A stretch of DNA of 64,000 bases from Salegentibacter sp. 24. GTDB taxonomy: Bacteria; Bacteroidota; Bacteroidia; Flavobacteriales; Flavobacteriaceae. The stretch covers positions 186,001 to 250,000 of the forward strand of contig NZ_SNWE01000002.1 in assembly GCF_004362395.1 (NCBI RefSeq). Reading direction: 5' to 3'. Made by a program: the position numbers and the translations under genes. Every line of letters begins with the position of its first letter. Within the stretch, counting starts at the first letter, position 1. Below the pieces are notes generated by a model. That model worked only from the letters and a program-made list of their open reading frames with translations. It did no database searches and was not told where the DNA came from. Shown piece by piece: positions 1 to 64,000 of this stretch.

Positions 1-816
1 ATTAAGAAAAACGGACTCCAAATTGAAAGTATAAATGGCGATTTCAAAGTTAAACCTTTCCTGGCCACCGATAATTTAGCAGAGGTTACTGCACCGGATT
101 TAGTGATTTTAGGAGTTAAATCATGGCAAATTACGGAAGTGGCACATCAACTTAAACCTATTATTGGAGAGGATACAATGATATTACCCTTACAAAACGG
201 GGCCAATAATGTAGAAAAACTTCTGGAAATTTTTCCAAAGAAAAATGTACTTGCTGGGCTTTGTCATATAGTGAGTTTTGTTGAAAAACCAGGAACGATA
301 AAACATGTGGCCTTTGAGCCGCGTATTACTTTTGGAGAGATTGATAATTCTAATTCAGGAAGAATTCAACAATTAAAATCCTTGTTTAACAAAGCGGGAA
401 TCACCAATTTAAATCCAGAGAATATTCAGTTGGAAATATGGAAGAAGTTTTTATACATCACAACGGTTAGCGGATTAGGTGGATTGACAAGGGTTGCAAT
501 AGATAAAATAAGAGAAAGCGAATATTTATATGATTTGCTCCAAAAAACAGCCAATGAAATTAAATTGGTAGGGAATGCCAAAGGAATTCCTTTAACAGAT
601 CAAGATTTGGAAAAAACCTTTCAAATTATTCAAAATCAGCCGTCTGGAACAACCGCTTCCACCCAAAGGGATATTATGGATGGGCGACCATCAGAGCTTG
701 AAAACTTCAACGGATTTATTATATATCAGGCTGAAAAATTAAAGATTTCAACACCCGTAAATAAAATGATTTACGAGTGTTTACTGCCTATGGAATTAAA
801 AGCAAGAAATATTTAA
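1..816 (+). CDS. panE: Ketopantoate reductase (2-dehydropantoate 2-reductase), 5' end missing
   Basis: The reading frame is open from base 1, so the gene starts outside the window; a GTG at 103 is internal. The visible 271 residues cover the end of the Rossmann domain (LPLQNGANN is typical of the ApbA/PanE family) and the whole C-terminal helical domain. WKKFLY holds the expected catalytic lysine, and TASTQRDIMDGRPSELENFNG matches the substrate-binding Ser/Asn region. The enzyme reduces 2-dehydropantoate to pantoate with NADPH in coenzyme A synthesis. Its TAA overlaps the stop codon of the convergent GH31 gene. The N-terminal GxGxxG motif lies outside the window, so a paralogue acting on another keto acid cannot be excluded. 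Confidence 0.82.
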   Translation: MKKNGLQIESINGDFKVKPFLATDNLAEVTAPDLVILGVKSWQITEVAHQLKPIIGEDTMILPLQNGANNVEKLLEIFPKKNVLAGLCHIVSFVEKPGTIKHVAFEPRITFGEIDNSNSGRIQQLKSLFNKAGITNLNPENIQLEIWKKFLYITTVSGLGGLTRVAIDKIRESEYLYDLLQKTANEIKLVGNAKGIPLTDQDLEKTFQIIQNQPSGTTASTQRDIMDGRPSELENFNGFIIYQAEKLKISTPVNKMIYECLLPMELKARNI

Positions 817-3227
817 TTATTCCCATTCTCTCCATTGAAGTCCAATTCTGTAAAGTTTTCATCAATTATCATGGTAAGACAACCATTGATTTGCAGGTGT
901 TCTAAAGATTTGGTTTCGTTATCAAGCTGAATAGTTTTTATTTCAAACGGTAATCCGTGGATTTTTAACTTAAATTTTTTACAATCTCCATCGAAAGACC
1001 CCTCTTTATGTTGTTGAATAATTAACTGATTTTTTCTTCCAGTAAGTTTGAAACTTCTTAGACAAAAACGTCCTTTAGTATAATCGTAGCCATCGTGGGC
1101 ATCTTCAAAAAATTGAGAATCTTCTTTACCTTTTTTATAATAAACTTCTAAAGTAATTTCTTCTATCTTTTTTTCTCCTACATGCTGTTGCACTGGGTAT
1201 TTTGGAATGATTGCACCTTCTTTAATAAAGACGGGCATGCTATCAATATCGGCATCAACCCACATCTCCTTGCCCCCCGTTACTAATTCATCGGTCCAGT
1301 AATTATACCATTTTCCTCTGGGAACATACATACGTCGCCCTTTTGCGTTGGGCTCTATGATGGGACAGACAAGAATGCTATCGCCAAAAATAAATTCATC
1401 TATTCTGTAATGTGTATTTAAATCTTCCTGATCAAACATTACCAGAGATTTTACCAAAGGCACGCCTTTTTCGGTATAATCCCAAAATGCGGTATAAAGA
1501 TAAGGCAGTAACTGATATCGTAATTCAATAAATTTACGTACGATATCAGTAATATCTTCGTCAAATGTCCAAGGTTCCTGGTCGCCGTGATCTCCGGAAG
1601 AATGCACTCTAAAAAACGGATGAAATGTGGCTAACTGAATCCATCTGGTAAAAAGTTCGCCGTGGGGTTGTTCGGCAAAACCACCAATGTCACTTCCTGC
1701 AAATGAAAAACCTGACATCGCCAGGCGCTGCACTTGTACGTTGGCAATCCATAAATGTTCCCAGTTAGCTATATTGTCCCCGGTCCAGGTTGAAGTATAA
1801 CGCTGGGTGCCTGAGTATGCTGCTCTTGTAATAACAAAAGGCCTTTTTGGATGAGAGAATTTTTTCACCCCATGATAGGTGGCCCTTGCCATTTGCATTC
1901 CGTAAATATTGTGAGCTTTTCTATGACTGCAAGCATTTCCGTCGTAATCATGCCTTACATCGTGGGGAAAAGTTTTATTAGGAACTTCCATTACTGCCGG
2001 CTCGTTCATATCGTTCCAGATGCCTTTTACCCCAATATCTTCAATTAATTCTTTAAATAGGCCAGACCACCATTCCCTCACCTTTGGGTTGGTGAAATCT
2101 GGAAAATAACATTCACCGGGCCAAACCTTACCTTTTATGTAAGGGCCATCGGCACGTTTACAGAAGTAATCCTTTTCAAGTCCTTCTTTATAAACCCAAT
2201 AATTTTTATCAATTTTAATTCCGGGATCGATAATAGCAACAGTTTTAAATCCATCGGCTTCAAGTTCCTTTACCATTCGTTTTGGATCGGGGAAAAATTC
2301 TTTGTTCCAAGTAAAACACCTGAAACCTTCCATATAATCAATGTCAAGATAAATAGCATCACAAGGGATTTGTAACTCCCTGAATTTTGATGCTATTTCC
2401 TTTACCTTACTTTCAGGGTAATAGCTCCATTTGCATTGATGAAATCCTAGTGCCCAAAGCGGAGGTAAATCCGGTTTTCCGGTTAGATCGGTGTAATATT
2501 CAACTACATCGCTCATTTTTGGGCCATAGATGAAGTAATAATTCATCTCGCCTCCCTGGGCCCAGAAACTGGTTACAAAACGTCGTTCCTGTGCAAAATC
2601 GAAATATGATCTAAAGGTGTTGTCAAAGAAAATGCCGTAAGCTTTTTTATTATGAAGGCCCGTATAGAAAGGAATAGTTTTATAAATAGGATCGGTATCT
2701 TTACCATAAGCATAAGAATCGGTTACCCAATTCTCAAAGCGTTTGCCCTTTAGGTTTAAATGTCCCGGTTTATCGCCCAGGCCAAAATAGCTTTCCCCAT
2801 CGTGAGAAACTTTACTCATTTTTACGATATCGCCACCAAATTCGTAACTATCTTCCCAATGGAACCCCAATTCATCTTCGTTGATTAAAGTTCCGTCAGC
2901 TCGATCGTAAATTTTTACTTTTAAACCATTTTTGGAGACTTCACAGATTATTTTGGTAGTATTGATACAGTAACAGTCTTCTTTCTCTTCAATATCTAAT
3001 TGATTGTATCCAATACTTGCGTGCTTAGTGATAGCATACGAAAAATCCTTAGCGAACATTCCTGTAGTAGAATATCTAAAACGCAGCAACCCATCTCTAA
3101 GGATTGTGATTTGCAGTGCCACATCATTTTCTGTAATAAAGTGCAGGGTATCCACATCCTTACGAAAGGAAATTACGTTAGATGGAAAAGCATTTCCTTT
3201 TTGTTCTAACTCGGTATTTGTGATCAT
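813..3227 (-). CDS. GH31 alpha-glucosidase
   Basis: 804 residues, full length for glycoside hydrolase family 31. An N-terminal galactose-mutarotase-like domain is followed by the catalytic barrel. GIWNDMNEP (about residues 403-411) contains the nucleophile Asp, and TSTWTGDNIANW (about 480) the acid/base Asp. No signal peptide is seen, so it should act in the cytoplasm on maltodextrins or glycogen-derived oligosaccharides. It lies 104 bp downstream of glgB on the same strand and is probably the last gene of the glycogen operon, linking storage polymer synthesis to alpha-1,4-glucan breakdown. Family members also include alpha-xylosidases, so the exact substrate is inferred from context. Confidence 0.9.
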   Translation of the reverse strand: MITNTELEQKGNAFPSNVISFRKDVDTLHFITENDVALQITILRDGLLRFRYSTTGMFAKDFSYAITKHASIGYNQLDIEEKEDCYCINTTKIICEVSKNGLKVKIYDRADGTLINEDELGFHWEDSYEFGGDIVKMSKVSHDGESYFGLGDKPGHLNLKGKRFENWVTDSYAYGKDTDPIYKTIPFYTGLHNKKAYGIFFDNTFRSYFDFAQERRFVTSFWAQGGEMNYYFIYGPKMSDVVEYYTDLTGKPDLPPLWALGFHQCKWSYYPESKVKEIASKFRELQIPCDAIYLDIDYMEGFRCFTWNKEFFPDPKRMVKELEADGFKTVAIIDPGIKIDKNYWVYKEGLEKDYFCKRADGPYIKGKVWPGECYFPDFTNPKVREWWSGLFKELIEDIGVKGIWNDMNEPAVMEVPNKTFPHDVRHDYDGNACSHRKAHNIYGMQMARATYHGVKKFSHPKRPFVITRAAYSGTQRYTSTWTGDNIANWEHLWIANVQVQRLAMSGFSFAGSDIGGFAEQPHGELFTRWIQLATFHPFFRVHSSGDHGDQEPWTFDEDITDIVRKFIELRYQLLPYLYTAFWDYTEKGVPLVKSLVMFDQEDLNTHYRIDEFIFGDSILVCPIIEPNAKGRRMYVPRGKWYNYWTDELVTGGKEMWVDADIDSMPVFIKEGAIIPKYPVQQHVGEKKIEEITLEVYYKKGKEDSQFFEDAHDGYDYTKGRFCLRSFKLTGRKNQLIIQQHKEGSFDGDCKKFKLKIHGLPFEIKTIQLDNETKSLEHLQINGCLTMIIDENFTELDFNGENGNN

Positions 3228-3331
3228 ATTTTATCGTGGTTTACTGTGCGATAAAAGAACAGAATAGTTTTCATATATAGAATAGTATTCACAAAATATT
3301 TATAAGCGTTTATTAACTATTACTTTGTTTG

Positions 3332-5242
3332 CTAATCAGAATACTTAAATGCAAGCATCGCCAAAGGCGCAATATCTATGGCTGTGGAATATTTTCTGGA
3401 ATGCCACTTTTCTGTTGTAGTTTTTTTAGGAGTGTTTAAATAATTTCCTGTACCATAGAATTTTTTATGGTCGCTATTAAAAACTTCCTGGATTTTTCCA
3501 GGTTCCGGCAACCCAATTTGGTAATTTTCACGCGGAATAGGGGTTAGGTTACAAACAATGATCAAATTATCCTTTGGCTGATTTCCTTTTCTGATAAAAC
3601 TTATTACTGAATTCTCAGCATCATTGTAATCAATCCATTCAAAACCCTCGGGTACAAATTGTTTTTCATATAAAGCAGGCTGCAATTTATAAAATTCATT
3701 TAAAGCTTTTATCAATTCCTGCATTCCATTGTGAGAGTCGTATTCTAATAAATGCCAGTCTATACTATTATCAAAATTCCATTCTTCACTTTGTCCGAAT
3801 TCACACCCTTGAAATAATAATTTTGTACCTGGATGTGTGAACATATAGGAATAAAGCACGCGTAAATTGGCAAAACGCTGCCAATGGTCACCCGGCATTC
3901 TTCCTAAAATGGAATGTTTGCCATAAACTACTTCATCGTGAGACAGTGGAAGCATAAAATTTTCAGTAAAGGCGTAGGTGAGTGAAAAAGTAATATCGTT
4001 CTGGTGATGCTTTCGATAAATAGGTTCTTTGGCAAAATACTGGAGTGTATCATGCATCCAGCCCATCATCCATTTCATTCCAAAACCGAGACCACCTAAA
4101 AACACTGGTTTGGAAACCCCGCTATGAGCGGTAGATTCTTCAGCAATAGTTTGAACATCTGGAAATGAAGCATAAACTTCTTTGTTAAATTCTTCCAGAA
4201 ATGAAATTGCCTCTAAATTTTGATTCCCTCCTAGTTGATTCGGCTCCCATTCTCCTGCTTCCCTAGAGTAATCTAAGTAAAGGATAGAGGCCACAGCATC
4301 TACCCGGATGCCATCTATATGAAATTGTTCTAACCAAAATATAGCATTGCTAATTAAAAATGCTCTTACCTCGTTTCTGTTATAATTAAATATTAGACTT
4401 TTCCAGTCGGGATGGTAGCCTCTTTTGGGATCCGGGTGTTCATAAAGATGTGTGCCATCAAAATAGCCAAGTCCATGGCTGTCTTCCGGAAAGTGCGAGG
4501 GTACCCAATCCAAGATCACACCAATATCATTTTCGTGAAGCTTATCCACTAAAAATTTAAACTCATCAGGATAACCAAATCGCGAAGTGGGCGCAAAATA
4601 ACCGGTAATCTGGTATCCCCAGCTCGGATCATAAGGATATTCCATAATGGGCATAAATTCAACGTGGGTAAAGCCCATTTCTTTTACATATGAAACCAAA
4701 TCTGTGGCAAGTTCCCAATAGGAAAGCGAACGGTTTTCATCAGTTTTCTTCTTCCAGGAAGATAAATGCACTTCATAAACTGAAAACGGCGCGTCTAAAG
4801 AATTGTGTTTCTTTCTCTTTTTTAGCCAGGATTTATCTTTCCATTTGTAATCGTCTTCCCAAACCACCGAAGCCGTATTAGGTGGATGCTCACAGCGTCT
4901 GGCATAGGGATCTGCTTTTTCGGTAATAACCTCTTTATGGTTACTGTGGATTTTATACTTATATAGATTCCCCTTTCCAACATTAGCAATAAAACCTTCC
5001 CAAATTCCGCTGCCGTCCCATCTTACATTAAGTGGATGTTCGCCATCCTGCCAATGATTAAAATCACCAATCACTGAAACCTGTTTTGCGCCGGGAGCCC
5101 AAACTGCGAAATAAGTTCCTTTAACCTTATTTAATGTAATAGGATGGGAACCGAATTTTTCGTATAATCTGAAATGTTTCCCCGACTTAAATAGGTTAAT
5201 ATCAAATTCTGAAAATATACTGTGCGTTATAACTTTTGACAT
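3332..5242 (-). CDS. glgB: 1,4-alpha-glucan branching enzyme
   Basis: 636 residues. A CBM48-type N-terminal domain is followed by a GH13 barrel. GVILDWVPSHF is conserved region I. GIRVDAVAS (about residue 314) carries the nucleophile Asp, TIAEEST (about 366) the acid/base Glu, and LPLSHDEVVYGK (about 435) the transition-state Asp. It transfers alpha-1,4 chains to alpha-1,6 branch points during glycogen synthesis. Its ATG lies one base after the glgC stop codon, so the genes are translationally linked. The order glgA-glgC-glgB fits one cytoplasmic glycogen pathway. Confidence 0.96.
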   Translation of the reverse strand: MSKVITHSIFSEFDINLFKSGKHFRLYEKFGSHPITLNKVKGTYFAVWAPGAKQVSVIGDFNHWQDGEHPLNVRWDGSGIWEGFIANVGKGNLYKYKIHSNHKEVITEKADPYARRCEHPPNTASVVWEDDYKWKDKSWLKKRKKHNSLDAPFSVYEVHLSSWKKKTDENRSLSYWELATDLVSYVKEMGFTHVEFMPIMEYPYDPSWGYQITGYFAPTSRFGYPDEFKFLVDKLHENDIGVILDWVPSHFPEDSHGLGYFDGTHLYEHPDPKRGYHPDWKSLIFNYNRNEVRAFLISNAIFWLEQFHIDGIRVDAVASILYLDYSREAGEWEPNQLGGNQNLEAISFLEEFNKEVYASFPDVQTIAEESTAHSGVSKPVFLGGLGFGMKWMMGWMHDTLQYFAKEPIYRKHHQNDITFSLTYAFTENFMLPLSHDEVVYGKHSILGRMPGDHWQRFANLRVLYSYMFTHPGTKLLFQGCEFGQSEEWNFDNSIDWHLLEYDSHNGMQELIKALNEFYKLQPALYEKQFVPEGFEWIDYNDAENSVISFIRKGNQPKDNLIIVCNLTPIPRENYQIGLPEPGKIQEVFNSDHKKFYGTGNYLNTPKKTTTEKWHSRKYSTAIDIAPLAMLAFKYSD

Positions 5243-5243
5243 A

Positions 5244-6512
5244 TTATCCTATAGTTGTTCCGGGTGATAGCACCGCTTCTTTTTTGAGTACTACAATTCC
5301 CTCTTTTATTACGTAAGCATCTGTTTCATCATCCGATAAATGCGGACCACCGTTGATAGTGGTATTATCTCCAATTCTGCAATTTTTATCGATTATAGCG
5401 TTATTAATATTACAGTTTTCACCTATTCCCGCAAGAATCTCAATTTTATTACCCTCAATTTCTTCCAAAGATTCATAAAAATCGGTTCCCATCATATAAC
5501 AGTTTTTCACAACAGAACCTTTTCCTATTCTGGATCTCACGCCAATGACCGAAGATTCAATTTCACTGGCGTGGATAATACAACCTTCCGCAATAACCGC
5601 CTTTTTTAATTTTGTACCTGAAATTTTGGAAGTCGGCAGAATTCTTGCCCGTGTATAAACACGGTTTTCCATGTCATATAGATTGAATTTGGGGATATCT
5701 TCCGTTAAACCAATATTGGCTTCAAAAAAAGATTCTATATTTCCGATGTCGGTCCAGTAACCTTCAAACTGGTAACTACAAACTTTTTTATTTCCAATTG
5801 CTTGAGGAATTATTTCTTTACCAAAATCTACGGTGTTGGGGTTATCCATTAAATCAACCAACAATTGACGATTAAAGACATAAATTCCCATAGAACCTAA
5901 ATAGGATCGGCCTTCAGCTTCCATTTCTGAACCAGTTGGCGAAGTCCAGTCTGGTAAAAGTTCTGATTTCGGTTTTTCAATGAACGAGGTGATATTGTTG
6001 GTTTTATCGGTTTTCATAATTCCGAAACTAGGAGCATCCTTAGCATTAACGGGAACCGTACCAATAGTAATATCAGCGCCGGTATCTATATGTTGCTGGA
6101 CCATTTTATTGTAATCCATATGATACAACTGATCCCCAGAAAGAATAAGGAAATAATCAAATTTATGTTTTTTAAAATGGTGCATTCCCTGTCTTACGGC
6201 ATCTGCCGTGCCCTGGTACCAGGTTTTATTGTTTGGGGTTTGTTCTGCTGCCAAAACATCGACAAATGCCGAACTAAAAAAACTGAAATGAAAGGTGTTT
6301 TTAATATGTTTATTCAGCGAAGCAGAATTAAACTGAGTTAGCACGTACATCCGTTTAATATTCGAATTAATGCAATTGGAGATGGGAATATCTACCAACC
6401 GATATTTACCCGCAATAGGAACTGCTGGTTTGGATCTACTTTCTGTTAATGGGTGGAGCCTGGTTCCCTGACCCCCTCCAAGAATAACCGATAATACTTT
6501 GTCGTTTAACAT
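5244..6512 (-). CDS. glgC: Glucose-1-phosphate adenylyltransferase (ADP-glucose pyrophosphorylase)
   Basis: 422 residues, normal for bacterial GlgC. The nucleotidyltransferase signature begins at about residue 12 (GGGQGTRLHPLT) and continues through SKPAVPIAGKYRLVDIPISN. FIEKPKSELLP supplies the glucose-1-phosphate-binding lysine. The C-terminal third has the hexapeptide pattern of a left-handed beta-helix. It makes ADP-glucose from ATP and glucose-1-phosphate, the committed and normally allosterically regulated step of glycogen synthesis. It sits two bases after glgA and one base before glgB. Confidence 0.97.
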   Translation of the reverse strand: MLNDKVLSVILGGGQGTRLHPLTESRSKPAVPIAGKYRLVDIPISNCINSNIKRMYVLTQFNSASLNKHIKNTFHFSFFSSAFVDVLAAEQTPNNKTWYQGTADAVRQGMHHFKKHKFDYFLILSGDQLYHMDYNKMVQQHIDTGADITIGTVPVNAKDAPSFGIMKTDKTNNITSFIEKPKSELLPDWTSPTGSEMEAEGRSYLGSMGIYVFNRQLLVDLMDNPNTVDFGKEIIPQAIGNKKVCSYQFEGYWTDIGNIESFFEANIGLTEDIPKFNLYDMENRVYTRARILPTSKISGTKLKKAVIAEGCIIHASEIESSVIGVRSRIGKGSVVKNCYMMGTDFYESLEEIEGNKIEILAGIGENCNINNAIIDKNCRIGDNTTINGGPHLSDDETDAYVIKEGIVVLKKEAVLSPGTTIG

Positions 6513-6514
6513 GT

Positions 6515-7924
6515 TTAGCCGATTTTAAGTGAGTTATACAAATCAATATATTGTTGAGCTGAAACTTTCCAGGAATGGTCAATGCCCATAATATGTTTTC
6601 TGGTTTTTTTGAATGCAGGTTGATCTTTATAAAATGGGATAGCCCTTTTTAAAGTGTTAATGATGTCTTTCTCAGTAGCCTTCTGGTGATTAAAACCAAA
6701 ACCATCTTCTTCCATATCTTTAACGGTATCTTTTAAACCACCAATACTTCGAACAACGGGAATGGTACCATAGCGCAAGGAATACAATTGATTAAGTCCA
6801 CAGGGTTCTACACGGGACGGCATTAAAAGAAAATCGGCGCCGGCATAAATAAGATGTGAAAGGCGTTCATCATAACCAATAAAAGTATTATAAACACCTT
6901 TATGTATTTTCGTCAGGCTTGCTAATTCGCTTTCAACTTGGGGGTTTCCAGAACCCAAAATTAAGATGCTGCAATCTTTTTTGGACAAAACTTTATTCAA
7001 AACCCCAGGTAAAAGATCCGCGCCTTTTTCATAAACCAGCCTTCCAATAAAAGCAAACAAAGGTTTTGAAACTGAAAAACCAAATTCCTTGCAAAGCCAT
7101 TTTTTGTTTGCTTTTTTCCCGGTTTGAAAGTTTTTTGAAGAATATTTTTTTACAATAAATTCATCGGTTTCCGGATTCCAAACTTTTGAGTCTATTCCGT
7201 TTAAAATGCCAATACATTTTTCATTTTCATGGCTTAACAAACTTTCCAAACCATTTGCGGATTCTTGTAATTCCTCCATATAACTCGGAGAAACCGTGGT
7301 AACCCTCCAGGAACATTTTATTCCTGCCGCTAATGGATTTATAACCCCATCCCAATCCAATAAACCAATGTGAGAAATGTCAAAAGCAGGGATATAATGT
7401 ACTTTATCGTGTGAGAACCATCCCTGATACTGAGCGTTATGAATTGTTAGAATTACGGGAATTGTATTAATCGACTTATATTTTAAACATTCTTGCGCCA
7501 TAAAAGGAATAAGCCCCGTATGGTGATCATGGCAATGAATTATAGTAGGTTTGTCCTTTAAGGTAAGAATCCAGTCCATTACTGCGATCTGGAAGGCTGT
7601 AAAGCGTGCGGTGTCATCTTCTGAATACACGAAATCCTTAAATAAAAGATCTGGAATATCCACAAACAAAACTTCAATATCCAAAACATCTTTTTTTGTT
7701 TTCAGGATTTTAAAAGGATATATTTCTTTTCCGAGAATCAAATTTGATTCGTAAACATTTTGAAATTTATGAGTTGCAGTAAATTTATTATCATAAAAAG
7801 GCATCACTACCTTCGTGTTAACCCCGGCTTCAAATTGATATTTAGGCAAAGAACCTACAACATCGCCTAATCCTCCAACTTTTGCGATTGGGTAACATTC
7901 AGCGCTTACGTGTATCACGTTCAT
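6515..7924 (-). CDS. glgA: Glycogen synthase (ADP-glucose type, GT5)
   Basis: 469 residues, typical for GT5 glycogen synthase. KVGGLGDVVGSLPK (residues 15-28) is the ADP-glucose-binding K-x-G-G-L motif. Later come CIGILNGIDSKVWNP and PSRVEPCGLNQLYSLRYG, which holds the catalytic Glu of the C-terminal Rossmann domain. It extends alpha-1,4-glucan chains. It is the first gene of the leftward glg operon, so the promoter should lie in the 712-bp gap that separates it from divergent leuS; I did not find a convincing box for it there. Confidence 0.96.
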   Translation of the reverse strand: MNVIHVSAECYPIAKVGGLGDVVGSLPKYQFEAGVNTKVVMPFYDNKFTATHKFQNVYESNLILGKEIYPFKILKTKKDVLDIEVLFVDIPDLLFKDFVYSEDDTARFTAFQIAVMDWILTLKDKPTIIHCHDHHTGLIPFMAQECLKYKSINTIPVILTIHNAQYQGWFSHDKVHYIPAFDISHIGLLDWDGVINPLAAGIKCSWRVTTVSPSYMEELQESANGLESLLSHENEKCIGILNGIDSKVWNPETDEFIVKKYSSKNFQTGKKANKKWLCKEFGFSVSKPLFAFIGRLVYEKGADLLPGVLNKVLSKKDCSILILGSGNPQVESELASLTKIHKGVYNTFIGYDERLSHLIYAGADFLLMPSRVEPCGLNQLYSLRYGTIPVVRSIGGLKDTVKDMEEDGFGFNHQKATEKDIINTLKRAIPFYKDQPAFKKTRKHIMGIDHSWKVSAQQYIDLYNSLKIG

Positions 7925-8636
7925 AGAAAAAATTTTGAAAAAACTAGAATTAATTAGGTTGTTTATTAGTGAATTTAGAAATCTAAATTTTGAAAGGCTT
8001 ATAGATTCAGTCCCCTTTTTTCACCAATTCTCTATAAATTTAGTAAAATAATGGGATTCCCCATAATCATAAATTCGTAAATTAATTCCATTATTCGCTT
8101 TAATGAATAGTTAAAATATATAAAAACTGAACTTCCGAATAATTCCTTTGTTCAGTCTCAGCCTTAGTGATCTTATGCCAAATTCCGTGAAGATCTATCT
8201 TTCAGGCTTATGGCTTATTTTATTGATAGTTCTTTTTACTTCTTTTGAGCGGTTTTTATAAGATCGAGATTATATCCGAATATTTTGAATGGTTTCTTAA
8301 AGAAGAGGTTTTTGCAGGAAATCAGTTAGTTTTATCGGTTTAAAATCCTTCATTGATAGGTCTATTAATCATTTAATTGTTTTTTATTATTAATTGGAAT
8401 CAGCTTTTAAGCAATATGCTGCACTCTGAAAGTTTAGTGACTCAAGTGTATAAATTTTGGATAAGGTTAGGTTTTACAAACTCCATTAGAATTTTTTCCA
8501 ATCTTTGAAAGAGTTATTTGAAATTAAGTCTTATTCCATTCTGCCTAAATTCTCAAAAGTGGTTTAAAATTGTAAATTTGCAGCTAATTATGTGGAGTCG
8601 CTTTGCGCTTAACCTATAGGAAAGATAAATAAAACA
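7925..8636. other. 712-bp intergenic region between divergent glgA and leuS
   Basis: No intact gene is seen. A 24-codon hydrophobic open frame from about 8175 (MPNSVKIYLSGLWLILLIV...) ends after ERFL. A second open stretch in another frame (EIISEYFEWFLKEEV) follows directly, which looks like decayed coding sequence of a small membrane protein but is too short to prove. Near leuS, TAAATTTG at 8573-8580 matches the flavobacterial -7 box (TAnnTTTG), about 57 bases before the leuS ATG; no clear TTG -33 box pairs with it. Confidence 0.4.
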
Positions 8637-11570
8637 ATGAGTTACAACTTTAACGAAATTGAAGCCAAATGGCAAAAATACTGGGCAGAAAATACGACAT
8701 TTCGCGCCAGTAATTCATCAGGGAAACCAAAATATTATGTTTTGGATATGTTTCCTTATCCATCGGGTGCAGGGCTTCACGTGGGACATCCATTGGGATA
8801 TATTGCAAGTGATATTTACGCACGCTACAAGCGCCATACAGGTTATAATGTATTACATCCTCAAGGTTATGATAGTTTTGGCTTGCCGGCAGAACAGTAT
8901 GCGATTCAGACCGGGCAGCATCCAGCCCTTACTACAGCAAAGAATATTAAAAGATATCGGGAGCAGCTTGATAAAATCGGCTTTTCTTTTGATTGGAGTA
9001 GGGAGGTACGTACCAGTGATCCCGAATATTACAAGTGGACGCAATGGATTTTTATACAGCTTTTCGAATCCTGGTATGACTTAGAGGCTGATAGATCGCG
9101 ACCTGTTCTGGACTTAGAGGAAATATTTGCAGCCGAAGGTAATTCTCGGGTAAATGCTGCCTGTGATGATGATGTAGAAAAGTTTTCAGCAGATACCTGG
9201 AATAATTTTACAACGGAAGGAAAACAAAAAATCTTACTCAAATACAGACTTACTTATTTAGCTGAAGCAGAGGTAAATTGGTGTCCTCAGCTGGGGACAG
9301 TATTGGCGAACGACGAGATAGTAAACGGGGTTTCCGAGCGTGGCGGTTATCCTGTAGTTCGCAAGAAAATGACCCAGTGGAGCATGCGAATCTCTGCATT
9401 CTCAGAACGCCTCTTGCAAGGTCTGGATCAACTGGACTGGTCCGAGAGCTTAAAAGAAAGTCAGCGAAACTGGATTGGTAAATCTGTTGGTGCTATGGTT
9501 CATTTCAATTTATATGGGGAGACGCTCAAACTAATTCAGGATGATGGAAGCCTTTCTGAATATCAGGCAAGGATATCCGTTTTTACAACTAGACCTGATA
9601 CTATTTTCGGTGTTAGTTTTATGACTTTAGCTCCGGAGCATCATTTGGTTAAAAAAATTACGACTGCACAACAAAAAGCAGAAGTCGAAGCTTATATCGC
9701 TGCCAGTGGAAAGCGTAGTGAACGCGAACGAATGGCCGATGTGAAAAATATCACGGGAGTATTTACCGGGGCTTATGCAGAGCACCCTTTTACTAAGGAG
9801 CCTGTGCCAATCTGGATCGGAGATTATGTGCTTGCAGGATACGGTACTGGAGCTGTAATGGCTGTGCCCTGCGGCGATCAGAGAGATTATGATTTTGCTA
9901 GGCATTTTGAAATCCCAATTCCTAATATTTTTGATAATGCCGATATTTCTCAGGAAGCTTTTTCAGCAAAAGAAGGGGCTGTAATTGCGAATTCTGATTT
10001 CCTGAGCGGACTTGAATACAAAGAAGCACTTCAGAAAGTAATTTTGGAATTAGAAAAAACAGGACACGGTTACGGTAAGACCAATTATCGTTTGCGTGAT
10101 GCAGTATTTAGCAGACAGCGATATTGGGGGGAACCTTTCCCTGTCTATTATGTAAACGGGTTGCCACAGATGATAGATGCGAAGCACTTGCCTTTGCATC
10201 TTCCTGAGGTTGAGAAATATCTACCTACAGAGACTGGTGAACCACCATTAGGTAACGCCTCTACCTGGGCATGGGATACTAGCATTAACGAGGTGGTCGG
10301 TAATGAAAAAATTGACGATAAGACAATTTTTCCTCTAGAATTGAATACAATGCCAGGATGGGCTGGTAGTTCCTGGTATCTTTTTAGATATATGGATGCC
10401 GATAATGAGAATGAGTTTGTCTCAAATGAATCTCAAAAATACTGGGAGAACGTCGATTTATATATTGGAGGAAGCGAGCATGCTACCGGCCATTTATTAT
10501 ATTCCCGCTTCTGGACAAAATTTCTTTATGACCGCGGGCAGCTATCAGTGGAAGAACCGTTTAAAAAGCTTATTAACCAAGGTATGATTCTAGGTGAAAG
10601 TGCTTTTATCTACCGGGTAGATAGCCGTCCTGATGTTTATGTTTCTTACGATATAATTATGGATCTCAAGGATCCTAAAAAAGCTGAAAGTGCGTTTAAA
10701 TTGATTCAGAATTTAACAGGTCTTTCTCAGGATAATTTAAAGTTTGATAAAATTCACGTCGATGTGAGTTTGGTTAATTCATCCAATGAATTAGATATTT
10801 CTAAATTTAGGAATTGGCAGCCAGAATTTAAACACGCTAAGTTTGTAGCCGATGCAGATGACATTATGAGAGTTTCCCGGGAAGTCGAAAAAATGTCAAA
10901 ATCCAAATATAACGTGGTGAACCCGGACGACATATGTGAAGATTATGGAGCCGACACTTTAAGGATGTATGAGATGTTTCTTGGTCCCTTGGAGCAGGCC
11001 AAGCCCTGGAATACAGCCGGAATAACCGGTGTGCATAATTTTCTTAAAAAGCTTTGGAAGTTGTATCACACCAAAGAGGAATTTGATGTTTCCGAACAAG
11101 AGGCTTCAGTCGAGTCTTTAAAAACTTTGCATAAGACAATAAAAAAAGTGACTCAAGATATTGAGGAGTTCAGTTTTAATACTTCAATTTCTACATTTAT
11201 GATTTGCGTAAACGAACTTACGGTTCAAAAATGTAATAGCCGGGAAGTATTGGAGCCCCTCACAGTACTTATCGCACCTTATGCGCCCCATATTGCGGAA
11301 GAACTTTGGAGCAAGTTTGGAAATTTGGAATCTGTAGCTACCGCCAAATATCCGGTTTTTGAAGAGAAACATCTGGTAGAAAGCACCAAAAATTATCCAA
11401 TTTCTTTTAATGGAAAAATGCGTTTTACAATGGAGCTCCCTTTGGATATGAAAAAAGATGAAATTGAAAATACAGTTATGGAAGATGAGCGTACTAAAAA
11501 ACAATTAAATGGTCGTAGTCCGAAAAAGGTTATCGTTGTTCCTGGTAAAATTGTGAATATAGTTGGATAG
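8637..11570 (+). CDS. leuS: Leucyl-tRNA synthetase
   Basis: 977 residues, longer than the roughly 860 of Escherichia coli LeuRS but in line with Bacteroidota enzymes, which carry extra insertions. The HIGH motif appears as GLHVGHPLGY (about residue 45). The CP1 editing domain has the threonine-rich TTRPDTIFG and GTGAVMAVPCGDQRDY. EKMSKSKYNVVNPDD is the KMSKS loop. A lineage-type insertion of about 80 residues lies just before KMSKS, between GMILGESAFIYR and the loop. It charges tRNA-Leu in the cytoplasm. A clear terminator follows. Confidence 0.98.
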   Translation: MSYNFNEIEAKWQKYWAENTTFRASNSSGKPKYYVLDMFPYPSGAGLHVGHPLGYIASDIYARYKRHTGYNVLHPQGYDSFGLPAEQYAIQTGQHPALTTAKNIKRYREQLDKIGFSFDWSREVRTSDPEYYKWTQWIFIQLFESWYDLEADRSRPVLDLEEIFAAEGNSRVNAACDDDVEKFSADTWNNFTTEGKQKILLKYRLTYLAEAEVNWCPQLGTVLANDEIVNGVSERGGYPVVRKKMTQWSMRISAFSERLLQGLDQLDWSESLKESQRNWIGKSVGAMVHFNLYGETLKLIQDDGSLSEYQARISVFTTRPDTIFGVSFMTLAPEHHLVKKITTAQQKAEVEAYIAASGKRSERERMADVKNITGVFTGAYAEHPFTKEPVPIWIGDYVLAGYGTGAVMAVPCGDQRDYDFARHFEIPIPNIFDNADISQEAFSAKEGAVIANSDFLSGLEYKEALQKVILELEKTGHGYGKTNYRLRDAVFSRQRYWGEPFPVYYVNGLPQMIDAKHLPLHLPEVEKYLPTETGEPPLGNASTWAWDTSINEVVGNEKIDDKTIFPLELNTMPGWAGSSWYLFRYMDADNENEFVSNESQKYWENVDLYIGGSEHATGHLLYSRFWTKFLYDRGQLSVEEPFKKLINQGMILGESAFIYRVDSRPDVYVSYDIIMDLKDPKKAESAFKLIQNLTGLSQDNLKFDKIHVDVSLVNSSNELDISKFRNWQPEFKHAKFVADADDIMRVSREVEKMSKSKYNVVNPDDICEDYGADTLRMYEMFLGPLEQAKPWNTAGITGVHNFLKKLWKLYHTKEEFDVSEQEASVESLKTLHKTIKKVTQDIEEFSFNTSISTFMICVNELTVQKCNSREVLEPLTVLIAPYAPHIAEELWSKFGNLESVATAKYPVFEEKHLVESTKNYPISFNGKMRFTMELPLDMKKDEIENTVMEDERTKKQLNGRSPKKVIVVPGKIVNIVG

Positions 11571-11586
11571 AAAGAATTTGAAAATA

Positions 11587-11624
11587 AAATCCGTTTTCTA
11601 AATGTTAGGAAGCGGATTTTTTAG
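11587..11624 (+). terminator. Intrinsic terminator of leuS
   Basis: AAATCCG (11587-11593) pairs with CGGATTT (11613-11619), followed by a T run, 17 bases after the leuS stop codon. Confidence 0.8.
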
Positions 11625-11744
11625 TCATTTTTACCAGGGAAGCGCGACTGGAACAATTTGTAGTTTGAGCAATGTGTTTTTTGAATCTCGTCTTTTATCT
11701 TCTTCCAACCCTCCCATATTATGACAAGGACTAAAGGAAAATTG

Positions 11745-12272
11745 CTACCCAAGATAAAGATCAATCAATCCTTCGGGGGTTGTTAAATGTATAGTTTTGT
11801 TTTTCTTATCTATTTTATCTATAAACTCATCGTTCATCGGGATAAGAATTTGCTTTTGGTCTTTATGAATTTCAAAAAGAGCCTGTGAAGTACTGTCGTT
11901 TATGGAAGTGATTTTGCCAATATTGCCATGGGTTGTATCTAAAACGTCAAAACCTATAATCTCGTGAAAGTAGAATTGATCGTCTTCTAGTTCCGGAAGC
12001 ATAGTGAGTGGAAGATAGATTAGGGCGCCTATAAGATCTTCAGCATCTTGCTCGGTTTCGATATCTTCAAACTTTACCCTTAGCAGGGTGCTTTTCTGTA
12101 AATTACTTCGTTCAATAAAAAATGGAACCAAGTTCTCATTATATTCAATAAGAACTGATTCCATTTCTGTGTACATCTCGGGCACATCGGTATCTAATTT
12201 AATAAGCACCTCGCCCTTAAAGCTAAATTTACCAACGATTTTACCTAAAAAGAAACATTCGTCTTTAGTCAT
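11745..12272 (-). CDS. rimM: Ribosome maturation factor RimM
   Basis: 175 residues, the usual RimM length. ECFFLGKIVGKFSFKGEVLIK is the N-terminal barrel signature, and the middle FYFHEIIGFDVLDTTHGNIGKI region with the C-terminal LIPMNDEFIDKID stretch corresponds to the PRC-barrel domain. RimM binds ribosomal protein S19 and helps mature the 30S head. It lies 14 bp downstream of rpsP in the same operon, the classical rpsP-rimM pairing. The trmD and rplS genes that follow in many bacteria are not present here. Confidence 0.95.
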   Translation of the reverse strand: MTKDECFFLGKIVGKFSFKGEVLIKLDTDVPEMYTEMESVLIEYNENLVPFFIERSNLQKSTLLRVKFEDIETEQDAEDLIGALIYLPLTMLPELEDDQFYFHEIIGFDVLDTTHGNIGKITSINDSTSQALFEIHKDQKQILIPMNDEFIDKIDKKNKTIHLTTPEGLIDLYLG

Positions 12273-12286
12273 CGCTAGTTAGAATT

Positions 12287-12865
12287 TTAGCCTTTTTTCT
12301 CTTCGGTTTTTGCTTCTTCGGCAGTCTCTTGCTCAACTTCCTTTTCCACATTTGCCTCTGGTTCACCTTCTTCGGTTACTGCAGCGCCTTCAGCTTCGGC
12401 AGCTGCTGCCGCGTCCGCTTCTTTTGCTTCAGCTTCACGCTTAGCGTTCACTTCTTTTTCAGCATCAAGAGCTTTCTTTCTTGCTTCCTGCTCCTCTTTA
12501 GAAAGGTTGTCTTTCTTAGCAGTGATTTTAGCCTCTTTTTCCTCCAACCACGCTTCGAATTTCTTCTCAGCCTCATCTTCAGTTAAAGCACCTTTTTTAA
12601 CGCCACCTGCTAGGTGTTTTTTTAATAAAGCACCTTTGTATGAAAGAATAGCACGAGCCGTATCTGTTGGCTGTGCACCATTCTCTAACCATTTTACCGC
12701 TCCATCTATATCTAACTCAATAGTAGCTGGGTTGGTGTTGGGATTGTAAATTCCTAATTTGTCTAAGAATTTACCATCTCTTTTGGCACGTGCATCTGCT
12801 GCTACGATCCAGAAAAAAGGTTTTCCTTTTTTACCGTGTCTTTGTAATCTTAATTTTACTGGCAT
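12287..12865 (-). CDS. rpsP: 30S ribosomal protein S16 with long charged C-terminal tail
   Basis: The first 85 or so residues are a canonical S16 (VKLRLQRHGKKGKPFFWIVAADARAKRDG, then LGIYNPNTNP). About 105 further residues form an Ala/Glu/Lys-rich, probably helical and disordered tail (KKFEAWLEEKEAK through VEKEVEQETAEE). Extended S16 tails are common in Bacteroidota, so this is not a fusion artefact. It is the first gene of the rpsP-rimM operon, behind a good promoter at 12912-12940. Confidence 0.97.
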   Translation of the reverse strand: MPVKLRLQRHGKKGKPFFWIVAADARAKRDGKFLDKLGIYNPNTNPATIELDIDGAVKWLENGAQPTDTARAILSYKGALLKKHLAGGVKKGALTEDEAEKKFEAWLEEKEAKITAKKDNLSKEEQEARKKALDAEKEVNAKREAEAKEADAAAAAEAEGAAVTEEGEPEANVEKEVEQETAEEAKTEEKKG

Positions 12866-12911
12866 AAAAATTAAATTGTGGGGTTCCCGACCCCGGTTAT
12901 TAATAAGGCTG

Positions 12912-12940
12912 CAAAGATACTATATTTTTCTATTTAACAA
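12912..12940 (-). promoter_or_regulatory. Flavobacterial-type promoter for rpsP-rimM
   Basis: On the minus strand a TTG (12938-12940) lies 18 bases before TATCTTTG (12919-12912), which matches the Bacteroidota -33/-7 consensus TTG-N19-TAnnTTTG. It ends 46 bases before the rpsP start. Confidence 0.7.
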
Positions 12941-13124
12941 GGAGTTGGCCAGAAATATATTTTTTGTTTTCAATCAACTAAAACAAAAGAAAATTGGGAG
13001 GTTTTTTAGTTAAAATCACGGGTGGCTGTTAAAAGCAGTTAATTAGTGCTAAACCCTGTTAAACAGGTTGTTGCTATGGTTTATGCAAGTTATCTTTATA
13101 TCAAGAATTTCAAAAAGAAGATAA

Positions 13125-13574
13125 ATGAGTTATTCTGAGAAGGTTTCTAAGAAATTAAATGCGTTGCTTGAAAAGAATTATGACGCCGAAAAGGGTTTTA
13201 ATTATGCTGCTGAAAATGCTCAGGATCCGCAGCTAAAAGCTTTTTTTTCTGAGCGGGCTCAGGAACGTTACGATTTTGGCCACGAGCTTAAAACTGAAAT
13301 CCGCAATTTTGGGGAAAATCCCGATAAAGGTTCCAGTTTAGCCGGGGATGCCCATCGTACGTGGATGAACCTAAAGACAAGCCTTTCTTCAGATAAAGAT
13401 GAGGCAGCCTTAGAAGAAGCAGTTCGGGGAGAGAAGGTAGCAGCTGAGGAATATGAAGAGGTTTTAAATGATCCTGAAATTCCACCATCTACAGCTAACC
13501 TATTGCTGAAGCAGAAAAATGGAATTATTGCCGCCCTGAATAAATTACAAAGCCTGGAACTGAGGTTTAATTGA
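13125..13574 (+). CDS. PA2169-type four-helix-bundle protein (DUF2383)
   Basis: 149 residues, all predicted helical. The start SYSEKVSKKLNALLEKNYDAEKGFNYAAENA and the repeated Glu/His positions (FFSERAQERYDFGHEL, VRGEKVAAEEYEEVL) fit the PA2169/DUF2383 ferritin-like family. These small bundles are often stress-induced and their biochemical role is unknown. It stands alone with its own upstream region, in which TATCTTTA, one mismatch from the -7 box, lies about 30 bases before the ATG. Confidence 0.8.
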   Translation: MSYSEKVSKKLNALLEKNYDAEKGFNYAAENAQDPQLKAFFSERAQERYDFGHELKTEIRNFGENPDKGSSLAGDAHRTWMNLKTSLSSDKDEAALEEAVRGEKVAAEEYEEVLNDPEIPPSTANLLLKQKNGIIAALNKLQSLELRFN

Positions 13575-14125
13575 TTAATTTGTAAAACAGAAAGAAATCA
13601 AGAGATAGATCCATTAGAGACTTTAGAAAAGAAATTATAGGTGGTAAAGTCACGCGAAGAAAACAGAGCTAAAAATTCATGGTAGATTAATTTTTTTGGA
13701 TAGTAATAGAATAATGGTTCTTTTGCTGGAAAAAATCTTTACTGCATAAAAAGCGGCTTAAGAAATTTATAAGGAAATAACCAAAGCAAAAGATTTAACC
13801 CCAACCTTAGAAAATTAGCCGATAAGAACATACCATGCAAAACAGTATTATTAACACACAAGTGTACGAACAGATGTTTGATTGAAGTAGTAGTTTTTAG
13901 TGTTCGTATAGGCCTCACAGGTAGCCGGAAACGGTGTTTGTGAGGCTTTTTTTATTTCCAAGAAGTGTATAGGACATTTAAAGTGCGGAATATGAACCGT
14001 TAATAAATCCTGATAAATTAACTTGAGGCTGCGCTAAATTATATGTAATTTTAACCTCGATGCAGGTGCTTATTCTTCTGGATTAATCGCCTGAAATTCA
14101 GCTTAATTCCTAATTTCAACCGAAC
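13575..14125. other. 551-bp gene-free region before dnaE
   Basis: No protein gene is supported. Only short broken frames occur between 13575 and 13850. The main structure is the two-hairpin element at 13865-13953, described separately. No clear dnaE promoter was found. Confidence 0.5.
13865..13953 (+). ncRNA. Candidate small structured RNA ending in a terminator
   Basis: TACGAACA (13865-13872) and TGTTCGTA (13901-13908) are perfect complements enclosing a 28-base loop. Directly after come GCCTCACA (13912-13919) and TGTGAGGC (13939-13946), with an inner CCG-GAAA-CGG hairpin and a T tract to 13953. The second stem is a good intrinsic terminator far from any upstream gene (about 340 bp after the DUF2383 gene), so it probably ends a separate short transcript. 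I could not match it to a known family. Confidence 0.4.
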
Positions 14126-17100
14126 ATGTACCTTATTTTTGATACTGAAACAACCGGTCTTCCCAAGCGCTGGGATGCCCCCCTTACCGATTCTGAAAAC
14201 TGGCCTAGATGTATACAAATTGCCTGGCAGGTACACGACGACATGGGTAACTTGATAGAAAGTCAGGATTATTTGGTAAAGCCGGAAGGGTTCAATATTC
14301 CTTATGATGCCGAGAAAGTTCACGGAATTTCTACTGAGCTTGCAGCAGAAAAAGGAATTCCCCTGGCTGAAATGCTGGAGAAATTTCAGGAAGCTTTAAA
14401 GAAGACCAAATTTGTAGTAGGCCAAAATGTAGGGTTTGACCTAAATATTATGGGGGCTGAATTCCATAGGGAAGCAATGGAAAATACCCTGCAGCAGTTG
14501 CCGATTTTAGACACCTGTACGGAAATTACTGCCCAAATGTGTAAGATTCCCGGTGGTCGTGGAGGAAAATTTAAATTACCCACCTTAACCGAATTACACG
14601 AATTTTTATTTAATGAGCCCTTTATGGAAGCCCACAACGCTACTGCGGATGTGGAAGCGACCACCCGTTGTTTTCTGGAGCTTGTAAGACAGCGAGTTTT
14701 TACTAAAGAACAGCTAGATGTAACCGCAGATTATTTTGAAAATTTTTCAGAAGCAAATCCGCGGTCGATAGAGCTTATGGGGTTAAAACACATCAACCTT
14801 AAAAAAGCTTCGGAGGAAATAAGAAGAAGACTTCAGAAACAGCAGCCTAGCGACGAAATTACCACCGAGGAGATCGAGGAAAATCTCGAAAAACTTGATG
14901 AAGTTCCTTTTGCGCATTTGCACAATCACTCGCAGTTTTCGGTTTTGCAATCGACAATTAGTATAAAAGACCTGGTAAATGTTGCTGCTTCGCATAATAT
15001 GCCTGCAGTAGCACTTACCGATCATGCGAACATGATGGGAGCTTTTCATTTCGTGAAAGAAATTGGCGAGTATAATAAGTCGATTAAAGCAAAAAATGAA
15101 GCGGCACTTGCAAATAACGAGCCTGCCCAGGCAAGGGAGTTAAAAGGAATTGTAGGTTGTGAATTCTTTGTCTGTGAAAATCATTCCGATAAATCTCGTA
15201 AAGATAATGGTTACCAGATAGTTATGTTAGCCAAAAATAAAAAAGGTTATCATAACCTGGCAAAGATGTCTTCAAAAGCCTATACTGATGGATTTTATTA
15301 TGTTCCAAGAATTGATAAGGAAATTATAAAGCAGTACAAAGAGGATATCATTGTGCTTAGCGGTAACCTTTATGGTGAGGTGCCAAGCAAAATTCTAAAT
15401 GTAGGGGAAAACCAGGCCGAAGAAGCTTTGTTGTGGTGGAAGGAAGAATTTGGGGACGATTTTTATATCGAAATTATGCGCCACGATCAGGAAGACGAAG
15501 ATCGGGTCAATTCAGTTTTAGTCGATTTTGCTAAAAAACATAAAGTAAATCTGGTTGCTACTAATAATACTTATTACTGCGCAAAGGAAGATGCCAACGC
15601 CCATGATATTCTATTGTGTATAAAAGATGGGGAAAAACAGGCTACGCCAATTGGTCGCGGGCGGGGCTACCGTTATGGTTTGCCTAACCAAGAATATTAT
15701 TTTAAGAGCGGAGAGGAGATGAAAAATCTCTTTAAAGACTTGCCCCAAGCTATTGGCAACGTGCAGGAAGTAGTAGATAAAATCGAGCCTTTTGAATTGG
15801 CACGGGATGTTTTACTTCCGGCTTTTAAGATTCCAGACGAATTTTTAGTCGATGAAGACAAAATAGACGGTGGGAAGCGCGGGGAAAATGCCTACTTGAA
15901 ACATATCACCTTTGTTGGTGCTAAAAAGCGCTACGGTGAACTTACTCCTGAAATTGAAGACCGACTTAATTTTGAACTTTCAGTAATTGAAAACACTGGT
16001 TATCCCGGCTATTTCCTTATTGTGGAAGATTTTATTCGTGAAGCTCGAAACCTCGATGTTTCGGTAGGACCAGGAAGGGGGTCTGCGGCCGGAAGTGCCG
16101 TGGCCTATTGTTTGGCAATTACCAATATTGATCCCATTAAATACGATCTGCTTTTTGAGCGTTTCCTGAATCCCGATCGTGTAAGTATGCCCGACATTGA
16201 TATTGATTTTGATGATGAAGGCCGAAGCCGGGTAATGGAGTACGTAATTAAAAAGTACGGAGCCAATCAGGTAGCGCAGATAATTACCTACGGGACCATG
16301 GCCGCTAAATCTTCCATTCGAGATACCGCCAGGGTACTTGACCTTCCGTTAGGAGATGCAGACAGAATTTCAAAATTGATTCCTACCATGTCCAAGCTTG
16401 GAAAGATTTTCGGGATGGACGAAAAAGAATTGAAAAAGAAATTTAGGAGTGAAGATTTAGAAAAGGTCAATGAGCTTTTAAATATTGCTGAAGGAGACGA
16501 TCTTGAAGCGCAAACTGTAAATCAGGCGAGGGTTTTAGAGGGTTCAGTTAGAAATACCGGTATTCATGCCTGTGGGGTAATTATAACACCAGGTGATATT
16601 ACCAATTATGTTCCGGTATCAGTAGCAAAGGATTCCGATCTTTATGTAACCCAATTTGATAATTCGGTAGTTGAAAGCGCCGGGCTGCTAAAAATGGACT
16701 TTTTGGGGTTAAAAACATTAACCCTGATTAAAGATACCGTTCAAATTGTAAAAGGTAGACATAATATAGATTTAGTTCCCGATGAGTTTCCATTGGATGA
16801 TGAGGAAACATACAAGCTATTTCAACGCGGTGAGACAGTAGGGATTTTTCAATATGAATCCCCGGGAATGCAGAAGCATATGAAAGACCTCAAACCAACG
16901 GTTTTTGATGATCTTATTGCTATGAATGCCCTATATCGGCCGGGACCGATGGAATATATCCCCAGCTTTATCGCTCGTAAACATGGTAGCGAAGAGATTG
17001 CCTACGATTTACCGGAAATGGAAGAGTACCTCCAAGAGACATACGGAATTACGGTTTACCAGGAACAGGTCATGTTACTTTCGCAAAAACTGGCCGGTTT

Positions 17101-18517
17101 TAGTAAAGGTGAAGCTGATGTTTTGCGTAAGGCGATGGGTAAGAAAATCTTCGCTTTGCTTGAGCAATTAAAACCTAAATTTTTGGATGGGGGAGAAGCA
17201 AAAGGTCACCCTCGAGATATTTTAGAAAAAATTTGGAAGGACTGGGAAGCTTTTGCAGCATATGCTTTCAACAAGTCACACTCCACATGTTATGCCTGGA
17301 TAGCATATCAAACTGCTTATTTAAAAGCGCATTATCCTGCCGAGTATATGGCAGCGGTACTTTCTAACAATATGAATGATATTAAACAGGTTACTTTCTT
17401 TATGGAAGAATGTAAGCGAATGAAACTCGATGTGCTGGGGCCAGATGTAAATGAATCCTTTTATAAATTTTCAGTAAATAAGGATTATGCGGTACGCTTT
17501 GGAATGGGGGCTATAAAAGGCGTAGGGTCAGGTGCGGTGGCTACAATTGTAGAAAATAGAAAGTCCGAAGCCGGACATTATAAATCGATTTTTGATATGG
17601 CAAAAAGAATTGATTTGCGTTCGGCTAATAAAAAGGCCTTTGAAAACCTGGCCCTTGCAGGTGGTTTCGACGGCTTTGGTGATACACACCGAGCGCAATA
17701 CTTTCATGATGATGGTGATGGTATTACCTTTTTGGAGAAAGTAATAAAATATGCCGCAAAATATCAGGAGAACGAAAACTCTTCCCAGGTTAGTTTGTTT
17801 GGGGAAGCAAGTGAAGTGCAAATTCCCGAACCTTTTGTTCCTCCTTGTGAAGAATGGGGGACCATGGAAAAACTGAGAAGAGAGCGCGAAGTAGTGGGAA
17901 TTTATATTTCTGGCCACCCGCTGGACGATTTCAAGTATGAGATGGATTATTTTTGTAATTCTAAACTTGGGGAGTTTAATGATTTGGAGAAATGCGTAAA
18001 CCGAGACCTTACCTTTGGAGGCGTGATAAGTGATGTTCAGCACAGGGTTTCAAAGATGGGAAAAGGATGGGCGATGTTTAGCGTAGAAGATTATACTGAC
18101 ACCTATGAATTTAGAATGTTCGGCGAAGAATATTTGAAATTCAGGCATTTTCTGGTACCAAATTCCTTTGTCCATATTAAGATCTTTGTAAAAGAAGGCT
18201 GGACCAATAAGGAAACTGGTAAAAAAGGGGAGCCGAGAATTCAGTTTAATAATATTTATTTGCTACACGACGTGATGGATCAGTTTGCCAAAAAACTAAC
18301 CATACAACTAGATATTGCCGATCTTCAGGAAGAAAAAATCAATTGGTTTAAAGATATCTTTAGAACCCATCGCGGCGAGCATAAATTGAATTTTGTGGTT
18401 TATGAGATGAAAGATCAGGTAAAACTGCATATGCCCAGTAAAAAGCAGAAAGTAAAGATTACCCAGGAATTATTACAAACCTTGGAAGACGAACATGTGA
18501 TGTATAAATTAAACTGA
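14126..18517 (+). CDS. dnaE: DNA polymerase III alpha subunit with N-terminal DnaQ-like exonuclease
   Basis: 1463 residues, longer than the usual 1160 because residues 1 to about 190 form a DEDD-type 3'-5' exonuclease (YLIFDTETTGLP, FDLNIMGAEF, HNATADVEATTRC). Next comes the PHP domain (HLHNHSQFSVLQ, ALTDHANM), then the C-family polymerase with PDIDIDFDDEGR as catalytic aspartates and GPGRGSAAGS nearby, then the OB-fold region. It is the replicative polymerase. The fused proofreading domain is a known Bacteroidota arrangement. Confidence 0.97.
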   Translation: MYLIFDTETTGLPKRWDAPLTDSENWPRCIQIAWQVHDDMGNLIESQDYLVKPEGFNIPYDAEKVHGISTELAAEKGIPLAEMLEKFQEALKKTKFVVGQNVGFDLNIMGAEFHREAMENTLQQLPILDTCTEITAQMCKIPGGRGGKFKLPTLTELHEFLFNEPFMEAHNATADVEATTRCFLELVRQRVFTKEQLDVTADYFENFSEANPRSIELMGLKHINLKKASEEIRRRLQKQQPSDEITTEEIEENLEKLDEVPFAHLHNHSQFSVLQSTISIKDLVNVAASHNMPAVALTDHANMMGAFHFVKEIGEYNKSIKAKNEAALANNEPAQARELKGIVGCEFFVCENHSDKSRKDNGYQIVMLAKNKKGYHNLAKMSSKAYTDGFYYVPRIDKEIIKQYKEDIIVLSGNLYGEVPSKILNVGENQAEEALLWWKEEFGDDFYIEIMRHDQEDEDRVNSVLVDFAKKHKVNLVATNNTYYCAKEDANAHDILLCIKDGEKQATPIGRGRGYRYGLPNQEYYFKSGEEMKNLFKDLPQAIGNVQEVVDKIEPFELARDVLLPAFKIPDEFLVDEDKIDGGKRGENAYLKHITFVGAKKRYGELTPEIEDRLNFELSVIENTGYPGYFLIVEDFIREARNLDVSVGPGRGSAAGSAVAYCLAITNIDPIKYDLLFERFLNPDRVSMPDIDIDFDDEGRSRVMEYVIKKYGANQVAQIITYGTMAAKSSIRDTARVLDLPLGDADRISKLIPTMSKLGKIFGMDEKELKKKFRSEDLEKVNELLNIAEGDDLEAQTVNQARVLEGSVRNTGIHACGVIITPGDITNYVPVSVAKDSDLYVTQFDNSVVESAGLLKMDFLGLKTLTLIKDTVQIVKGRHNIDLVPDEFPLDDEETYKLFQRGETVGIFQYESPGMQKHMKDLKPTVFDDLIAMNALYRPGPMEYIPSFIARKHGSEEIAYDLPEMEEYLQETYGITVYQEQVMLLSQKLAGFSKGEADVLRKAMGKKIFALLEQLKPKFLDGGEAKGHPRDILEKIWKDWEAFAAYAFNKSHSTCYAWIAYQTAYLKAHYPAEYMAAVLSNNMNDIKQVTFFMEECKRMKLDVLGPDVNESFYKFSVNKDYAVRFGMGAIKGVGSGAVATIVENRKSEAGHYKSIFDMAKRIDLRSANKKAFENLALAGGFDGFGDTHRAQYFHDDGDGITFLEKVIKYAAKYQENENSSQVSLFGEASEVQIPEPFVPPCEEWGTMEKLRREREVVGIYISGHPLDDFKYEMDYFCNSKLGEFNDLEKCVNRDLTFGGVISDVQHRVSKMGKGWAMFSVEDYTDTYEFRMFGEEYLKFRHFLVPNSFVHIKIFVKEGWTNKETGKKGEPRIQFNNIYLLHDVMDQFAKKLTIQLDIADLQEEKINWFKDIFRTHRGEHKLNFVVYEMKDQVKLHMPSKKQKVKITQELLQTLEDEHVMYKLN

Positions 18518-18776
18518 TTTTTTAGTTACCGATATTCTTTTACTTAATACATTTAATGCTCAAGTAATAACAGCTTACTATTGAAGGCTATGTAATATAT
18601 TTCTGGCTAAGCTAAAGTGCCTGCCTGGGAGCTTAACAACGTATTGTGTACACTGATATAAATGCTTCATAAACGAGCTGAATAAGCATATAACCAAATA
18701 CAATATCGCTTGTGTAAGGAAAGCAAAAATATTTGACTAATTTTACACTTTAAGTATAATAGAAAAACAGACAATT

Positions 18777-19094
18777 ATGGCTATTGAAATAACTGACGCA
18801 AATTTTGAGGACCAGGTGCTAAAAAGCGACAAGCCTGTAATGGTAGACTTTTGGGCTGCATGGTGTGGACCTTGTAGAATGGTAGGACCAATTATTGATG
18901 AAATTGGTACTGAATATGAAGGAAAAGCCGTTGTAGGGAAACTGGATGTTGATGCCAACCAGGAGTTTGCTGCGAAGTACGGGGTAAGAAATATTCCGAC
19001 TGTGCTTATTTTTCAAAATGGTGAAGTGGTAGGTCGCCAGGTTGGTGTGGCACCTAAAAACACTTATGCTGAAGCTTTAGATGAATTGCTATAA
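18777..19094 (+). CDS. trxA: Thioredoxin
   Basis: 105 residues with FWAAWCGPCRMVGP (active-site WCGPC at about residues 30-34) and the conserved cis-proline segment NIPTVLIF. It is a general cytoplasmic disulfide reductase and electron donor. It has its own 259-bp upstream region, in which I see no gene, and ends in a strong terminator. Confidence 0.97.
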   Translation: MAIEITDANFEDQVLKSDKPVMVDFWAAWCGPCRMVGPIIDEIGTEYEGKAVVGKLDVDANQEFAAKYGVRNIPTVLIFQNGEVVGRQVGVAPKNTYAEALDELL

Positions 19095-19121
19095 GTTTTA
19101 GTATTTTATATAATTTGAAAT

Positions 19122-19145
19122 CCCGGACTTGTGCCGGGTTTTTTA
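19122..19145 (+). terminator. Intrinsic terminator of trxA
   Basis: CCCGG (19122-19126) pairs with CCGGG (19134-19138), followed by a T run interrupted by one A. Confidence 0.75.
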
Positions 19146-19196
19146 TTGAATGCTTTTTAATTATAAAATAGCGGCTTTTATTTATCTTAGTGGGGT

Positions 19197-20129
19197 ATGA
19201 ATTTAAAGGAAGAAATATATCATTCGACTGCAGGTTTCACTAAACTTGAACTTTTGGCAAAACAGGTAGTGGAAGGTTATATTTCCGGAATTCACAAAAG
19301 TCCATTTCACGGGTTTTCTGCTGAATTTGCCGAGCATAAGATTTATAATAATGGAGAAAGTACCAAGCACATAGACTGGAAGCTTTTCGCGAAAACGGAT
19401 AAACTCTACACCAAACGCTATGAAGAGGAAACCAATTTGCGATGCCATTTTATAATGGACAATTCCGGATCAATGCACTATCCCGAAGTGAAGAAATTTT
19501 CGATAAACTCAATTAATAAAATTGGGTTTTCGGTATTATCCATAGCTAGCATTATGCAGGTTTTAAAGCGCCAACGTGATGCGGTTGGACTTAGCATATA
19601 TAGTGATGAATTCGAGTTCTATGCCCCCGAAAAGGGCAGTGATCGACATCAACACATGCTATTGAACGCTCTGAATAATAGCCTAGATAAGAAAACAAAT
19701 CATAAAGAGACAAAAACCTATACTTTTCTTCACCAAATTGCTGAAAAGCTAAAAAAACGTTCCCTGGTTTTTTTATTTACTGATATGTTCCAGGCCGATA
19801 CCGAAGAAGTAGCCCTTTTTGAAGCTTTACGACATCTAAAATTTAATCAGCACGAAGTGGTGTTGTTCCATGTAATGGATAAAAAACGTGAATTCGATTT
19901 TGATTTTGAGAATAACCCTAAACGCTTTACCGATGTGGAAACCGGAGCTGAAATAGATCTTTATTCCGAAAACATCAGGGAAAGCTATCAGGAAGCTGTA
20001 CAAAAATATGTTTCAGATCTCAAATTAGAATGTGCGAAATACAAAATTAATTACGTAGAAGCTGACATTAATACTAACTTCGATAAAATTTTGACCACTT
20101 ATTTTATTGAAAGACAAAAGTTTGCTTGA
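19197..20129 (+). CDS. DUF58 domain protein
   Basis: 310 residues. GFSAEFAEHKIYNNGESTKHIDWKLFAKTDKLYTKRYEEETN is the DUF58 signature, and FIMDNSGSMHY is the MIDAS-like metal-site motif (D-x-S-x-S) of a von Willebrand A fold. Members usually work with a MoxR AAA+ ATPase in membrane-protein or complex maturation, but no MoxR gene is adjacent. No signal peptide or transmembrane segment is apparent. It ends about 90 bp before tRNA-Asp. Confidence 0.88.
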   Translation: MNLKEEIYHSTAGFTKLELLAKQVVEGYISGIHKSPFHGFSAEFAEHKIYNNGESTKHIDWKLFAKTDKLYTKRYEEETNLRCHFIMDNSGSMHYPEVKKFSINSINKIGFSVLSIASIMQVLKRQRDAVGLSIYSDEFEFYAPEKGSDRHQHMLLNALNNSLDKKTNHKETKTYTFLHQIAEKLKKRSLVFLFTDMFQADTEEVALFEALRHLKFNQHEVVLFHVMDKKREFDFDFENNPKRFTDVETGAEIDLYSENIRESYQEAVQKYVSDLKLECAKYKINYVEADINTNFDKILTTYFIERQKFA

Positions 20130-20168
20130 GGGCTTAAAATAAATGCTGAAAAAACTTTCAAAAAAGAT

Positions 20169-20198
20169 TTGTGTAATTATAAAACAGGTGTATATTTG
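20169..20198 (+). promoter_or_regulatory. Promoter of tRNA-Asp
   Basis: TTG (20169-20171), 19 bases, then TATATTTG (20191-20198): an exact match to the flavobacterial consensus, 18 bases before the tRNA. Confidence 0.85.
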
Positions 20199-20216
20199 CA
20201 CTCGCAATAAAGCAAT

Positions 20217-20290
20217 GGTCTGGTAGTTCAGTTGGTTAGAATACCTGCCTGTCACGCAGGGGGTCGCGAGTTCGAGTCTCGTCCAGACCG
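20217..20290 (+). tRNA. tRNA-Asp (anticodon GTC)
   Basis: Acceptor GGTCTGG pairs with CCAGACC and the discriminator is G. The D arm, the anticodon stem CTGCC/GGCAG-like with loop TGTCACG, and the T arm GAGTTCGAGTCTC are all intact. CCA is not encoded. The 3' end is the integration site of the island: its last 23 bases plus CA recur at 44780-44804. Integration leaves the tRNA whole because the element supplies the same 3' sequence. Confidence 0.98.
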
Positions 20291-20292
20291 CA
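20268..20292 (+). repeat. attL: 25-bp direct repeat in tRNA-Asp 3' end
   Basis: Identical to 44780-44804, from GAGTTCGAG to CAGACCGCA. The match breaks at the base on each side (C versus A on the left, T versus A on the right). Confidence 0.92.
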
Positions 20293-20301
20293 TAAAGAGA
20301 G

Positions 20302-20330
20302 AGTCCTAAGAAATTAGGACTTTTTTTTTG
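20302..20330 (+). terminator. Terminator after tRNA-Asp, island-encoded
   Basis: AGTCCTAA (20302-20309) pairs with TTAGGACT (20314-20321), followed by eight more T. It lies inside attL, so the island supplies the tRNA's new terminator. Confidence 0.85.
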
Positions 20331-20455
20331 CCATAAAATGAAGTTGTGTTGTGTTGCCCAAAAATTTGGGTTTAGGGTTGAAGCACTGATTTTATTAGTG
20401 TGGAACCAATGATAAGCTTTTTTCTGTGTATGCGGGAAGAAGCTTTTTTACTTTA
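20326..20455 (+). ncRNA. Candidate structured RNA, copy 1 (just inside attL)
   Basis: It shares its overall plan and several sequence blocks with 45303-45446. The start TTTTGC-AT-AAAT..AAGTTGTGTTGT is common. Hairpin 1 is CCCAAA/TTTGGG (20357-20370). Hairpin 2 is GGTT/AACC with CACT/AGTG (20376-20407). The invariant ACCAATGA follows (20405-20412). Hairpin 3 is AAGCTT..AAGCTT with a T run (20414-20449), terminator-like. Paired positions differ between the copies in ways that keep pairing. Rfam Flavo-1 would be the first family to compare; I cannot test that here. Confidence 0.5.
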
Positions 20456-20592
20456 TACACATTTCTACTCATTCTCTCCTTTTAGTCAATTTGTTAACTT
20501 TTTCTCTCCAAAAAAGGTAGCTAAACGGTACCCAAAAATTCCTCTGGTACCCACTTTTTATAAAAATCAAAAACTAACCAAATACAAAAACT

Positions 20593-21789
20593 ATGAAAAT
20601 CTTATTTTTAATCCAGTCTAATAAAATTAATAAAGCTGGGCTAACCTCGTTGTGGTGTAGAATAACCTACAATAAGAGAAGGAAACAGTTCTCTACAGGA
20701 ACTTATATTAAACCTGGGTATTGGGATAAAGAAAAACAGAAAGTCATGGATGAAGCTGAAAATTCCAAAACAGTAAATTCTCAAATAAGCCTGATTAAGC
20801 AAAAACTTGGTCAGGCTTTTTTAATGCTTCAAATTCAAGAAGAACCGTTTGATGTAGAAGATGTGTACAAAATCTATAGTGGTGAGAACGTGAAGAAGGA
20901 GATGGGCGTTATGGCTGTTTATGAAGAGCATAATGCCTATTATAAAAAATTGATAGGAAAAGATATTAAAGAAGTGTCTTGGCAGAAATTTGAAAATACC
21001 AAAGGTCACCTCAAAAAGTTCATTCAGTGGAAGTTCAAGAAGAGGGAAGTAAAGCTCAACAGCTTGAAATTTCAGTTTATAAAGGACTTTGAATACTATC
21101 TGAGAACTGAGGAGAATATGCAGCAGAGTACCATCAATAAGACCTTACAGAGGTTCAAGAAGATGATCAATTTTGCTGTAGCACATGAATATCTTGATAG
21201 GAATCCATTCCTAATGCATAAGCCTAAACCAGTAAAAAAAGAGATTGTGTATCTTTCTAAGGATGAGCTTTCCCATCTACAAAAAAAATATTTAGGGAAT
21301 AAGCGGTTGGAGGAGGTGAGGGATTGTTTTGTTTTCTGCTGTTACACGGGATTGGCATTTAAAGAAATGAGTGCTCTTAGAAAGGATCATATTGTAAAAG
21401 GGAGAGATGGAAAAAATTGGATAAGGGTTGAAAGGCAGAAAACTGGTAAAACTATTTCAGTTCCTCTTCTACCAAAGGCGCAAGAAATTCTTAATAAATA
21501 CAAGAATGAGTTGGTTGATAAGAAAGTATTACCTACTAAAACCAATGCGCATTTTAATGCCTACCTAAAGGAAATAGCCGACCTGTGCGAGCTTAAGATA
21601 AACCTGACTCATCACATTGCCAGAAAAACCTTTGCTACTACTGTGTTGCTTTTAAATGATGTTCCTATGGAAGTGGTGAGTAAGCTTTTGGGTCATTCCA
21701 GAATAGGGATTACCCAAGCTCATTATGGGCAGATTTTGGAAGAAAAAGTACAAAGTGAAATGGAGAAATTAAAAAATAGATTAAAATAG
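20593..21789 (+). CDS. int: Tyrosine recombinase (site-specific integrase, Bacteroidota CTn type)
   Basis: 398 residues with an arm-binding N-terminus (RRKQFSTGTYIKPGYWD), a SAM-like core-binding domain (about 100-205) and the catalytic domain. Visible catalytic residues are H-x-x-R in THHIARKTFATTV, the GH of LLGHSRIGITQ, and the Tyr of AHYGQI. The first catalytic Arg position reads GLAFKEM, lacking Arg, as in IntDOT-like recombinases. It should catalyse insertion and excision at tRNA-Asp. The ATG at 20593 starts the family-typical N-terminus. Confidence 0.93.
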   Translation: MKILFLIQSNKINKAGLTSLWCRITYNKRRKQFSTGTYIKPGYWDKEKQKVMDEAENSKTVNSQISLIKQKLGQAFLMLQIQEEPFDVEDVYKIYSGENVKKEMGVMAVYEEHNAYYKKLIGKDIKEVSWQKFENTKGHLKKFIQWKFKKREVKLNSLKFQFIKDFEYYLRTEENMQQSTINKTLQRFKKMINFAVAHEYLDRNPFLMHKPKPVKKEIVYLSKDELSHLQKKYLGNKRLEEVRDCFVFCCYTGLAFKEMSALRKDHIVKGRDGKNWIRVERQKTGKTISVPLLPKAQEILNKYKNELVDKKVLPTKTNAHFNAYLKEIADLCELKINLTHHIARKTFATTVLLLNDVPMEVVSKLLGHSRIGITQAHYGQILEEKVQSEMEKLKNRLK

Positions 21790-21794
21790 AGAAG

Positions 21795-21836
21795 AGCACT
21801 CGAAAGAGTGCTTTTCTTCATTACGGAAAACCGTAA
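21795..21836. terminator. Terminator between int and the XRE gene
   Basis: AGCACTC-GAAA-GAGTGCT (21795-21812) precedes TTTTC. A second perfect hairpin TTACGG-AAAA-CCGTAA (21821-21836) follows; it lies just past the 3' end of the convergent XRE gene and may end that transcript. Confidence 0.7.
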
Positions 21837-21848
21837 AAGAGAATCAGG

Positions 21849-22091
21849 TTATTTACCTAAATTGTTTGTGAAATCAAAAAGATTTTTAACTGGAATCTTC
21901 AGGATATTGGAAATACCATTACAGTTACCAATGGAAGTATTGATTATTCCACGTTCAATTCTGCTGATCTGGGATATTTCTACTCCAAGATCATTAGCTA
22001 ATTGTGCCTGGGTAAATCCTCGTGCTTTTCTAAGCTTTCTTAGGTTCTTTCCGAATGCAATTAAAAATTCTTTCTCATTTAAATTTTCCAC
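21849..22091 (-). CDS. XRE-family HTH transcriptional regulator
   Basis: 80 residues, a single Cro/C1-type helix-turn-helix (AFGKNLRKLRKARGFTQAQLANDLGVEISQISRIERG). It starts with GTG at 22091; no ATG fits. It is divergent from the next two genes, and palindromes in the shared spacer at 22088-22142 are likely operators, so it probably represses itself and the rightward genes or controls excision. Confidence 0.85.
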   Translation of the reverse strand: MENLNEKEFLIAFGKNLRKLRKARGFTQAQLANDLGVEISQISRIERGIINTSIGNCNGISNILKIPVKNLFDFTNNLGK

Positions 22092-22107
22092 GAGTTAAAA
22101 TTCGTGG
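22088..22107. promoter_or_regulatory. Palindrome overlapping the XRE start codon
   Basis: CCACGA (22088-22093) and TCGTGG (22102-22107) are perfect complements with an 8-bp spacer. The site covers the GTG start and would block initiation of the regulator gene if bound. Confidence 0.5.
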
Positions 22108-22124
22108 AGCTCGATGTTTATGTT

Positions 22125-22142
22125 ATAGGCATATTTGCCTAT
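22125..22142. promoter_or_regulatory. Likely XRE operator palindrome
   Basis: ATAGGCA-TATT-TGCCTAT is a perfect 7-bp-arm palindrome midway between the divergent XRE gene and the gene at 22176, the normal place for a repressor site. Confidence 0.6.
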
Positions 22143-22175
22143 TTTTAACTTAATTATAACTTACCAGTTTTTCAA

Positions 22176-22628
22176 ATGGACTTAAAAGAACAATACCCCA
22201 ATTATATCCTCGCTATTAATCAGATGAAGGACACCACAGATCTAACTCAGTGTAAGAGCAATTCAAAAGTTATTTCCCACGGGATGTCCTACATAGTGTA
22301 CGGTAATAAATTAGCAGATATTTATATAGACCTTAGTAAACATGAAAATTTTGTTTACGTCTCATTTGCCAGTTATAAAGGTTTAACTGAAAAAGCAAAA
22401 ACTACAGGTGAAAGGATATATGAGGATTTATCTGTTGAAGAATGGATTGGAACTATTGCTGATGTCATGAATAAGCACAATGCTAATCCTAATCATGCTC
22501 AATTGGTAATGGATTTTACCAGGAAAAAAGTCAATGGTGGTCAAACAGCTTCTGTGAAAAATTCTGGATGTGTGGTTACATTACTTTTACTGATTATACC
22601 CGTGGCTTCTTATTTCTTTTTAACCTAA
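22176..22628 (+). CDS. Unknown tail-anchored protein
   Basis: 150 residues. I do not recognise the soluble part (about residues 1-125: ILAINQMKDTTDLTQCKSNS ... SVEEWIGTIADVMNKHN). One hydrophobic segment at the extreme C-terminus (VVTLLLLIIPVASYFFLT) suggests a single-pass, tail-anchored inner-membrane protein facing the cytoplasm. It is 16 bp upstream of another membrane protein gene, and the two look like one operon under XRE control. Confidence 0.6.
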   Translation: MDLKEQYPNYILAINQMKDTTDLTQCKSNSKVISHGMSYIVYGNKLADIYIDLSKHENFVYVSFASYKGLTEKAKTTGERIYEDLSVEEWIGTIADVMNKHNANPNHAQLVMDFTRKKVNGGQTASVKNSGCVVTLLLLIIPVASYFFLT

Positions 22629-22644
22629 CCAAATACTAATAATT

Positions 22645-23457
22645 ATGAAAGCAGTTAATTACTCCTGGTGGATAGGAGCTATTATTTCCACAATATTAAC
22701 TTTAACCTTGACGGGTGGACCTGCCCAAGACAATCCTGGCATGCTAATTTTAATAGGTGTCATTAACGGTGTCTTCTGGGGTTGGATAATAGGATTAATT
22801 ATTGACAAATTGATAGCTAATTTCCAAAGGAGAGATCTTGTTCCAGAAAAGGTTGCAAATGTTCAAATACAAAATAGAGAACAGGAAAATTCTTATAAAG
22901 GACAAAAGAAATATGTTTCAATGGATGCAGAAATTGCTTTCGGAATGGCAGAGATTGTGACTGGAAATAGAACAAATAGAACATCTTCACCAAAAAATGT
23001 TTTAAGATGTGATGGATATTATGTTGCTTCTAAAAATGTAGAAGGTTATAATAAAAATTTTCTTTTGTTTTTTACCTCCAAAGGATTTGTGGCTCTGGCA
23101 GAACCTGAAGAATTTGATACTTCAGATTATTCTAATGAAGATTATAAGCAAGTAATAACTGAAGGAGAGAACTTATCGGAAATTGAAGTGTCAAACCATT
23201 TAACAAATTATTTTCAAGAGGAGGATTTTATTTCTATGAAGTTTTATGATCCTACAGAATCCTCCAATATTGACCCAATTGAGAAGGTTTCCTATGAGGA
23301 TCCGGTAGTATATAATAAGTGGAGTGGGAAAATCATTCCTAATGGTCTCCTGCTTGATCTAGAGGTTAGTAGATTTAGTTATGCTTTAAAGGATTATGAA
23401 AAGCAACAACCCATCCATAACCTTAAATTCAATTTTGTTCCGGTAGGGATGAACTAA
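22645..23457 (+). CDS. Unknown protein with two N-terminal transmembrane segments
   Basis: 270 residues. Two hydrophobic segments (WWIGAIISTILTLTLTG and MLILIGVINGVFWGWIIGLII) are followed by a cytoplasmic domain of about 200 residues that I cannot assign. The start codon follows the previous gene by 16 bp, so the pair is probably co-expressed. A membrane hairpin plus soluble sensor would fit an accessory or defence effector, but nothing in the sequence proves this. Confidence 0.6.
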   Translation: MKAVNYSWWIGAIISTILTLTLTGGPAQDNPGMLILIGVINGVFWGWIIGLIIDKLIANFQRRDLVPEKVANVQIQNREQENSYKGQKKYVSMDAEIAFGMAEIVTGNRTNRTSSPKNVLRCDGYYVASKNVEGYNKNFLLFFTSKGFVALAEPEEFDTSDYSNEDYKQVITEGENLSEIEVSNHLTNYFQEEDFISMKFYDPTESSNIDPIEKVSYEDPVVYNKWSGKIIPNGLLLDLEVSRFSYALKDYEKQQPIHNLKFNFVPVGMN

Positions 23458-23464
23458 TCAAAAT

Positions 23465-23494
23465 TATACCCCTTACAGTATTGTAGGGGGTATT
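23465..23494. terminator. Bidirectional terminator between convergent genes
   Basis: ATACCCC (from 23466) pairs with GGGGTAT (to 23492). The stem overlaps the stop codon of the leftward E2-like gene and has T runs on one side and A-rich sequence on the other. Confidence 0.7.
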
Positions 23495-24177
23495 TCTTTA
23501 GCTCTTTTATTGAAAATCTTTAAATCTTCTTTGAGTCTTTCTTTGCCAAGTGGAAGGAGTTTATAAATAATTTTCCTGCAACACTTTTTATATTTCCGAT
23601 TACCACAAATAGGACAAATATGATAGGAAGGAAAATCATGATTCCCTAAGGCTGCTTCCAAGATTCTTTTAATATGTAAAGGATCAACTAAAGAAAATGA
23701 TTCTCGATAATATTGAATTATTCCTTGATCAAAATGGGCATACTCACCATTCGCATACTCTCCGCTAAGCTTTTTATAGTGGTAATTGGCAAAGAACGGA
23801 TATATCACATCCGAATAGAATTTTTTTAGCACAATACCTCTATTCTTCATCATGATTAAATTATGAGGAATGGACAAGCAGCATTCGCCTTTTGCAGAAA
23901 TATGGTTATCCCAGTGGCGAAAAATTTTTTGACTTTTTTCTATTACTATAGGTATGGTGTAAGGATAATATTTCTTTGAACAGGAAATGGTGATCTGATA
24001 GCTGTCAAGAAATTCTCCTGCTACTGTTATTATGTTAACAAAACCCGTTAGTAAAACGGTGTCGGAAGACTCTCCTTCATTTATTTCGAAGGTATAATAC
24101 AAATCAAGGAAATCTTTAAGATCCTTTTCGAGTTCTATATTATTAAAAGTCAAAATATGGCTTATTTTGGGCGGCAA
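23473..24177 (-). CDS. E2-like (ubiquitin-conjugating fold) protein with C-terminal Cys cluster
   Basis: 234 residues. The central part reads like a divergent E2: the YYPYTIPIVIE segment (about 70-80), a His (92), then KGECCLSIP (97-104), where the second Cys (100) takes the place of the catalytic Cys in the G-x-x-C-L motif. The C-terminal CPICGNRKYKKCC (188-200) resembles a SEC-C zinc motif. E2-like proteins without an E1 occur in short type II CBASS, where they modify the nucleotide cyclase. Here the partner upstream is a class III cyclase, and the genes overlap by 35 bp. No E1, JAB or ubiquitin-like gene is nearby. The fold assignment rests on motif reading only. Confidence 0.65.
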   Translation of the reverse strand: MPPKISHILTFNNIELEKDLKDFLDLYYTFEINEGESSDTVLLTGFVNIITVAGEFLDSYQITISCSKKYYPYTIPIVIEKSQKIFRHWDNHISAKGECCLSIPHNLIMMKNRGIVLKKFYSDVIYPFFANYHYKKLSGEYANGEYAHFDQGIIQYYRESFSLVDPLHIKRILEAALGNHDFPSYHICPICGNRKYKKCCRKIIYKLLPLGKERLKEDLKIFNKRAKEIPPTIL

Positions 24178-25126
24178 TAGGTTTTAAATCTTTCAAATCC
24201 GGTTTAGATTCTTTTGCAAAATTAAGACTTAGCACAATTGCTCCATATCTGTCTTGCACAGCGATCCCTTTTTTGACCAGGTATCTTTCCCAGTTGAAGT
24301 CGAAGTGGTTGTACACCCTGCCATCTTCATAGTCCCATATAGGATTCTTTTTTTGAATAAAATAATCTTCTCCTTGGATTTGATTTACAATATTTTGTCC
24401 TACAACAATGCCATTACTTGATGCCTTTGCTTGCATCTTTGGAGCTAGGCTTGTATGTAAGCTACAAGTTGTAATCTCTCCTGTATTACCTATTCCAGAA
24501 TATATCCATCTCACCTGATTATTGTGACCTAAATCTAAGCCTCCACGTGTATAAATCTCCGTAATACTGTTTTCTTCAAAATATTCTCGTAAATCGTTTT
24601 TAACAAAGTAAGAAATCATTGCAAAAGCTTTCAAAGCGTCCTCTGTGGCAGTCTTTTTATCAATACTCTTACCTCCAAAATATACCATTAGACCATCCCC
24701 CTGAATTCTTTGAACATATCCTCCACAATAATTAACTGCAAATATTGAAGCCTTTACTATGCCTTCAGTTATTAATGATACGGTAGCTTTGGTAAATCTA
24801 TTGAACAACCGGGTGCTTTCCTTAAGATCAATGAAACCAGAAATTATCCAATGATCTTCTGATTCACCCGTTTCTTTCAAATACTGAAAATCTGGATGAT
24901 TCCCTAAGCGAGGTACGTTAGTTATTTCTTGGTCGCTGAATCCTTTCCTAAGAAGAATTGTCTCATTTAGCTGCTCCAGACCAGGAAATTGATTTCTTAG
25001 ATTTTGTATGTGGGATAAATCAAATTGCGATTCATCAATTTGACCTCCATACATCCTTTGTTGGCTTTTAGGATCATTATGAATAGCTTTTTTAATTACA
25101 TCGAGGTAAGGGTTAAAAATGTTCAT
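24143..25126 (-). CDS. Class III nucleotide cyclase, probable PycC-type (Pycsar)
   Basis: 327 residues. The cyclase core has both metal-binding aspartates: GFIDLKEST (Asp100) and RIQGDGLMVYFGG (Asp144). The Asn/Arg positions that stabilise the transition state in classical adenylyl cyclases (N-x-x-x-R) are not apparent at GEITTCSLHTSLAPKMQAK. No membrane or receiver domain is fused. The N-terminal 90 residues are unassigned. Its gene lies 2 bp after a DUF5706-like three-TM effector gene, the hallmark pairing of Pycsar phage defence, where the cyclase makes cCMP or cUMP on infection. The nucleotide made here cannot be read from sequence. Confidence 0.82.
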   Translation of the reverse strand: MNIFNPYLDVIKKAIHNDPKSQQRMYGGQIDESQFDLSHIQNLRNQFPGLEQLNETILLRKGFSDQEITNVPRLGNHPDFQYLKETGESEDHWIISGFIDLKESTRLFNRFTKATVSLITEGIVKASIFAVNYCGGYVQRIQGDGLMVYFGGKSIDKKTATEDALKAFAMISYFVKNDLREYFEENSITEIYTRGGLDLGHNNQVRWIYSGIGNTGEITTCSLHTSLAPKMQAKASSNGIVVGQNIVNQIQGEDYFIQKKNPIWDYEDGRVYNHFDFNWERYLVKKGIAVQDRYGAIVLSLNFAKESKPDLKDLKPIAAQNKPYFDF

Positions 25127-25128
25127 AT

Positions 25129-25647
25129 TTAAAGGTTAAAGGTTAAAAAAATTATTAATGGGATTAAAAGAAAGAATTGAACAACAAGGGAATAACCAAC
25201 TATATTCAGCTTTTTAAATTTCTGAGTTAAACCCTGTGACAGGATATGTACTTGGGACCTAAGATCCTTCATATCTTGCTTGGGATTACAGTTTTTAGAT
25301 GCACTGGAAAATTCCTTAAAAGTTTTGGAACTCACGCTTCCAAAGTAGTAGAGGGACTCAGGCTTTGTTGAAAAAAACGGTCTACTCGTTACAGCTAAAA
25401 GAATTAAATTAACAATACCGGCTAGGAGACAAAGCCCTGTCGTAAAAGCGGCTATTGGCCAAATACTTTCAAGGATATCGGGATGAGAAACCATAGCTAT
25501 TATACCTCCGCTTAAAAAGGTATTTATTGCAATGTAAACTGCAGACTTATTATTTACGCTATCATAATAGTGGTCAAGTCTTTGGATGGTTAGAACCAGG
25601 CGATCTCTCTCTCTATTATCTTCAAATTTTTCGTGCATTTTTTCCAA
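25129..25647 (-). CDS. Pycsar-type transmembrane effector (DUF5706/PycTM-like)
   Basis: 172 residues. An N-terminal amphipathic stretch with DRLVLTIQRLDHYYDSVNNKSAVYIAIN precedes TM1 (about 36-55) and TM2 (62-87). A cytoplasmic linker with SRPFFSTKPESLYYFGSVSSKTFKEF follows, then C-terminal TM3 (149-170). D-x-Y-x-x-x-N-x-K-A-type spacing before TM1 and the linker fit the PycTM/DUF5706 family, which damages the membrane when it binds a cyclic pyrimidine nucleotide. It is the first gene of the leftward three-gene operon. Confidence 0.8.
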   Translation of the reverse strand: MEKMHEKFEDNRERDRLVLTIQRLDHYYDSVNNKSAVYIAINTFLSGGIIAMVSHPDILESIWPIAAFTTGLCLLAGIVNLILLAVTSRPFFSTKPESLYYFGSVSSKTFKEFSSASKNCNPKQDMKDLRSQVHILSQGLTQKFKKLNIVGYSLVVQFFLLIPLIIFLTFNL

Positions 25648-25703
25648 TGATGAATTTTTTCGTTATGTTTGAGTCCCTACACTAATAATGACCCCTCAGT
25701 ATT

Positions 25704-25763
25704 ATATGTTTAATGTGTGACAGGAGGAGGAATTAAATTTTGCTTGTCACACATTTTACATAT
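25704..25763. promoter_or_regulatory. Long dyad operator between the Pycsar-like operon and the sigma gene
   Basis: Left arm 25704-25722 (ATATGTTTAATGTGTGACA) and right arm 25745-25763 are inverted repeats matching at 17 of 19 positions, separated by 22 bp. They lie in the divergent spacer, 57 bp before the effector start and 17 bp before the likely sigma start at 25780. The site could control both transcripts. Confidence 0.7.
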
Positions 25764-25779
25764 AACATTAAGTAGTAGA

Positions 25780-26427
25780 GTGAAAATAGATATTGAATAC
25801 CAACTGTTGTTAATTGCCTGTAAGGAAGAAAATCCAAAAGATGCAGAGCAATCTTTATCTATTTTATATGAGGAGTTTCGTGAATTTGTTTATAATGTGG
25901 TAATTAAATTTCTCCATTCCCCTCTACATAAAGAAGAAATTGCGCAGAGTGTTACCAACGACGTTTTTTATTTTCTATACCAGAAACCGGAATGGAGTTT
26001 CGACCCTGAAAGGCATACGAAATCTGAAGGTGCATTCAAAGCTTATCTGGCTACAGTAGCACGAAATAAATTATATGAGACTCTTAGAACCCATGTTAAT
26101 TGGGAAAAAGAGGATGTAATTTATGATGATGATCACACCTTATTTGAAGAAGAATTAAGTGAAAATGAATTTGAGAATATCGACAACCTTGTATCTGAAA
26201 ATAATCAAATTATTGATGAAGTGCTAAACACTTTTTCTCCACGAGATAAGGAAATTATTCTTACTTATTTTTTATATTATGAGAAGGGGAAGAATCTTCC
26301 TGGCAGAGTTTTAGATGAGATGGAGGCCATTCATAAAACGACCCGGCCAAATATTAGGCAAATTGTGAGTCGAGCTAAGAAGAAAATTAAAGAATTGGCA
26401 ATTGCCAAGAACCTAAAAATTACCTAA
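25780..26427 (+). CDS. Sigma-70 family (ECF-like) RNA polymerase sigma factor
   Basis: 215 residues from GTG 25780. The frame stays open back to 25717, but that would place the dyad inside the gene. Region 2 lies in about residues 20-100 (ILYEEFREFVYNVVIKFL ... FKAYLATVARNKLYETLR), and region 4 in 145-210 (FSPRDKEIILTYFLYY ... TRPNIRQIVSRAKKKIKEL). It is unusually placed on a mobile island and heads an operon with a small protein and an ImmA-type peptidase. Its target promoters are unknown; the dyad or other island promoters are candidates. Confidence 0.8.
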   Translation: MKIDIEYQLLLIACKEENPKDAEQSLSILYEEFREFVYNVVIKFLHSPLHKEEIAQSVTNDVFYFLYQKPEWSFDPERHTKSEGAFKAYLATVARNKLYETLRTHVNWEKEDVIYDDDHTLFEEELSENEFENIDNLVSENNQIIDEVLNTFSPRDKEIILTYFLYYEKGKNLPGRVLDEMEAIHKTTRPNIRQIVSRAKKKIKELAIAKNLKIT

Positions 26428-26739
26428 ATGGTGAAGGAGAAGAATAGATTTGCAGAATTGCTTCGTAAGCATGGTTATGCAATGCCTACATCTGAAGAAG
26501 AGGTCGGGAATTTTGAAAATAAATTTGGTTCAGAATATGAATCTCCAAAAAAATGGAGTAGTGTTAAAGAAATTTTGAACAATAAAGGTGGGTTTATTAA
26601 AAACCTCTCCCATAGACCCTTCAATTCTGATGATGGTTCAGCAATTAGTTTATCTATGGCTGCAAGAGAAGGAAAGGAAATTTCAGATGTCATTAAAAAC
26701 AAAATGAAGGAAGATCGGAAGAATGCAAAAAAGAAGTGA
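26428..26739 (+). CDS. Small unknown protein, possible sigma-factor partner
   Basis: 103 residues, basic, no membrane segment, no family recognised (FAELLRKHGYAMPTSEEEVGNF ... ISDVIKNKMKEDRKNAKKK). The ATG abuts the sigma stop codon directly, and the 3' end overlaps the peptidase gene by 17 bp, so all three are translationally coupled. By analogy with ImmR/ImmA pairs it could be an anti-sigma or antitoxin-like substrate of the peptidase; this is inference only. The N-terminal motif also resembles short proteins found next to XRE/ImmA genes. Confidence 0.6.
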   Translation: MVKEKNRFAELLRKHGYAMPTSEEEVGNFENKFGSEYESPKKWSSVKEILNNKGGFIKNLSHRPFNSDDGSAISLSMAAREGKEISDVIKNKMKEDRKNAKKK

Positions 26740-27535
26740 TTTCCTTTCCCATTATGATAATGAATATTTGAACAATCTAGCTAGTGGAATAGCAGATTAT
26801 TATTTTCCACATGGACGCATAGAACCCGAAATTATTTCTATCAAAAATAATATTACCTTCTCATACGGGGAATATGGAGCCTGTTTTGATGGTTTAATTG
26901 AATGTGAGGAACAATCATTCCATATATTTATAAACACAGATCGTTTAAAACATGGCTATTCAGATAGAGCACGCTTTACTTTCGCCCACGAATTAGGACA
27001 TTATTTTATTGATGACCATAGAAATGCTCTGCTTGAGGGGAGATCCCCCAGCCATTCCTCTTTTACAGGGTTTGTACGTAAAAATCGTGCAGAAAGGCAA
27101 GCTGATTATTTTGCTTCCTGTCTGCTTCTGCCAGAAACCAGATTTAAAGCTTTTTGTTTCAGAAAAAAATTTGACTTTAAAATAATCCGGGATCTTTCTA
27201 AATTTTTTGGAGTGAGTATTTCTGCTACGGCTCTAAGATTTTGTGCGATAGGGAATCATCCTATTATGGTCGTTTATTCCCATAATAATAATATTAAGTG
27301 GTACTGGTATTCCGAAGATTTTCCATTTAAAGCACTTAAATATGGAAAAGATAGACTTCCTGAAGATACGGTTGCTGGAGAATATTTTGAACTTCAACGT
27401 CAGCCTAAAACAGTACAACCTGTTTTTGCTATGGACTGGTTTAATATATGGAATAGCAGTCAGGCCGAATTACCATTTTTTGAGCAGTGTATTTTTAATG
27501 GAAAACACTGTTTAAGTATTATTTGGGAAGAGTAA
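26723..27535 (+). CDS. ImmA/IrrE-family metallopeptidase
   Basis: 270 residues. FTFAHELGHYFIDDH (about residues 88-102) is the HExxH zinc motif, and RAERQADYFASCLLLP supplies the third ligand region, both typical of ImmA/IrrE (DUF955). Such peptidases cleave a repressor partner after DNA damage or phage signals and so derepress a mobile element or defence genes. The C-terminal 110 residues, including WYWYSEDFPF, are an additional domain I cannot name. It is the last gene of the sigma operon. Confidence 0.88.
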   Translation: MQKRSDFLSHYDNEYLNNLASGIADYYFPHGRIEPEIISIKNNITFSYGEYGACFDGLIECEEQSFHIFINTDRLKHGYSDRARFTFAHELGHYFIDDHRNALLEGRSPSHSSFTGFVRKNRAERQADYFASCLLLPETRFKAFCFRKKFDFKIIRDLSKFFGVSISATALRFCAIGNHPIMVVYSHNNNIKWYWYSEDFPFKALKYGKDRLPEDTVAGEYFELQRQPKTVQPVFAMDWFNIWNSSQAELPFFEQCIFNGKHCLSIIWEE

Positions 27536-27567
27536 AATCTAATTCGAGATGGTCCCATAAAGTTTTC

Positions 27568-27575
27568 TATATTTG
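27568..27575 (+). promoter_or_regulatory. -7 box of the L34 gene
   Basis: TATATTTG matches TAnnTTTG exactly and lies 44 bases before the L34 ATG. The -33 position reads TTCG rather than TTG, so the promoter may be weak or dependent on another sigma factor. Confidence 0.5.
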
Positions 27576-27619
27576 TCTCCCCGCCTAAAAATAACCATGG
27601 GTATAGATAATAACGAGTA

Positions 27620-27778
27620 ATGAAGAGAACATTTCAACCATCCAAAAGAAAGAGAAAAAACAAGCACGGTTTTAGAGAACGGATGTCTAGTGTCAATGGA
27701 AGAAAAGTATTGTCTAGACGCAGATCCAAGGGTAGAAAAAAATTATCAGTTTCGTCAGAGAATAGGCATAAACATTAA
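27620..27778 (+). CDS. rpmH: Ribosomal protein L34 encoded on the island
   Basis: 52 residues. [20 protein letters not shown], the [20 protein letters not shown] block and the end NRHKH are an unmistakable bacterial L34. The length matches Bacteroidota L34 (52-53 residues). Compared with the flavobacterial form as I remember it, several Ala positions are Ser, and the C-terminal Pro and Lys are Asn and His, so this is a diverged paralogue rather than a recent copy. L34 lies at the peptidyl-transferase side of the 50S subunit. It has its own -7 box, stands between the peptidase gene and the restriction cluster, and is in no ribosomal operon. Confidence 0.93.
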
Positions 27779-27854
27779 TAATTTTTTTTAAATATACCTG
27801 TCTACTCAGAGAAAAATTATTTGTTTCTGTAAAGGTACCTTATGAGCTCGAGTA

Positions 27855-27882
27855 AAACTTGACAACTTGACTTGTCAACTTA
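27855..27882. repeat. Left boundary repeat of the restriction cassette
   Basis: AAAACTTGAC (27855-27864) and CTTGTCAACTT (27871-27881) recur in inverse orientation at 37896-37925. Internally TTGACAA and TTGTCAA pair, so on the minus strand it also looks like a terminator of the DUF4391 transcript. Confidence 0.6.
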
Positions 27883-28551
27883 TTTCATCGTTTTCAGAGT
27901 ACTACTTAATAGAGCCTTAAGCTCCTTTTTCTTTTTATTCAATTCCTGATTCAGTTCTACCTTATCCCTAAATTGAGTTTTAGAGCTTTTAATTTTCCTT
28001 TGTAGCTGGTCAATTGCAGTTTTCAAAGTTGCTTGTTTCTCCTGGTTTTCTACTAAGTCTGCCAGGGATGAAGTTTTATTCTCGCCTGCTAATTGGTAGC
28101 AAAATCCTTCATACACATTATCAAGGCTTTTCTTTAAGGGTAGTGAATATCTATGCATTTCCTCTTCCTTCATCCATTCTGAATTGAAGGTCCAATCAAT
28201 TACAGAAATATTCTCATTAACTGGATGAGGGTGCTTGGTAGAGGTGGAAAAATAGTAATCCTCATCAGAGTTCACCAGAAATATTATAGGGTAGGGAATA
28301 GATTTATCTATAATATCCAAGAGAGCCTGTACCTTTTCATTCTGTTTTAATTCAACATAAAATATCTGGATCTCCTTAACTTCTTTGGCAGGTAGGTTGG
28401 TGGTGGTCTCAGATAGTTTGTAAGACCAGGTGATCCTTTTAATAAGATCTGTAAACAGTTGTTTTTGTTTACTATTTGTAAAGGAGTCAAAAGCATTTTT
28501 AGGAACCACGCGGTTCACTTTTACTTTGTCTGGGAGATCAAAAAATTCCAT
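27880..28551 (-). CDS. DUF4391 domain protein of restriction cluster
   Basis: 223 residues. A mixed alpha/beta N-terminal part (KEIQIFYVELKQNEKVQALLDIIDKSIPYPIIFLVN) is followed by a C-terminal coiled coil (LADLVENQEKQATLKTAIDQLQRKI ... LNQELNKKKKELKALL). This matches DUF4391, a family that usually accompanies type III-like methylase, helicase and nuclease genes. Its molecular role is not known to me. The start codon directly follows the helicase stop, and it is the last gene of a four-gene leftward operon. Confidence 0.82.
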   Translation of the reverse strand: MEFFDLPDKVKVNRVVPKNAFDSFTNSKQKQLFTDLIKRITWSYKLSETTTNLPAKEVKEIQIFYVELKQNEKVQALLDIIDKSIPYPIIFLVNSDEDYYFSTSTKHPHPVNENISVIDWTFNSEWMKEEEMHRYSLPLKKSLDNVYEGFCYQLAGENKTSSLADLVENQEKQATLKTAIDQLQRKIKSSKTQFRDKVELNQELNKKKKELKALLSSTLKTMK

Positions 28552-31500
28552 CTATTTCACGATTAAAAAAGAGATTAATTTAAAGTCCTCTATACCTTTT
28601 AATTTATCCTGTAAGGCTGTTGTGCCACCTGCCTGAAATAAACTCATTACATCTTTCTCTTCCTCTCTTTGTAAGATGGTACTGATGCTTTGTTTGAGTA
28701 GCTGAGAATATTTATTCATTTCCTGGTAATCATCGGTCTCATCACTCAATGTTTTGCAGAGATCTCCCAGGGGAGAACTTACCCCCTTACAAGCCATACG
28801 CATTGAATCTAATATCTTCTTTGGCTCTACGTGATTATAGACTACTTCTCCATTATTCCGCATATAAACCAGGTAGTAGGGGTGCAGCCTGTTCAGCTTA
28901 TTTATGTTGACGCTGCTATTGATATTCTTCAGGATGAAAATTACACCGGGGGAAAGGTGTTCATTGGATTTCACAACTGTGTGTAATCCTTCTGGAATAT
29001 TCTTCAGCTCTCCGTTGGCTTTTATAAGATTAGAGAGGTCAATTCTGAAGTCATTTAGTCCAAGGTCTGTAATACTCACTCCTTCTTTGAGATCTTCCAG
29101 GTCAAGAACTTCATCTCTTAAACTTTGTAGCTGGATCTTACGGTACTCAAGATCCTTTTCTTTTGTATTAAGGATATTATCATCCCCTGTACTGGTCATA
29201 TTACTAATGAGCATCTTACTTTCTACCCTTTGCTTCAAGTTAATGTAAGAATCAAGAGTAATATCTGGCCAGAAATTTACCATTGTAATACTCTCATTCT
29301 TTGAACCAATACGATCTATTCTACCAAACCTCTGAATAATACGCACAGGATTCCAATGGATGTCATAATTAACGAGGTAATCACAATCCTGTAAATTTTG
29401 TCCTTCAGAAATACAGTCTGTAGCAATAAGGATTTCTATAGAGTCTGTAATCTTCGGGTAAAGCTGATTCTTATCTTTTGAAATAGGTGAGAAGCAAGTA
29501 AGAATTGCATTAATATCCGGAGGTACTTGTTTAGAAGTACTTAATTTTCTGGAGCCTGTTATAAGTGCACTATGAATTCCATATTTCTTCTTGAAGTGCT
29601 CTTTAATGTACTCGTACAGATAATTTGCAGTGTCTGCGAAAGCTGTAAATACAATAGCTTTTTTGTTGCCGGGATTTAAAGGATTTTCAATTTTATCTTC
29701 CAGAAGTGATATAAGCTTCTGAAGCTTCACATCGTCCTCCCCTGCAATATCCACAATTTTACTCCATAGGTCATTTAGGATGAAAAGATCTTCCCCTAAA
29801 TCCTCTTCCCATTTAGTAGTATCCATATCAGAAATATGAACCTTTATTTTCTTGCCTATTACCTGTTCTTCATCACCCCAATCTGATTCCCAATCAAAAT
29901 TTTCATCATCTAGCCGTGACAGAATCCCTTCGTAATCTCCACCATCCCCTTTTTTAATAGTTTTCATTACATTTTCTATCTGGGAAATAACATTCTCAAG
30001 GGTAAGGCGGAAAGAATCTACAGAACTTTCCAGCCGTTTCAGAAGGTTGATACGCATTAAAGTCCTCAAACTATTATCCCTGTCCATTTGGGATAATCTT
30101 CCTGATCCAGACCTTACTTCTTTATCATATAGATCTGCATATGACTGAAGCTTGCTTGGCAGGATATAATTTAAAGGAGTATATATGGATAAATTTAGAA
30201 GCGTGAGTTTTTCAGCAATCTCCTCATAGGTGATCCCATTATTATTTGTAAGAGGGGACTGGATAGAGAGAGGTTTATTCCTTTTTGGGAACTTTCCAAT
30301 ATCTGTCGTATCGTAATAGGTGGTAATATGTTTTCTGGATCTTGCTATGGTCAAGGAATCCAGGATTTCAAAAAAGTCGAAATCAAGCATATCCAGAAGT
30401 TTCTCAGTGGTTCTTTCCTCTGTTTCAAACTTACTCCAGGCATTAAATGCTTGTTGAGCTCTTCTAAAAATTAGATCAATACTGGAAGTGGTGTCAAGTC
30501 GATTGTCAATATTTGCTGCTTCCCCTTCATAGGCTAAAGCTAATTGATTCTTTAGATCATTGAACCGATTATTCACCGGGGTAGCAGAGAGCATCATAAC
30601 TTTCGTTTCAATTCCTTCCTTGATGATCTTTCTTAGAAGTTTTTGGTACCTATTCTCCCTATCTGCATTGGGATTATTATTTCTGAAATTATGGGATTCA
30701 TCTATAACTACTAAGCCATAGTTGCCCCAGTTCACATTTTCCAGTTGCCTTCCATTACTCACTCCTCTTTCCCTGGAAAGATCTGTATGGAAAAGAACGT
30801 CATACCTTAATCTGTCTTTAGCAAGTATATTATTCTTGTCATTATACCTAAAGGTGTTCCAGTTTGCTTCTAATTTTTTAGGGCAAAGAACCAGAACATC
30901 CTTGTTTCGCATCTCATAGTATTTTATAACTCCAAGTGCAGAAAAGGTTTTTCCTAAACCTACACTGTCTGCAAGAATACAGCCCTTGTATTTCTCCAGT
31001 TTATTAATGCTTCCAATAACAGCATCCTTCTGGAAATTATAAAGTCGTTCCCAAATAACAGTTTCTTTAAAGCCTATCTGATCATCCGGTAGGGTTTCTA
31101 ACGAGATATCATCCAGGAAGTCATTAAAGATGTTATAAAGGGTAATAAAGTAAATGAACTCAGGACTGTTTTCTTTGTAGGCGCTCTCAAAATAATCCTG
31201 AACCTTATTTGTTACGTCGGTAAGATCATCATTGTTTTCCCAGATCTGGTTGAACCACTCTAGATATGCTTTACTGTCGGGGAATTTTGTTTTTTGTATG
31301 AGGGTAGGAAATCCCTTTTTACTGGTAATCCCGAGATCTGAAGTTGTAAAACTATTTACATTGGTATAAGAATAAGCTTCACCATTTCCATTCTTTAAGT
31401 GGATCATTCCGTTAAGCTGCTGATTGCTATGCTTATTGGTTTTAAATGTAACCTTCTCCTTTACCCATTTTGAACATTCCTTGGCAATGGCTCGTTGATT

Positions 31501-31785
31501 AAGCTGGTTCATCAACCTAAGCTCAAATTCACCACCACATAATTCAGATTCTTTTACAATATGTGGAATGTAAAATTGCCTGCTGTGCTTTTTAAATTCT
31601 TCTTCTATAAAAGTAGGAGAGGTAAAGATAAATCGCAGATCTTCAATTTTGCCTAACTCTTTTTTTAAAGCTTCAAACGCATAGATAGAAAAGGAAGCGG
31701 CTGCAATACTAAGTTTGCTGCCTTTCCTAATACTCTGCTTTAGATCGTCACCTAAATGAGTATTTACATTATCTATTAGCTTCAT
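28552..31785 (-). CDS. SNF2-family helicase with N-terminal PLD-like domain
   Basis: 1077 residues. Residues 1 to about 170 resemble a PLDc-like domain (SIAAASFSIYAFEALKKEL ... SYTNVNSFTTSDLG) but lack a clear H-x-K motif. The SF2 motor follows: Walker A LADSVGLGKTFSALG (about 272), DESH in VVIDESHNFRNN, SATPVNNR, and the C-terminal RecA lobe with QRFGRIDRIGS. Such proteins occur with type III-like Mod/Res genes and may translocate on DNA or load the nuclease. It overlaps the res gene by 17 bp. Confidence 0.88.
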   Translation of the reverse strand: MKLIDNVNTHLGDDLKQSIRKGSKLSIAAASFSIYAFEALKKELGKIEDLRFIFTSPTFIEEEFKKHSRQFYIPHIVKESELCGGEFELRLMNQLNQRAIAKECSKWVKEKVTFKTNKHSNQQLNGMIHLKNGNGEAYSYTNVNSFTTSDLGITSKKGFPTLIQKTKFPDSKAYLEWFNQIWENNDDLTDVTNKVQDYFESAYKENSPEFIYFITLYNIFNDFLDDISLETLPDDQIGFKETVIWERLYNFQKDAVIGSINKLEKYKGCILADSVGLGKTFSALGVIKYYEMRNKDVLVLCPKKLEANWNTFRYNDKNNILAKDRLRYDVLFHTDLSRERGVSNGRQLENVNWGNYGLVVIDESHNFRNNNPNADRENRYQKLLRKIIKEGIETKVMMLSATPVNNRFNDLKNQLALAYEGEAANIDNRLDTTSSIDLIFRRAQQAFNAWSKFETEERTTEKLLDMLDFDFFEILDSLTIARSRKHITTYYDTTDIGKFPKRNKPLSIQSPLTNNNGITYEEIAEKLTLLNLSIYTPLNYILPSKLQSYADLYDKEVRSGSGRLSQMDRDNSLRTLMRINLLKRLESSVDSFRLTLENVISQIENVMKTIKKGDGGDYEGILSRLDDENFDWESDWGDEEQVIGKKIKVHISDMDTTKWEEDLGEDLFILNDLWSKIVDIAGEDDVKLQKLISLLEDKIENPLNPGNKKAIVFTAFADTANYLYEYIKEHFKKKYGIHSALITGSRKLSTSKQVPPDINAILTCFSPISKDKNQLYPKITDSIEILIATDCISEGQNLQDCDYLVNYDIHWNPVRIIQRFGRIDRIGSKNESITMVNFWPDITLDSYINLKQRVESKMLISNMTSTGDDNILNTKEKDLEYRKIQLQSLRDEVLDLEDLKEGVSITDLGLNDFRIDLSNLIKANGELKNIPEGLHTVVKSNEHLSPGVIFILKNINSSVNINKLNRLHPYYLVYMRNNGEVVYNHVEPKKILDSMRMACKGVSSPLGDLCKTLSDETDDYQEMNKYSQLLKQSISTILQREEEKDVMSLFQAGGTTALQDKLKGIEDFKLISFLIVK

Positions 31786-34700
31786 TCATTTGTTTTAGTT
31801 GCACAATATCCATCAGCTTTTCATAGCTGCTTACTTTTTCAAACCGCACCTGGTTACCACTTATTTCTTTAAAATGTTCTGTGGCACAGTGAATCTTCAG
31901 TTTTTCAATTTCCCTCAAATCCATATCTGAGTCTGAACCTTTTGTTTCAGCTACAAAATAAACTTGCTTCACTTTGTCCTTGTCAAATACTATAGCCCAA
32001 TCCGGACTGTAGTTTGCAACCGGTGTAGAAACAGTAAAGCTTTTAGGTAACTTGGCATAAACTACTACTTCAGTACTGGTCTCTAAGGCTTTGGCGAAAT
32101 TGGACTCAATTTTTGAATCTGAAGTTAAGAAGTCATAGATATGCTTTTTAAGCAGATCAGAATCCCTTAGAGTTGATTTATCATTCGTAAAGACCGTCTT
32201 AGCATCGTGCCTTTCTTCTGTTTTATGGTAGATGATATTATTGATGATTAGGCTTGCCTTCACCTCATTTATTAGCTTACTACACTTTGAAATAAACTCC
32301 TCGGGGTTTTTACGGATCAGCAGGAATTTCTCCTCTTTAATAGCTTTTAAAATTGCAACAATGGTTCTTCTGGTAAGGTTGGTGTGAACTTCAATCTCTC
32401 CAACTATATCGTATAAGGTATTGGTGTAAAGGTCATTCTTAATTTTCAGGTATTCCCGATTGGATTCCCTTACCAAATCACCTTCTTCCATTTGTTTTTT
32501 GGTACCATCCTGTAGTTCCCCTGTTTTGACCTCATAAATCCTGTCACCAATATTTAGCTGGGCATTTATTTTGATCTTACTATCCTCAATAAGTAATGCG
32601 GTGTCAAATTTCACCTCATAAATGGTCTTCAGATTTATTTTCTCCCATAGTTCCTGAAATTCCTTCTTATGGAAATTTTTATTGGTGTTTAGAACTACAG
32701 TCTGCCGTTCATCTTCAGGTTTAAATTCTTCCCCGGTGTAAACAGATTTTAGAAGTTTGGTAACTGCTTCCTGATATGGTTTCAATTCATAGGGTAAAGG
32801 CACTTCATTTTTCTCAATTAGTTCTCTTCCAACATCAGTGATCTTATCGTCAATATCAATTATACCATTAGCAAAAAGAGTTTTATTCAGGTAATTTGAT
32901 TCTTTTTCAGTTATCCGATGCTCCTCATCTTTTTCATTTTTAACCAACTTTCCAATGAAGTAGTTTATATCGGCTTTTTGTGGTCTGTCCTTTAAAGTTT
33001 CAGCAATCTCCTTCTGTAGCCCTTTAGCAAAGGCTTCATAACTTTCAGACGCGATAACAGTAAGCTTGTTGATCTCGTGGACCTGATCTCCTACTGTGTC
33101 AAAGTCAAGACGTGTACCATTCTTATTTACACATAAGCGCATACCTCTTCCTACTTCTTGCCTTCGCCTGGTAAGACTACCTGTTTCAGGATTTTTTAGA
33201 GCACATATCTGGAAGACGTTTGGATTATCCCAACCTTCTTTTAAAGCAGAGTGAGAGAATATGAAACGTGTAGGCTCCTTAAAGCTTAACAAGCGTTCCT
33301 TATCCTTCATTATTAGATCATAGGCACTAATATCTTCTGAATCTTCTGAACCTCTCTTTACCGTTGGATCTGTTAATCTATTCTTCTTATCTATTGAGAA
33401 ATAACCTTGATGCACTTCTTCAGCATCATCTCGTTTTAGGTACTGATCATAAGTTGGCATATAACCTTTATGCACATTCCCTGGGTCTGTCTCTTTTAGA
33501 TAATCATTATAATCTTCCTGGAAAATATCAAGGAACTCGCTGCGCACCTTATTGTATTCTTCTTCAAAAATTCGAGCATATTCTCCCAATGCTTCCTCCC
33601 CATCTACATCATAAACACGATACTTTTCAACAGAATCTATAAAAAATAGAGACAAGACCTTTATTCCTTTTTGGTATAGCTGCTTTTCTTTTTGTAGATG
33701 GGAAAGGATACATTCTCGTATCTGGACTCTTCGGAAAGCATTTTCATCCTTATCATTCAAAATATCTCCAGGATATATGTCCTGCCCGGCAACAACAATT
33801 TTATTGAGATAACCATTAATTTCTGTAATGGTTTGGTTCTTATAAGCAGGCATATTACCTGAATTCTCATACAGGTTAAAACCTTCTTCAACCTTCTCCC
33901 TTTTCTTAATGATAGAACCTGAGGTTGTTCTTTTTTCGTATTCAATAATAGCATAAGGAGGTTTAGACGTGCTTAGGCTAATACCCTCCAGGTACAAATA
34001 TCCAGTAGTTCCTGTAGATCCTTTAAGGTTAATACCTTTGACCTGGATCTTTTTTACCAGGCGCCTATTGTACGCGTCTAAAGCATCTAAGCGATATATT
34101 TTATTATAATCTTCTTTATGGGTTGCAGAATAACGGATAGTAAATAAAGGATTAAAATCCTGCATACTTTCCAGTGTTTTTTTGCCATCTACAGATTGAG
34201 GTTCATCTATAATAAGAATCGGATTGGTCTGAGAGATAATTTCAATAGGTTTCCTGGTGCCGAATTGATCTAATTCCTGATAAATTCTCCTGGCATCTTT
34301 TCCCCTGGCATTAAAAGCCTGTGTGTTGATGATCATTACACTAATTCTGCTATCTGAAGCAAAATTTTCAATATCCTGTGGTTTGCCGGAATTGTAAATA
34401 AAAGGATTGATCTTATGACCATACAATTCCTGAAAATGATCCTGAGTAACTTCAAAGGATTTATAAACCCCTTCCCGAATTGCTATACTTGGAACAATGA
34501 TTATAAATTTACTCCAACCATATTTTTTCTGAAGTTCATACATTGTACGGATATAAGTATAGGTTTTACCAGTACCCGTTTCCATTTCAATGGTCAAATT
34601 ATAACCAAGTTTGACTCCCTTAGGGCGTTCTATCTTCTGACTCTCGTGCAGGTCATTTTCTTTTTGTACCTGTTGGATATTCTTGAGAAGTTGACTTTCT

Positions 34701-34924
34701 GAAACCTGAATAGAACTATTCCTGTAACCAATATCCTCCAGAACCTCATTTTCAAAGGCAGATGTTTGGGTAATACCCGCAGCAACCTGCTTTGCTTTTT
34801 TTAGAAGATCCTTACTCCGTTCCAGGGTGAAGCGATTCGTTTTTAAAGCTTGACCTTTGAAGCAATTAACAACAGCTTCAACTGCCTGTACCTGAAAATC
34901 CTGTTCTTTAAATTGTAATTTCAT
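31769..34924 (-). CDS. res: Type III restriction enzyme Res subunit (DEAD helicase plus nuclease)
   Basis: 1051 residues. TIEMETGTGKTYTYIRTMYELQ (Walker A, about 113) and LIIDEPQSVDGKKT (motif II DEPQ) are typical of type III Res. The C-terminal RecA lobe includes RRRQEVGRGMRLCVN. Near the end PDWAIVFDKDKVKQVYFVAETKG gives the PD-(D/E)xK nuclease residues. It cleaves DNA after ATP-driven communication between unmodified sites in complex with Mod. It starts one base after the mod gene. Confidence 0.93.
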   Translation of the reverse strand: MKLQFKEQDFQVQAVEAVVNCFKGQALKTNRFTLERSKDLLKKAKQVAAGITQTSAFENEVLEDIGYRNSSIQVSESQLLKNIQQVQKENDLHESQKIERPKGVKLGYNLTIEMETGTGKTYTYIRTMYELQKKYGWSKFIIIVPSIAIREGVYKSFEVTQDHFQELYGHKINPFIYNSGKPQDIENFASDSRISVMIINTQAFNARGKDARRIYQELDQFGTRKPIEIISQTNPILIIDEPQSVDGKKTLESMQDFNPLFTIRYSATHKEDYNKIYRLDALDAYNRRLVKKIQVKGINLKGSTGTTGYLYLEGISLSTSKPPYAIIEYEKRTTSGSIIKKREKVEEGFNLYENSGNMPAYKNQTITEINGYLNKIVVAGQDIYPGDILNDKDENAFRRVQIRECILSHLQKEKQLYQKGIKVLSLFFIDSVEKYRVYDVDGEEALGEYARIFEEEYNKVRSEFLDIFQEDYNDYLKETDPGNVHKGYMPTYDQYLKRDDAEEVHQGYFSIDKKNRLTDPTVKRGSEDSEDISAYDLIMKDKERLLSFKEPTRFIFSHSALKEGWDNPNVFQICALKNPETGSLTRRRQEVGRGMRLCVNKNGTRLDFDTVGDQVHEINKLTVIASESYEAFAKGLQKEIAETLKDRPQKADINYFIGKLVKNEKDEEHRITEKESNYLNKTLFANGIIDIDDKITDVGRELIEKNEVPLPYELKPYQEAVTKLLKSVYTGEEFKPEDERQTVVLNTNKNFHKKEFQELWEKINLKTIYEVKFDTALLIEDSKIKINAQLNIGDRIYEVKTGELQDGTKKQMEEGDLVRESNREYLKIKNDLYTNTLYDIVGEIEVHTNLTRRTIVAILKAIKEEKFLLIRKNPEEFISKCSKLINEVKASLIINNIIYHKTEERHDAKTVFTNDKSTLRDSDLLKKHIYDFLTSDSKIESNFAKALETSTEVVVYAKLPKSFTVSTPVANYSPDWAIVFDKDKVKQVYFVAETKGSDSDMDLREIEKLKIHCATEHFKEISGNQVRFEKVSSYEKLMDIVQLKQMNEANR

Positions 34925-34925
34925 T

Positions 34926-36890
34926 TTAAATAACTTTCATTTCAGTTTCAGGACTTAGCTGCTTAAGAAGCTGTTTTACATTTGTCTTAGCCGTATCATC
35001 TTTAAATCCACTATCTTTAAATACTACTCTTAAAGGAGCATCATCCGCAATAGCTTTAGCAAACTCTTCATCTACTCCTTCATCAAAACAAGCATAGAGA
35101 GAATTTCCGGCAACTTTAAACACTTCTTTTCCTGAAATTTCTTCACGTTCTATTTTTAGAGATAGGGGCAGACCCCAATCAACCATTACCTGTGCAAGTA
35201 GATCATCCGCTGTTCTGTCTGGTTTAACATTATCTGCAAATAACTCTAAGTTATCCTGTAAATATTCTTGGGGTTTATAATAGACGTCTTGCATATTGCT
35301 ATCGTCCAGACGATATACTCTAAAGCCGTAATCTAAATCTGCTCCGGTTTCTTCTTTAATTTTTTTGCCTGCTCTACGTATACGTTCTTCACCTATTTCA
35401 CAGATATTTTTATATCCTGCTTTATAGGCATCACTATTTTTATCTGTCAGCTCAGGAAGTTGAACCAGTATAAACCTTCGTCTTCCATTATCAATACTAT
35501 TGAGGTTTATGGTCGATTGCGCTGTACTTGCTGATCCAGAAAAAAAATCAAGAATTATATTTTCTTGATCATCTAAGACTTCAACGCCTCCAAGGATTTC
35601 TTGAAGAAGAGAGGTTGGTTTTGGATGCTCTATGTATGATGATGTTGATTCAAAAATTTGTCTTACTTCATTTTCTCCATTGTCATTATTGACGATATGA
35701 GATTTTTGCACGTCTGTGCTCATCTTATATAAATGTCTCTTAAATTGAGGTGTTTTGTTTTCATCTTTCCCAAAGACTATTAAATCTTGCTCTAAAAGGC
35801 TTTCCATTGTTTCTTCCTTCCATCTCCACCCTCTTGCAGGCTTATTACATATTTTCTTTGTTATGGGATGTATTATATCATACATAGGACCTGTTCCTTG
35901 TGGCCAGGCAGCATTGTCTTCACGAAAAACTAAAAATTCATTATTTTTTATTTCAACATGCTTGTACTGAGAAATACCTTTGAATTTTTTATTGGACTTA
36001 TAAAATGATTTTAATTCCTCTTGTGCTTTCTCCAATGTCGGCTTAGAATTATTCCATTTTTGTTGCAGGGCCATAACTTCTTTATAACCAGGTTTTGGAA
36101 CTCTGAAACCGAGGCGGGATTCTCTTCTAAACTGTTTGTTTTTTGCATAGCACAAAATATATTCATGCGTTGTTGCATATTCCTTTGAATCATTTTTTGA
36201 AGTATTCTTAGTCCATATCAAATTTTCAATCGAATTAATGTCGCCAAATATTTCGTCACAAATTCGCTTCAAATTATGAATTTCATGTTCATCAATAGAT
36301 ATAAAAATTACACCGTCATTTGCCAAAAGGTTTCTTGCCAATTTCAATCTTGGATATATCATGCTTAACCAATCAGAATGGTAACGTCCCGACGTTTCAG
36401 GGTTAGCTACTAAACGAAGATTAGATTCATCTTTTTGTCCACTTTCCACCAATTCTTCCTTAACTTTTTTACTAAAGTTGTCTTTATACACGAAATCGCT
36501 TCCTGTGTTGTAGGGAGGGTCTATATAGATCATCTTAATTTTACCTAAGTAACTTTCTTGTAGGAGCTTTAGAACCTCGAGGTTGTCTCCTTCTATGTAC
36601 AAGTTTTCAGTGTTATCAAAATCTACAGAATCCTCACGAACGGGCCGCAGAGTTTTTGTAGTAGGTAGATTGGCAGTCACAATAGCTTCTCTTTTTCCAG
36701 GCCATTCCAGTCGATACCTTTCTTTATTCCCTTCTACAATAGAATAACTCAACTCCTGTTTAAGAAGATCAAAGTCTATGGCTTTACCATCAGCACTTTC
36801 AGTAACGCAGTTGGGAAGTAAGGCAGCAATCTTTTCAATATTTTCATTCACAAGATCGGGGGAAGCAAGATCTAATTTTTCTACGCTCAT
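34926..36890 (-). CDS. mod: Type III adenine DNA methyltransferase Mod subunit
   Basis: 654 residues from ATG 36890. An upstream TTG at 36953 is in frame, but a good promoter would lie at it, and SVEKLDLASPDLVNENIEKIAALLPNCVTE is the usual Mod N-terminus. DPPYNTGSDFVYKDNF (catalytic DPPY) comes before DFFSGSASTA (SAM-binding), the beta-class order of N6-adenine methyltransferases. The middle region, about 250-420, should be the target recognition domain, so the recognition site cannot be predicted. First gene of the mod-res-helicase-DUF4391 operon. Confidence 0.93.
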   Translation of the reverse strand: MSVEKLDLASPDLVNENIEKIAALLPNCVTESADGKAIDFDLLKQELSYSIVEGNKERYRLEWPGKREAIVTANLPTTKTLRPVREDSVDFDNTENLYIEGDNLEVLKLLQESYLGKIKMIYIDPPYNTGSDFVYKDNFSKKVKEELVESGQKDESNLRLVANPETSGRYHSDWLSMIYPRLKLARNLLANDGVIFISIDEHEIHNLKRICDEIFGDINSIENLIWTKNTSKNDSKEYATTHEYILCYAKNKQFRRESRLGFRVPKPGYKEVMALQQKWNNSKPTLEKAQEELKSFYKSNKKFKGISQYKHVEIKNNEFLVFREDNAAWPQGTGPMYDIIHPITKKICNKPARGWRWKEETMESLLEQDLIVFGKDENKTPQFKRHLYKMSTDVQKSHIVNNDNGENEVRQIFESTSSYIEHPKPTSLLQEILGGVEVLDDQENIILDFFSGSASTAQSTINLNSIDNGRRRFILVQLPELTDKNSDAYKAGYKNICEIGEERIRRAGKKIKEETGADLDYGFRVYRLDDSNMQDVYYKPQEYLQDNLELFADNVKPDRTADDLLAQVMVDWGLPLSLKIEREEISGKEVFKVAGNSLYACFDEGVDEEFAKAIADDAPLRVVFKDSGFKDDTAKTNVKQLLKQLSPETEMKVI

Positions 36891-36956
36891 ATAGCAGGTT
36901 TCATATTCAAGGTTAAACTGAGATCGCGGAGTAGGGTGGTGCAATCGTAGCAACTA

Positions 36957-36987
36957 CAATTTTAACGTTTCTTTTGGGAATTAGCAA
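36957..36987 (-). promoter_or_regulatory. Likely promoter of the restriction operon
   Basis: On the minus strand TTG (36987-36985), 20 bases, then TAAAATTG (36964-36957), one mismatch from the -7 consensus. A transcript from here would have a 5' leader of about 60 bases to the Mod ATG at 36890. Confidence 0.5.
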
Positions 36988-37049
36988 TTTTACCGCCAGG
37001 TATTTATCCTAAAGTTTTTTCTTAATTTTCTTTTTCAAAATTAGATGCA

Positions 37050-37865
37050 ATGGCAGAAATTATCAGGAATAGAACTATTAGACCATCCACAAGATCTGCA
37101 AGCTCAGCCTATAAAATAAAGACTGATAATGTTGGTAGCGGTGATATTTTAATAGTGAATATTGACCACGAAGATGGAGGCTTTAATCAATCATATACTT
37201 TTAAAGGGGTAGAATTGGGAGGAAGAAATAGTATTCATTTTAAGGTCAAGGAAACCTCTGGAAATATTATAATAGAATGGAGTGGAGTGGAACCGCTTAA
37301 GTCTGGAAGTTTTGGAAAGGAAGTAAATATTCCCAAGCCTAAAAAGATACCAGCTACAGAAAAAATAATAAAACAGGTAGGTTCTAATCCCAAAACGTCC
37401 TTTCCACCCATTGCAGATAAGGATACCGAAATTTTAATATTGGGTACAATGCCAGGTGAGAAATCGCTCCTTTTACAAGAGTATTATGCCCATCCCAGAA
37501 ATAAATTCTGGAAAATTCTATCGTCCATTACTAAAGAGCCATTCCCCTTCACCTACAAAGAAAAACAGGCTTTTCTATTAAAGAACAAATTAGGGATTTG
37601 GGATGTTGCACATTCCGCCCACAGAAATGGAAGCTTAGATTCTGCTATTCAAAATGAGGTTCCTAATGATATAGCCGGTTTTATTAAAAGTCATCCTAAA
37701 CTAAAAGTTATTGCCTTTAATGGAGCAAAGGCAGAATCTCTGTTTGATAGGTATTTTGACAGATCAGGAAAGATTACCTATGTCTCCCTGCCCAGCTCCA
37801 GCCCTGCTAATACTGGGTTTGCTTTTGAAAGTTTGGGTGAAAGGTGGAAGAAGATACTTAGTTAA
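37050..37865 (+). CDS. DNA-deoxyinosine/uracil glycosylase (UDG family 6-like) with N-terminal extension
   Basis: 271 residues. From about 118 the protein is a family 6-type glycosylase: FPPIADKDTEILILGTMPGE, YYAHPRNKFWKIL and KLGIWDVAHSAHRNGSLDSAI are its signatures, and AFNGAKAESLF follows. The first 115 residues are beta-rich (SGDILIVNIDHEDGGFNQSY ... NIIIEWSGVEP) and not part of the normal enzyme, which is about 160 residues. It removes deaminated bases. It is divergent from mod and lies inside the boundary repeats, so it travels with the restriction cassette and may act on modified or deaminated phage DNA. Confidence 0.85.
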   Translation: MAEIIRNRTIRPSTRSASSAYKIKTDNVGSGDILIVNIDHEDGGFNQSYTFKGVELGGRNSIHFKVKETSGNIIIEWSGVEPLKSGSFGKEVNIPKPKKIPATEKIIKQVGSNPKTSFPPIADKDTEILILGTMPGEKSLLLQEYYAHPRNKFWKILSSITKEPFPFTYKEKQAFLLKNKLGIWDVAHSAHRNGSLDSAIQNEVPNDIAGFIKSHPKLKVIAFNGAKAESLFDRYFDRSGKITYVSLPSSSPANTGFAFESLGERWKKILS

Positions 37866-37895
37866 AATTTCTCCTACTTATTATTAGGAACGGCT

Positions 37896-37925
37896 AAAAG
37901 TTGACAAGTTGACGTCAAGTTTTTT
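37896..37925. repeat. Right boundary repeat of the restriction cassette
   Basis: AAGTTGACAAG (37898-37908) and GTCAAGTTTT (37914-37923) are the inverted counterpart of the left repeat. It lies 31 bp after the glycosylase stop codon and ends in a T run, so it may serve as terminator as well. Confidence 0.6.
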
Positions 37926-37939
37926 AAAGCCATTTAAAC

Positions 37940-38116
37940 CTATATTTCAGAATCGTCACCCAATTGTTTAGAGACTTTTTGCTCTAGATCAGTGAAGTTT
38001 TTATCTAATTCTAAAAATTCCTTCTCCAATTCGGCTGGATCGTAATCTGTGTTTTCTAACTGATAAACCAATTCATTAAGTCTCTGAGAAAGTTCCCGTA
38101 TTCTGTTTGAAAGCAT
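37940..38116 (-). CDS. Small coiled-coil protein
   Basis: 58 residues from ATG 38116, with a longer TTG-started version possible. The sequence is a heptad-like helix (NRIRELSQRLNELVYQLENT ... EKEFLELDKNFTDLEQKVSKQL). TAGTTTTG, a perfect -7 box on the minus strand at 38148-38141, supports the shorter start. No family is recognised. It could be chance, but the helical pattern and the promoter favour a real gene. Confidence 0.45.
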   Translation of the reverse strand: MLSNRIRELSQRLNELVYQLENTDYDPAELEKEFLELDKNFTDLEQKVSKQLGDDSEI

Positions 38117-38143
38117 TGTTGTAAATGATTTATAATTTGCCAA

Positions 38144-38394
38144 AACTAAATTTTTTTTTCAAAATTTTTACCTCCTTTTTTTAATGAAAGCGCATCTTAA
38201 TCTAAAGTACACCCCCGGGTCTAATTAAATTTTGGGCGCACCCCCGCCACCGCCATTTCTCTCCAGGTAAATTCTGTCCTCCTTCAAAGGTTTTTTATAA
38301 AAGAACCTAAACCGCCCTCACGGGCTTTCAACCCCCACTCGGCTATGGTCTTGGGAGATAGTCTCCAATAATTAATTTTAAAATCTTAAGAACT
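38144..38394. other. Hairpin-rich, locally GC-rich region before the replication module
   Basis: No gene is seen. C-rich runs (ACCCCCGGG, CGCACCCCCGCCACCGCC at about 38205-38253) contrast with the AT-rich surroundings. GCCC-TCAC-GGGC forms a small hairpin near 38315, and TTGG(G)AGA-TAG-TCTCCAA a longer one near 38350-38368, about 30 bp before the next ATG. It could hold an origin, a nick site or a 5' leader regulating the next operon. Confidence 0.4.
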
Positions 38395-38739
38395 ATGGTT
38401 ACGATTGTAGATTACAAATCTTACGAAAAAGAAGATGGTGGTATTTTCCACGCACTTGTTGTTCAAGGAGGATTGGAAGCTGTAAAAAGCAAAGAAACAG
38501 GGCAGGTTTATTTTACTGCTAAAACTGCACAGGTATCAAGCACCTTTGATGAGGCTTCTTGTAAATCTCTTATTGGGACACAGCTCCCTGGAAAAATCAA
38601 GAGGGTTCAGGTAGAACCTTATGAATACACCAATACCATTACTGGTGAGATTACTACCTATTCTGAAAGAAACGTATTCGTTACAGAGGAAGAGGAAATA
38701 TTGGAAAATAACCTGGAGGAAGAAAGAATGGTTATTTGA
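38395..38739 (+). CDS. Unknown small protein at head of replication module
   Basis: 114 residues, mostly beta-strand with an acidic tail (VFVTEEEEILENNLEEE). The pattern of a compact barrel followed by an acidic C-terminus is reminiscent of single-strand-binding proteins, but no motif confirms that. It is followed by a terminator-like hairpin and then the RecA-like ATPase gene. In similar Bacteroidota islands such a gene commonly precedes an AAA ATPase and DUF3871; this is from memory. Confidence 0.6.
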   Translation: MVTIVDYKSYEKEDGGIFHALVVQGGLEAVKSKETGQVYFTAKTAQVSSTFDEASCKSLIGTQLPGKIKRVQVEPYEYTNTITGEITTYSERNVFVTEEEEILENNLEEERMVI

Positions 38740-38763
38740 TTCTTCAGGTTTAATAGAAATCAG

Positions 38764-38796
38764 AAAGAGCTTCTAATCATAGGGGCTCTTTTTTTG
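38764..38796 (+). terminator. Terminator after the 114-residue gene
   Basis: AAAGAGC (38764-38770) pairs with GCTCTTT (38785-38791), followed by more T. Confidence 0.7.
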
Positions 38797-38853
38797 TATC
38801 ACTTTGTTAGGTAAGGTCTACCACAACCTTAATGACAGCTAATAATCTAAATT

Positions 38854-39720
38854 ATGAAATTAAAACAAGCGCAGCGAAGCCAGGTGAAATTAAGAATTGG
38901 CTTAAGCGGTCCCAGTGGATATGGAAAAACTATGTCTGCTCTCTTACTTGCCTACGGCATCACTCAAGATTGGAAAAAAATTGCAGTAATAGATACTGAA
39001 AACAATTCAGCCTCACTTTACTCCCATCTCGGCGAGTTCAACGTTTTAAATCTTGAAGAACCTTACACTCCACACCGATATATTGAAGCCATTAAAACCT
39101 GCGAGGATGCTGAAATGGAGGTGATAATCGTGGACTCCATATCTCACGAATGGTCTGGCAAGGGAGGATGTTTGGAAATGCACGAAAAACTAGGAGGCAG
39201 GTTCCAGGATTGGGCTAAGGTAACCCCATTACATAACCAATTTATTGATGCCTTAGTACAATCTAAAAGCCACATTTTAGTATCCACCAGACGAAAAGTT
39301 GATTATTCCCTTGATAAGGATATGAACGGAAAAACACGTGTAATGAAGTTAGGTACTAAGGAAATACAGCGTGAAGGGCTAGAATACGAATTAACCGTAA
39401 ACTTTGAATTCATTAATGACAATCATCTGGTAAAAGCTTCCAAAGACCGCACTGGTTTGTTTATGGATAAGCCAGAATTTGTAATAAACCAGGCTACAGG
39501 TAAGAAATTAAAATCCTGGTGTTCTGAAGGTGTTTCATTAGAAGCTATAAAAAAGGAGATATCAATGTGCCATAACCTTGCAGGGCTTAAGCACATCTAT
39601 GATAAATACCCTTCCCTGCACAAGGAATTATACCCTTTAATAATTGAGCGAAAAAACATTATTGAAGACAGTAATTCACAGGTAATCGAAGAAAACAAAG
39701 TACAACAACCAAAAAATTAA
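38854..39720 (+). CDS. Phage-type RecA-like AAA ATPase
   Basis: 288 residues. RIGLSGPSGYGKTMSALLLAYG (about 15-36) holds Walker A, VIDTENNSA is typical of phage nucleotide-binding proteins, and VIIVDSISHEWSGKGG is Walker B. The family includes Sak4-like single-strand annealing or recombination ATPases. It probably acts in replication or recombination of the excised element. It is 4 bp upstream of the DUF3871 gene. Confidence 0.8.
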   Translation: MKLKQAQRSQVKLRIGLSGPSGYGKTMSALLLAYGITQDWKKIAVIDTENNSASLYSHLGEFNVLNLEEPYTPHRYIEAIKTCEDAEMEVIIVDSISHEWSGKGGCLEMHEKLGGRFQDWAKVTPLHNQFIDALVQSKSHILVSTRRKVDYSLDKDMNGKTRVMKLGTKEIQREGLEYELTVNFEFINDNHLVKASKDRTGLFMDKPEFVINQATGKKLKSWCSEGVSLEAIKKEISMCHNLAGLKHIYDKYPSLHKELYPLIIERKNIIEDSNSQVIEENKVQQPKN

Positions 39721-39724
39721 AAAA

Positions 39725-40708
39725 ATGGAATTAATCACAAGATCCCCGATACAAAATCAAATGGTAGAGGAAAAGGAGGTAGTATCTTCCAACAAAACAA
39801 ATTTTATTGAAGCAAATACAAAAAAGGTTACGCTGAAACATTTAAAAGAAGATTGTGTAGTGCCCGTATTTGCTCGTGATAATGAGAGTACAATTAGTCA
39901 TTATGAATTTATTTTAAAAACCAGGGAGATAGCCCAGGATTTATTTCCCGAATTCAGTGTCTCTGAGCCTGAAATAAGAACTTCCCACTTAATTAAAGGA
40001 AGGATTCCCTCAGCAATAGGTATTCCAGCAAAAGAACTTAAATCTCATCAGATAACCAAATATTACGAACGCTGCGCTTTTGTTATGGAAATTCCTGAAG
40101 TTGTGGAAAATGTGAATGGAAATAAGCTTGCCTTAACAATCGGCGGGGTTAGAGCGTACAACCAGGAGAATCTTTTTAGTAAGAAAAGTCCTGAAAAGTT
40201 CAAGGTGTTCATAGGTTTTAAAAATATGGTTTGCACCAATCTATGTATTAGTACAGATGGTTTGGCAGATCAGATAAGGGTTAATTCATTAAACCAGTTA
40301 TCTGAAGCAGTGGAGAACTTACTGGGCCAGTATAATCGAATGAAACATCTGGGAATGATGGAACGTATGAGTAGGTATGAACTTACTCAGGCTCAATTTG
40401 CTCATTTCATTGGTAAACTGAGAATGTACCAGTTTATGGATAAGACGGAGCAGAAACAATATTTCCCTGTTTCCTTGAATGACAGTCAAATTAATACGGT
40501 TGTAAAGAATTATTATCACGATCCTAATTTCTCCCGTAAGGAAGATGGATCAATTAATATGTGGAGAATTTTTAACCTTCTAACCGAGGCTAATAAAAGT
40601 TCTTACATCGATCAGAATCTGGAACGTAATGTAAATGCTTACGACTTAACCCTAAACCTGGTTAATTCGCTGCAAAACAGAACTGGAAATTGGTTCCTGC
40701 ATAATTAA
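39725..40708 (+). CDS. DUF3871 family protein
   Basis: 327 residues, soluble. The layout (HYEFILKTREIAQDLFP ... IRTSHLIKGRIPSAIGIPAKEL ... FKVFIGFKNMVCTNLCISTDG ... IDQNLERNVNAYDLTLNLVNSL) fits DUF3871, a Bacteroidota mobile-element family resembling DUF932. Function unknown. The start codon follows the ATPase stop by 4 bp, and the two genes are conserved together in islands, suggesting a common role in element replication or recombination. Confidence 0.75.
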   Translation: MELITRSPIQNQMVEEKEVVSSNKTNFIEANTKKVTLKHLKEDCVVPVFARDNESTISHYEFILKTREIAQDLFPEFSVSEPEIRTSHLIKGRIPSAIGIPAKELKSHQITKYYERCAFVMEIPEVVENVNGNKLALTIGGVRAYNQENLFSKKSPEKFKVFIGFKNMVCTNLCISTDGLADQIRVNSLNQLSEAVENLLGQYNRMKHLGMMERMSRYELTQAQFAHFIGKLRMYQFMDKTEQKQYFPVSLNDSQINTVVKNYYHDPNFSRKEDGSINMWRIFNLLTEANKSSYIDQNLERNVNAYDLTLNLVNSLQNRTGNWFLHN

Positions 40709-40726
40709 TTCTATAGCTTTTTTGTA

Positions 40727-40981
40727 ATGAGCGAGGATGAATTAGCAGATGTTTTAAGGTATAGCTCGCCTGATACCATTTACATTATCACCTGGAATAA
40801 TTTACTCAAAAAACTCTTTTGTCCTTTTCGAGTGGTGGTTAAACACCAGATTGGGGAACTTGAAAAATGTGAGGTGGTTTGGGTTGACAGTGTTAAGGTA
40901 ACGGTGAAATTAAAAACCGTTTTTATGGTAAAAGGGCGAGCATACTATTATGATCATTTTGAGATTTTAGATCCAGATTAG
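40727..40981 (+). CDS. Unknown small protein
   Basis: 84 residues. It begins SEDELADVLRYSSPDTIYIITW and continues as an apparent small beta-barrel (KHQIGELEKCEVVWVDSVKVTVKLKTVFMVKGRAYYYDHFEIL). No family is recognised. It is 18 bp after DUF3871 on the same strand and probably co-transcribed. Confidence 0.55.
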   Translation: MSEDELADVLRYSSPDTIYIITWNNLLKKLFCPFRVVVKHQIGELEKCEVVWVDSVKVTVKLKTVFMVKGRAYYYDHFEILDPD

Positions 40982-41050
40982 GATCTGGGAGTTATGCTGT
41001 ATTTTGGATAACCAACCTTTTGAGACGGTTTCTCCTTAAAAACAAAACCA

Positions 41051-41080
41051 CTGAAAACGGAATCTAGATTATTATATTTG
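41051..41080 (+). promoter_or_regulatory. Promoter before the 274-residue gene
   Basis: CTG (41051-41053), 19 bases, then TATATTTG (41073-41080), an exact -7 box. The predicted start site falls just upstream of or within the palindrome at 41086-41103. Confidence 0.6.
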
Positions 41081-41085
41081 CCGCA

Positions 41086-41103
41086 CAGTACTATCTAGTG
41101 CTG
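41086..41103. promoter_or_regulatory. Operator-like palindrome at a transcription start
   Basis: CAGTACTA-TC-TAGTGCTG, with 7 of 8 arm positions complementary, directly after the -7 box: a typical repressor position. Confidence 0.5.
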
Positions 41104-41123
41104 TGTTGGTAAATATTATAGCT

Positions 41124-41948
41124 ATGACTTTAGATCCAATAATAGTGGATGCAAAGATTCCAGAGATAATTAATAGAAAATATTTTTCTCTTCAAGAGCA
41201 GTTATTTTGGCTATTCGCGCGAAAGATCACAGCGACTATTATTGATGCTGAAAGTTATAGTGTTCACGTGAATGCTGATAATGAATTCCCTGAAACCAGG
41301 TATGATTTTACCAGAACATTATCAGATTATATTGCCGATGATGTTGATGAAAAATTTGGTAATCTCAAGGTCGAGCTTAATAGGTATTTAGTTACTCTAA
41401 AAAGTTCTGCTTCTAAAAATTTATTTATAGATTTAGTTTTAAATCAACTCCAATGGGTAGAACAGCAAGTGGAGCAAATCGAAGCACCGGAAAAGTATCT
41501 TGTTATTATTAAAAAAAGATTTTCTCAAAATATCCAGGAATTAAAAAGTACTCATATTAGTAGTAAGTATGATGTGAAAGAAAAAAAGAAGACCTGGAAC
41601 ATCCAGTATCTACGGAATTTTGAGGAGGATGAGGGGCGTTTTGAAGATTTTTACAAAAGGTTAAAGGACGAGGGTTTGGTAGAAACCAACCTTACATATT
41701 TTAAACAATTCTTCAACGACAAAGAGCCATCAAAAAAGATTAAATGGGCAGGGATTAAAGCACAACTTGTAACCTTTATTATTGAGTTGCGAATTAAAAA
41801 TTGCATTAAAACATATCGCGAATGGAGTGCCTTTTCAAAATGTTTTGAAGCTGATTTCTCTATGAATAAACTAAGCTCCGATACACCTTTAACAAATAAG
41901 GACGAGATTAATAAAATAAAAGATATCCTGGCTGAACTGGATATCTAA
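41124..41948 (+). CDS. Unknown protein, RteC-like C-terminal pattern
   Basis: 274 residues from ATG 41124. A GTG at 41103 lies within the palindrome and too close to the promoter. The C-terminal half (FEDFYKRLKDEGLVE ... KKIKWAGIKAQLVTFIIELRIKNCI) resembles the end of RteC-type and related Bacteroidota island proteins, in which W-x-G-x-x-x-x-L is conserved. The N-terminal half is helical and unassigned. It may regulate excision or the helicase gene downstream. The family call is tentative. Confidence 0.55.
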   Translation: MTLDPIIVDAKIPEIINRKYFSLQEQLFWLFARKITATIIDAESYSVHVNADNEFPETRYDFTRTLSDYIADDVDEKFGNLKVELNRYLVTLKSSASKNLFIDLVLNQLQWVEQQVEQIEAPEKYLVIIKKRFSQNIQELKSTHISSKYDVKEKKKTWNIQYLRNFEEDEGRFEDFYKRLKDEGLVETNLTYFKQFFNDKEPSKKIKWAGIKAQLVTFIIELRIKNCIKTYREWSAFSKCFEADFSMNKLSSDTPLTNKDEINKIKDILAELDI

Positions 41949-42118
41949 TTACCTGAGGCAGAAAAAAAATACAATATTTTTCTGCTGATTTTACAACTTG
42001 CCACCCTTGTTATTACCTGAACCAGATCTACTGCAGGTAAATTTCAACTTTTTACTACATATAGTTTTGCTTCCAATTCAGACCACGAGGGTTCTGGAGC
42101 TAACATAAATAAACAACA
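41949..42118. other. Hairpin-rich leader or possible origin before the SF3 helicase
   Basis: GCAGAAAAA/TTTTTCTGC (41958-41985) is a strong inverted repeat that may end the previous transcript. TTACCTG (42013-42019) and CAGGTAA (42034-42040) form a second perfect stem. Origins of helicase-encoding elements often lie beside the helicase gene; no iterons were found, so this is only a candidate. Confidence 0.4.
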
Positions 42119-43504
42119 ATGGAAGTACAAAAACACACCGGCACGACCTTTTATTCAGTCGATCCAAAAACTGGAAAAATATCATTGAGTTATGTAAAAG
42201 TAATTATGGTTCTTTCGGAAGCAGGCTTCTGCCGAATTAAGGTTGCCGAAGGAGATTATGTAGTAGTTAGAAGTATGGATAACAGGATTCGAAGAGTTTA
42301 CAATGATGAATTAATTGAATTTCTCCGAGATTACCTTTTAATGTCAAATCCAAAAATTGAGGTTTTTGAAATTTTAATCCAAAATATAAACTCCCTAATT
42401 CAAAAAAGTAGGCTAAGTTTTCTAAGTGAAAGAAAATTAGAATCTGATATGGATAATTCACAATCCTCCAGATTTTATTTTAAAAATAAAATAATGCTGG
42501 TTGAAAAGGATGTTATTAAAGAGATTGAATATTCAACTCTAAAAAATACAATCTGGGAAAATCGCATTAGATCCTGGGAAATTGGAGAAAAACCTGATGG
42601 TACAGGTCAGTTTGAATCATTCTGTTTTAAAATATCAGGTAGTTGCACTGATAATTTTCAACGTCTGCAATCCATAATAGGTTACCTCCTACACCGCTAT
42701 AAAAATCCTGCATTGACCAAGGCAGTACTTTTGTACGATAGTAAAATGAAAGAGACTGGGCTTGCCGAAGGAAGAACGGGAAAAACCTTAGTAACACAAG
42801 CTATTGGCCTCTGTAGAGAAATTGTGACATTTGATGGAAAAAACCTGAAGGAAAATAGCAATTTTCAATTCCAAAAGATCGAATTGACTACAGATCTTAT
42901 GTTATATGATGATGTCCAGCCTAATTTTAATTTCTCTTCCCTTTTTGCCCTAATAACAACCTCAATAGAGATTGAACGTAAAGGAAAGAGCGCCTTTGAC
43001 ATACCGTATTCCCAATCGCCAAAAGTCTTAATTACATCAAATACATATGTGAAGGGACCTGGGGGATCTTCAGATAGAGGACGGAGATGTGAGTTTGAAT
43101 TGGCAAATGTTTATTCAGACAAATTTTCCCCCGTGGATGATTTTGGGAATAAATTCTTCGAGGAATGGGACGCTGAGGAATGGGATCTTTTCTACTATTT
43201 TATGATGGAATGTGTGCAAGTTTTCCTGTCAGAAGGAATAATAGAAGGCAACCAGAAAGAAAATGCTAAGAGTAGATTAGAAAATTTGACCTCAAAAGTT
43301 TTTGTTGAAGCGGTAATGGAATTGTGTGATCTTGATGAATGGATTGTTCAACAAGATTTTGTGGAACTCCTTCAATTAGAACTTCCTGATTTATCACCTC
43401 ATATGTTTACCAAATGGATGAAGTTGTATTGTTCTGAAATGGATTTAACCCTTGAAAAGAGGAATTCAGGAAGTGTATATTCTTTTAAACTCTGTAAAAA
43501 TTAG
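42119..43504 (+). CDS. SF3-type replicative helicase (phage/plasmid primase-helicase family)
   Basis: 461 residues. LAEGRTGKTLVTQAIG (about 218-233) is the Walker A loop, TTDLMLYDDVQ Walker B, and SPKVLITSNTYV the SF3 motif C with the sensor Asn. The N-terminal 200 residues lack recognisable primase metal motifs, so priming must come from elsewhere or from a divergent domain. It is likely the initiator helicase for the excised island. It ends 3 bp before the GIY-YIG gene. Confidence 0.82.
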   Translation: MEVQKHTGTTFYSVDPKTGKISLSYVKVIMVLSEAGFCRIKVAEGDYVVVRSMDNRIRRVYNDELIEFLRDYLLMSNPKIEVFEILIQNINSLIQKSRLSFLSERKLESDMDNSQSSRFYFKNKIMLVEKDVIKEIEYSTLKNTIWENRIRSWEIGEKPDGTGQFESFCFKISGSCTDNFQRLQSIIGYLLHRYKNPALTKAVLLYDSKMKETGLAEGRTGKTLVTQAIGLCREIVTFDGKNLKENSNFQFQKIELTTDLMLYDDVQPNFNFSSLFALITTSIEIERKGKSAFDIPYSQSPKVLITSNTYVKGPGGSSDRGRRCEFELANVYSDKFSPVDDFGNKFFEEWDAEEWDLFYYFMMECVQVFLSEGIIEGNQKENAKSRLENLTSKVFVEAVMELCDLDEWIVQQDFVELLQLELPDLSPHMFTKWMKLYCSEMDLTLEKRNSGSVYSFKLCKN

Positions 43505-43507
43505 AAG

Positions 43508-44155
43508 ATGAAGATTATATACAAGGCCATAAATAAGTTGACAAGAAAAATATATATAGGAGCAACTATAAAAACTTTGGAAAGTAGGATAAAAGATCAT
43601 TTACAAAAGGCGAGACTAAAAACTGGAGGTGAATTCCAGGAAGCAATTAGGACTTATGGCCCGGAAGCCTTCGAGTGGGTTCAAATTGACACCGCAGACT
43701 CTAATAATGAATTGGCAGAAAAGGAAAGAGAGTATGTAATTAAATTTAATTCAAAGGAGGATGGCTATAACGCTGACCGTGGAGGAGGGGTGAAAAAGAA
43801 TATTTTTATGTATGATCTGGAAACTGGAGTCATCTTGTCAACTTTTTCATCCCTTTCAGAGGCAGCAGAATTTGTTGGATTAGATAATAAAACCATCAGC
43901 AAAGCTTGTCTTGGAGAGATTAAAAATTGTGGTGGTTATTCCTGGAGCTATACACTATCTGAAAATTTTAAACCAGAAGAAGATAAGCGAAAGAAAAAGG
44001 TTTTTCAATTTTACTTGCACGGAGAATTTGTGCGAAGTTATAAGTCCGTATCTGAAGCTTCAAGGTTCACTGGGATCAATAGCTCATCAATAGCTAAATG
44101 CTGCCGGGGAGAGTATAAATATGCTGGGGAGTATTATTGGGAGTATGAGGATTAA
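43508..44155 (+). CDS. GIY-YIG endonuclease with two NUMOD1-like repeats
   Basis: 215 residues. The N-terminal GIY-YIG nuclease starts YKAINKLTRKIYIGAT, with KEREYVIKFNSKEDGYN holding the metal-binding Glu region. Two NUMOD1-type DNA-binding repeats follow (VILSTFSSLSEAAEFVGLDNKTISKACLG and FVRSYKSVSEASRFTGINSSSIAKCCRG), each ending in a GGYSW- or GEYYW-like strand. This is the layout of free-standing homing endonucleases. It interrupts no gene here and may favour spread of the adjacent helicase locus. Confidence 0.9.
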   Translation: MKIIYKAINKLTRKIYIGATIKTLESRIKDHLQKARLKTGGEFQEAIRTYGPEAFEWVQIDTADSNNELAEKEREYVIKFNSKEDGYNADRGGGVKKNIFMYDLETGVILSTFSSLSEAAEFVGLDNKTISKACLGEIKNCGGYSWSYTLSENFKPEEDKRKKKVFQFYLHGEFVRSYKSVSEASRFTGINSSSIAKCCRGEYKYAGEYYWEYED

Positions 44156-44158
44156 TTC

Positions 44159-44189
44159 AAAAGGGGACGGCAGAGATGCTGCCCTTTTT
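44159..44189 (+). terminator. Terminator of the helicase/GIY-YIG operon
   Basis: AAAAGGG..GGCAG pairs with CTGCCCTTTTT around an AGATG loop, 4 bases after the stop codon. Confidence 0.75.
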
Positions 44190-44241
44190 AATTTTAATAA
44201 GGAAAGTCCAACCTATTTAATATTTAAATATTCCCAAAGGA

Positions 44242-44271
44242 TTGAAATGAGGAAATAAGGATATAACTTTG
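44242..44271 (+). promoter_or_regulatory. Promoter of the last island gene
   Basis: TTG (44242-44244), 19 bases, TAACTTTG (44264-44271): a full consensus match, leaving a very short leader before ATG 44290. Confidence 0.75.
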
Positions 44272-44289
44272 ACCTTAAGAAATATAACA

Positions 44290-44592
44290 ATGAAGAATTT
44301 AAATCAATATAGTCATAGGGTGAGCATTTTATTTAATGAATACCTTCAAAACCGTGTTGATCTGGATGAATTTATCCAAAAGCTTCGTGCCCTGGAAAAT
44401 CTTTACAAGCAAAACCTTAAAAGTGATACCCAAGAAAATTTTATGTGGTTTAAATTTTCTGAGGATGATACCCTTGTAACCACAATTGATGACCTTGAGA
44501 GGGATTTATCCAACTCAAATAGAAATTTCACATTGGAGCGAATGAGAGAAGCTATAAATCTTGACAACGACCTATTCATTTACTATTCTTAG
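44290..44592 (+). CDS. Unknown small protein at island right end
   Basis: 100 residues from ATG 44290, chosen because the consensus promoter ends at 44271. It is helical and acidic (VSILFNEYLQNRVDLDEFIQKLRALENLYKQ ... LERMREAINLDNDLFIYYS). No family is recognised. It has its own promoter. Its place next to attR is where excision or immunity functions are often found, but nothing in the protein shows such a role. Confidence 0.6.
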   Translation: MKNLNQYSHRVSILFNEYLQNRVDLDEFIQKLRALENLYKQNLKSDTQENFMWFKFSEDDTLVTTIDDLERDLSNSNRNFTLERMREAINLDNDLFIYYS

Positions 44593-44630
44593 AATTTAGA
44601 TGTAGAAGGGATGTCATGACCTGCATAAAT

Positions 44631-44658
44631 TTAGGGACAGAGGGTTCGAGTCCTAAAG
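44631..44658 (+). repeat. Degenerate second att-like/T-arm relic
   Basis: TTAGGGACAGAGGGTTCGAG followed by TCC resembles 44770-44790 (TTAGGACAGAGAGTTCGAGTC) with one gap and one substitution. It has the T-arm core GGTTCGAGTCC but no acceptor stem. Confidence 0.55.
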
Positions 44659-44779
44659 GTAAAAATGTTTGCACCGAATGAATATTTTTTCGTACTATTG
44701 CAGCCCTTTAACAATAGAAAAAGAGAGCTATTTCGGCTCATTTGAAATACTGAGCTGAATTTGAATAAGTTAGGACAGA

Positions 44780-44804
44780 GAGTTCGAGTCTCGTCCAGAC
44801 CGCA
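44780..44804 (+). repeat. attR: 25-bp direct repeat of tRNA-Asp 3' end
   Basis: Exact copy of 20268-20292 with no tRNA body in front of it. The chromosomal terminator that belonged to the original tRNA follows at 44813. Confidence 0.92.
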
Positions 44805-44812
44805 AAGTTGCA

Positions 44813-44842
44813 AAAGCCTTTCAGGAATGAGAGGCTTTTTTT
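44813..44842 (+). terminator. Ancestral terminator of tRNA-Asp
   Basis: AAGCCTTTC and GAGAGGCTT pair imperfectly, followed by a T run, 9 bases after attR. Confidence 0.7.
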
Positions 44843-45097
44843 ATGGGGTAAATTCACTTGAAATTGTGGGAACGGATGGATCTCCACCTTCTTTAGGGAT
44901 TTAGTTTCTATATCCTCCTTTTATATTTCATTTGTCATTACAGTGTAATCATTTTTCATGAAAAAAGGAATATAATAACTATTTTTCATAATTAGTAATC
45001 GGTTTTCATAGATGGTTTTATAGCTTAGAAGTTATACCCGCATATTGCCTTCGCTTATTGTAGAGCGTAGTTTTTATGCGGGGATTAATCTTTTTAT

Positions 45098-45129
45098 TTG
45101 TTAAATAGAAAGAAGAAATTGTATATTTG
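45098..45129 (+). promoter_or_regulatory. Orphan flavobacterial promoter
   Basis: TTG (45098-45100), 21 bases, TATATTTG (45122-45129). No open frame longer than about 20 codons follows, so it may drive the structured RNA downstream. Confidence 0.5.
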
Positions 45130-45302
45130 CCAGCCCTTATGGAAACTTTATGTTTACCTAGATTTTGGTTTAACGATAGAAATCAATTTCTTCTGAAATG
45201 ATCCTTCAAAATACTTTATAAGTAGTAGGCGTCAGATTGGTTGGGTGAATTCAATAAAATTTACGGTTTTAGGATCGTGTAGCAAATGTTTTTCTAAAAA
45301 GG

Positions 45303-45446
45303 TTTTTGCATTAAATTTAAGTTGTGTTGTTTTCCCAATTTTGTTGGGATGTGTAGTTAGCCAGACCATTATCTTGTGTTGTGAAGATTTTGGCTAACCA
45401 ATGAGAAGCTTTTTTCCGTGTATTCGGAAAGAGGCTTTTTTTATTT
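45303..45446 (+). ncRNA. Candidate structured RNA, copy 2 (outside attR)
   Basis: Hairpin 1 is CCCAA/TTGGG (45334-45348). Hairpin 2 is GTTAGCCA/TGGCTAAC (45356-45363 with 45391-45398), a perfect 8-bp stem. The shared ACCAATGA is at 45397-45404. Terminator hairpin 3 has CCG/CGG at its tip and AAGC/GGCTT at its base (45406-45436), followed by T7. Arm sequences differ from copy 1 while pairing is kept, which argues for selection on structure. Confidence 0.55.
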
Positions 45447-45613
45447 TAGGGTTTCCTTGGTCACTCTAATCTTCTTAAATCAATTTAAGTTATAGTGGCT
45501 AAAAAGGTCGCAGATTTCACAGTTTCTAAATAAATGAGTTTTTTGTTAATCCAAAAAAGTGGATGTTTTATGGAAAATGAATTTTTTATATTTAAAAATC
45601 AAATTCATCTGAT

Positions 45614-46618
45614 ATGAAAAAGTTTCTGTATTACCTTTTAGTGTTTATTGGGTTGATTACCATTCTTATTTCCCTGGGTTCATTAATATCGAACGAAAGA
45701 ATCTGGTGGGTTAAAATTTTAGACTTTCCACGAATTCAGGTCTTGATTTTATCATCTATGGTACTGGTTTTGTTTTTTATATTAAAACGTGGTTTTGGAA
45801 GCAAAGACCTGAATCGGGGTCAATGGATTTTTATATTAGGGATAATTACCAGTATAGTAATCCAGGTTAAATATCTATATCCTTATACAAACCTGGGAGA
45901 AAAAAGACTAAAAAGTATTTCACTAGCCGAGGCACCTGAAGGTTCGACATTTGATCTATTAGTTGCTAATGTTTACTTGCACAACAAAAAGGTCCAAGAA
46001 CTTATTGATATCATTGATGATCGAGAGCCTGATATTATCCTTTTGATGGAGACAGATCAGTGGTGGGAGAATGCCCTACAATCCATTGATGATAAATATT
46101 CTTACGGGATGGAGTATCCGCTTAATAACACGTATGGCATGATATTATATTCAAAATTCCCGCTTTTCAACCAACAAATTAAGTTTTTGACCTACGACAA
46201 TGTGCCTTCCTTCCATACGCTTATTGAACTACCATCAGGAAAAATATTTAAGTTCCACGGGGTGCATCCTGTGCCTCCCTATCCAGGTGAGCCAAATACT
46301 ACCAATGATAAGGAGGTTGCTTTAGTGAAAATAGGTAAAATGGTTGAAAAAACAGATATGCCTGGGGTAGTAGCAGGAGACTTTAATGACGTTGCTTGGA
46401 CACGAGAGGATCTTTTTAAGCAAGATGACCTCCTCGAGGATGTTCGTATTGGCCGGGGGATTTACAATACTTATAGTGCTAAATCCATTTTCAAACGCTG
46501 GCCTTTGGATTATGTTTTTACAACCGAGCATTTTGCAGTAGTCGATATTTTACGCCTAAGGGATATTGGATCAGATCATTTCCCATTGTATGCAAGCTTA
46601 AGCCTTATTGGGGAATAA
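45614..46618 (+). CDS. Membrane-anchored endonuclease/exonuclease/phosphatase family protein
   Basis: 334 residues. Three N-terminal hydrophobic segments (about 4-22, 40-60 and 70-88) precede an EEP domain: LLVANVYLHNKK, DIILLMETDQWW (Glu metal ligand), KFHGVHPVPP, GVVAGDFNDVAW (D-F-N-D) and SDHFPLYAS (catalytic Asp-His). The soluble domain should lie outside the cytoplasmic membrane. Family members cleave nucleic acids or phospho-lipids, and the substrate is unknown here. Confidence 0.88.
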   Translation: MKKFLYYLLVFIGLITILISLGSLISNERIWWVKILDFPRIQVLILSSMVLVLFFILKRGFGSKDLNRGQWIFILGIITSIVIQVKYLYPYTNLGEKRLKSISLAEAPEGSTFDLLVANVYLHNKKVQELIDIIDDREPDIILLMETDQWWENALQSIDDKYSYGMEYPLNNTYGMILYSKFPLFNQQIKFLTYDNVPSFHTLIELPSGKIFKFHGVHPVPPYPGEPNTTNDKEVALVKIGKMVEKTDMPGVVAGDFNDVAWTREDLFKQDDLLEDVRIGRGIYNTYSAKSIFKRWPLDYVFTTEHFAVVDILRLRDIGSDHFPLYASLSLIGE

Positions 46619-46781
46619 ACCTCAGCTAGCGAATACAGTAGACCTCTGGGTTAGGCACCTGGAGTCTCAGACTTACTTCATGCAACGCCTATCCTTTTTT
46701 TTCGTGGGCGACTTGATCATTTATTTATACTCTGTTTCAGGGTGTTTTTGGGCTTGATCCTAATTCTTATCCAGGTAATTA

Positions 46782-46816
46782 AAAAAGCCCGAAAACACTA
46801 TGTGTATCGGGCTTTT
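46782..46816 (-). terminator. Terminator of tRNA-Phe
   Basis: AAAAAGCCCGA (46782-46792) and TCGGGCTTTT (46807-46816) pair. It works toward the left for the tRNA and could also stop rightward transcription. Confidence 0.8.
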
Positions 46817-46820
46817 AAGG

Positions 46821-46893
46821 TGGTGCCTCCAGGAATCGAACCAGGGACACAAGGATTTTCAGTCCTTTGCTCTACCAACTGAGCTAAGGCACC
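46821..46893 (-). tRNA. tRNA-Phe (anticodon GAA)
   Basis: On the minus strand GGTGCCT pairs with AGGCACC, discriminator A. The anticodon loop CTGAAAA gives GAA, and the T arm CCTGGTTCGATTCCTGG and D arm TAGCTCAGTTGGTAGAGCA are intact. CCA is not fully encoded. 73 bases long. Confidence 0.98.
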
Positions 46894-46907
46894 AGTTGCT
46901 TTGTTAT

Positions 46908-46938
46908 AAGCGGTTGCAAATATATATCCATTTTTATA
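46908..46938 (-). promoter_or_regulatory. Promoter of tRNA-Phe
   Basis: On the minus strand TTG (46938-46936), 20 bases, TATATTTG (46915-46908), 14 bases before the tRNA 5' end. Confidence 0.75.
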
Positions 46939-46999
46939 ATCTCACAAAGGAAAATTTAAAAAAATGCTTTTGTAATTTAGCCAGTATAATCATTTTGCT

Positions 47000-47731
47000 A
47001 TGAATTTAATTATTGATGTAGGTAATTCTGCCGTAAAAAGTGCTGTTTTTCAGAATAATAAACTTCTAAAATCTTATACTTGTTCGCATGAAAATTTTTT
47101 TGAATTATTTCAGAAAATTAGGAAAGAACATCCAGAGATCGCATTTTCTATCCTTTCTACGGTTATACATGATTCTTACAACATCGAAAAGATACTGGAA
47201 AAAGAGACTAAGCTTTTGTTCTTAAATGAAAACACTAAGCTTCCATTTAAAAATATATATGACTCTCCGCAAACCCTAGGAAAAGATCGGCTAGCACTTG
47301 TAGCTGCTGGTGCTGAAAAATATAAAGATTCAAATTTGTTAATTATTGACGCGGGTTCTTGTATTACTTTTGACTTCAAGAATGATAAGAATGAATATTT
47401 AGGGGGAGCAATTTCTCCTGGTTTACATATGAGATTAAAAGCCCTTCATCATTTTACAGCGAAACTTCCTTTGATTGAACTGGAAGAATACCTTCCTTTA
47501 ATCGGTAATTCTACCAAAAATAGTATTTTATCTGGCGTACTCAACGGGGTTGAAGCGGAGTTGGATGGAATAATTAAACGTTACAAAGCTGATTATAAAT
47601 ATTTAACAATTATTTTAACAGGAGGAGATACGCAAATTTTGTCAAAACGGGTAAAAAATGGCATATTTGCCAACCCGAATTTTCTTTTAGAGGGTTTAAA
47701 CTACATTTTAGAATTTAACAAGACTCAATGA
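47000..47731 (+). CDS. coaX: Type III pantothenate kinase
   Basis: 243 residues. LIIDVGNSAVKSAVF (ATP phosphate-binding loop), DSPQTLGKDRLALVAAGAEKY (the GxDR-type pantothenate and catalytic Asp motif) and LLIIDAGSCITFDF are the three CoaX signatures. It catalyses the first step of coenzyme A synthesis. Its stop overlaps the next start by 4 bp (ATGA), so it heads the envelope operon. Confidence 0.95.
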   Translation: MNLIIDVGNSAVKSAVFQNNKLLKSYTCSHENFFELFQKIRKEHPEIAFSILSTVIHDSYNIEKILEKETKLLFLNENTKLPFKNIYDSPQTLGKDRLALVAAGAEKYKDSNLLIIDAGSCITFDFKNDKNEYLGGAISPGLHMRLKALHHFTAKLPLIELEEYLPLIGNSTKNSILSGVLNGVEAELDGIIKRYKADYKYLTIILTGGDTQILSKRVKNGIFANPNFLLEGLNYILEFNKTQ

Positions 47732-48978
47732 TTAAACGATTTATAGTAATCGTAGCTGTTTTTTTTACAGTGGTTGCTACTGCTCAGGAGAATGTGTCAT
47801 CGCCCTATTCATATTACGGGATTGGACTAACCACCTTTAAAGGGACCGTGGAAAACAGGTCTATGGGAGGTTTAAGTATGTTTTCAGACAGTATTCATCT
47901 AAACCTAAGAAATCCTGCCGCTTACGGAAGGTTAAGAAGAACTACATATGCCGTAGGAGGCTCTCATGATAGGTTGACTCTTAACTCAGATAATGCTGAG
48001 GATAATGCTAAGGTAACTTCTCTTGATTATTTAGCAATTGGAGTGCCTGTAGGAGGAAATCTTGGTTTCGGAATTGGAGTTTTACCATACACCTCAGTTG
48101 GATATCAAATTCTCGATGTTAGGGAGGATGTCGCTAGCAGGTTAGAAGGTCGTGGTGGAATGAATAAAGTATTTCTTTCAGCTGGTTATCAGGTCATCCC
48201 TTCTTTAAGTATTGGCGTTGATGCGAATTACAACTTCGGAAATCTTCAAAACCGTAGAACAATAGTCCGTGAAGATGTTCAGTTAGGAACACGAGATATA
48301 AGCAGAACTGATCTCCTGGGGTTTAGTTATAATTTTGGAGCCGATTTTCAACAAAAACTTAAAAATGGGCTAAATTTACACGCCTCAGCCACATTTTCAC
48401 CAACTACTACCATTGACGCTGAAAACACTAGGAGCCTGGCTACTATCGCTTTTACCGGTAGGGGTGAGTTAGTGGTGGAAGAGAGAGATTTAGAGGTTGC
48501 AGATTCAGAATTGCAACTTCCATCCAAATATTCTTTAGGATTAGGTCTGGGTAAAAGTAATACTTGGTTCTTTGGAGGAGAGTACGTAAGTACCGATGAT
48601 AATTCGTTTTTAAGTGTAAATGGTGCAGGTGGAACAAATGCAAATTTTGCCAAAGCTGCGCAATATAAATTTGGCGGATACTTTATTCCAGAATATAATT
48701 CTATTACGAATTATTTTAATCGGATTGTTTATCGGGCTGGATTCAGGTACGAGGAGACCGGTTTGAGCGTCAATAATCAGGACATTAATGAGTTTGGCAT
48801 TACTTTTGGAGTTGGACTACCTGTAGGACCAGGATTTTCAAATATAAACCTTGGCTTTGAGTATGGTCAGCGCGGTACGACAGATTCAGGTTTAATTCAG
48901 GAAGATTATTTAAGGTTTTCAGTTGGGCTTTCCTTAACTGAAGCCAGAAGATGGTTCGAAAGAAGAAAATTTAATTAA
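47728..48978 (+). CDS. Outer membrane beta-barrel protein
   Basis: 416 residues. A signal peptide (about 1-19, ending VVATAQ) is followed by a protein of alternating beta-strands rich in Gly and aromatic residues (YSYYGIGLTTFKGTVENRSMGGL ... LGLGKSNTWFFGGEYVS ... FRYEETGLSVN) that ends in a barrel-like strand. The pattern is FadL/OmpP1-like. The conserved N-terminal SMGG..HLNLRNPAAYG region is shared with flavobacterial proteins found after coaX. The cargo is unknown. Confidence 0.8.
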   Translation: MIKRFIVIVAVFFTVVATAQENVSSPYSYYGIGLTTFKGTVENRSMGGLSMFSDSIHLNLRNPAAYGRLRRTTYAVGGSHDRLTLNSDNAEDNAKVTSLDYLAIGVPVGGNLGFGIGVLPYTSVGYQILDVREDVASRLEGRGGMNKVFLSAGYQVIPSLSIGVDANYNFGNLQNRRTIVREDVQLGTRDISRTDLLGFSYNFGADFQQKLKNGLNLHASATFSPTTTIDAENTRSLATIAFTGRGELVVEERDLEVADSELQLPSKYSLGLGLGKSNTWFFGGEYVSTDDNSFLSVNGAGGTNANFAKAAQYKFGGYFIPEYNSITNYFNRIVYRAGFRYEETGLSVNNQDINEFGITFGVGLPVGPGFSNINLGFEYGQRGTTDSGLIQEDYLRFSVGLSLTEARRWFERRKFN

Positions 48979-48999
48979 CCACAATAATAAAACAAGAAA

Positions 49000-50373
49000 A
49001 TGAAAGCGAGATTTATAGCATTAATTACAGGAGCCGTGCTAGGTTCAAGTGTTTTAAGTGCACAGTCGAATGATTGTGCTACAATGGCAGCTTTGGCTTA
49101 TGATGATGCAAAAGCTAAAAATTACGATGCCGCTTATGAACCTTTAATGAAAGTTAAAGAAGAATGCCCTAAATATAGTTTAGCAACTTTTCAGTATGGG
49201 GAGCGAGTTCTTGATTATAAAATTGAAAATTCTGAAGGGGCCGAGAAGGAGCAGTATATCCAAGAACTTATAAATCTTTGGGAAGAACGTTTGGAACTAT
49301 ATCCTAGCAAATCTTCAGCAGGGCAAATTTATGCTGACATCGCCCAGTTAAAATACGACCATAAATTAGGTACTAAGGAAGAATTGTATAATGCTTTTGA
49401 TAAAGCTTATACAGAAGATCGTGAGAATTTTACCAGTGCTAAAAGTTTATACGCTTATTTCGATCTAATGGTTGAAATGCAAGATGCAGGTGATAGAGAA
49501 CTTCAAGATGTTTTTGATAGTTACGATAAAGTAATGGAGAAAATTGAAGAAGAGGAAAATGACGCAGCCCAAAGGCTGGCTGAAATAATAAAGAAACAAG
49601 AAGCAGGAGAAGAGCTTACAGCTAAGGAGAAAAAGCAGGTTAAATATGCTGAGATTAATTTGAATAATTACAATGCTGTTAAAAATGCGCTTAACGCTAA
49701 ACTAGGAGCAAGAGCGGATTGTGATAACTTAATCCCGCTTTACAAGAAGGATTTTGAAGCAAAGAAAAATGATGTTAACTGGCTGCAGAATGCTAACGCT
49801 AGATTATCTGCGAAAGATTGTACCGAAGATCCATTATTCTTCCAGGTTTCTGAAGCACTTCATGAATTAGAGCCTTCTGCAAGTTCTGCCTACTCTTTAG
49901 GCCAGTTGGCAGAGGCTGACGGTGATCGAGCGAAAGCCCTAGAATACTATAATGAAGCTGCCCAATTGGAAGAAGATCCAAGTGACAAAGCGAGGATTTT
50001 CTATAGAATTGCTTCTAACTATAAAGAAAGAGGTAGTTTTTCACAGGCCAGAAATTATTATAGAAAAGCAATTGATGCTAAACCATCTTTAGGTAATGCT
50101 TATTTGCAAATTGCTAATATGATCGCTCAAAGTGCAAACAGTTGTGGTGATACTACTTTTAATAAAAGAGCTGTTTATTGGTTAGCAGCGGATTATGCTG
50201 CCAGAGCGGCAAGGGTAGACCCTTCTATTGCATCTACAGCAAATCAAACTGCTACTGCCTATAGAGGTAGAGCGCCACAAAAATCTGATGTATTTCAGGA
50301 GGGTAGAAGTGCTGGAGAAGCAATAACCATTGGATGTTGGATTGGGGAAACCGTGCGCATTCCACAGATGTAA
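49000..50373 (+). CDS. Secreted TPR-repeat protein
   Basis: 457 residues with a signal peptide (about 1-21, ending VLSAQ). TPR-like helices run through 30-130 and 300-400, with two recognisable repeats (SAYSLGQLAEADGDRAKALEYYNEAAQLE and ARIFYRIASNYKERGSFSQARNYYRKAIDAKP). A charged coiled segment lies between. It likely acts as a periplasmic scaffold beside the outer membrane protein gene. It is 21 bp downstream of that gene and immediately upstream of lptC. Confidence 0.85.
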   Translation: MKARFIALITGAVLGSSVLSAQSNDCATMAALAYDDAKAKNYDAAYEPLMKVKEECPKYSLATFQYGERVLDYKIENSEGAEKEQYIQELINLWEERLELYPSKSSAGQIYADIAQLKYDHKLGTKEELYNAFDKAYTEDRENFTSAKSLYAYFDLMVEMQDAGDRELQDVFDSYDKVMEKIEEEENDAAQRLAEIIKKQEAGEELTAKEKKQVKYAEINLNNYNAVKNALNAKLGARADCDNLIPLYKKDFEAKKNDVNWLQNANARLSAKDCTEDPLFFQVSEALHELEPSASSAYSLGQLAEADGDRAKALEYYNEAAQLEEDPSDKARIFYRIASNYKERGSFSQARNYYRKAIDAKPSLGNAYLQIANMIAQSANSCGDTTFNKRAVYWLAADYAARAARVDPSIASTANQTATAYRGRAPQKSDVFQEGRSAGEAITIGCWIGETVRIPQM

Positions 50374-50374
50374 T

Positions 50375-50947
50375 ATGAGATTAACATATAAGGAAATAAT
50401 AACAGGCATTGTCACGCTCTTAGGCGTGACAATGCTTTTTTCATGCCAGGGTAATCTCAATGAGCTTCGTGCCTTAGAAATCGAAGGTGATGCTCCACAG
50501 GCCATTGCAGAGGGAATAAACCTTAAGTATACGGATTCCGGGCGTTTGGTGGCAAATTTGAAAAGTCCCAAAATGATGGATTTTACCAATAAAGAATTCC
50601 CATACCGTGAGTTTCCCCAGGGACTGAAACTGGAGATTTATGACGAAAATAATAAGAAAAGTACTGTTATTTCAGATTACGGAATAATTTACGATGGAAC
50701 AAACCTTATAGACCTGCAGGGAAATGTAGTGATTTATACTGCCGATAGTATGCGTCTGGAAGCCTCACAATTATTCTGGGATCAAAATATTAATTGGATA
50801 TTTACCGATAAGCCCAATACGATAAGATTTCCAAATGGCGCACTTAACGAAGGGGAGGGTTTTGATGCTAATCAAAATTTCGGTAATTTTCGGTCACGAA
50901 CCAATGTAGGGGTTCAAATAATTAAAGATGATAAATCCGATGAGTAA
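50375..50947 (+). CDS. lptC: LPS export protein LptC-like lipoprotein
   Basis: 190 residues from ATG 50375; the frame extends upstream only by overlapping the TPR gene. The N-terminus has a lipobox-like LLGVTMLFSC. The body (INLKYTDSGRLVANLKSPKMMDF ... LIDLQGNVVIYTADSMRLEASQLFWDQNINWIFTD) is the LptC/OstA beta-jellyroll pattern. It would pass LPS from the LptBFG transporter to LptA across the periplasm. Confidence 0.88.
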   Translation: MRLTYKEIITGIVTLLGVTMLFSCQGNLNELRALEIEGDAPQAIAEGINLKYTDSGRLVANLKSPKMMDFTNKEFPYREFPQGLKLEIYDENNKKSTVISDYGIIYDGTNLIDLQGNVVIYTADSMRLEASQLFWDQNINWIFTDKPNTIRFPNGALNEGEGFDANQNFGNFRSRTNVGVQIIKDDKSDE

Positions 50948-51137
50948 ATATTTTAAATATTTTGAATACGCTTATTTATTTATAGCTGCATTTTTCCTGT
51001 TTGAAAGTTTTAGAATTTGGAATACCGAGCGCAGCAGGGCGTATTTATTCATTTTTTTTGTCATTATATCTATCTTTATGTTCTTTTTTAAAAGACGTTT
51101 TAGACGTAAGATTGAAGAGCGTAATAAGCGGGAGTAA
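50940..51137 (+). CDS. Small two-TM membrane protein
   Basis: 65 residues from ATG 50940, overlapping lptC by 8 bp. Two hydrophobic helices (FEYAYLFIAAFFLFESFRIW and YLFIFFVIISIFMFFF) and a strongly basic C-terminus (KRRFRRKIEERNKRE) give a hairpin with both ends inside. Function unknown. The place between lptC and the CNNM gene is commonly occupied by such a protein in flavobacteria. Confidence 0.75.
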   Translation: MSKYFKYFEYAYLFIAAFFLFESFRIWNTERSRAYLFIFFVIISIFMFFFKRRFRRKIEERNKRE

Positions 51138-52426
51138 TGGAAGTTGAAATTCTCATAATTGTCTTTTTCTTAATTTTATCTGCTTTCTTTTCCGGGATGG
51201 AAATTGCCTATATTTCTTCTAATAAGATCTATATTGAAATTGAAAAGCGTCAAGATGATTTCTTGGCAACCGTTCTTAAAAGATTGACCAAAAAGCCATC
51301 AAAATTCATCGCTACGATGCTGGTGGGAAATAATATTGCCCTGGTGGTATACGGGTTTTTTATGGGAGATTTGTTAATGAACTGGCTTCAGGGACTGCAA
51401 CCAATTAATAGTGCGTTTCTTGAATATATTGTGGTGGACCTTAGTCTTTTCACCCAGACCGTTATCTCTACCCTTCTAATTTTGCTTACTGCCGAATTTC
51501 TTCCAAAAGTATTCTTTCAAATTTACGCGAATTCAATGTTGAAATTCTTCGCGGTACCCGCTTATATCTTCTATTTGCTTTTCGGTCTTATTTCCTCTTT
51601 TGTAATTTGGATTTCTGATGTTATTCTGAAAAGATTTTTTAAAACTGAAGGAGATGAAGTGCAACTGGCTTTTAGTAAGGTTGAACTGGGGAATTTTATC
51701 AACGAGCAGATGGAGACAGTGGAAGATGATGAAGAAGTAGATTCTGAGATTCAGATTTTTCAGAATGCCCTGGAATTTTCCGATATAAAAGCGAGGGAAG
51801 TAATGATTCCAAGAACTGAAATTATTGCTGTAGATCAACACCAGGCACCTGGTGATCTAGTAAATACCTTTACGGAAACCGGCCTTTCAAAACTTCTAAT
51901 ATATAACGAAACCATAGATGATATTATAGGTTATGTGCACTCTTTTGAGCTTTTTAAGAAACCAGATTCTATAAAATCCATACTTCTGCCGGTTGTTTTT
52001 GTTCCCGAAACTATGTGGGTGAAAGATGTTTTGAATAACCTCACTAAAAAGCGTAAAAGTATTGCAGTGGTGATTGATGAATATGGAGGGACCAGTGGGA
52101 TGATAACCGTAGAAGATATTGTAGAAGAACTTTTCGGTGAAATCCAGGACGAACATGATCCCGTGGTGCTTACCGAAGAGGAATTGGGAGAAAACCACTT
52201 TAAATTTTCAGCTCGTTTAGAAGTAGATTACCTTAACGAAAACTACAGGTTTAATGTCCCGGAGGGAGAAAATTATGAAACCCTGGGCGGGTATATTGTA
52301 AATCATACCGAGGAAATTCCCCAACAGAATGAAGAATTGCAAATAGATAATTTCTTATTTAAAATCCTTGAAGTTTCCAATACTAAAATAGAATTGGTGG
52401 AGTTAAAAATAAAACCCTTAGATTAA
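51137..52426 (+). CDS. CNNM/CorC-type hemolysin family transporter
   Basis: 429 residues. The N-terminal CNNM/DUF21 domain has four membrane segments (about 3-23, 58-82, 95-120, 128-155). Two CBS domains follow (REVMIPRTEIIAVDQ ... KRKSIAVVIDEYGGTSGMITVEDIVEELFGEIQDEHD), then a C-terminal CorC/HlyC domain. It is linked to Mg2+ or other divalent cation export. The ATG shares one base with the preceding TAA. Confidence 0.92.
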   Translation: MEVEILIIVFFLILSAFFSGMEIAYISSNKIYIEIEKRQDDFLATVLKRLTKKPSKFIATMLVGNNIALVVYGFFMGDLLMNWLQGLQPINSAFLEYIVVDLSLFTQTVISTLLILLTAEFLPKVFFQIYANSMLKFFAVPAYIFYLLFGLISSFVIWISDVILKRFFKTEGDEVQLAFSKVELGNFINEQMETVEDDEEVDSEIQIFQNALEFSDIKAREVMIPRTEIIAVDQHQAPGDLVNTFTETGLSKLLIYNETIDDIIGYVHSFELFKKPDSIKSILLPVVFVPETMWVKDVLNNLTKKRKSIAVVIDEYGGTSGMITVEDIVEELFGEIQDEHDPVVLTEEELGENHFKFSARLEVDYLNENYRFNVPEGENYETLGGYIVNHTEEIPQQNEELQIDNFLFKILEVSNTKIELVELKIKPLD

Positions 52427-52518
52427 ATGGTGATTAGTTAATATTTTGCAAATTATAAGTTTTATAATTAGGTTAAAAACATTATTTTCGCCCACTATAT
52501 TTCGATAAAAAACAACAA

Positions 52519-54639
52519 ATGGCAGTATTAAATAAAATCAGACAGCGTTCTGTTTTCTTGATCATTATCATTGCATTGGCACTTTTCTCTTTTGTGCTTG
52601 CCGATGTAATCCGTAACGGAGGCTTTTCTTCGCAAAAGGACCAAAATACTATTGCAACCGTAAACGGTGAAGAAGTGAGTAGGGAGAATTTTGCACGACA
52701 GGTAGAAGCTTATCAGCGTAATATGGGTTCAAATGCAAGTACTATGCAGGCAGTGAACCAAGTATGGGAACAAACCCTCCGTGAAACTATTCTTAAAGAG
52801 GAATTAGAAGAGCTCGGAATAAGAGCCGGCGAAGCTCAAATTAAAGAGGTGATGCGCATGCAGATGGGCAATAATCCTGCTTTTACAAATGAAGCTGGTG
52901 TCTTTGATGTAAATCGCGTTCGAGAATATATTGCAAGTTTAAGAGCTACCCAACCAGAAGCTTACCAGCAATGGTTGCAAATGGAGAGCAATATGGGAGA
53001 TATTGCTCGTCAAAATATGTATTTCTCTATGGTGACGGCAGGGATTGGTGCAACACTCACCGAGGCTGAACAGGCATACCGTTTTCAGAATAATAGTGTA
53101 GACCTTCGCTTTGTTCAGTTGCCTTATTCTTCGGTACCAGACGAAAAGGTAGAGGTGACCAAAGAGGAAATTCAGAATTATATTCAAGAAAATCCAGCTC
53201 AATTTGAAACGGAAGCTTCTAGAAATATTAGGTATGTTTTCTTTGAAGAAGAAGCCTCTACAGAAGATATTAAGGAATCAAAAGAAAGCCTAACTGCTCT
53301 ATTGGATAATCGCGTTGAGTATAATGCGGTAACTAGTGCAAATGACACCCTATCAGGATTTAATAACACAACCGACTACGAGGATTTTGTAAATGCAAAT
53401 TCAGATCTTCCATACGAAGGTAGATTCAAGTTTAAAAATGAATTACCATCAGAATTTGCTGATGAACTTTTTAGTTTAGATCAAGGAGAGACTTTTGGTC
53501 CCTATAAGGATAATGGATATTTTAAAATTTCAAAATTGGTAGAAACCAAAGAAATTCCAGATTCAACAAAAGCAAGTCATATTCTTGTGGCTTATCAGGG
53601 ACAACAATTTGCTCCTGATGTTACCAGAACCAAAGAAGAAGCAGAGGCTTTAGCCGATAGCCTCGCTGCTGTGATTAGAAATGATAAGGGTAAATTTGCT
53701 GAACTAGCTGCTGAATTTTCATCCGACCGTTCCAATAATCAAGATGGGGGGGATCTCGGTTATTTTGGTCCCGGAGCTATGGTACCAGCATTTGATAATT
53801 TCATTTTAGAAAATAATGCTGGTGATATCGGGGTTGTTGAGACTGATTTTGGTTATCACGTAATTCATATTGAAGAACAAACGGAAAGAGAAAAGGCTGT
53901 GAAAATTGCCACTATTGCCAGGGAATTGCAAGCTTCAGAACGTTCCAGAAATAACCTTTATAATGAAACTACGAAATTTGAAATTGCTGCAGGCGATGGA
54001 GATTTTGCTAAAGTGGCAGAAGAAGGGGGATATAATATCAGAACCGTAAATAATGTAAAGGCGCTGGATGAAAACATTCCAGGAATTGGGCAACAAAGAA
54101 GAGTGGTGCAATGGGCCTTTGAAGACGAGGCAAATGTCGGAGATATAAAACGTTTTGATATTCCTTCAGGATATGTTGTAGCTCAAATAACTTCTAAGAA
54201 TAAAGAAGGATTAATGAGCGTTGAAAATGCTTCTTCTGAAGTAATTCCTATTCTTGTTAAAAGAGAAAAGGCTGCAATTCTTAAAGAGCAAATTAATAGT
54301 AACAATCTTCAAGAGATAGCCTCTAACCACAATGTTATTGTGCAAACCGCCAATGCGGTAAATCTTGCCAATCCAACATTGCCTGGCGCAGGTAGTGAAC
54401 CAGAAGTTGTAGGAGCTGTATTTGCTTTGGAGCCGGGAAGTGTTAGCGAACCTATCGCGGGAGAAAAAGGAGTATATGTGGTAGAACTTGAAAGTATTAA
54501 TGAAGTCCCAGCAATGAACTCTTATAGCGGAATAGCAGAACAGGAAACTGCAGAAAGAAGACAGAGAGCTTCTCAAAGACTGTTTGAAGCCCTTCGTGAA
54601 AAAGCAGAAATTGAAGATAATCGCGCAAGATTTTACTAA
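52519..54639 (+). CDS. Membrane-anchored peptidyl-prolyl isomerase, PpiD/SurA type
   Basis: 706 residues. An N-terminal anchor (SVFLIIIIALALFSFVLADVI, about 11-31) is followed by a SurA_N-like chaperone domain (VNGEEVSRENFARQVEAYQ) and one parvulin domain at about 350-455 (KASHILVAYQG ... FAELAAEFSSDRSNNQDGGDLGYFGPGAMVPAF ... GYHVIHI). It assists folding of periplasmic and outer membrane proteins. It has its own 92-bp leader and a strong terminator. Confidence 0.93.
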   Translation: MAVLNKIRQRSVFLIIIIALALFSFVLADVIRNGGFSSQKDQNTIATVNGEEVSRENFARQVEAYQRNMGSNASTMQAVNQVWEQTLRETILKEELEELGIRAGEAQIKEVMRMQMGNNPAFTNEAGVFDVNRVREYIASLRATQPEAYQQWLQMESNMGDIARQNMYFSMVTAGIGATLTEAEQAYRFQNNSVDLRFVQLPYSSVPDEKVEVTKEEIQNYIQENPAQFETEASRNIRYVFFEEEASTEDIKESKESLTALLDNRVEYNAVTSANDTLSGFNNTTDYEDFVNANSDLPYEGRFKFKNELPSEFADELFSLDQGETFGPYKDNGYFKISKLVETKEIPDSTKASHILVAYQGQQFAPDVTRTKEEAEALADSLAAVIRNDKGKFAELAAEFSSDRSNNQDGGDLGYFGPGAMVPAFDNFILENNAGDIGVVETDFGYHVIHIEEQTEREKAVKIATIARELQASERSRNNLYNETTKFEIAAGDGDFAKVAEEGGYNIRTVNNVKALDENIPGIGQQRRVVQWAFEDEANVGDIKRFDIPSGYVVAQITSKNKEGLMSVENASSEVIPILVKREKAAILKEQINSNNLQEIASNHNVIVQTANAVNLANPTLPGAGSEPEVVGAVFALEPGSVSEPIAGEKGVYVVELESINEVPAMNSYSGIAEQETAERRQRASQRLFEALREKAEIEDNRARFY

Positions 54640-54664
54640 TGGAATAAGCGTAAATTAAGAAGTT

Positions 54665-54693
54665 AGCCCCGTAATTTTATCGGGGCTTTTTTT
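54665..54693 (+). terminator. Terminator of the ppiD-like gene
   Basis: AGCCCCG (54665-54671) pairs with CGGGGCT (54681-54687), followed by six T. Confidence 0.9.
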
Positions 54694-54797
54694 GTGCTAT
54701 GTGCGGCCTGAAAACGGCCAGGGTAGTTAGTGGAAGGGAGGGTTTCAAATAATTTGCAAACTGTTTCGCCGGGAAAAAAGTGATAATTAAGTTTTAG

Positions 54798-55715
54798 CTA
54801 GAGAGCGATATCCTCAAAAGGGAAAATAGTTTTAAAACCTTTTCTACTGAAATAATCATAAACATCTGCTCTATTTCCAGTAACCATTACAAAATCTCCG
54901 CCCCAGCCACCAAGACTTTTTACGGCGCCCGGGAAATCTGGAAAATATTCCTGTTTTATTTTTTTTGTTTGCAGCGTTTTAGATAATAAAGTCTCGTGAA
55001 TATTGATTAGAAGTTCAAACTCATTTAGTGATGTACAGTCGATAAATTGTTGTGTAAGTACAGAAATTTTTTCAGTTAATCCTTTTTTACTGCTTGTTGG
55101 TAAAGCTCTGTATTGTGCAATTGCTTCACGACTATTCTTTTTCTTATTTAGGTAAATAAAAAAGATATTATTTGAAAAATTAGGATGAAAATTAGCTTTT
55201 AAAACTGAAGGGCTATTTTTTGTAAGTTGATATGTTATGGCTTGGTTATTCTGTGCAGCTGCAATGTCATAGCCACTACCGCCAAAAGTAATTTCTAACA
55301 GTTTGTATGCATCAATTTCAAACCAGTCAGAAATGTTGTTAATTAAAGTGGAAGAGCTTCCCAGACCCCAGTTCCTGTTAAAATTCAGCCTCGTATTTAC
55401 AGTAATTCCCGATTTTTCCTGGGATAATATTAAAGGATTTAATCGATGCGCTTCTGTAAGGATTTGTTGAAGTTTAGCCCCAGTCTCTGCTTCACCTGAA
55501 ATTAATTTTAAGTTTCCATTTCTTAGTTCAAACTTGCCTTGAAACCAAAATGTGCTAGTTTCATCAAAACTACTCCATTCAATATTCTCGTTCCCAGAAA
55601 CTTTTACTTCCAAAGACTGTCCGAATTTGGTAGGAATTGCGAGGGCCTTTGCGCCATCTAAAACAGCATATTCCCCTGTGATTAATAGTTTCCCATTACT
55701 ATAAAACTCTTTCAT
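54798..55715 (-). CDS. GHMP kinase, mevalonate-pathway type
   Basis: 305 residues. The N-terminal GKLLITGEYAVLDGAKALAIPT is a GHMP kinase start, NWGLGSSSTLINNISDWF (about 114-131) the ATP-binding GLGSS motif, and GGSGYDIAAAQ motif 3. Start and stop overlap HMG-CoA reductase by 4 bp. Context implies mevalonate or phosphomevalonate kinase for isoprenoid synthesis; sequence alone does not separate these. The short length is usual for the Bacteroidota form. Confidence 0.85.
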   Translation of the reverse strand: MKEFYSNGKLLITGEYAVLDGAKALAIPTKFGQSLEVKVSGNENIEWSSFDETSTFWFQGKFELRNGNLKLISGEAETGAKLQQILTEAHRLNPLILSQEKSGITVNTRLNFNRNWGLGSSSTLINNISDWFEIDAYKLLEITFGGSGYDIAAAQNNQAITYQLTKNSPSVLKANFHPNFSNNIFFIYLNKKKNSREAIAQYRALPTSSKKGLTEKISVLTQQFIDCTSLNEFELLINIHETLLSKTLQTKKIKQEYFPDFPGAVKSLGGWGGDFVMVTGNRADVYDYFSRKGFKTIFPFEDIAL

Positions 55716-57031
55716 GAATTCCTCAATTTTCGCAATTCTTCAACAGCCCTGCTGTGGGTAACTGTGTGTTTTGTGAAATATTTAGTAAGGATTTCTTTTT
55801 CCTGCATTGTAGCTTTATGTTGATTTAAAATATTCATCAAATGCATTTTCATATGTCCTTGCTGAATTCCTGTTGTGGTTAGCGAGTTTATTGCTGCAAA
55901 GTTCTGCGCTAATCCGGCAACGGCAACAATTTTCATCAATTCTTTTGCCGTAGGTTGTTGTAATATATCTAATGCAAGTTTTACTAGGGGATGTAAGCTT
56001 GTTAATCCGCCAACAGTTCCTAAAGCTAGTGGAACTTCTATCCAGAATTTAAAAATTCCGTTCTCAATGCTTGCATGAGTTAGGCTGGAATATTTCCCAT
56101 TTCTGGAAGCATATGCATGAATTCCGGCTTCAACTGCTCTAAAATCATTTCCAGTTGCTAGTACAACGGCATCAATTCCGTTCATAATTCCCTTATTATG
56201 GGTCACTGCCCGGAAAGGTTCTACTTCAGCAATATTAACCGCTTGAATAAATTTCTTTGCGAAATCTTCTCCCTTTACATCTTTGTTTTCATTGAGATCT
56301 TCTACCCGACACGAAACCTCGGCTCGTACTAAACACTCAGGAACATAATTGGAAAGAATACTCATAATGATTTCTATATCCTTTTCTTCCGGAGAAAAAT
56401 CAGCGAATTGCTGAGCTTCATACTGAAAAACTTCGGCAAATTTCTCAAGGCAGGAATTAATGAAATTGGCGCCCATAGAGTCCTTGGTTTCGAATTCACA
56501 ATGCAGCTGATAATAATTAGCTATTTCCCCAGTTTTATCATTAAGGTTTATATTTAAAACCCCACCTCCACGTTTTTCCATATTGTGGGTTATAGATTTT
56601 ACTGCTTGCAGAAGCTTTGGTTTTGTAACTTCAAAAAAATGTTCAAGTTTTTCTATAGCTCCAAAGAAATTAAAATGTACCTGACCTATTTTCTTGGTAT
56701 CTATTACTTCAGCTCTGAATCCACCCCGTGTTCTCCAGAATTTAGCTGCTTTACTCGCTGCTGCTATTACCGAGCTTTCTTCAATAGCCATAGGAATAGC
56801 AAGAAGGTCTTCGTTGATAAGAAAATTTGGTGCGAGTCCGAAAGGCAAGTAGAAATTTGATAATGTATTCTCGGTAAATTCGTCGTGGAGCTGCTGTAAT
56901 CTAGAATCTTCATTCCAATATTGTCTAAGTATAGCAACGTCTTCGGGCCGATCTATGAGGTAGGTCTTGGCTAGCCAGTCTATTTTCTCTTTCTTGTTAA
57001 GCCTTGAAAAGCCGCTGATAGGTTTTATCAT
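55712..57031 (-). CDS. Hydroxymethylglutaryl-CoA reductase, class II type
   Basis: 439 residues. MAIEESSVIAAASKAAKFW holds the catalytic Glu, THNKGIMNGIDAVVLATGND the Lys and Asp, GTVGGLTSLHPLVK is the CoA/NAD region, and QQGHMKMHL the His. The compact length fits class II enzymes, which many annotation systems call degradative. With the adjacent GHMP kinase it more likely makes mevalonate. TATCTTTG on the minus strand (57060-57053) is a -7 box 22 bases before the gene. Confidence 0.93.
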   Translation of the reverse strand: MIKPISGFSRLNKKEKIDWLAKTYLIDRPEDVAILRQYWNEDSRLQQLHDEFTENTLSNFYLPFGLAPNFLINEDLLAIPMAIEESSVIAAASKAAKFWRTRGGFRAEVIDTKKIGQVHFNFFGAIEKLEHFFEVTKPKLLQAVKSITHNMEKRGGGVLNINLNDKTGEIANYYQLHCEFETKDSMGANFINSCLEKFAEVFQYEAQQFADFSPEEKDIEIIMSILSNYVPECLVRAEVSCRVEDLNENKDVKGEDFAKKFIQAVNIAEVEPFRAVTHNKGIMNGIDAVVLATGNDFRAVEAGIHAYASRNGKYSSLTHASIENGIFKFWIEVPLALGTVGGLTSLHPLVKLALDILQQPTAKELMKIVAVAGLAQNFAAINSLTTTGIQQGHMKMHLMNILNQHKATMQEKEILTKYFTKHTVTHSRAVEELRKLRNS

Positions 57032-57210
57032 TTTAAGCTAATTTATAGGGTGCAAAGATACAATTGTTATTTAAGGGAATTAAGCTTTCTCTTTTAGGAA
57101 TAAATAAGGGAATATTTCCTTAACAAATTCTTAGTATTTAACACTTAAAACCTACTTTTTTTGCTGAAATTTTAGTAAACTTGGCAGACAAAATTCATTT
57201 TATAAATTTT

Positions 57211-59382
57211 ATGAAGTTCTCAAAAATATTAGTGGGGTTGTTAATTGCTGCAACTTCAACAATTTACGCGCAAGATAAAGAGATTAGCCTCGAAGAGATT
57301 TATGACGGCACCTTTAGGCAGGAACGCTTACAATCATTGCAATCGTTAAATAATGGTAAAGAATATCTGGTTTTAAATCGCGACCGCGATGCACATACTA
57401 CTAGCATAGATGTGTATTCTTATAAAACCGGCGAAAAGATCGGAAGTCTTTTAAACAGTAATAATCTGAGTGAAATTTCCAGTTTTCAAGGATTTGAACT
57501 TAGTAAAAATGAAGATAAAATTTTGCTTTCTACAGATGTGGAGCAAATTTATCGCCGTTCTTCCCGTGGAATTTATTATATCTACGATGTAAAAAGCGAA
57601 AGTCTAATAAAATTAAGTGAGCATAAAGTTCAGGAGCCTACCTTTTCTCCCGATGCCTCTAAGGTGGCGTATGTTTTTGAAAATAACATTTATATCCACG
57701 ATGTCATTACAGGGGAAAAAACTCAGGTTACTACAGATGGCGAAAAAAATAAAATTATTAATGGGATTACCGACTGGGTTTACGAAGAAGAGTTCGCTTT
57801 CGTAAGAGCTTTCGACTGGAATAAGACCGGGAGTCATTTGGCTTATCTTAGGTTTGATGAGAGTGAAGTGCCTGAGTTTTCCATGGCTATCTTTGGAAAG
57901 GACCTATATCCTACCCAAGAGGTCTTTAAGTATCCAAAAGCGGGGGAAGAGAATTCTAAAGTTTCGCTTCATATATACGAAGTAGATGATAAGGAAAGTG
58001 AAAAAGTGGCACTTGGAGACTATAAGGACTATTATATACCAAGAATGGAATGGACTCAGGCCCCTGATATTTTAAGCGTTCAGGTTTTAAACAGGCACCA
58101 AAATGATTTAGATCTTTTGTTCGTGGATGCTGAGGATAATGAAGCCGAAGTAGTAATGAACGAAACCGATGAAGCTTATATTGATATTACTAATAACCTG
58201 ACTTTCCTTGAGGACAATAGTTTTATCTGGACCAGTGAAAAAGATGGGTGGAACCATATCTATCTTTATAATGAAGATGGTGAGCTCGAAAACCAGGTGA
58301 CTAAGGGAGAATGGGTAGTAACCGATTATTATGGATATGATGAAGATACTGAAAGGATCTTTTATCAAAGTACGGAAAACGGAAGCGTAAACCGCGATGT
58401 TTATTCCATTAAGATTAACGGCAAAGGTAAAACTCGACTAACCCAAAGAGAAGGCATGAATAATGCTGATTTTAGTGCGGATTACACCTATTTTATTAAT
58501 TCTTTCACCAATACTGAAACTCCATATGTGTATACCTTACATAATGCTAAAAATGGAAAATTGGTTAGAAAGATAAAAGATAATGCTGCTTTACTTGAGA
58601 AAGAGTCCGTATATAACTTCTCTCCGAAAGAATTAAGCACAATTGAGATCAATGGGAACGAGCTTAATATGTGGATGATTAAACCAAACGATTTTGATGA
58701 GAATAAAGAATATCCTTTGTTGATGTTCCAATATTCCGGTCCAGGATCTCAATCGGTATCTAACTCTTATTTTGGGACTAACGATTATTGGTATCAGTTA
58801 CTAGCAAACGAGGGCTATATTATAGCAACAGTGGATGGAAGGGGTACCGGTTTCAAAGGAGCTGCCTTTAAAAAGGTTACTCAAAATGAACTCGGTAAAT
58901 ATGAAGTAGAGGATCAGATTGCTGCCGCACAAAAGCTTGGAGCAAGAGATTATATAGATGAAGACCGAATAGGGATATGGGGATGGAGCTATGGAGGTTT
59001 TATGTCCTCCAACGCCATTTTGAAAGGGAACGATACTTTCTCTATGGCCATTGCTGTAGCGCCGGTAATTAGCTGGAGATTTTACGACACCATCTATACC
59101 GAAAGATATATGACTACTCCGCAGGAAAATCCTTCTGGATATGATGAAAATTCACCGATTAACCACGTAGAAAAATTGAAAGGAGATTATCTTTTAATTC
59201 ACGGTGGGGGAGATGACAATGTGCACCTTCAAAACACGATGAGAATGGTAGAAGCCTTGGTTCAGGCCAACAAGCAATTTGACTGGGCTATTTATCCGGA
59301 TAGAAATCACGGAATATATGGTGGGAATACTAGATTGCACCTTTACACCATGATGACCGATTTTATTAAAGAAAAACTATAA
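57211..59382 (+). CDS. Prolyl dipeptidyl peptidase IV (S9B)
   Basis: 723 residues from ATG 57211; an in-frame TTG at 57181 would add residues before a good signal peptide (KFSKILVGLLIAATSTIYAQ). An N-terminal beta-propeller contains the substrate-binding DWVYEEEFAF Glu motif. The C-terminal hydrolase has Ser in GIWGWSYGGFMSS, Asp in GGGDDNVHLQN and His in DRNHGIYGG. It releases X-Pro/X-Ala dipeptides in the periplasm. The POT transporter gene 6 bp downstream can import the products. Confidence 0.95.
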   Translation: MKFSKILVGLLIAATSTIYAQDKEISLEEIYDGTFRQERLQSLQSLNNGKEYLVLNRDRDAHTTSIDVYSYKTGEKIGSLLNSNNLSEISSFQGFELSKNEDKILLSTDVEQIYRRSSRGIYYIYDVKSESLIKLSEHKVQEPTFSPDASKVAYVFENNIYIHDVITGEKTQVTTDGEKNKIINGITDWVYEEEFAFVRAFDWNKTGSHLAYLRFDESEVPEFSMAIFGKDLYPTQEVFKYPKAGEENSKVSLHIYEVDDKESEKVALGDYKDYYIPRMEWTQAPDILSVQVLNRHQNDLDLLFVDAEDNEAEVVMNETDEAYIDITNNLTFLEDNSFIWTSEKDGWNHIYLYNEDGELENQVTKGEWVVTDYYGYDEDTERIFYQSTENGSVNRDVYSIKINGKGKTRLTQREGMNNADFSADYTYFINSFTNTETPYVYTLHNAKNGKLVRKIKDNAALLEKESVYNFSPKELSTIEINGNELNMWMIKPNDFDENKEYPLLMFQYSGPGSQSVSNSYFGTNDYWYQLLANEGYIIATVDGRGTGFKGAAFKKVTQNELGKYEVEDQIAAAQKLGARDYIDEDRIGIWGWSYGGFMSSNAILKGNDTFSMAIAVAPVISWRFYDTIYTERYMTTPQENPSGYDENSPINHVEKLKGDYLLIHGGGDDNVHLQNTMRMVEALVQANKQFDWAIYPDRNHGIYGGNTRLHLYTMMTDFIKEKL

Positions 59383-59387
59383 TCTAA

Positions 59388-61304
59388 ATGGCAACAGCAA
59401 CAAACAGAGTTCCTCAAAAAGAATTATTCGGGCATCCAGTAGGGTTATATATTTTATTTTTCACAGAGATGTGGGAGCGTTTTTCCTATTACGGAATGCG
59501 GGCAATTTTGGTTTTATACCTTGTAAGTGCTACTACCGGTGGTAACGCCGGGCTTGGTTGGACAGGGGGTGAAGCCATCGCTCTTTACGGATGGTATACG
59601 ATGTTGGTTTACGTGGCTTCGATACCCGGTGGAATTATCGCGGATAAACTGCTAGGACAAAAGAAAACTGTGTTGTGGGGTGGTATTATACTGGTCGCCG
59701 GACATGGTATTTTAGCAGTAGAAGAGATGTGGGCTTTTTATTTAGGGCTTGGATTAATTATTGTTGGCGTTGGAATGCTTAAGCCTAACATTTCTACCAT
59801 GGTAGGCGGATTATACAAAAAAGGGGATATAAGAAGAGATAAAGGTTTTACAATCTTTTACATCGGAATTAATCTCGGTGCTTTTCTTTCCAGTTTAATT
59901 GTTGGTTATGTCGGTGAGAATATTGGCTGGCATTATGGTTTTGGTCTGGCTGGTATAGCTATGGCATTTGGACTTTTAGTTTACTTATGGGGCCAAAAAT
60001 ATCTGGTGAATGTAGGAAACTTGTTGTCTAAGGTGGAACGTAATGAAGGTGCCTCGCTTACCAATATGTTTAGCGAACTCTTAAAATCACCATTACAGCT
60101 GATTATTACTTCAGTGTTGATGATCGGGTCTATTTATGTACTAATAATGGTGTCAATTCCCTTCGGCCTACTTTATATATTTTTAACCCTGGTAATAGCA
60201 TTAATGCTTATGGTCTATAAGGATCTTACTACACAGGTTATGAAAGACAGGTATGTGGTAATGATCTTATCATTCTTATTAGTAGTGGTCTTTTGGGGAG
60301 CTTTTGAACAGGCCGGTGGATTAATGAATATCTATGCGGCTGATAAAACAGATCGAACACTTTCATTTAGTTTACCCCTTATTGGTAGTGAAGTGCCAGC
60401 AACTTGGTTTCAGTCATTAAATGCTTTATTCATAATTATTTTTGGAGTTGTGGTTGCCAATTTCTGGGCCAAAAGAAAGTTGAAGAACAAAGAAGCATCT
60501 TCAATTTTTAAAATGGCCATTGGGGTGATTATTATGGGACTTGGATTTCTGTTTATGGCCGTGGCCGCAAAAGAATACACTGCCTTTGAAAGTAAGTCCG
60601 CAATGTATTGGTTAGTCCTTGCATACTTACTTCACACCATTGGAGAACTTTGTTCTTCTCCGGTGGCCCTGTCCTTTATTACTAAACTGGCACCGGTGAA
60701 ATATGCATCTTTAATGATGGGGGTTTATTTTGCTGCAACAGGACTAGGAAATAAAGTTGCGGGACTTATTGGTGAATTCTCTCAGGGAGAACCAGCCAAT
60801 ATTATGCTGGTCACACAAGGTGAAAATGTGGCCAATAGGTTGCAAATAAATGATACGATCCTGGAGAACGAAAACGATTTTAGGTTTAACGGACTGGTAT
60901 ATCTTGAAAACAATGATTTTGTAGTTACCACGATGGAGACTGGAGAGCCGGTAATGGATATTTTAGTATTTGAGGAAAAGGAACGAAAAGCCGAAATTTT
61001 AGCAACTTTAATCGAAGAAAACGTAACGGAAGCAGAACCTTATCATGTTATTTTAAATTTTGGGTTAGGAGAGGATAAACCTGGATACTACGGTGAATTC
61101 GTAATTGAAGAACTGCAAACCAAATTAGAGTTTAGAACCTTTATTGGGATTACCATTTTTACTACCGCCTTCGGTTTAATCGTAATTTTTATGCTTAAGC
61201 CTTTAAAGCGTTTAACTCACGGTGCTGAAGATAACGAGAGGGAGATGTTGGAGCAGGAGCAATATGAAATTGCAGACAATGAGAGAGATAATAGAAAATC
61301 ATAA
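59388..61304 (+). CDS. POT-family proton:oligopeptide transporter with large loop insertion
   Basis: 638 residues. FFTEMWERFSYYGMRAILVLYL carries the ExxERFxYYG motif of POT symporters, and GGIIADKLLGQKKTV and GVGMLKPNISTMVGGLY are family blocks. About 120 hydrophilic residues (roughly 465-590) lie between the last transmembrane helices, an insertion not found in the usual 500-residue POT protein. Such insertions occur in Bacteroidota POTs. It takes up di- and tripeptides and is paired with the DPP IV gene. Confidence 0.93.
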   Translation: MATATNRVPQKELFGHPVGLYILFFTEMWERFSYYGMRAILVLYLVSATTGGNAGLGWTGGEAIALYGWYTMLVYVASIPGGIIADKLLGQKKTVLWGGIILVAGHGILAVEEMWAFYLGLGLIIVGVGMLKPNISTMVGGLYKKGDIRRDKGFTIFYIGINLGAFLSSLIVGYVGENIGWHYGFGLAGIAMAFGLLVYLWGQKYLVNVGNLLSKVERNEGASLTNMFSELLKSPLQLIITSVLMIGSIYVLIMVSIPFGLLYIFLTLVIALMLMVYKDLTTQVMKDRYVVMILSFLLVVVFWGAFEQAGGLMNIYAADKTDRTLSFSLPLIGSEVPATWFQSLNALFIIIFGVVVANFWAKRKLKNKEASSIFKMAIGVIIMGLGFLFMAVAAKEYTAFESKSAMYWLVLAYLLHTIGELCSSPVALSFITKLAPVKYASLMMGVYFAATGLGNKVAGLIGEFSQGEPANIMLVTQGENVANRLQINDTILENENDFRFNGLVYLENNDFVVTTMETGEPVMDILVFEEKERKAEILATLIEENVTEAEPYHVILNFGLGEDKPGYYGEFVIEELQTKLEFRTFIGITIFTTAFGLIVIFMLKPLKRLTHGAEDNEREMLEQEQYEIADNERDNRKS

Positions 61305-61315
61305 AAAAGTAAACA

Positions 61316-61347
61316 AAAAGCGTTCCTTGAATTTAGGAACGTTTTTT
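61316..61347 (+). terminator. Terminator of the DPP IV-POT operon
   Basis: CGTTCC (61321-61326) pairs with GGAACG (61336-61341), flanked by A and T runs. Confidence 0.85.
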
Positions 61348-61373
61348 GCTTGATCACACCTCAAAAGCATAAT

Positions 61374-61913
61374 ATGATTAGATTAGTTACCCTGATTTTT
61401 CTCTTTATAGGAATAAATCTACAGGCCCAGGATGAAATAAAATGGATGAGTATGAACGAAGCTCTTGAGGCCCAAAAAGAAGAGCCGAAAAAGATTTTTA
61501 TGGATGCCTATACAGTATGGTGTGGTCCCTGCAAAATGTTGGACAAGAATACTTTTACCAACGAAGATGTGATTGAATATGTAAATAAGAATTACTATCC
61601 GGTTAAATTTAATGCTGAAGGTTCTGAAGAAATTGATTTTAAAGGACAGATATTTAAAAATCCAAATTATGATCCGGATAAAAAAGGTAGAAATGCCCCT
61701 CACGAACTTGCCAGAGCTTTGAAAATTACTGGTTATCCCAGTCTTGTTTTCTTTGATGAGGAAGCTAAATTGATAGCTCCTATACCGGGTTACAGAACTC
61801 CACAACAGTTGGAGCTCTATTTAAAACTTTTTGCTAAAGATGAGTATAAAAAAATGACTTCAAAAGAAGCCTTTGCACAATACCAGGAAAATTTTGAAGG
61901 CTCTTTTGAGTAA
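61374..61913 (+). CDS. Secreted thioredoxin-fold protein
   Basis: 179 residues from ATG 61374; the in-frame TTG at 61350 lies in the preceding terminator. A signal peptide (about 1-18, ending NLQAQ) is followed by a thioredoxin domain with DAYTVWCGPCKMLDKNTF (WCGPC at about 48) and ITGYPSLVFFDEE as the cis-Pro segment. The longer helix insertion is typical of periplasmic thioredoxin_7 proteins. It probably reduces or isomerises disulfides outside the cytoplasm. Confidence 0.9.
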   Translation: MIRLVTLIFLFIGINLQAQDEIKWMSMNEALEAQKEEPKKIFMDAYTVWCGPCKMLDKNTFTNEDVIEYVNKNYYPVKFNAEGSEEIDFKGQIFKNPNYDPDKKGRNAPHELARALKITGYPSLVFFDEEAKLIAPIPGYRTPQQLELYLKLFAKDEYKKMTSKEAFAQYQENFEGSFE

Positions 61914-61960
61914 AGCTAAGTGTTAGTTGATAGTGAACCCTAAGGTTTATTAGAAATGTA

Positions 61961-62001
61961 AAAAGCCTCGGTTTTGCCATCGCAGTAAAAACGGGCTTTT
62001 T
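61961..62001 (+). terminator. Terminator of the secreted thioredoxin gene
   Basis: AAAAGCC-CGGTTTT on the left pairs with AAAA-CGGGCTTTTT on the right around a GCCATCGCAGT loop. Confidence 0.7.
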
Positions 62002-62083
62002 GTCTATTGGTTGTTTCTACCGCGAGAAATAATTAGATTTTAACTACTAAATAGGCCCTTACTTATTCAAAAAATATAAATTT

Positions 62084-62236
62084 CTGTGTTTATTTCAAGA
62101 ATCATCATCAGATAAAATTCTAACCCCTGAAGAAATCAAAACGGGAATAGTATATAAAATCTCGGGAAAGACCCTAAAAGATGAATGTTGTGATTATGTT
62201 CCTCTAAGAGAATGGGAATGTAGTATTTCTAATTAA
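62084..62236 (+). pseudogene. Possible gene remnant
   Basis: A 50-codon open frame ending in TAA at 62234-62236 with balanced composition and three Cys, but no ATG or GTG start and an in-frame TAA a short way upstream. No family match is recognised. Confidence 0.3.
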
Positions 62237-62280
62237 GTGAAGAAATTACATCCCCTTGAATTTGCTTTATTCTTTGAGTT

Positions 62281-62820
62281 TTAAAGTACTCGACGTGCCA
62301 TTACAAAGGCGCTGTTCCAGTAGGATTCAGAAAGAGAAGATACGATTACCCCACTTGAGGTTGATGCATGAATAAAATAAATATCGTTTTGTTTTACCTC
62401 TATTACCAAACCAACGTGATTAATAACTTTTCGGTTTTTATTAGTTTCAAAAAATAATAGATCACCAGGATTTACATGTTTAATAAAAAGTCGTTTCCCT
62501 TCTAATGACATTGCCCGGGAAGTTCTGGGAATCGGGATATTTTCTTCTGAAAAAGCGGTGTAAATAAGTCCTGAACAATCCATTCCACGCCTATTAGTTC
62601 CACCATATTTATATGGTGTACCTTCAAATCTCCTAGCTGTAGAAATAATTTTCCCAACCTTTTTCTCGGCGTTTATAATTTTAGAGCTGCCAGAGGTAGA
62701 AACCTTAGCCGTGTGATTATCTTTATTTTTAGTAGTAATAATCTTTGAGCGGGAGCTTCCACAGGAGATTAGACTTAGCATAAAAATACCAAAAAAGAGT
62801 AATTTGAAAACGTTCTGCAT
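62281..62820 (-). CDS. C40 family (NlpC/P60) peptidase lipoprotein
   Basis: 179 residues. A lipoprotein signal (LLFFGIFMLSLISCGSS, Cys about 20) is followed by a spacer and the NlpC/P60 domain: GTPYKYGGTNRRGMDCSGLIYTAF (catalytic Cys), then NHVGLVI (His) and FIHASTSSGV. It cuts peptidoglycan stem peptides. It starts 3 bp after the lpxB stop, so the two envelope genes are co-transcribed. Confidence 0.93.
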   Translation of the reverse strand: MQNVFKLLFFGIFMLSLISCGSSRSKIITTKNKDNHTAKVSTSGSSKIINAEKKVGKIISTARRFEGTPYKYGGTNRRGMDCSGLIYTAFSEENIPIPRTSRAMSLEGKRLFIKHVNPGDLLFFETNKNRKVINHVGLVIEVKQNDIYFIHASTSSGVIVSSLSESYWNSAFVMARRVL

Positions 62821-62823
62821 AGA

Positions 62824-63939
62824 TCAATTTTTAATCGCACTTACAATAAGTTTTGCGGTTTTTTCACTGGCTCCTTTCCCTCCCAGTTTTCTTTCCAGCT
62901 CAAAGTAATCTTTAAAGATCCTGGTACGATTCTTTTCATCAAGAATTTTTCTAAGCTCCTTTTTTAGGGTTTTAGAATTAAAGTTTTCCTGAATAAGTTC
63001 TTTTACAACTTCTCGATCCATAATAAGGTTGACCAGTGAAATATAATCTAGATTGACAATACGACGTGCAATTTGGTAGGAAATATAGCTGCCTTTATAA
63101 CAAACTACTTCTGGAATTTTGAATAGAGCAGTTTCTAAAGTTGCGGTTCCAGAAGTTACCATAGCTGCATAGGCAAGGCTAAGAACATCGTAAGTTTTAT
63201 TCATAACCAGTTTGATGTTTTTATCTTTAATGAAAGGAGTGTAAAAGTGAGCATCCTGGCTAGGTGCACCCGCAATTACGAACTGAAATTCGGGGAAATC
63301 TTCGGTAATGCTTAGCATAACTTCCAGCATTTTTGAAATCTCTTGTTTACGGCTCCCAGGCAAAACAGCAATTATAGGCCTGTGATCTAGCTGATATTCT
63401 TCTTTTATTCCCGTTACATTTGGAAGTTCTTTTTGCCCAATGGCGTCAATTAAAGGATGCCCTACAAAATGCACAGGAAAGTTATGTTTTTCTTCATAGA
63501 ATTCTTTTTCAAACGGAAGAATTACATACATATGATCTATATCTCTTTTTATTGCCTTGATCCTGTTTTCTTTCCAGGCCCAAATTTGTGGGGATATATA
63601 ATAATGCGTTTGGTAGCCTTCTTCTTTAGCCCATTTAGCCATTCTTAAATTAAAACCAGGATAATCTACAAAAATGATTACATCCGGCTTGAAGTTACTG
63701 ATGTCATCTTTACAAAAGGAAATATTTTTGAGGATGGTTCGTAGATTAAAAAGTACTTCTATAAAACCCATAAAGGCCAGTTCTCGATAATGTTTAACTA
63801 TCTCGCCACCTTGTTTTTGCATAAGATCGCCACCCCAAAACCTGAATACCGCTTGTGAATCGATTGTCTTTAAAGCACGCATTAGGTTTGAAGCGTGAAG
63901 ATCTCCTGATGCTTCTCCCGCAATAATATAATATTTCAT
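62824..63939 (-). CDS. lpxB: Lipid-A-disaccharide synthase
   Basis: 371 residues. YYIIAGEASGDLHASNLMRALK is the LpxB N-terminus, AVLPGSRKQEISKML the central motif, and TSGTATLETALFKIPEVVCYK the UDP-sugar-binding part. It condenses UDP-2,3-diacylglucosamine with lipid X at the inner membrane in lipid A synthesis. Its ATG overlaps the stop of an upstream gene that runs out of the window. Confidence 0.96.
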   Translation of the reverse strand: MKYYIIAGEASGDLHASNLMRALKTIDSQAVFRFWGGDLMQKQGGEIVKHYRELAFMGFIEVLFNLRTILKNISFCKDDISNFKPDVIIFVDYPGFNLRMAKWAKEEGYQTHYYISPQIWAWKENRIKAIKRDIDHMYVILPFEKEFYEEKHNFPVHFVGHPLIDAIGQKELPNVTGIKEEYQLDHRPIIAVLPGSRKQEISKMLEVMLSITEDFPEFQFVIAGAPSQDAHFYTPFIKDKNIKLVMNKTYDVLSLAYAAMVTSGTATLETALFKIPEVVCYKGSYISYQIARRIVNLDYISLVNLIMDREVVKELIQENFNSKTLKKELRKILDEKNRTRIFKDYFELERKLGGKGASEKTAKLIVSAIKN

Positions 63940-64000
63940 CTGTTTGTAAATTTAATTTCCAATAGGAAAACTCTCCCGGATCTAGCCTCTTTCCAGGTTT
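63936..64000 (-). CDS. C-terminal end of an upstream gene, unidentified
   Basis: On the minus strand a frame open from the window edge (TWKEARSGRVFLLEIKFTNR) ends in a TGA that overlaps the lpxB ATG as ATGA, a common translational coupling. Only about 20 residues are visible. In related flavobacteria surE often lies nearby, but this tail does not let me name it. Confidence 0.4.
   Translation of the reverse strand, partial: TWKEARSGRVFLLEIKFTNR

Follow-up and report, generated by a model that had tools for sequence, protein, structure and literature searches.

A sigma factor, a small partner and a CapP peptidase opposite a Pycsar operon in Salegentibacter: a candidate proteolysis-triggered immune switch

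The trio and the operon it faces

The window analysed here is a stretch of 64,000 nucleotides from Salegentibacter sp. 24 (contig NZ_SNWE01000002.1, positions 186,001 to 250,000). At the locus under study, three genes on the forward strand lie head to head with three genes on the reverse strand:

25780 to 26427, + strand: ECF-like sigma factor with regions 2 and 4, class A (TIGR02937, Pfam Sigma70_r2, ECF structure matches)
26428 to 26739, + strand: 103-residue partner, putative anti-sigma factor (weak match to the PADLOC capH model)
26723 to 27535, + strand: CapP, an M78 (ImmA/IrrE) zinc peptidase of 270 residues with HELGH and E124 (PADLOC capP, 7t5t)
25129 to 25647, - strand: Pycsar/2TM membrane effector (PADLOC 2TM effector E 3.3e-50, PycTM E 4.7e-33)
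24143 to 25126, - strand: Pycsar nucleotide cyclase PycC (PADLOC PycC E 3.4e-129)
23473 to 24177, - strand: E2-like protein, third gene of the Pycsar operon (PADLOC E1-E2 E 3.5e-74)

A check of the open reading frames confirmed the gene order and the coupling described earlier from the sequence: the sigma and partner genes meet at a 0-bp junction, and the partner and peptidase genes overlap by 17 bp. We took the GTG at 25780 as the sigma start. The longest open reading frame opens at a GTG at 25717, which is upstream of the putative same-strand promoter element that precedes the sigma gene (see below). Read from 25780, the protein begins MKIDIEYQLL; its relative at locus L161 begins MDIETQLL. 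The opposing operon encodes both parts of a Pycsar system, the PycC cyclase and the PycTM effector, and is divergent from the trio. Standing head to head with an immune operon, the trio is thus placed like a controller. Elsewhere in the window, an open reading frame at 20593-21789 was named recombinase-like by eye.

The sigma factor matched TIGR02937 (NCBIfam) with an E-value of 3.5e-18 over residues 26-205 and Pfam Sigma70_r2 with an E-value of 4.1e-6. It has regions 2 and 4 only, as ECF sigma factors do; this assignment comes from TIGR02937 and from a structural model whose residues 1-112 and 139-214 correspond to regions 2 and 4 of ECF sigma factors with solved structures. A read-through fusion of sigma factor and partner folded with a pLDDT of 81 and a pTM of 0.59, the model being scored without an interface term. 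High-ranked Foldseek structures for this fusion were sigmaE/RseA, AlgU/MucA, CnrH/CnrY and SigW/RsiW, amid RNA-polymerase-bound sigma factors, at E-values above 1e-3. The matches span the sigma part only (model residues 1-216), and no row covers the partner. With matches of this strength and extent, the model indicates an ECF sigma factor rather than a complex.

The partner matched no Pfam family and no HTH family of NCBIfam, and it shows no N-terminal HTH of the CapH type; the PADLOC capH model matched it with an E-value of 2.2e-4. Folded alone, it gave a mean pLDDT of 66.8 and a pTM of 0.25. We draw no inference from the comparison of this fold with that of the fusion because the underlying alignments differ.

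The PADLOC capP model matched the peptidase over residues 20-270, that is, over its full length, with an E-value of 1.2e-59, and Pfam M78 matched it with an E-value of 3e-13. A profile of its relatives retrieved the solved CapP structure 7t5t (E 4.6e-34). H89, E90, H93 and E124 are invariant across 21 aligned peptidases, so the protein combines a full-length M78 peptidase and its C-terminal domain with the catalytic HExxH and glutamate. By these matches and residues, the peptidase is CapP, the protease of the known CapH–CapP immune controller.

Recurrence of the trio and its two matched classes

Of the 299 family genomes, 70 had matches to the PADLOC capP model at E ≤ 1e-3; of the 392 phylum genomes, 44 had matches at E ≤ 1e-20. 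All 19 loci fetched at E ≤ 1e-34 from the 299 family genomes were trios, as were 22 of the 25 further loci fetched from the 392 phylum genomes (18 by script and four by eye). This screen with PADLOC's own capP model thus gave 41 trios among 44 loci fetched at E ≤ 1e-34; of the other three, L040 has an HTH gene, L041 lacks a partner and L053 is unclear. The set was then enlarged by the best 80 of at least 138 relatives from a scan of named genomes and de-duplicated by identical CapP C-termini. Among the matches listed, it now held 76 distinct full-length CapP loci, 65 of which were trios (62 by script, three by eye), a proportion biased toward trios because the full-length CapP filter was built from trio CapPs. 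The 11 non-trios were five loci in which an HTH gene of the CapH type stands where the partner gene would be (L083, L086, L100, L122 and L167), two at contig edges (L065 and L109) and four others (L082, L084, L101 and L168).

Using sigma profiles that were themselves derived from trio sigma factors, we found a co-directional match no more than 2 kb upstream at 61 of the 69 listed CapP loci with at least 1.5 kb of upstream sequence, against 1 of 41 other M78 loci. That single positive, L069, is a CapP split in two frames. The coupling recurs as well: the spacing between sigma and partner genes is -30 to +20 bp in 54 of the 65 listed trios, and in 55 of them the partner overlaps CapP when the latter is read from its first possible start. 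Among the matches listed, trios were also present in records from Phycisphaeraceae, Spartobacteria, Fodinibius and Burkholderiales.

The partners of the listed trios fall into two classes, 30 in class A (including this locus) and 35 in class B, between whose profiles hhalign detected no relation; for L093 and L096, to which a text pattern had given class A, the class was corrected to B by eye ahead of tree building. In class A, the C-terminal tail is conserved as AAR.G..I...I..KM, and in class B the tail has, by eye, the feature F/Y-R/N-x-L. PDB searches with the two partner profiles returned no convincing relative (best E-values 0.017 and 0.0012, to unrelated proteins). On the sigma tree and on the CapP tree alike, the partner class switches a single time (30 A, 35 B). 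Class-specific sigma profiles, each of which contains its own members, match the partner class in 65 of 65 listed trios, and the two sigma profiles are related to each other (hhalign E 1.1e-8). At E ≤ 0.01, TIGR02937 matched 28 of the 30 class A and 22 of the 35 class B sigma factors among the loci listed, leaving 15 of 65 (two of class A and 13 of class B) with no match to this family at that threshold.

The partner profiles matched 12 and 17 of the 299 family genomes. Eight and 11 of these matches were full-length, and they are the trios that built the profiles; neither profile found any other full-length copy in the 299 genomes. A small protein that occurs widely without sigma or peptidase genes, which would have spoken against the sequence-only reading, was thus not seen in these genomes. 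The 10 remaining matches comprised six fusions, one weak match (L214) and three that were apparently due to chance. The fusions are about 245-250 residues long and join the N-terminal ~70 residues of the partner to an unrelated domain of about 180 residues; each lies directly after a sigma gene of the matching class. When the ~180-residue domain was used as the query, nine of the 299 genomes matched, namely the six fusions, two HsdS subunits and a seventh fusion, L221, which lies beside a class A sigma gene and whose partner N-terminus was judged by eye. A likeness of the swapped domain to Panacea/SocA, suggested by eye, is not established, as Pfam gave this name with E-values of only 0.022 (L196) and 0.18 (L209) and did not give it for the four others scanned. 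None of the seven fusion genomes has a capP match at E ≤ 1e-3. At L214, a short partner stands beside a class B sigma gene, again without CapP.

Because the fusions stand beside matching sigma factors, the N-terminal part of the partner appears to travel with the sigma factor, and its C-terminal part appears tied to the input device. This split is as predicted for an anti-sigma domain with a removable tail. Together, the class matching and the domain swap make an anti-sigma factor the best reading of the partner.

Similar elements before both operons

Two copies of one element, which face away from each other, lie between the sigma gene and the Pycsar operon:

25745 to 25765, + strand: sigma-side element TGTCACACATT(TTA)CATATAA, 35 nt before the sigma start
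25702 to 25722, - strand: immune-side element TGTCACACATT(AAA)CATATAA, before the Pycsar operon

As an inverted repeat, the twin elements score 18.0, compared with a maximum of 14.2 in 25 dinucleotide shuffles. In the 4.15-Mb genome, the element occurs at these two sites only when up to two mismatches are allowed, and the reversed control occurs at none. A first scan for inverted repeats across the loci was set aside in favour of a motif model, since most loci, those of class B above all, scored below their own shuffles.

Motif discovery on the regions holding both sites gave one motif per class. That of class B, TGGCAAA..gAGCATATa, reads as a -35 element TGGCAA, 15 bp and a -10 element GAGCATA. 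That of class A is t.TcACG.TTTt.GTATAT; its -10 element is left undefined because the -10 halves are not distinctly alike within loci (the value was reached in 1519 of 5000 permutations). To score the sigma side, we used matrices made from the immune-side sites of other loci only, and three class A trios with no divergent gene in view were excluded. Judged against dinucleotide shuffles, the matrix of the own class gave a sigma-side site at p ≤ 0.05 in 8 of the 27 class A loci and in 13 of the 35 of class B; the remaining 19 and 22 loci had no significant site there. Single-base shuffles gave 8 of 27 and 15 of 35 in the same test. The immune-side site reached this level in 18 of 27 and 18 of 35 loci. 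The matrix of the wrong class matched 4 of 27 class A loci on each side, and one (sigma side) and two (immune side) of the 35 class B loci. When one locus was kept per group of relatives, the sigma-side counts were 6 of 23 for class A (binomial 7.5e-4) and 10 of 30 for class B (1.2e-6). The specificity is imperfect: applied to class A loci, the class B matrix matched 4 of 23 on each side, a little more than chance would give (binomial 0.026).

We also compared the two sites of each locus with one another, using back-to-back pairs only and one pair per group of relatives. The likeness within loci was 0.53 as against 0.44 between loci for class A (n = 8), and 0.57 as against 0.45 for class B (n = 18), values that 0 of 5000 permutations attained in either class. 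In 17 of the 18 class B pairs, the 5' ends are 1-11 bp apart, the allowed range being -5 to 60. Two sites that are alike within a locus are most simply explained by a single sigma factor, specific to the locus, that reads both, and the twin elements are therefore candidate promoters of the trio sigma factor. Under the class A matrix, neither site of the locus studied here is significant, with p-values of 0.25 on the sigma side and 0.08 on the immune side; the evidence for its elements is the twin itself.

Loci outside the training set were scored with the same matrices. At L209 and L210, class B elements were retained on both sides, and at L211 on the sigma side; neither class B site was found at L214. 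The class A matrix matched none of the four sigma sides and one of the four immune sides at the held-out loci L194-L196 and L221; the class B matrix instead had three matches there, on the immune side at L194 and at L195 and on the sigma side at L221.

A candidate switch, its rivals and its relatives

The sigma–partner–CapP trio is well supported as a unit by these comparisons. The suggestion that the genes form one unit has strong comparative backing in the recurrent trio, the matched classes, the twin divergent elements and the partner N-terminus that stands beside sigma genes in the absence of CapP. The further suggestion, that the peptidase could destroy the partner and so release the sigma factor, is partly supported: its comparative side holds, through the recurrence, the matching of sigma factor, partner and CapP class for class, the class-specific twin elements and the same retained N-terminus, whereas the release itself keeps the standing of a proposal.

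We propose, with a probability of roughly 0.68, that the trio is a proteolysis-triggered sigma switch for the immune operon, in which the partner would be an anti-sigma factor, CapP would cut its tail and the sigma factor would fire its own operon and the immune operon. In the resting cell, the N-terminal ~70 residues of the partner would bind the sigma factor and keep it off RNA polymerase. CapP would be activated by single-stranded DNA, by analogy with the CapP of CapH–CapP pairs, which according to PMC13373217 is activated in this way and cuts CapH. Once active, CapP would cut the conserved C-terminal tail of the partner, which may be its target, with the cut at this locus expected in or before AAREGKEISDVIKNKM; the partner would be lost and the sigma factor freed. 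The freed sigma factor would then transcribe from both divergent promoter copies, and as its own operon would be among its targets along with the Pycsar operon, the response should amplify itself by positive feedback. The system would be reset by new partner made from the same operon as soon as CapP falls silent.

A plain ImmR/ImmA or CapH–CapP pair was rejected, given a partner that shows no HTH and a conserved sigma factor. We consider an ordinary CapH–CapP controller rather unlikely; in it, the partner would be a CapH that has diverged, a DNA-binding repressor acting on the immune promoter and cut by CapP, with the sigma factor as an accessory neighbour. In its favour, 23 of 31 class A partners (best E-value 6.9e-19) and 9 of 35 class B partners match the capH model of PADLOC, which thus already files many trio partners under that name, though the partner at this locus shows no HTH; and a CapH-type HTH gene does occupy the partner's place in 5 of the 76 CapP loci listed. 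A profile of five HTH partners retrieved 7t5u with an E-value of 1.4e-24, an HTH protein that we take to be CapH (it is the neighbour of 7t5t), but it gave no alignment to the class A partner profile. When the tails were compared with hhalign, the probability was 0.3 for class A with CapH and 0.6 for class A with class B. A likeness between the class B and CapH tails noticed by eye (FR.L..L..ED) had a probability of 5 over 14 columns and is no proof of homology; the comparisons detected none among the three tails. A diverged repressor is also hard to reconcile with a partner that matches no HTH or other family at this locus, with a sigma factor that is present in 65 of the 76 CapP loci listed and is matched class for class, with a partner N-terminus that is kept beside the sigma factor where CapP is absent, and with shared DNA elements that are specific to each class and in class B have the layout of -35/-10 promoters.

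More doubtful is a switch of opposite sign, in which the partner would be an activator or chaperone of the sigma factor and its removal by CapP would shut the system off. The known immune protease/sigma systems, with CalpT (PMC11417357) and Csx30 (PMC10028731), cut an inhibitor, and the CapP of CapH–CapP turns immunity on (PMC13373217). The anatomy would be the same under either sign, which cannot be read from sequence. A toxin–antitoxin or mobile-element control unit riding in defence islands is very unlikely: ImmA/IrrE peptidases are common in toxin–antitoxin systems and mobile elements, a recombinase-like open reading frame is present at 20593-21789 and relatives are found on plasmids, but the twin elements, which resemble each other within loci, face the immune operon and the sigma operon, and class-specific elements stand beside cyclase, Pycsar and ubiquitin-like operons alike.

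The literature searched gave no account of a sigma gene or of sigma control with CapP; the founding CapH–CapP paper, reportedly that of Lau et al. 2022, was outside its coverage. Within that literature, the remark of the sequence-only reading that it knew no described example of this exact trio stands for the combination of sigma factor and CapP. It does not extend to the parts, since CapP is known, capH already matches many of the partners, and immune switches made of protease, anti-sigma and sigma factor are known from CalpL/T/S (PMC11417357) and Csx29/Csx30/CASP-sigma (PMC10028731).

In composition, as judged from profile matches, the trio combines the CapP of the CapH–CapP controller with an ECF-like sigma factor and a partner of another type. 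It has in common with CapH–CapP the full-length CapP protease family, the position beside immune operons and a partner gene that overlaps CapP. It differs in a partner without an HTH, in the added sigma factor and in divergent elements that resemble sigma promoters. Here a released sigma factor would activate transcription, whereas the output of CapH–CapP is derepression. ImmR/ImmA and DdrO/IrrE (PprI) are similar in that an M78 peptidase removes, as would be the case here, a neighbouring regulator. In ImmR/ImmA this regulator is an HTH repressor and no sigma factor is known to be involved; the partner here, by contrast, matches no HTH family. For DdrO/IrrE (PprI), the literature likewise describes an HTH repressor that is cut, without a sigma factor.

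In its mode of action, by analogy, the switch would be closest to CalpL/T/S and Csx29/Csx30, with an unrelated protease. CalpL/CalpT/CalpS is also a three-part immune switch of protease, anti-sigma and ECF sigma factor, whose protease is a cA4-activated SAVED-Lon of type III CRISPR (PMC11417357); at this locus the protease is an M78 zinc peptidase, not a SAVED-Lon, and the trio comes without CRISPR genes and faces several kinds of output operon. In Csx29/Csx30/CASP-sigma of type III-E CRISPR, a protease again cuts a sigma inhibitor, and CASP-sigma has motif matches in its own defence locus; according to PMC10028731, Csx29 is a TPR-CHAT protease that is bound to Cas7-11 and activated by RNA, unlike the M78 CapP found here. 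CapK–CapS and CapW/BrxR resemble the trio as exchangeable DNA-damage controllers beside many immune operons. They are built on kinase/STAS or WYL repressors, with neither sigma factor nor protease; in the account of PMC13373217, CapH–CapP, CapW and CapK–CapS all act via repressors.

Immune operons are costly and often suicidal, and the proposed switch, if real, bears on how they are held silent and later induced: beside the repressor-based controllers, there would be one that acts positively, through a sigma factor of its own. It would name the target of most full-length CapP proteins in our sample and correct the PADLOC capH label on many trio partners, and the promoter motifs could be used to find further immune regulons.

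The outputs were surveyed through the first divergent genes of 54 of the 65 listed trios. They were collected in two sets of 73 and 78 proteins (A9 and A10), which are pools of unrelated proteins rather than true alignments; four short or edge proteins are absent from A10, and two first genes were added by hand. Of the oligonucleotide-cyclase models of PADLOC, the commonest matched 15 of 73 and 7 of 78 proteins. In Pfam, ThiF was found 8 and 8 times, Multi_ubiq 4 and 7, patatin 4 and 2, and Cap15 4 and 1. The cluster of the Pycsar cyclase at this locus accounts for 6 of 54 loci. From these counts, one type of switch stands opposite Pycsar, CBASS-type and ubiquitin-like operons. We lean toward the broader view that Bacteroidota and several other phyla possess "immunity sigma factors" devoted to this task, each paired with an anti-sigma domain of its own that has an exchangeable input end (a tail cut by CapP or a fused domain), and that these would fire back-to-back like promoters and amplify themselves, whatever immune system lies downstream (Pycsar, CBASS or ubiquitin-like). 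The arrangement is also found on plasmids: Chryseobacterium plasmid pA2BH1 has a like trio opposite a like Pycsar operon, in which the counterpart of the E2-like protein is annotated SEC-C, and a Pontibacter plasmid has a trio opposite multiubiquitin and ThiF genes.

HsdS-type proteins and a split CapP gene

Features resembling those of the sigma partners were noted in HsdS-type proteins encoded at loci fetched from other genomes:

L101:1540-3974, HsdS, the specificity subunit of a type I restriction system (Pfam, E = 1.4e-26)
L218:1-2076 and L223:169-2091, HsdS-like proteins (assigned by eye)

Judged by eye, the C-terminal end of the L101 HsdS protein (MAARGKVEGMSDQAKQAIEDLF) resembles the class A partner tail, and a gene for a CapP-like peptidase directly follows. 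Since this locus combines a partner-like tail with an adjacent peptidase, restriction may be another process under CapP control. The L218 and L223 proteins bear the C-terminal domain that stands in for the putative CapP-cut tail in CapP-less sigma modules. In one locus the CapP gene itself was split, with the sigma gene still 5' of it:

L069:6617-7725, CapP gene in two frames (Flavobacterium MAG)

Conserved genes on the immune side

All six Pycsar loci of the trio set (window, L060, L077, L080, L142 and L158) contained a third gene, represented in the window by:

23473-24177, minus strand, E2-like protein, third gene of the Pycsar locus

These proteins formed one sequence cluster with E2-like neighbours in seven other loci. 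An E2-like gene is surprising company for Pycsar.

A conserved protein of ≈ 57 residues (MATNPPKDNSRKGAVRxRSQTYNPKT..RDxxTGRFMDVKTS..FKGVRKEK) was the first divergent ORF in nine loci (L161, L143, L163, L067, L149, L154, L155, L157 and L159), its gene lying between promoter and immune operon. Four trios (L079, L147, L149 and L157) were faced by a single family of ≈ 414-residue proteins among the divergent genes. A Pfam scan of one member gave no match; the family is possibly an unknown immune system.

Other genes flanking the window trio

27620-27778, plus strand, 52-residue basic ORF just 3' of CapP
27880-34924, minus strand, DUF4391 protein, HKD/SNF2 helicase and type III restriction-like enzyme, adjoining the trio

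The small basic ORF presumably resembles ribosomal protein bL34. The minus-strand genes are an additional defence system.
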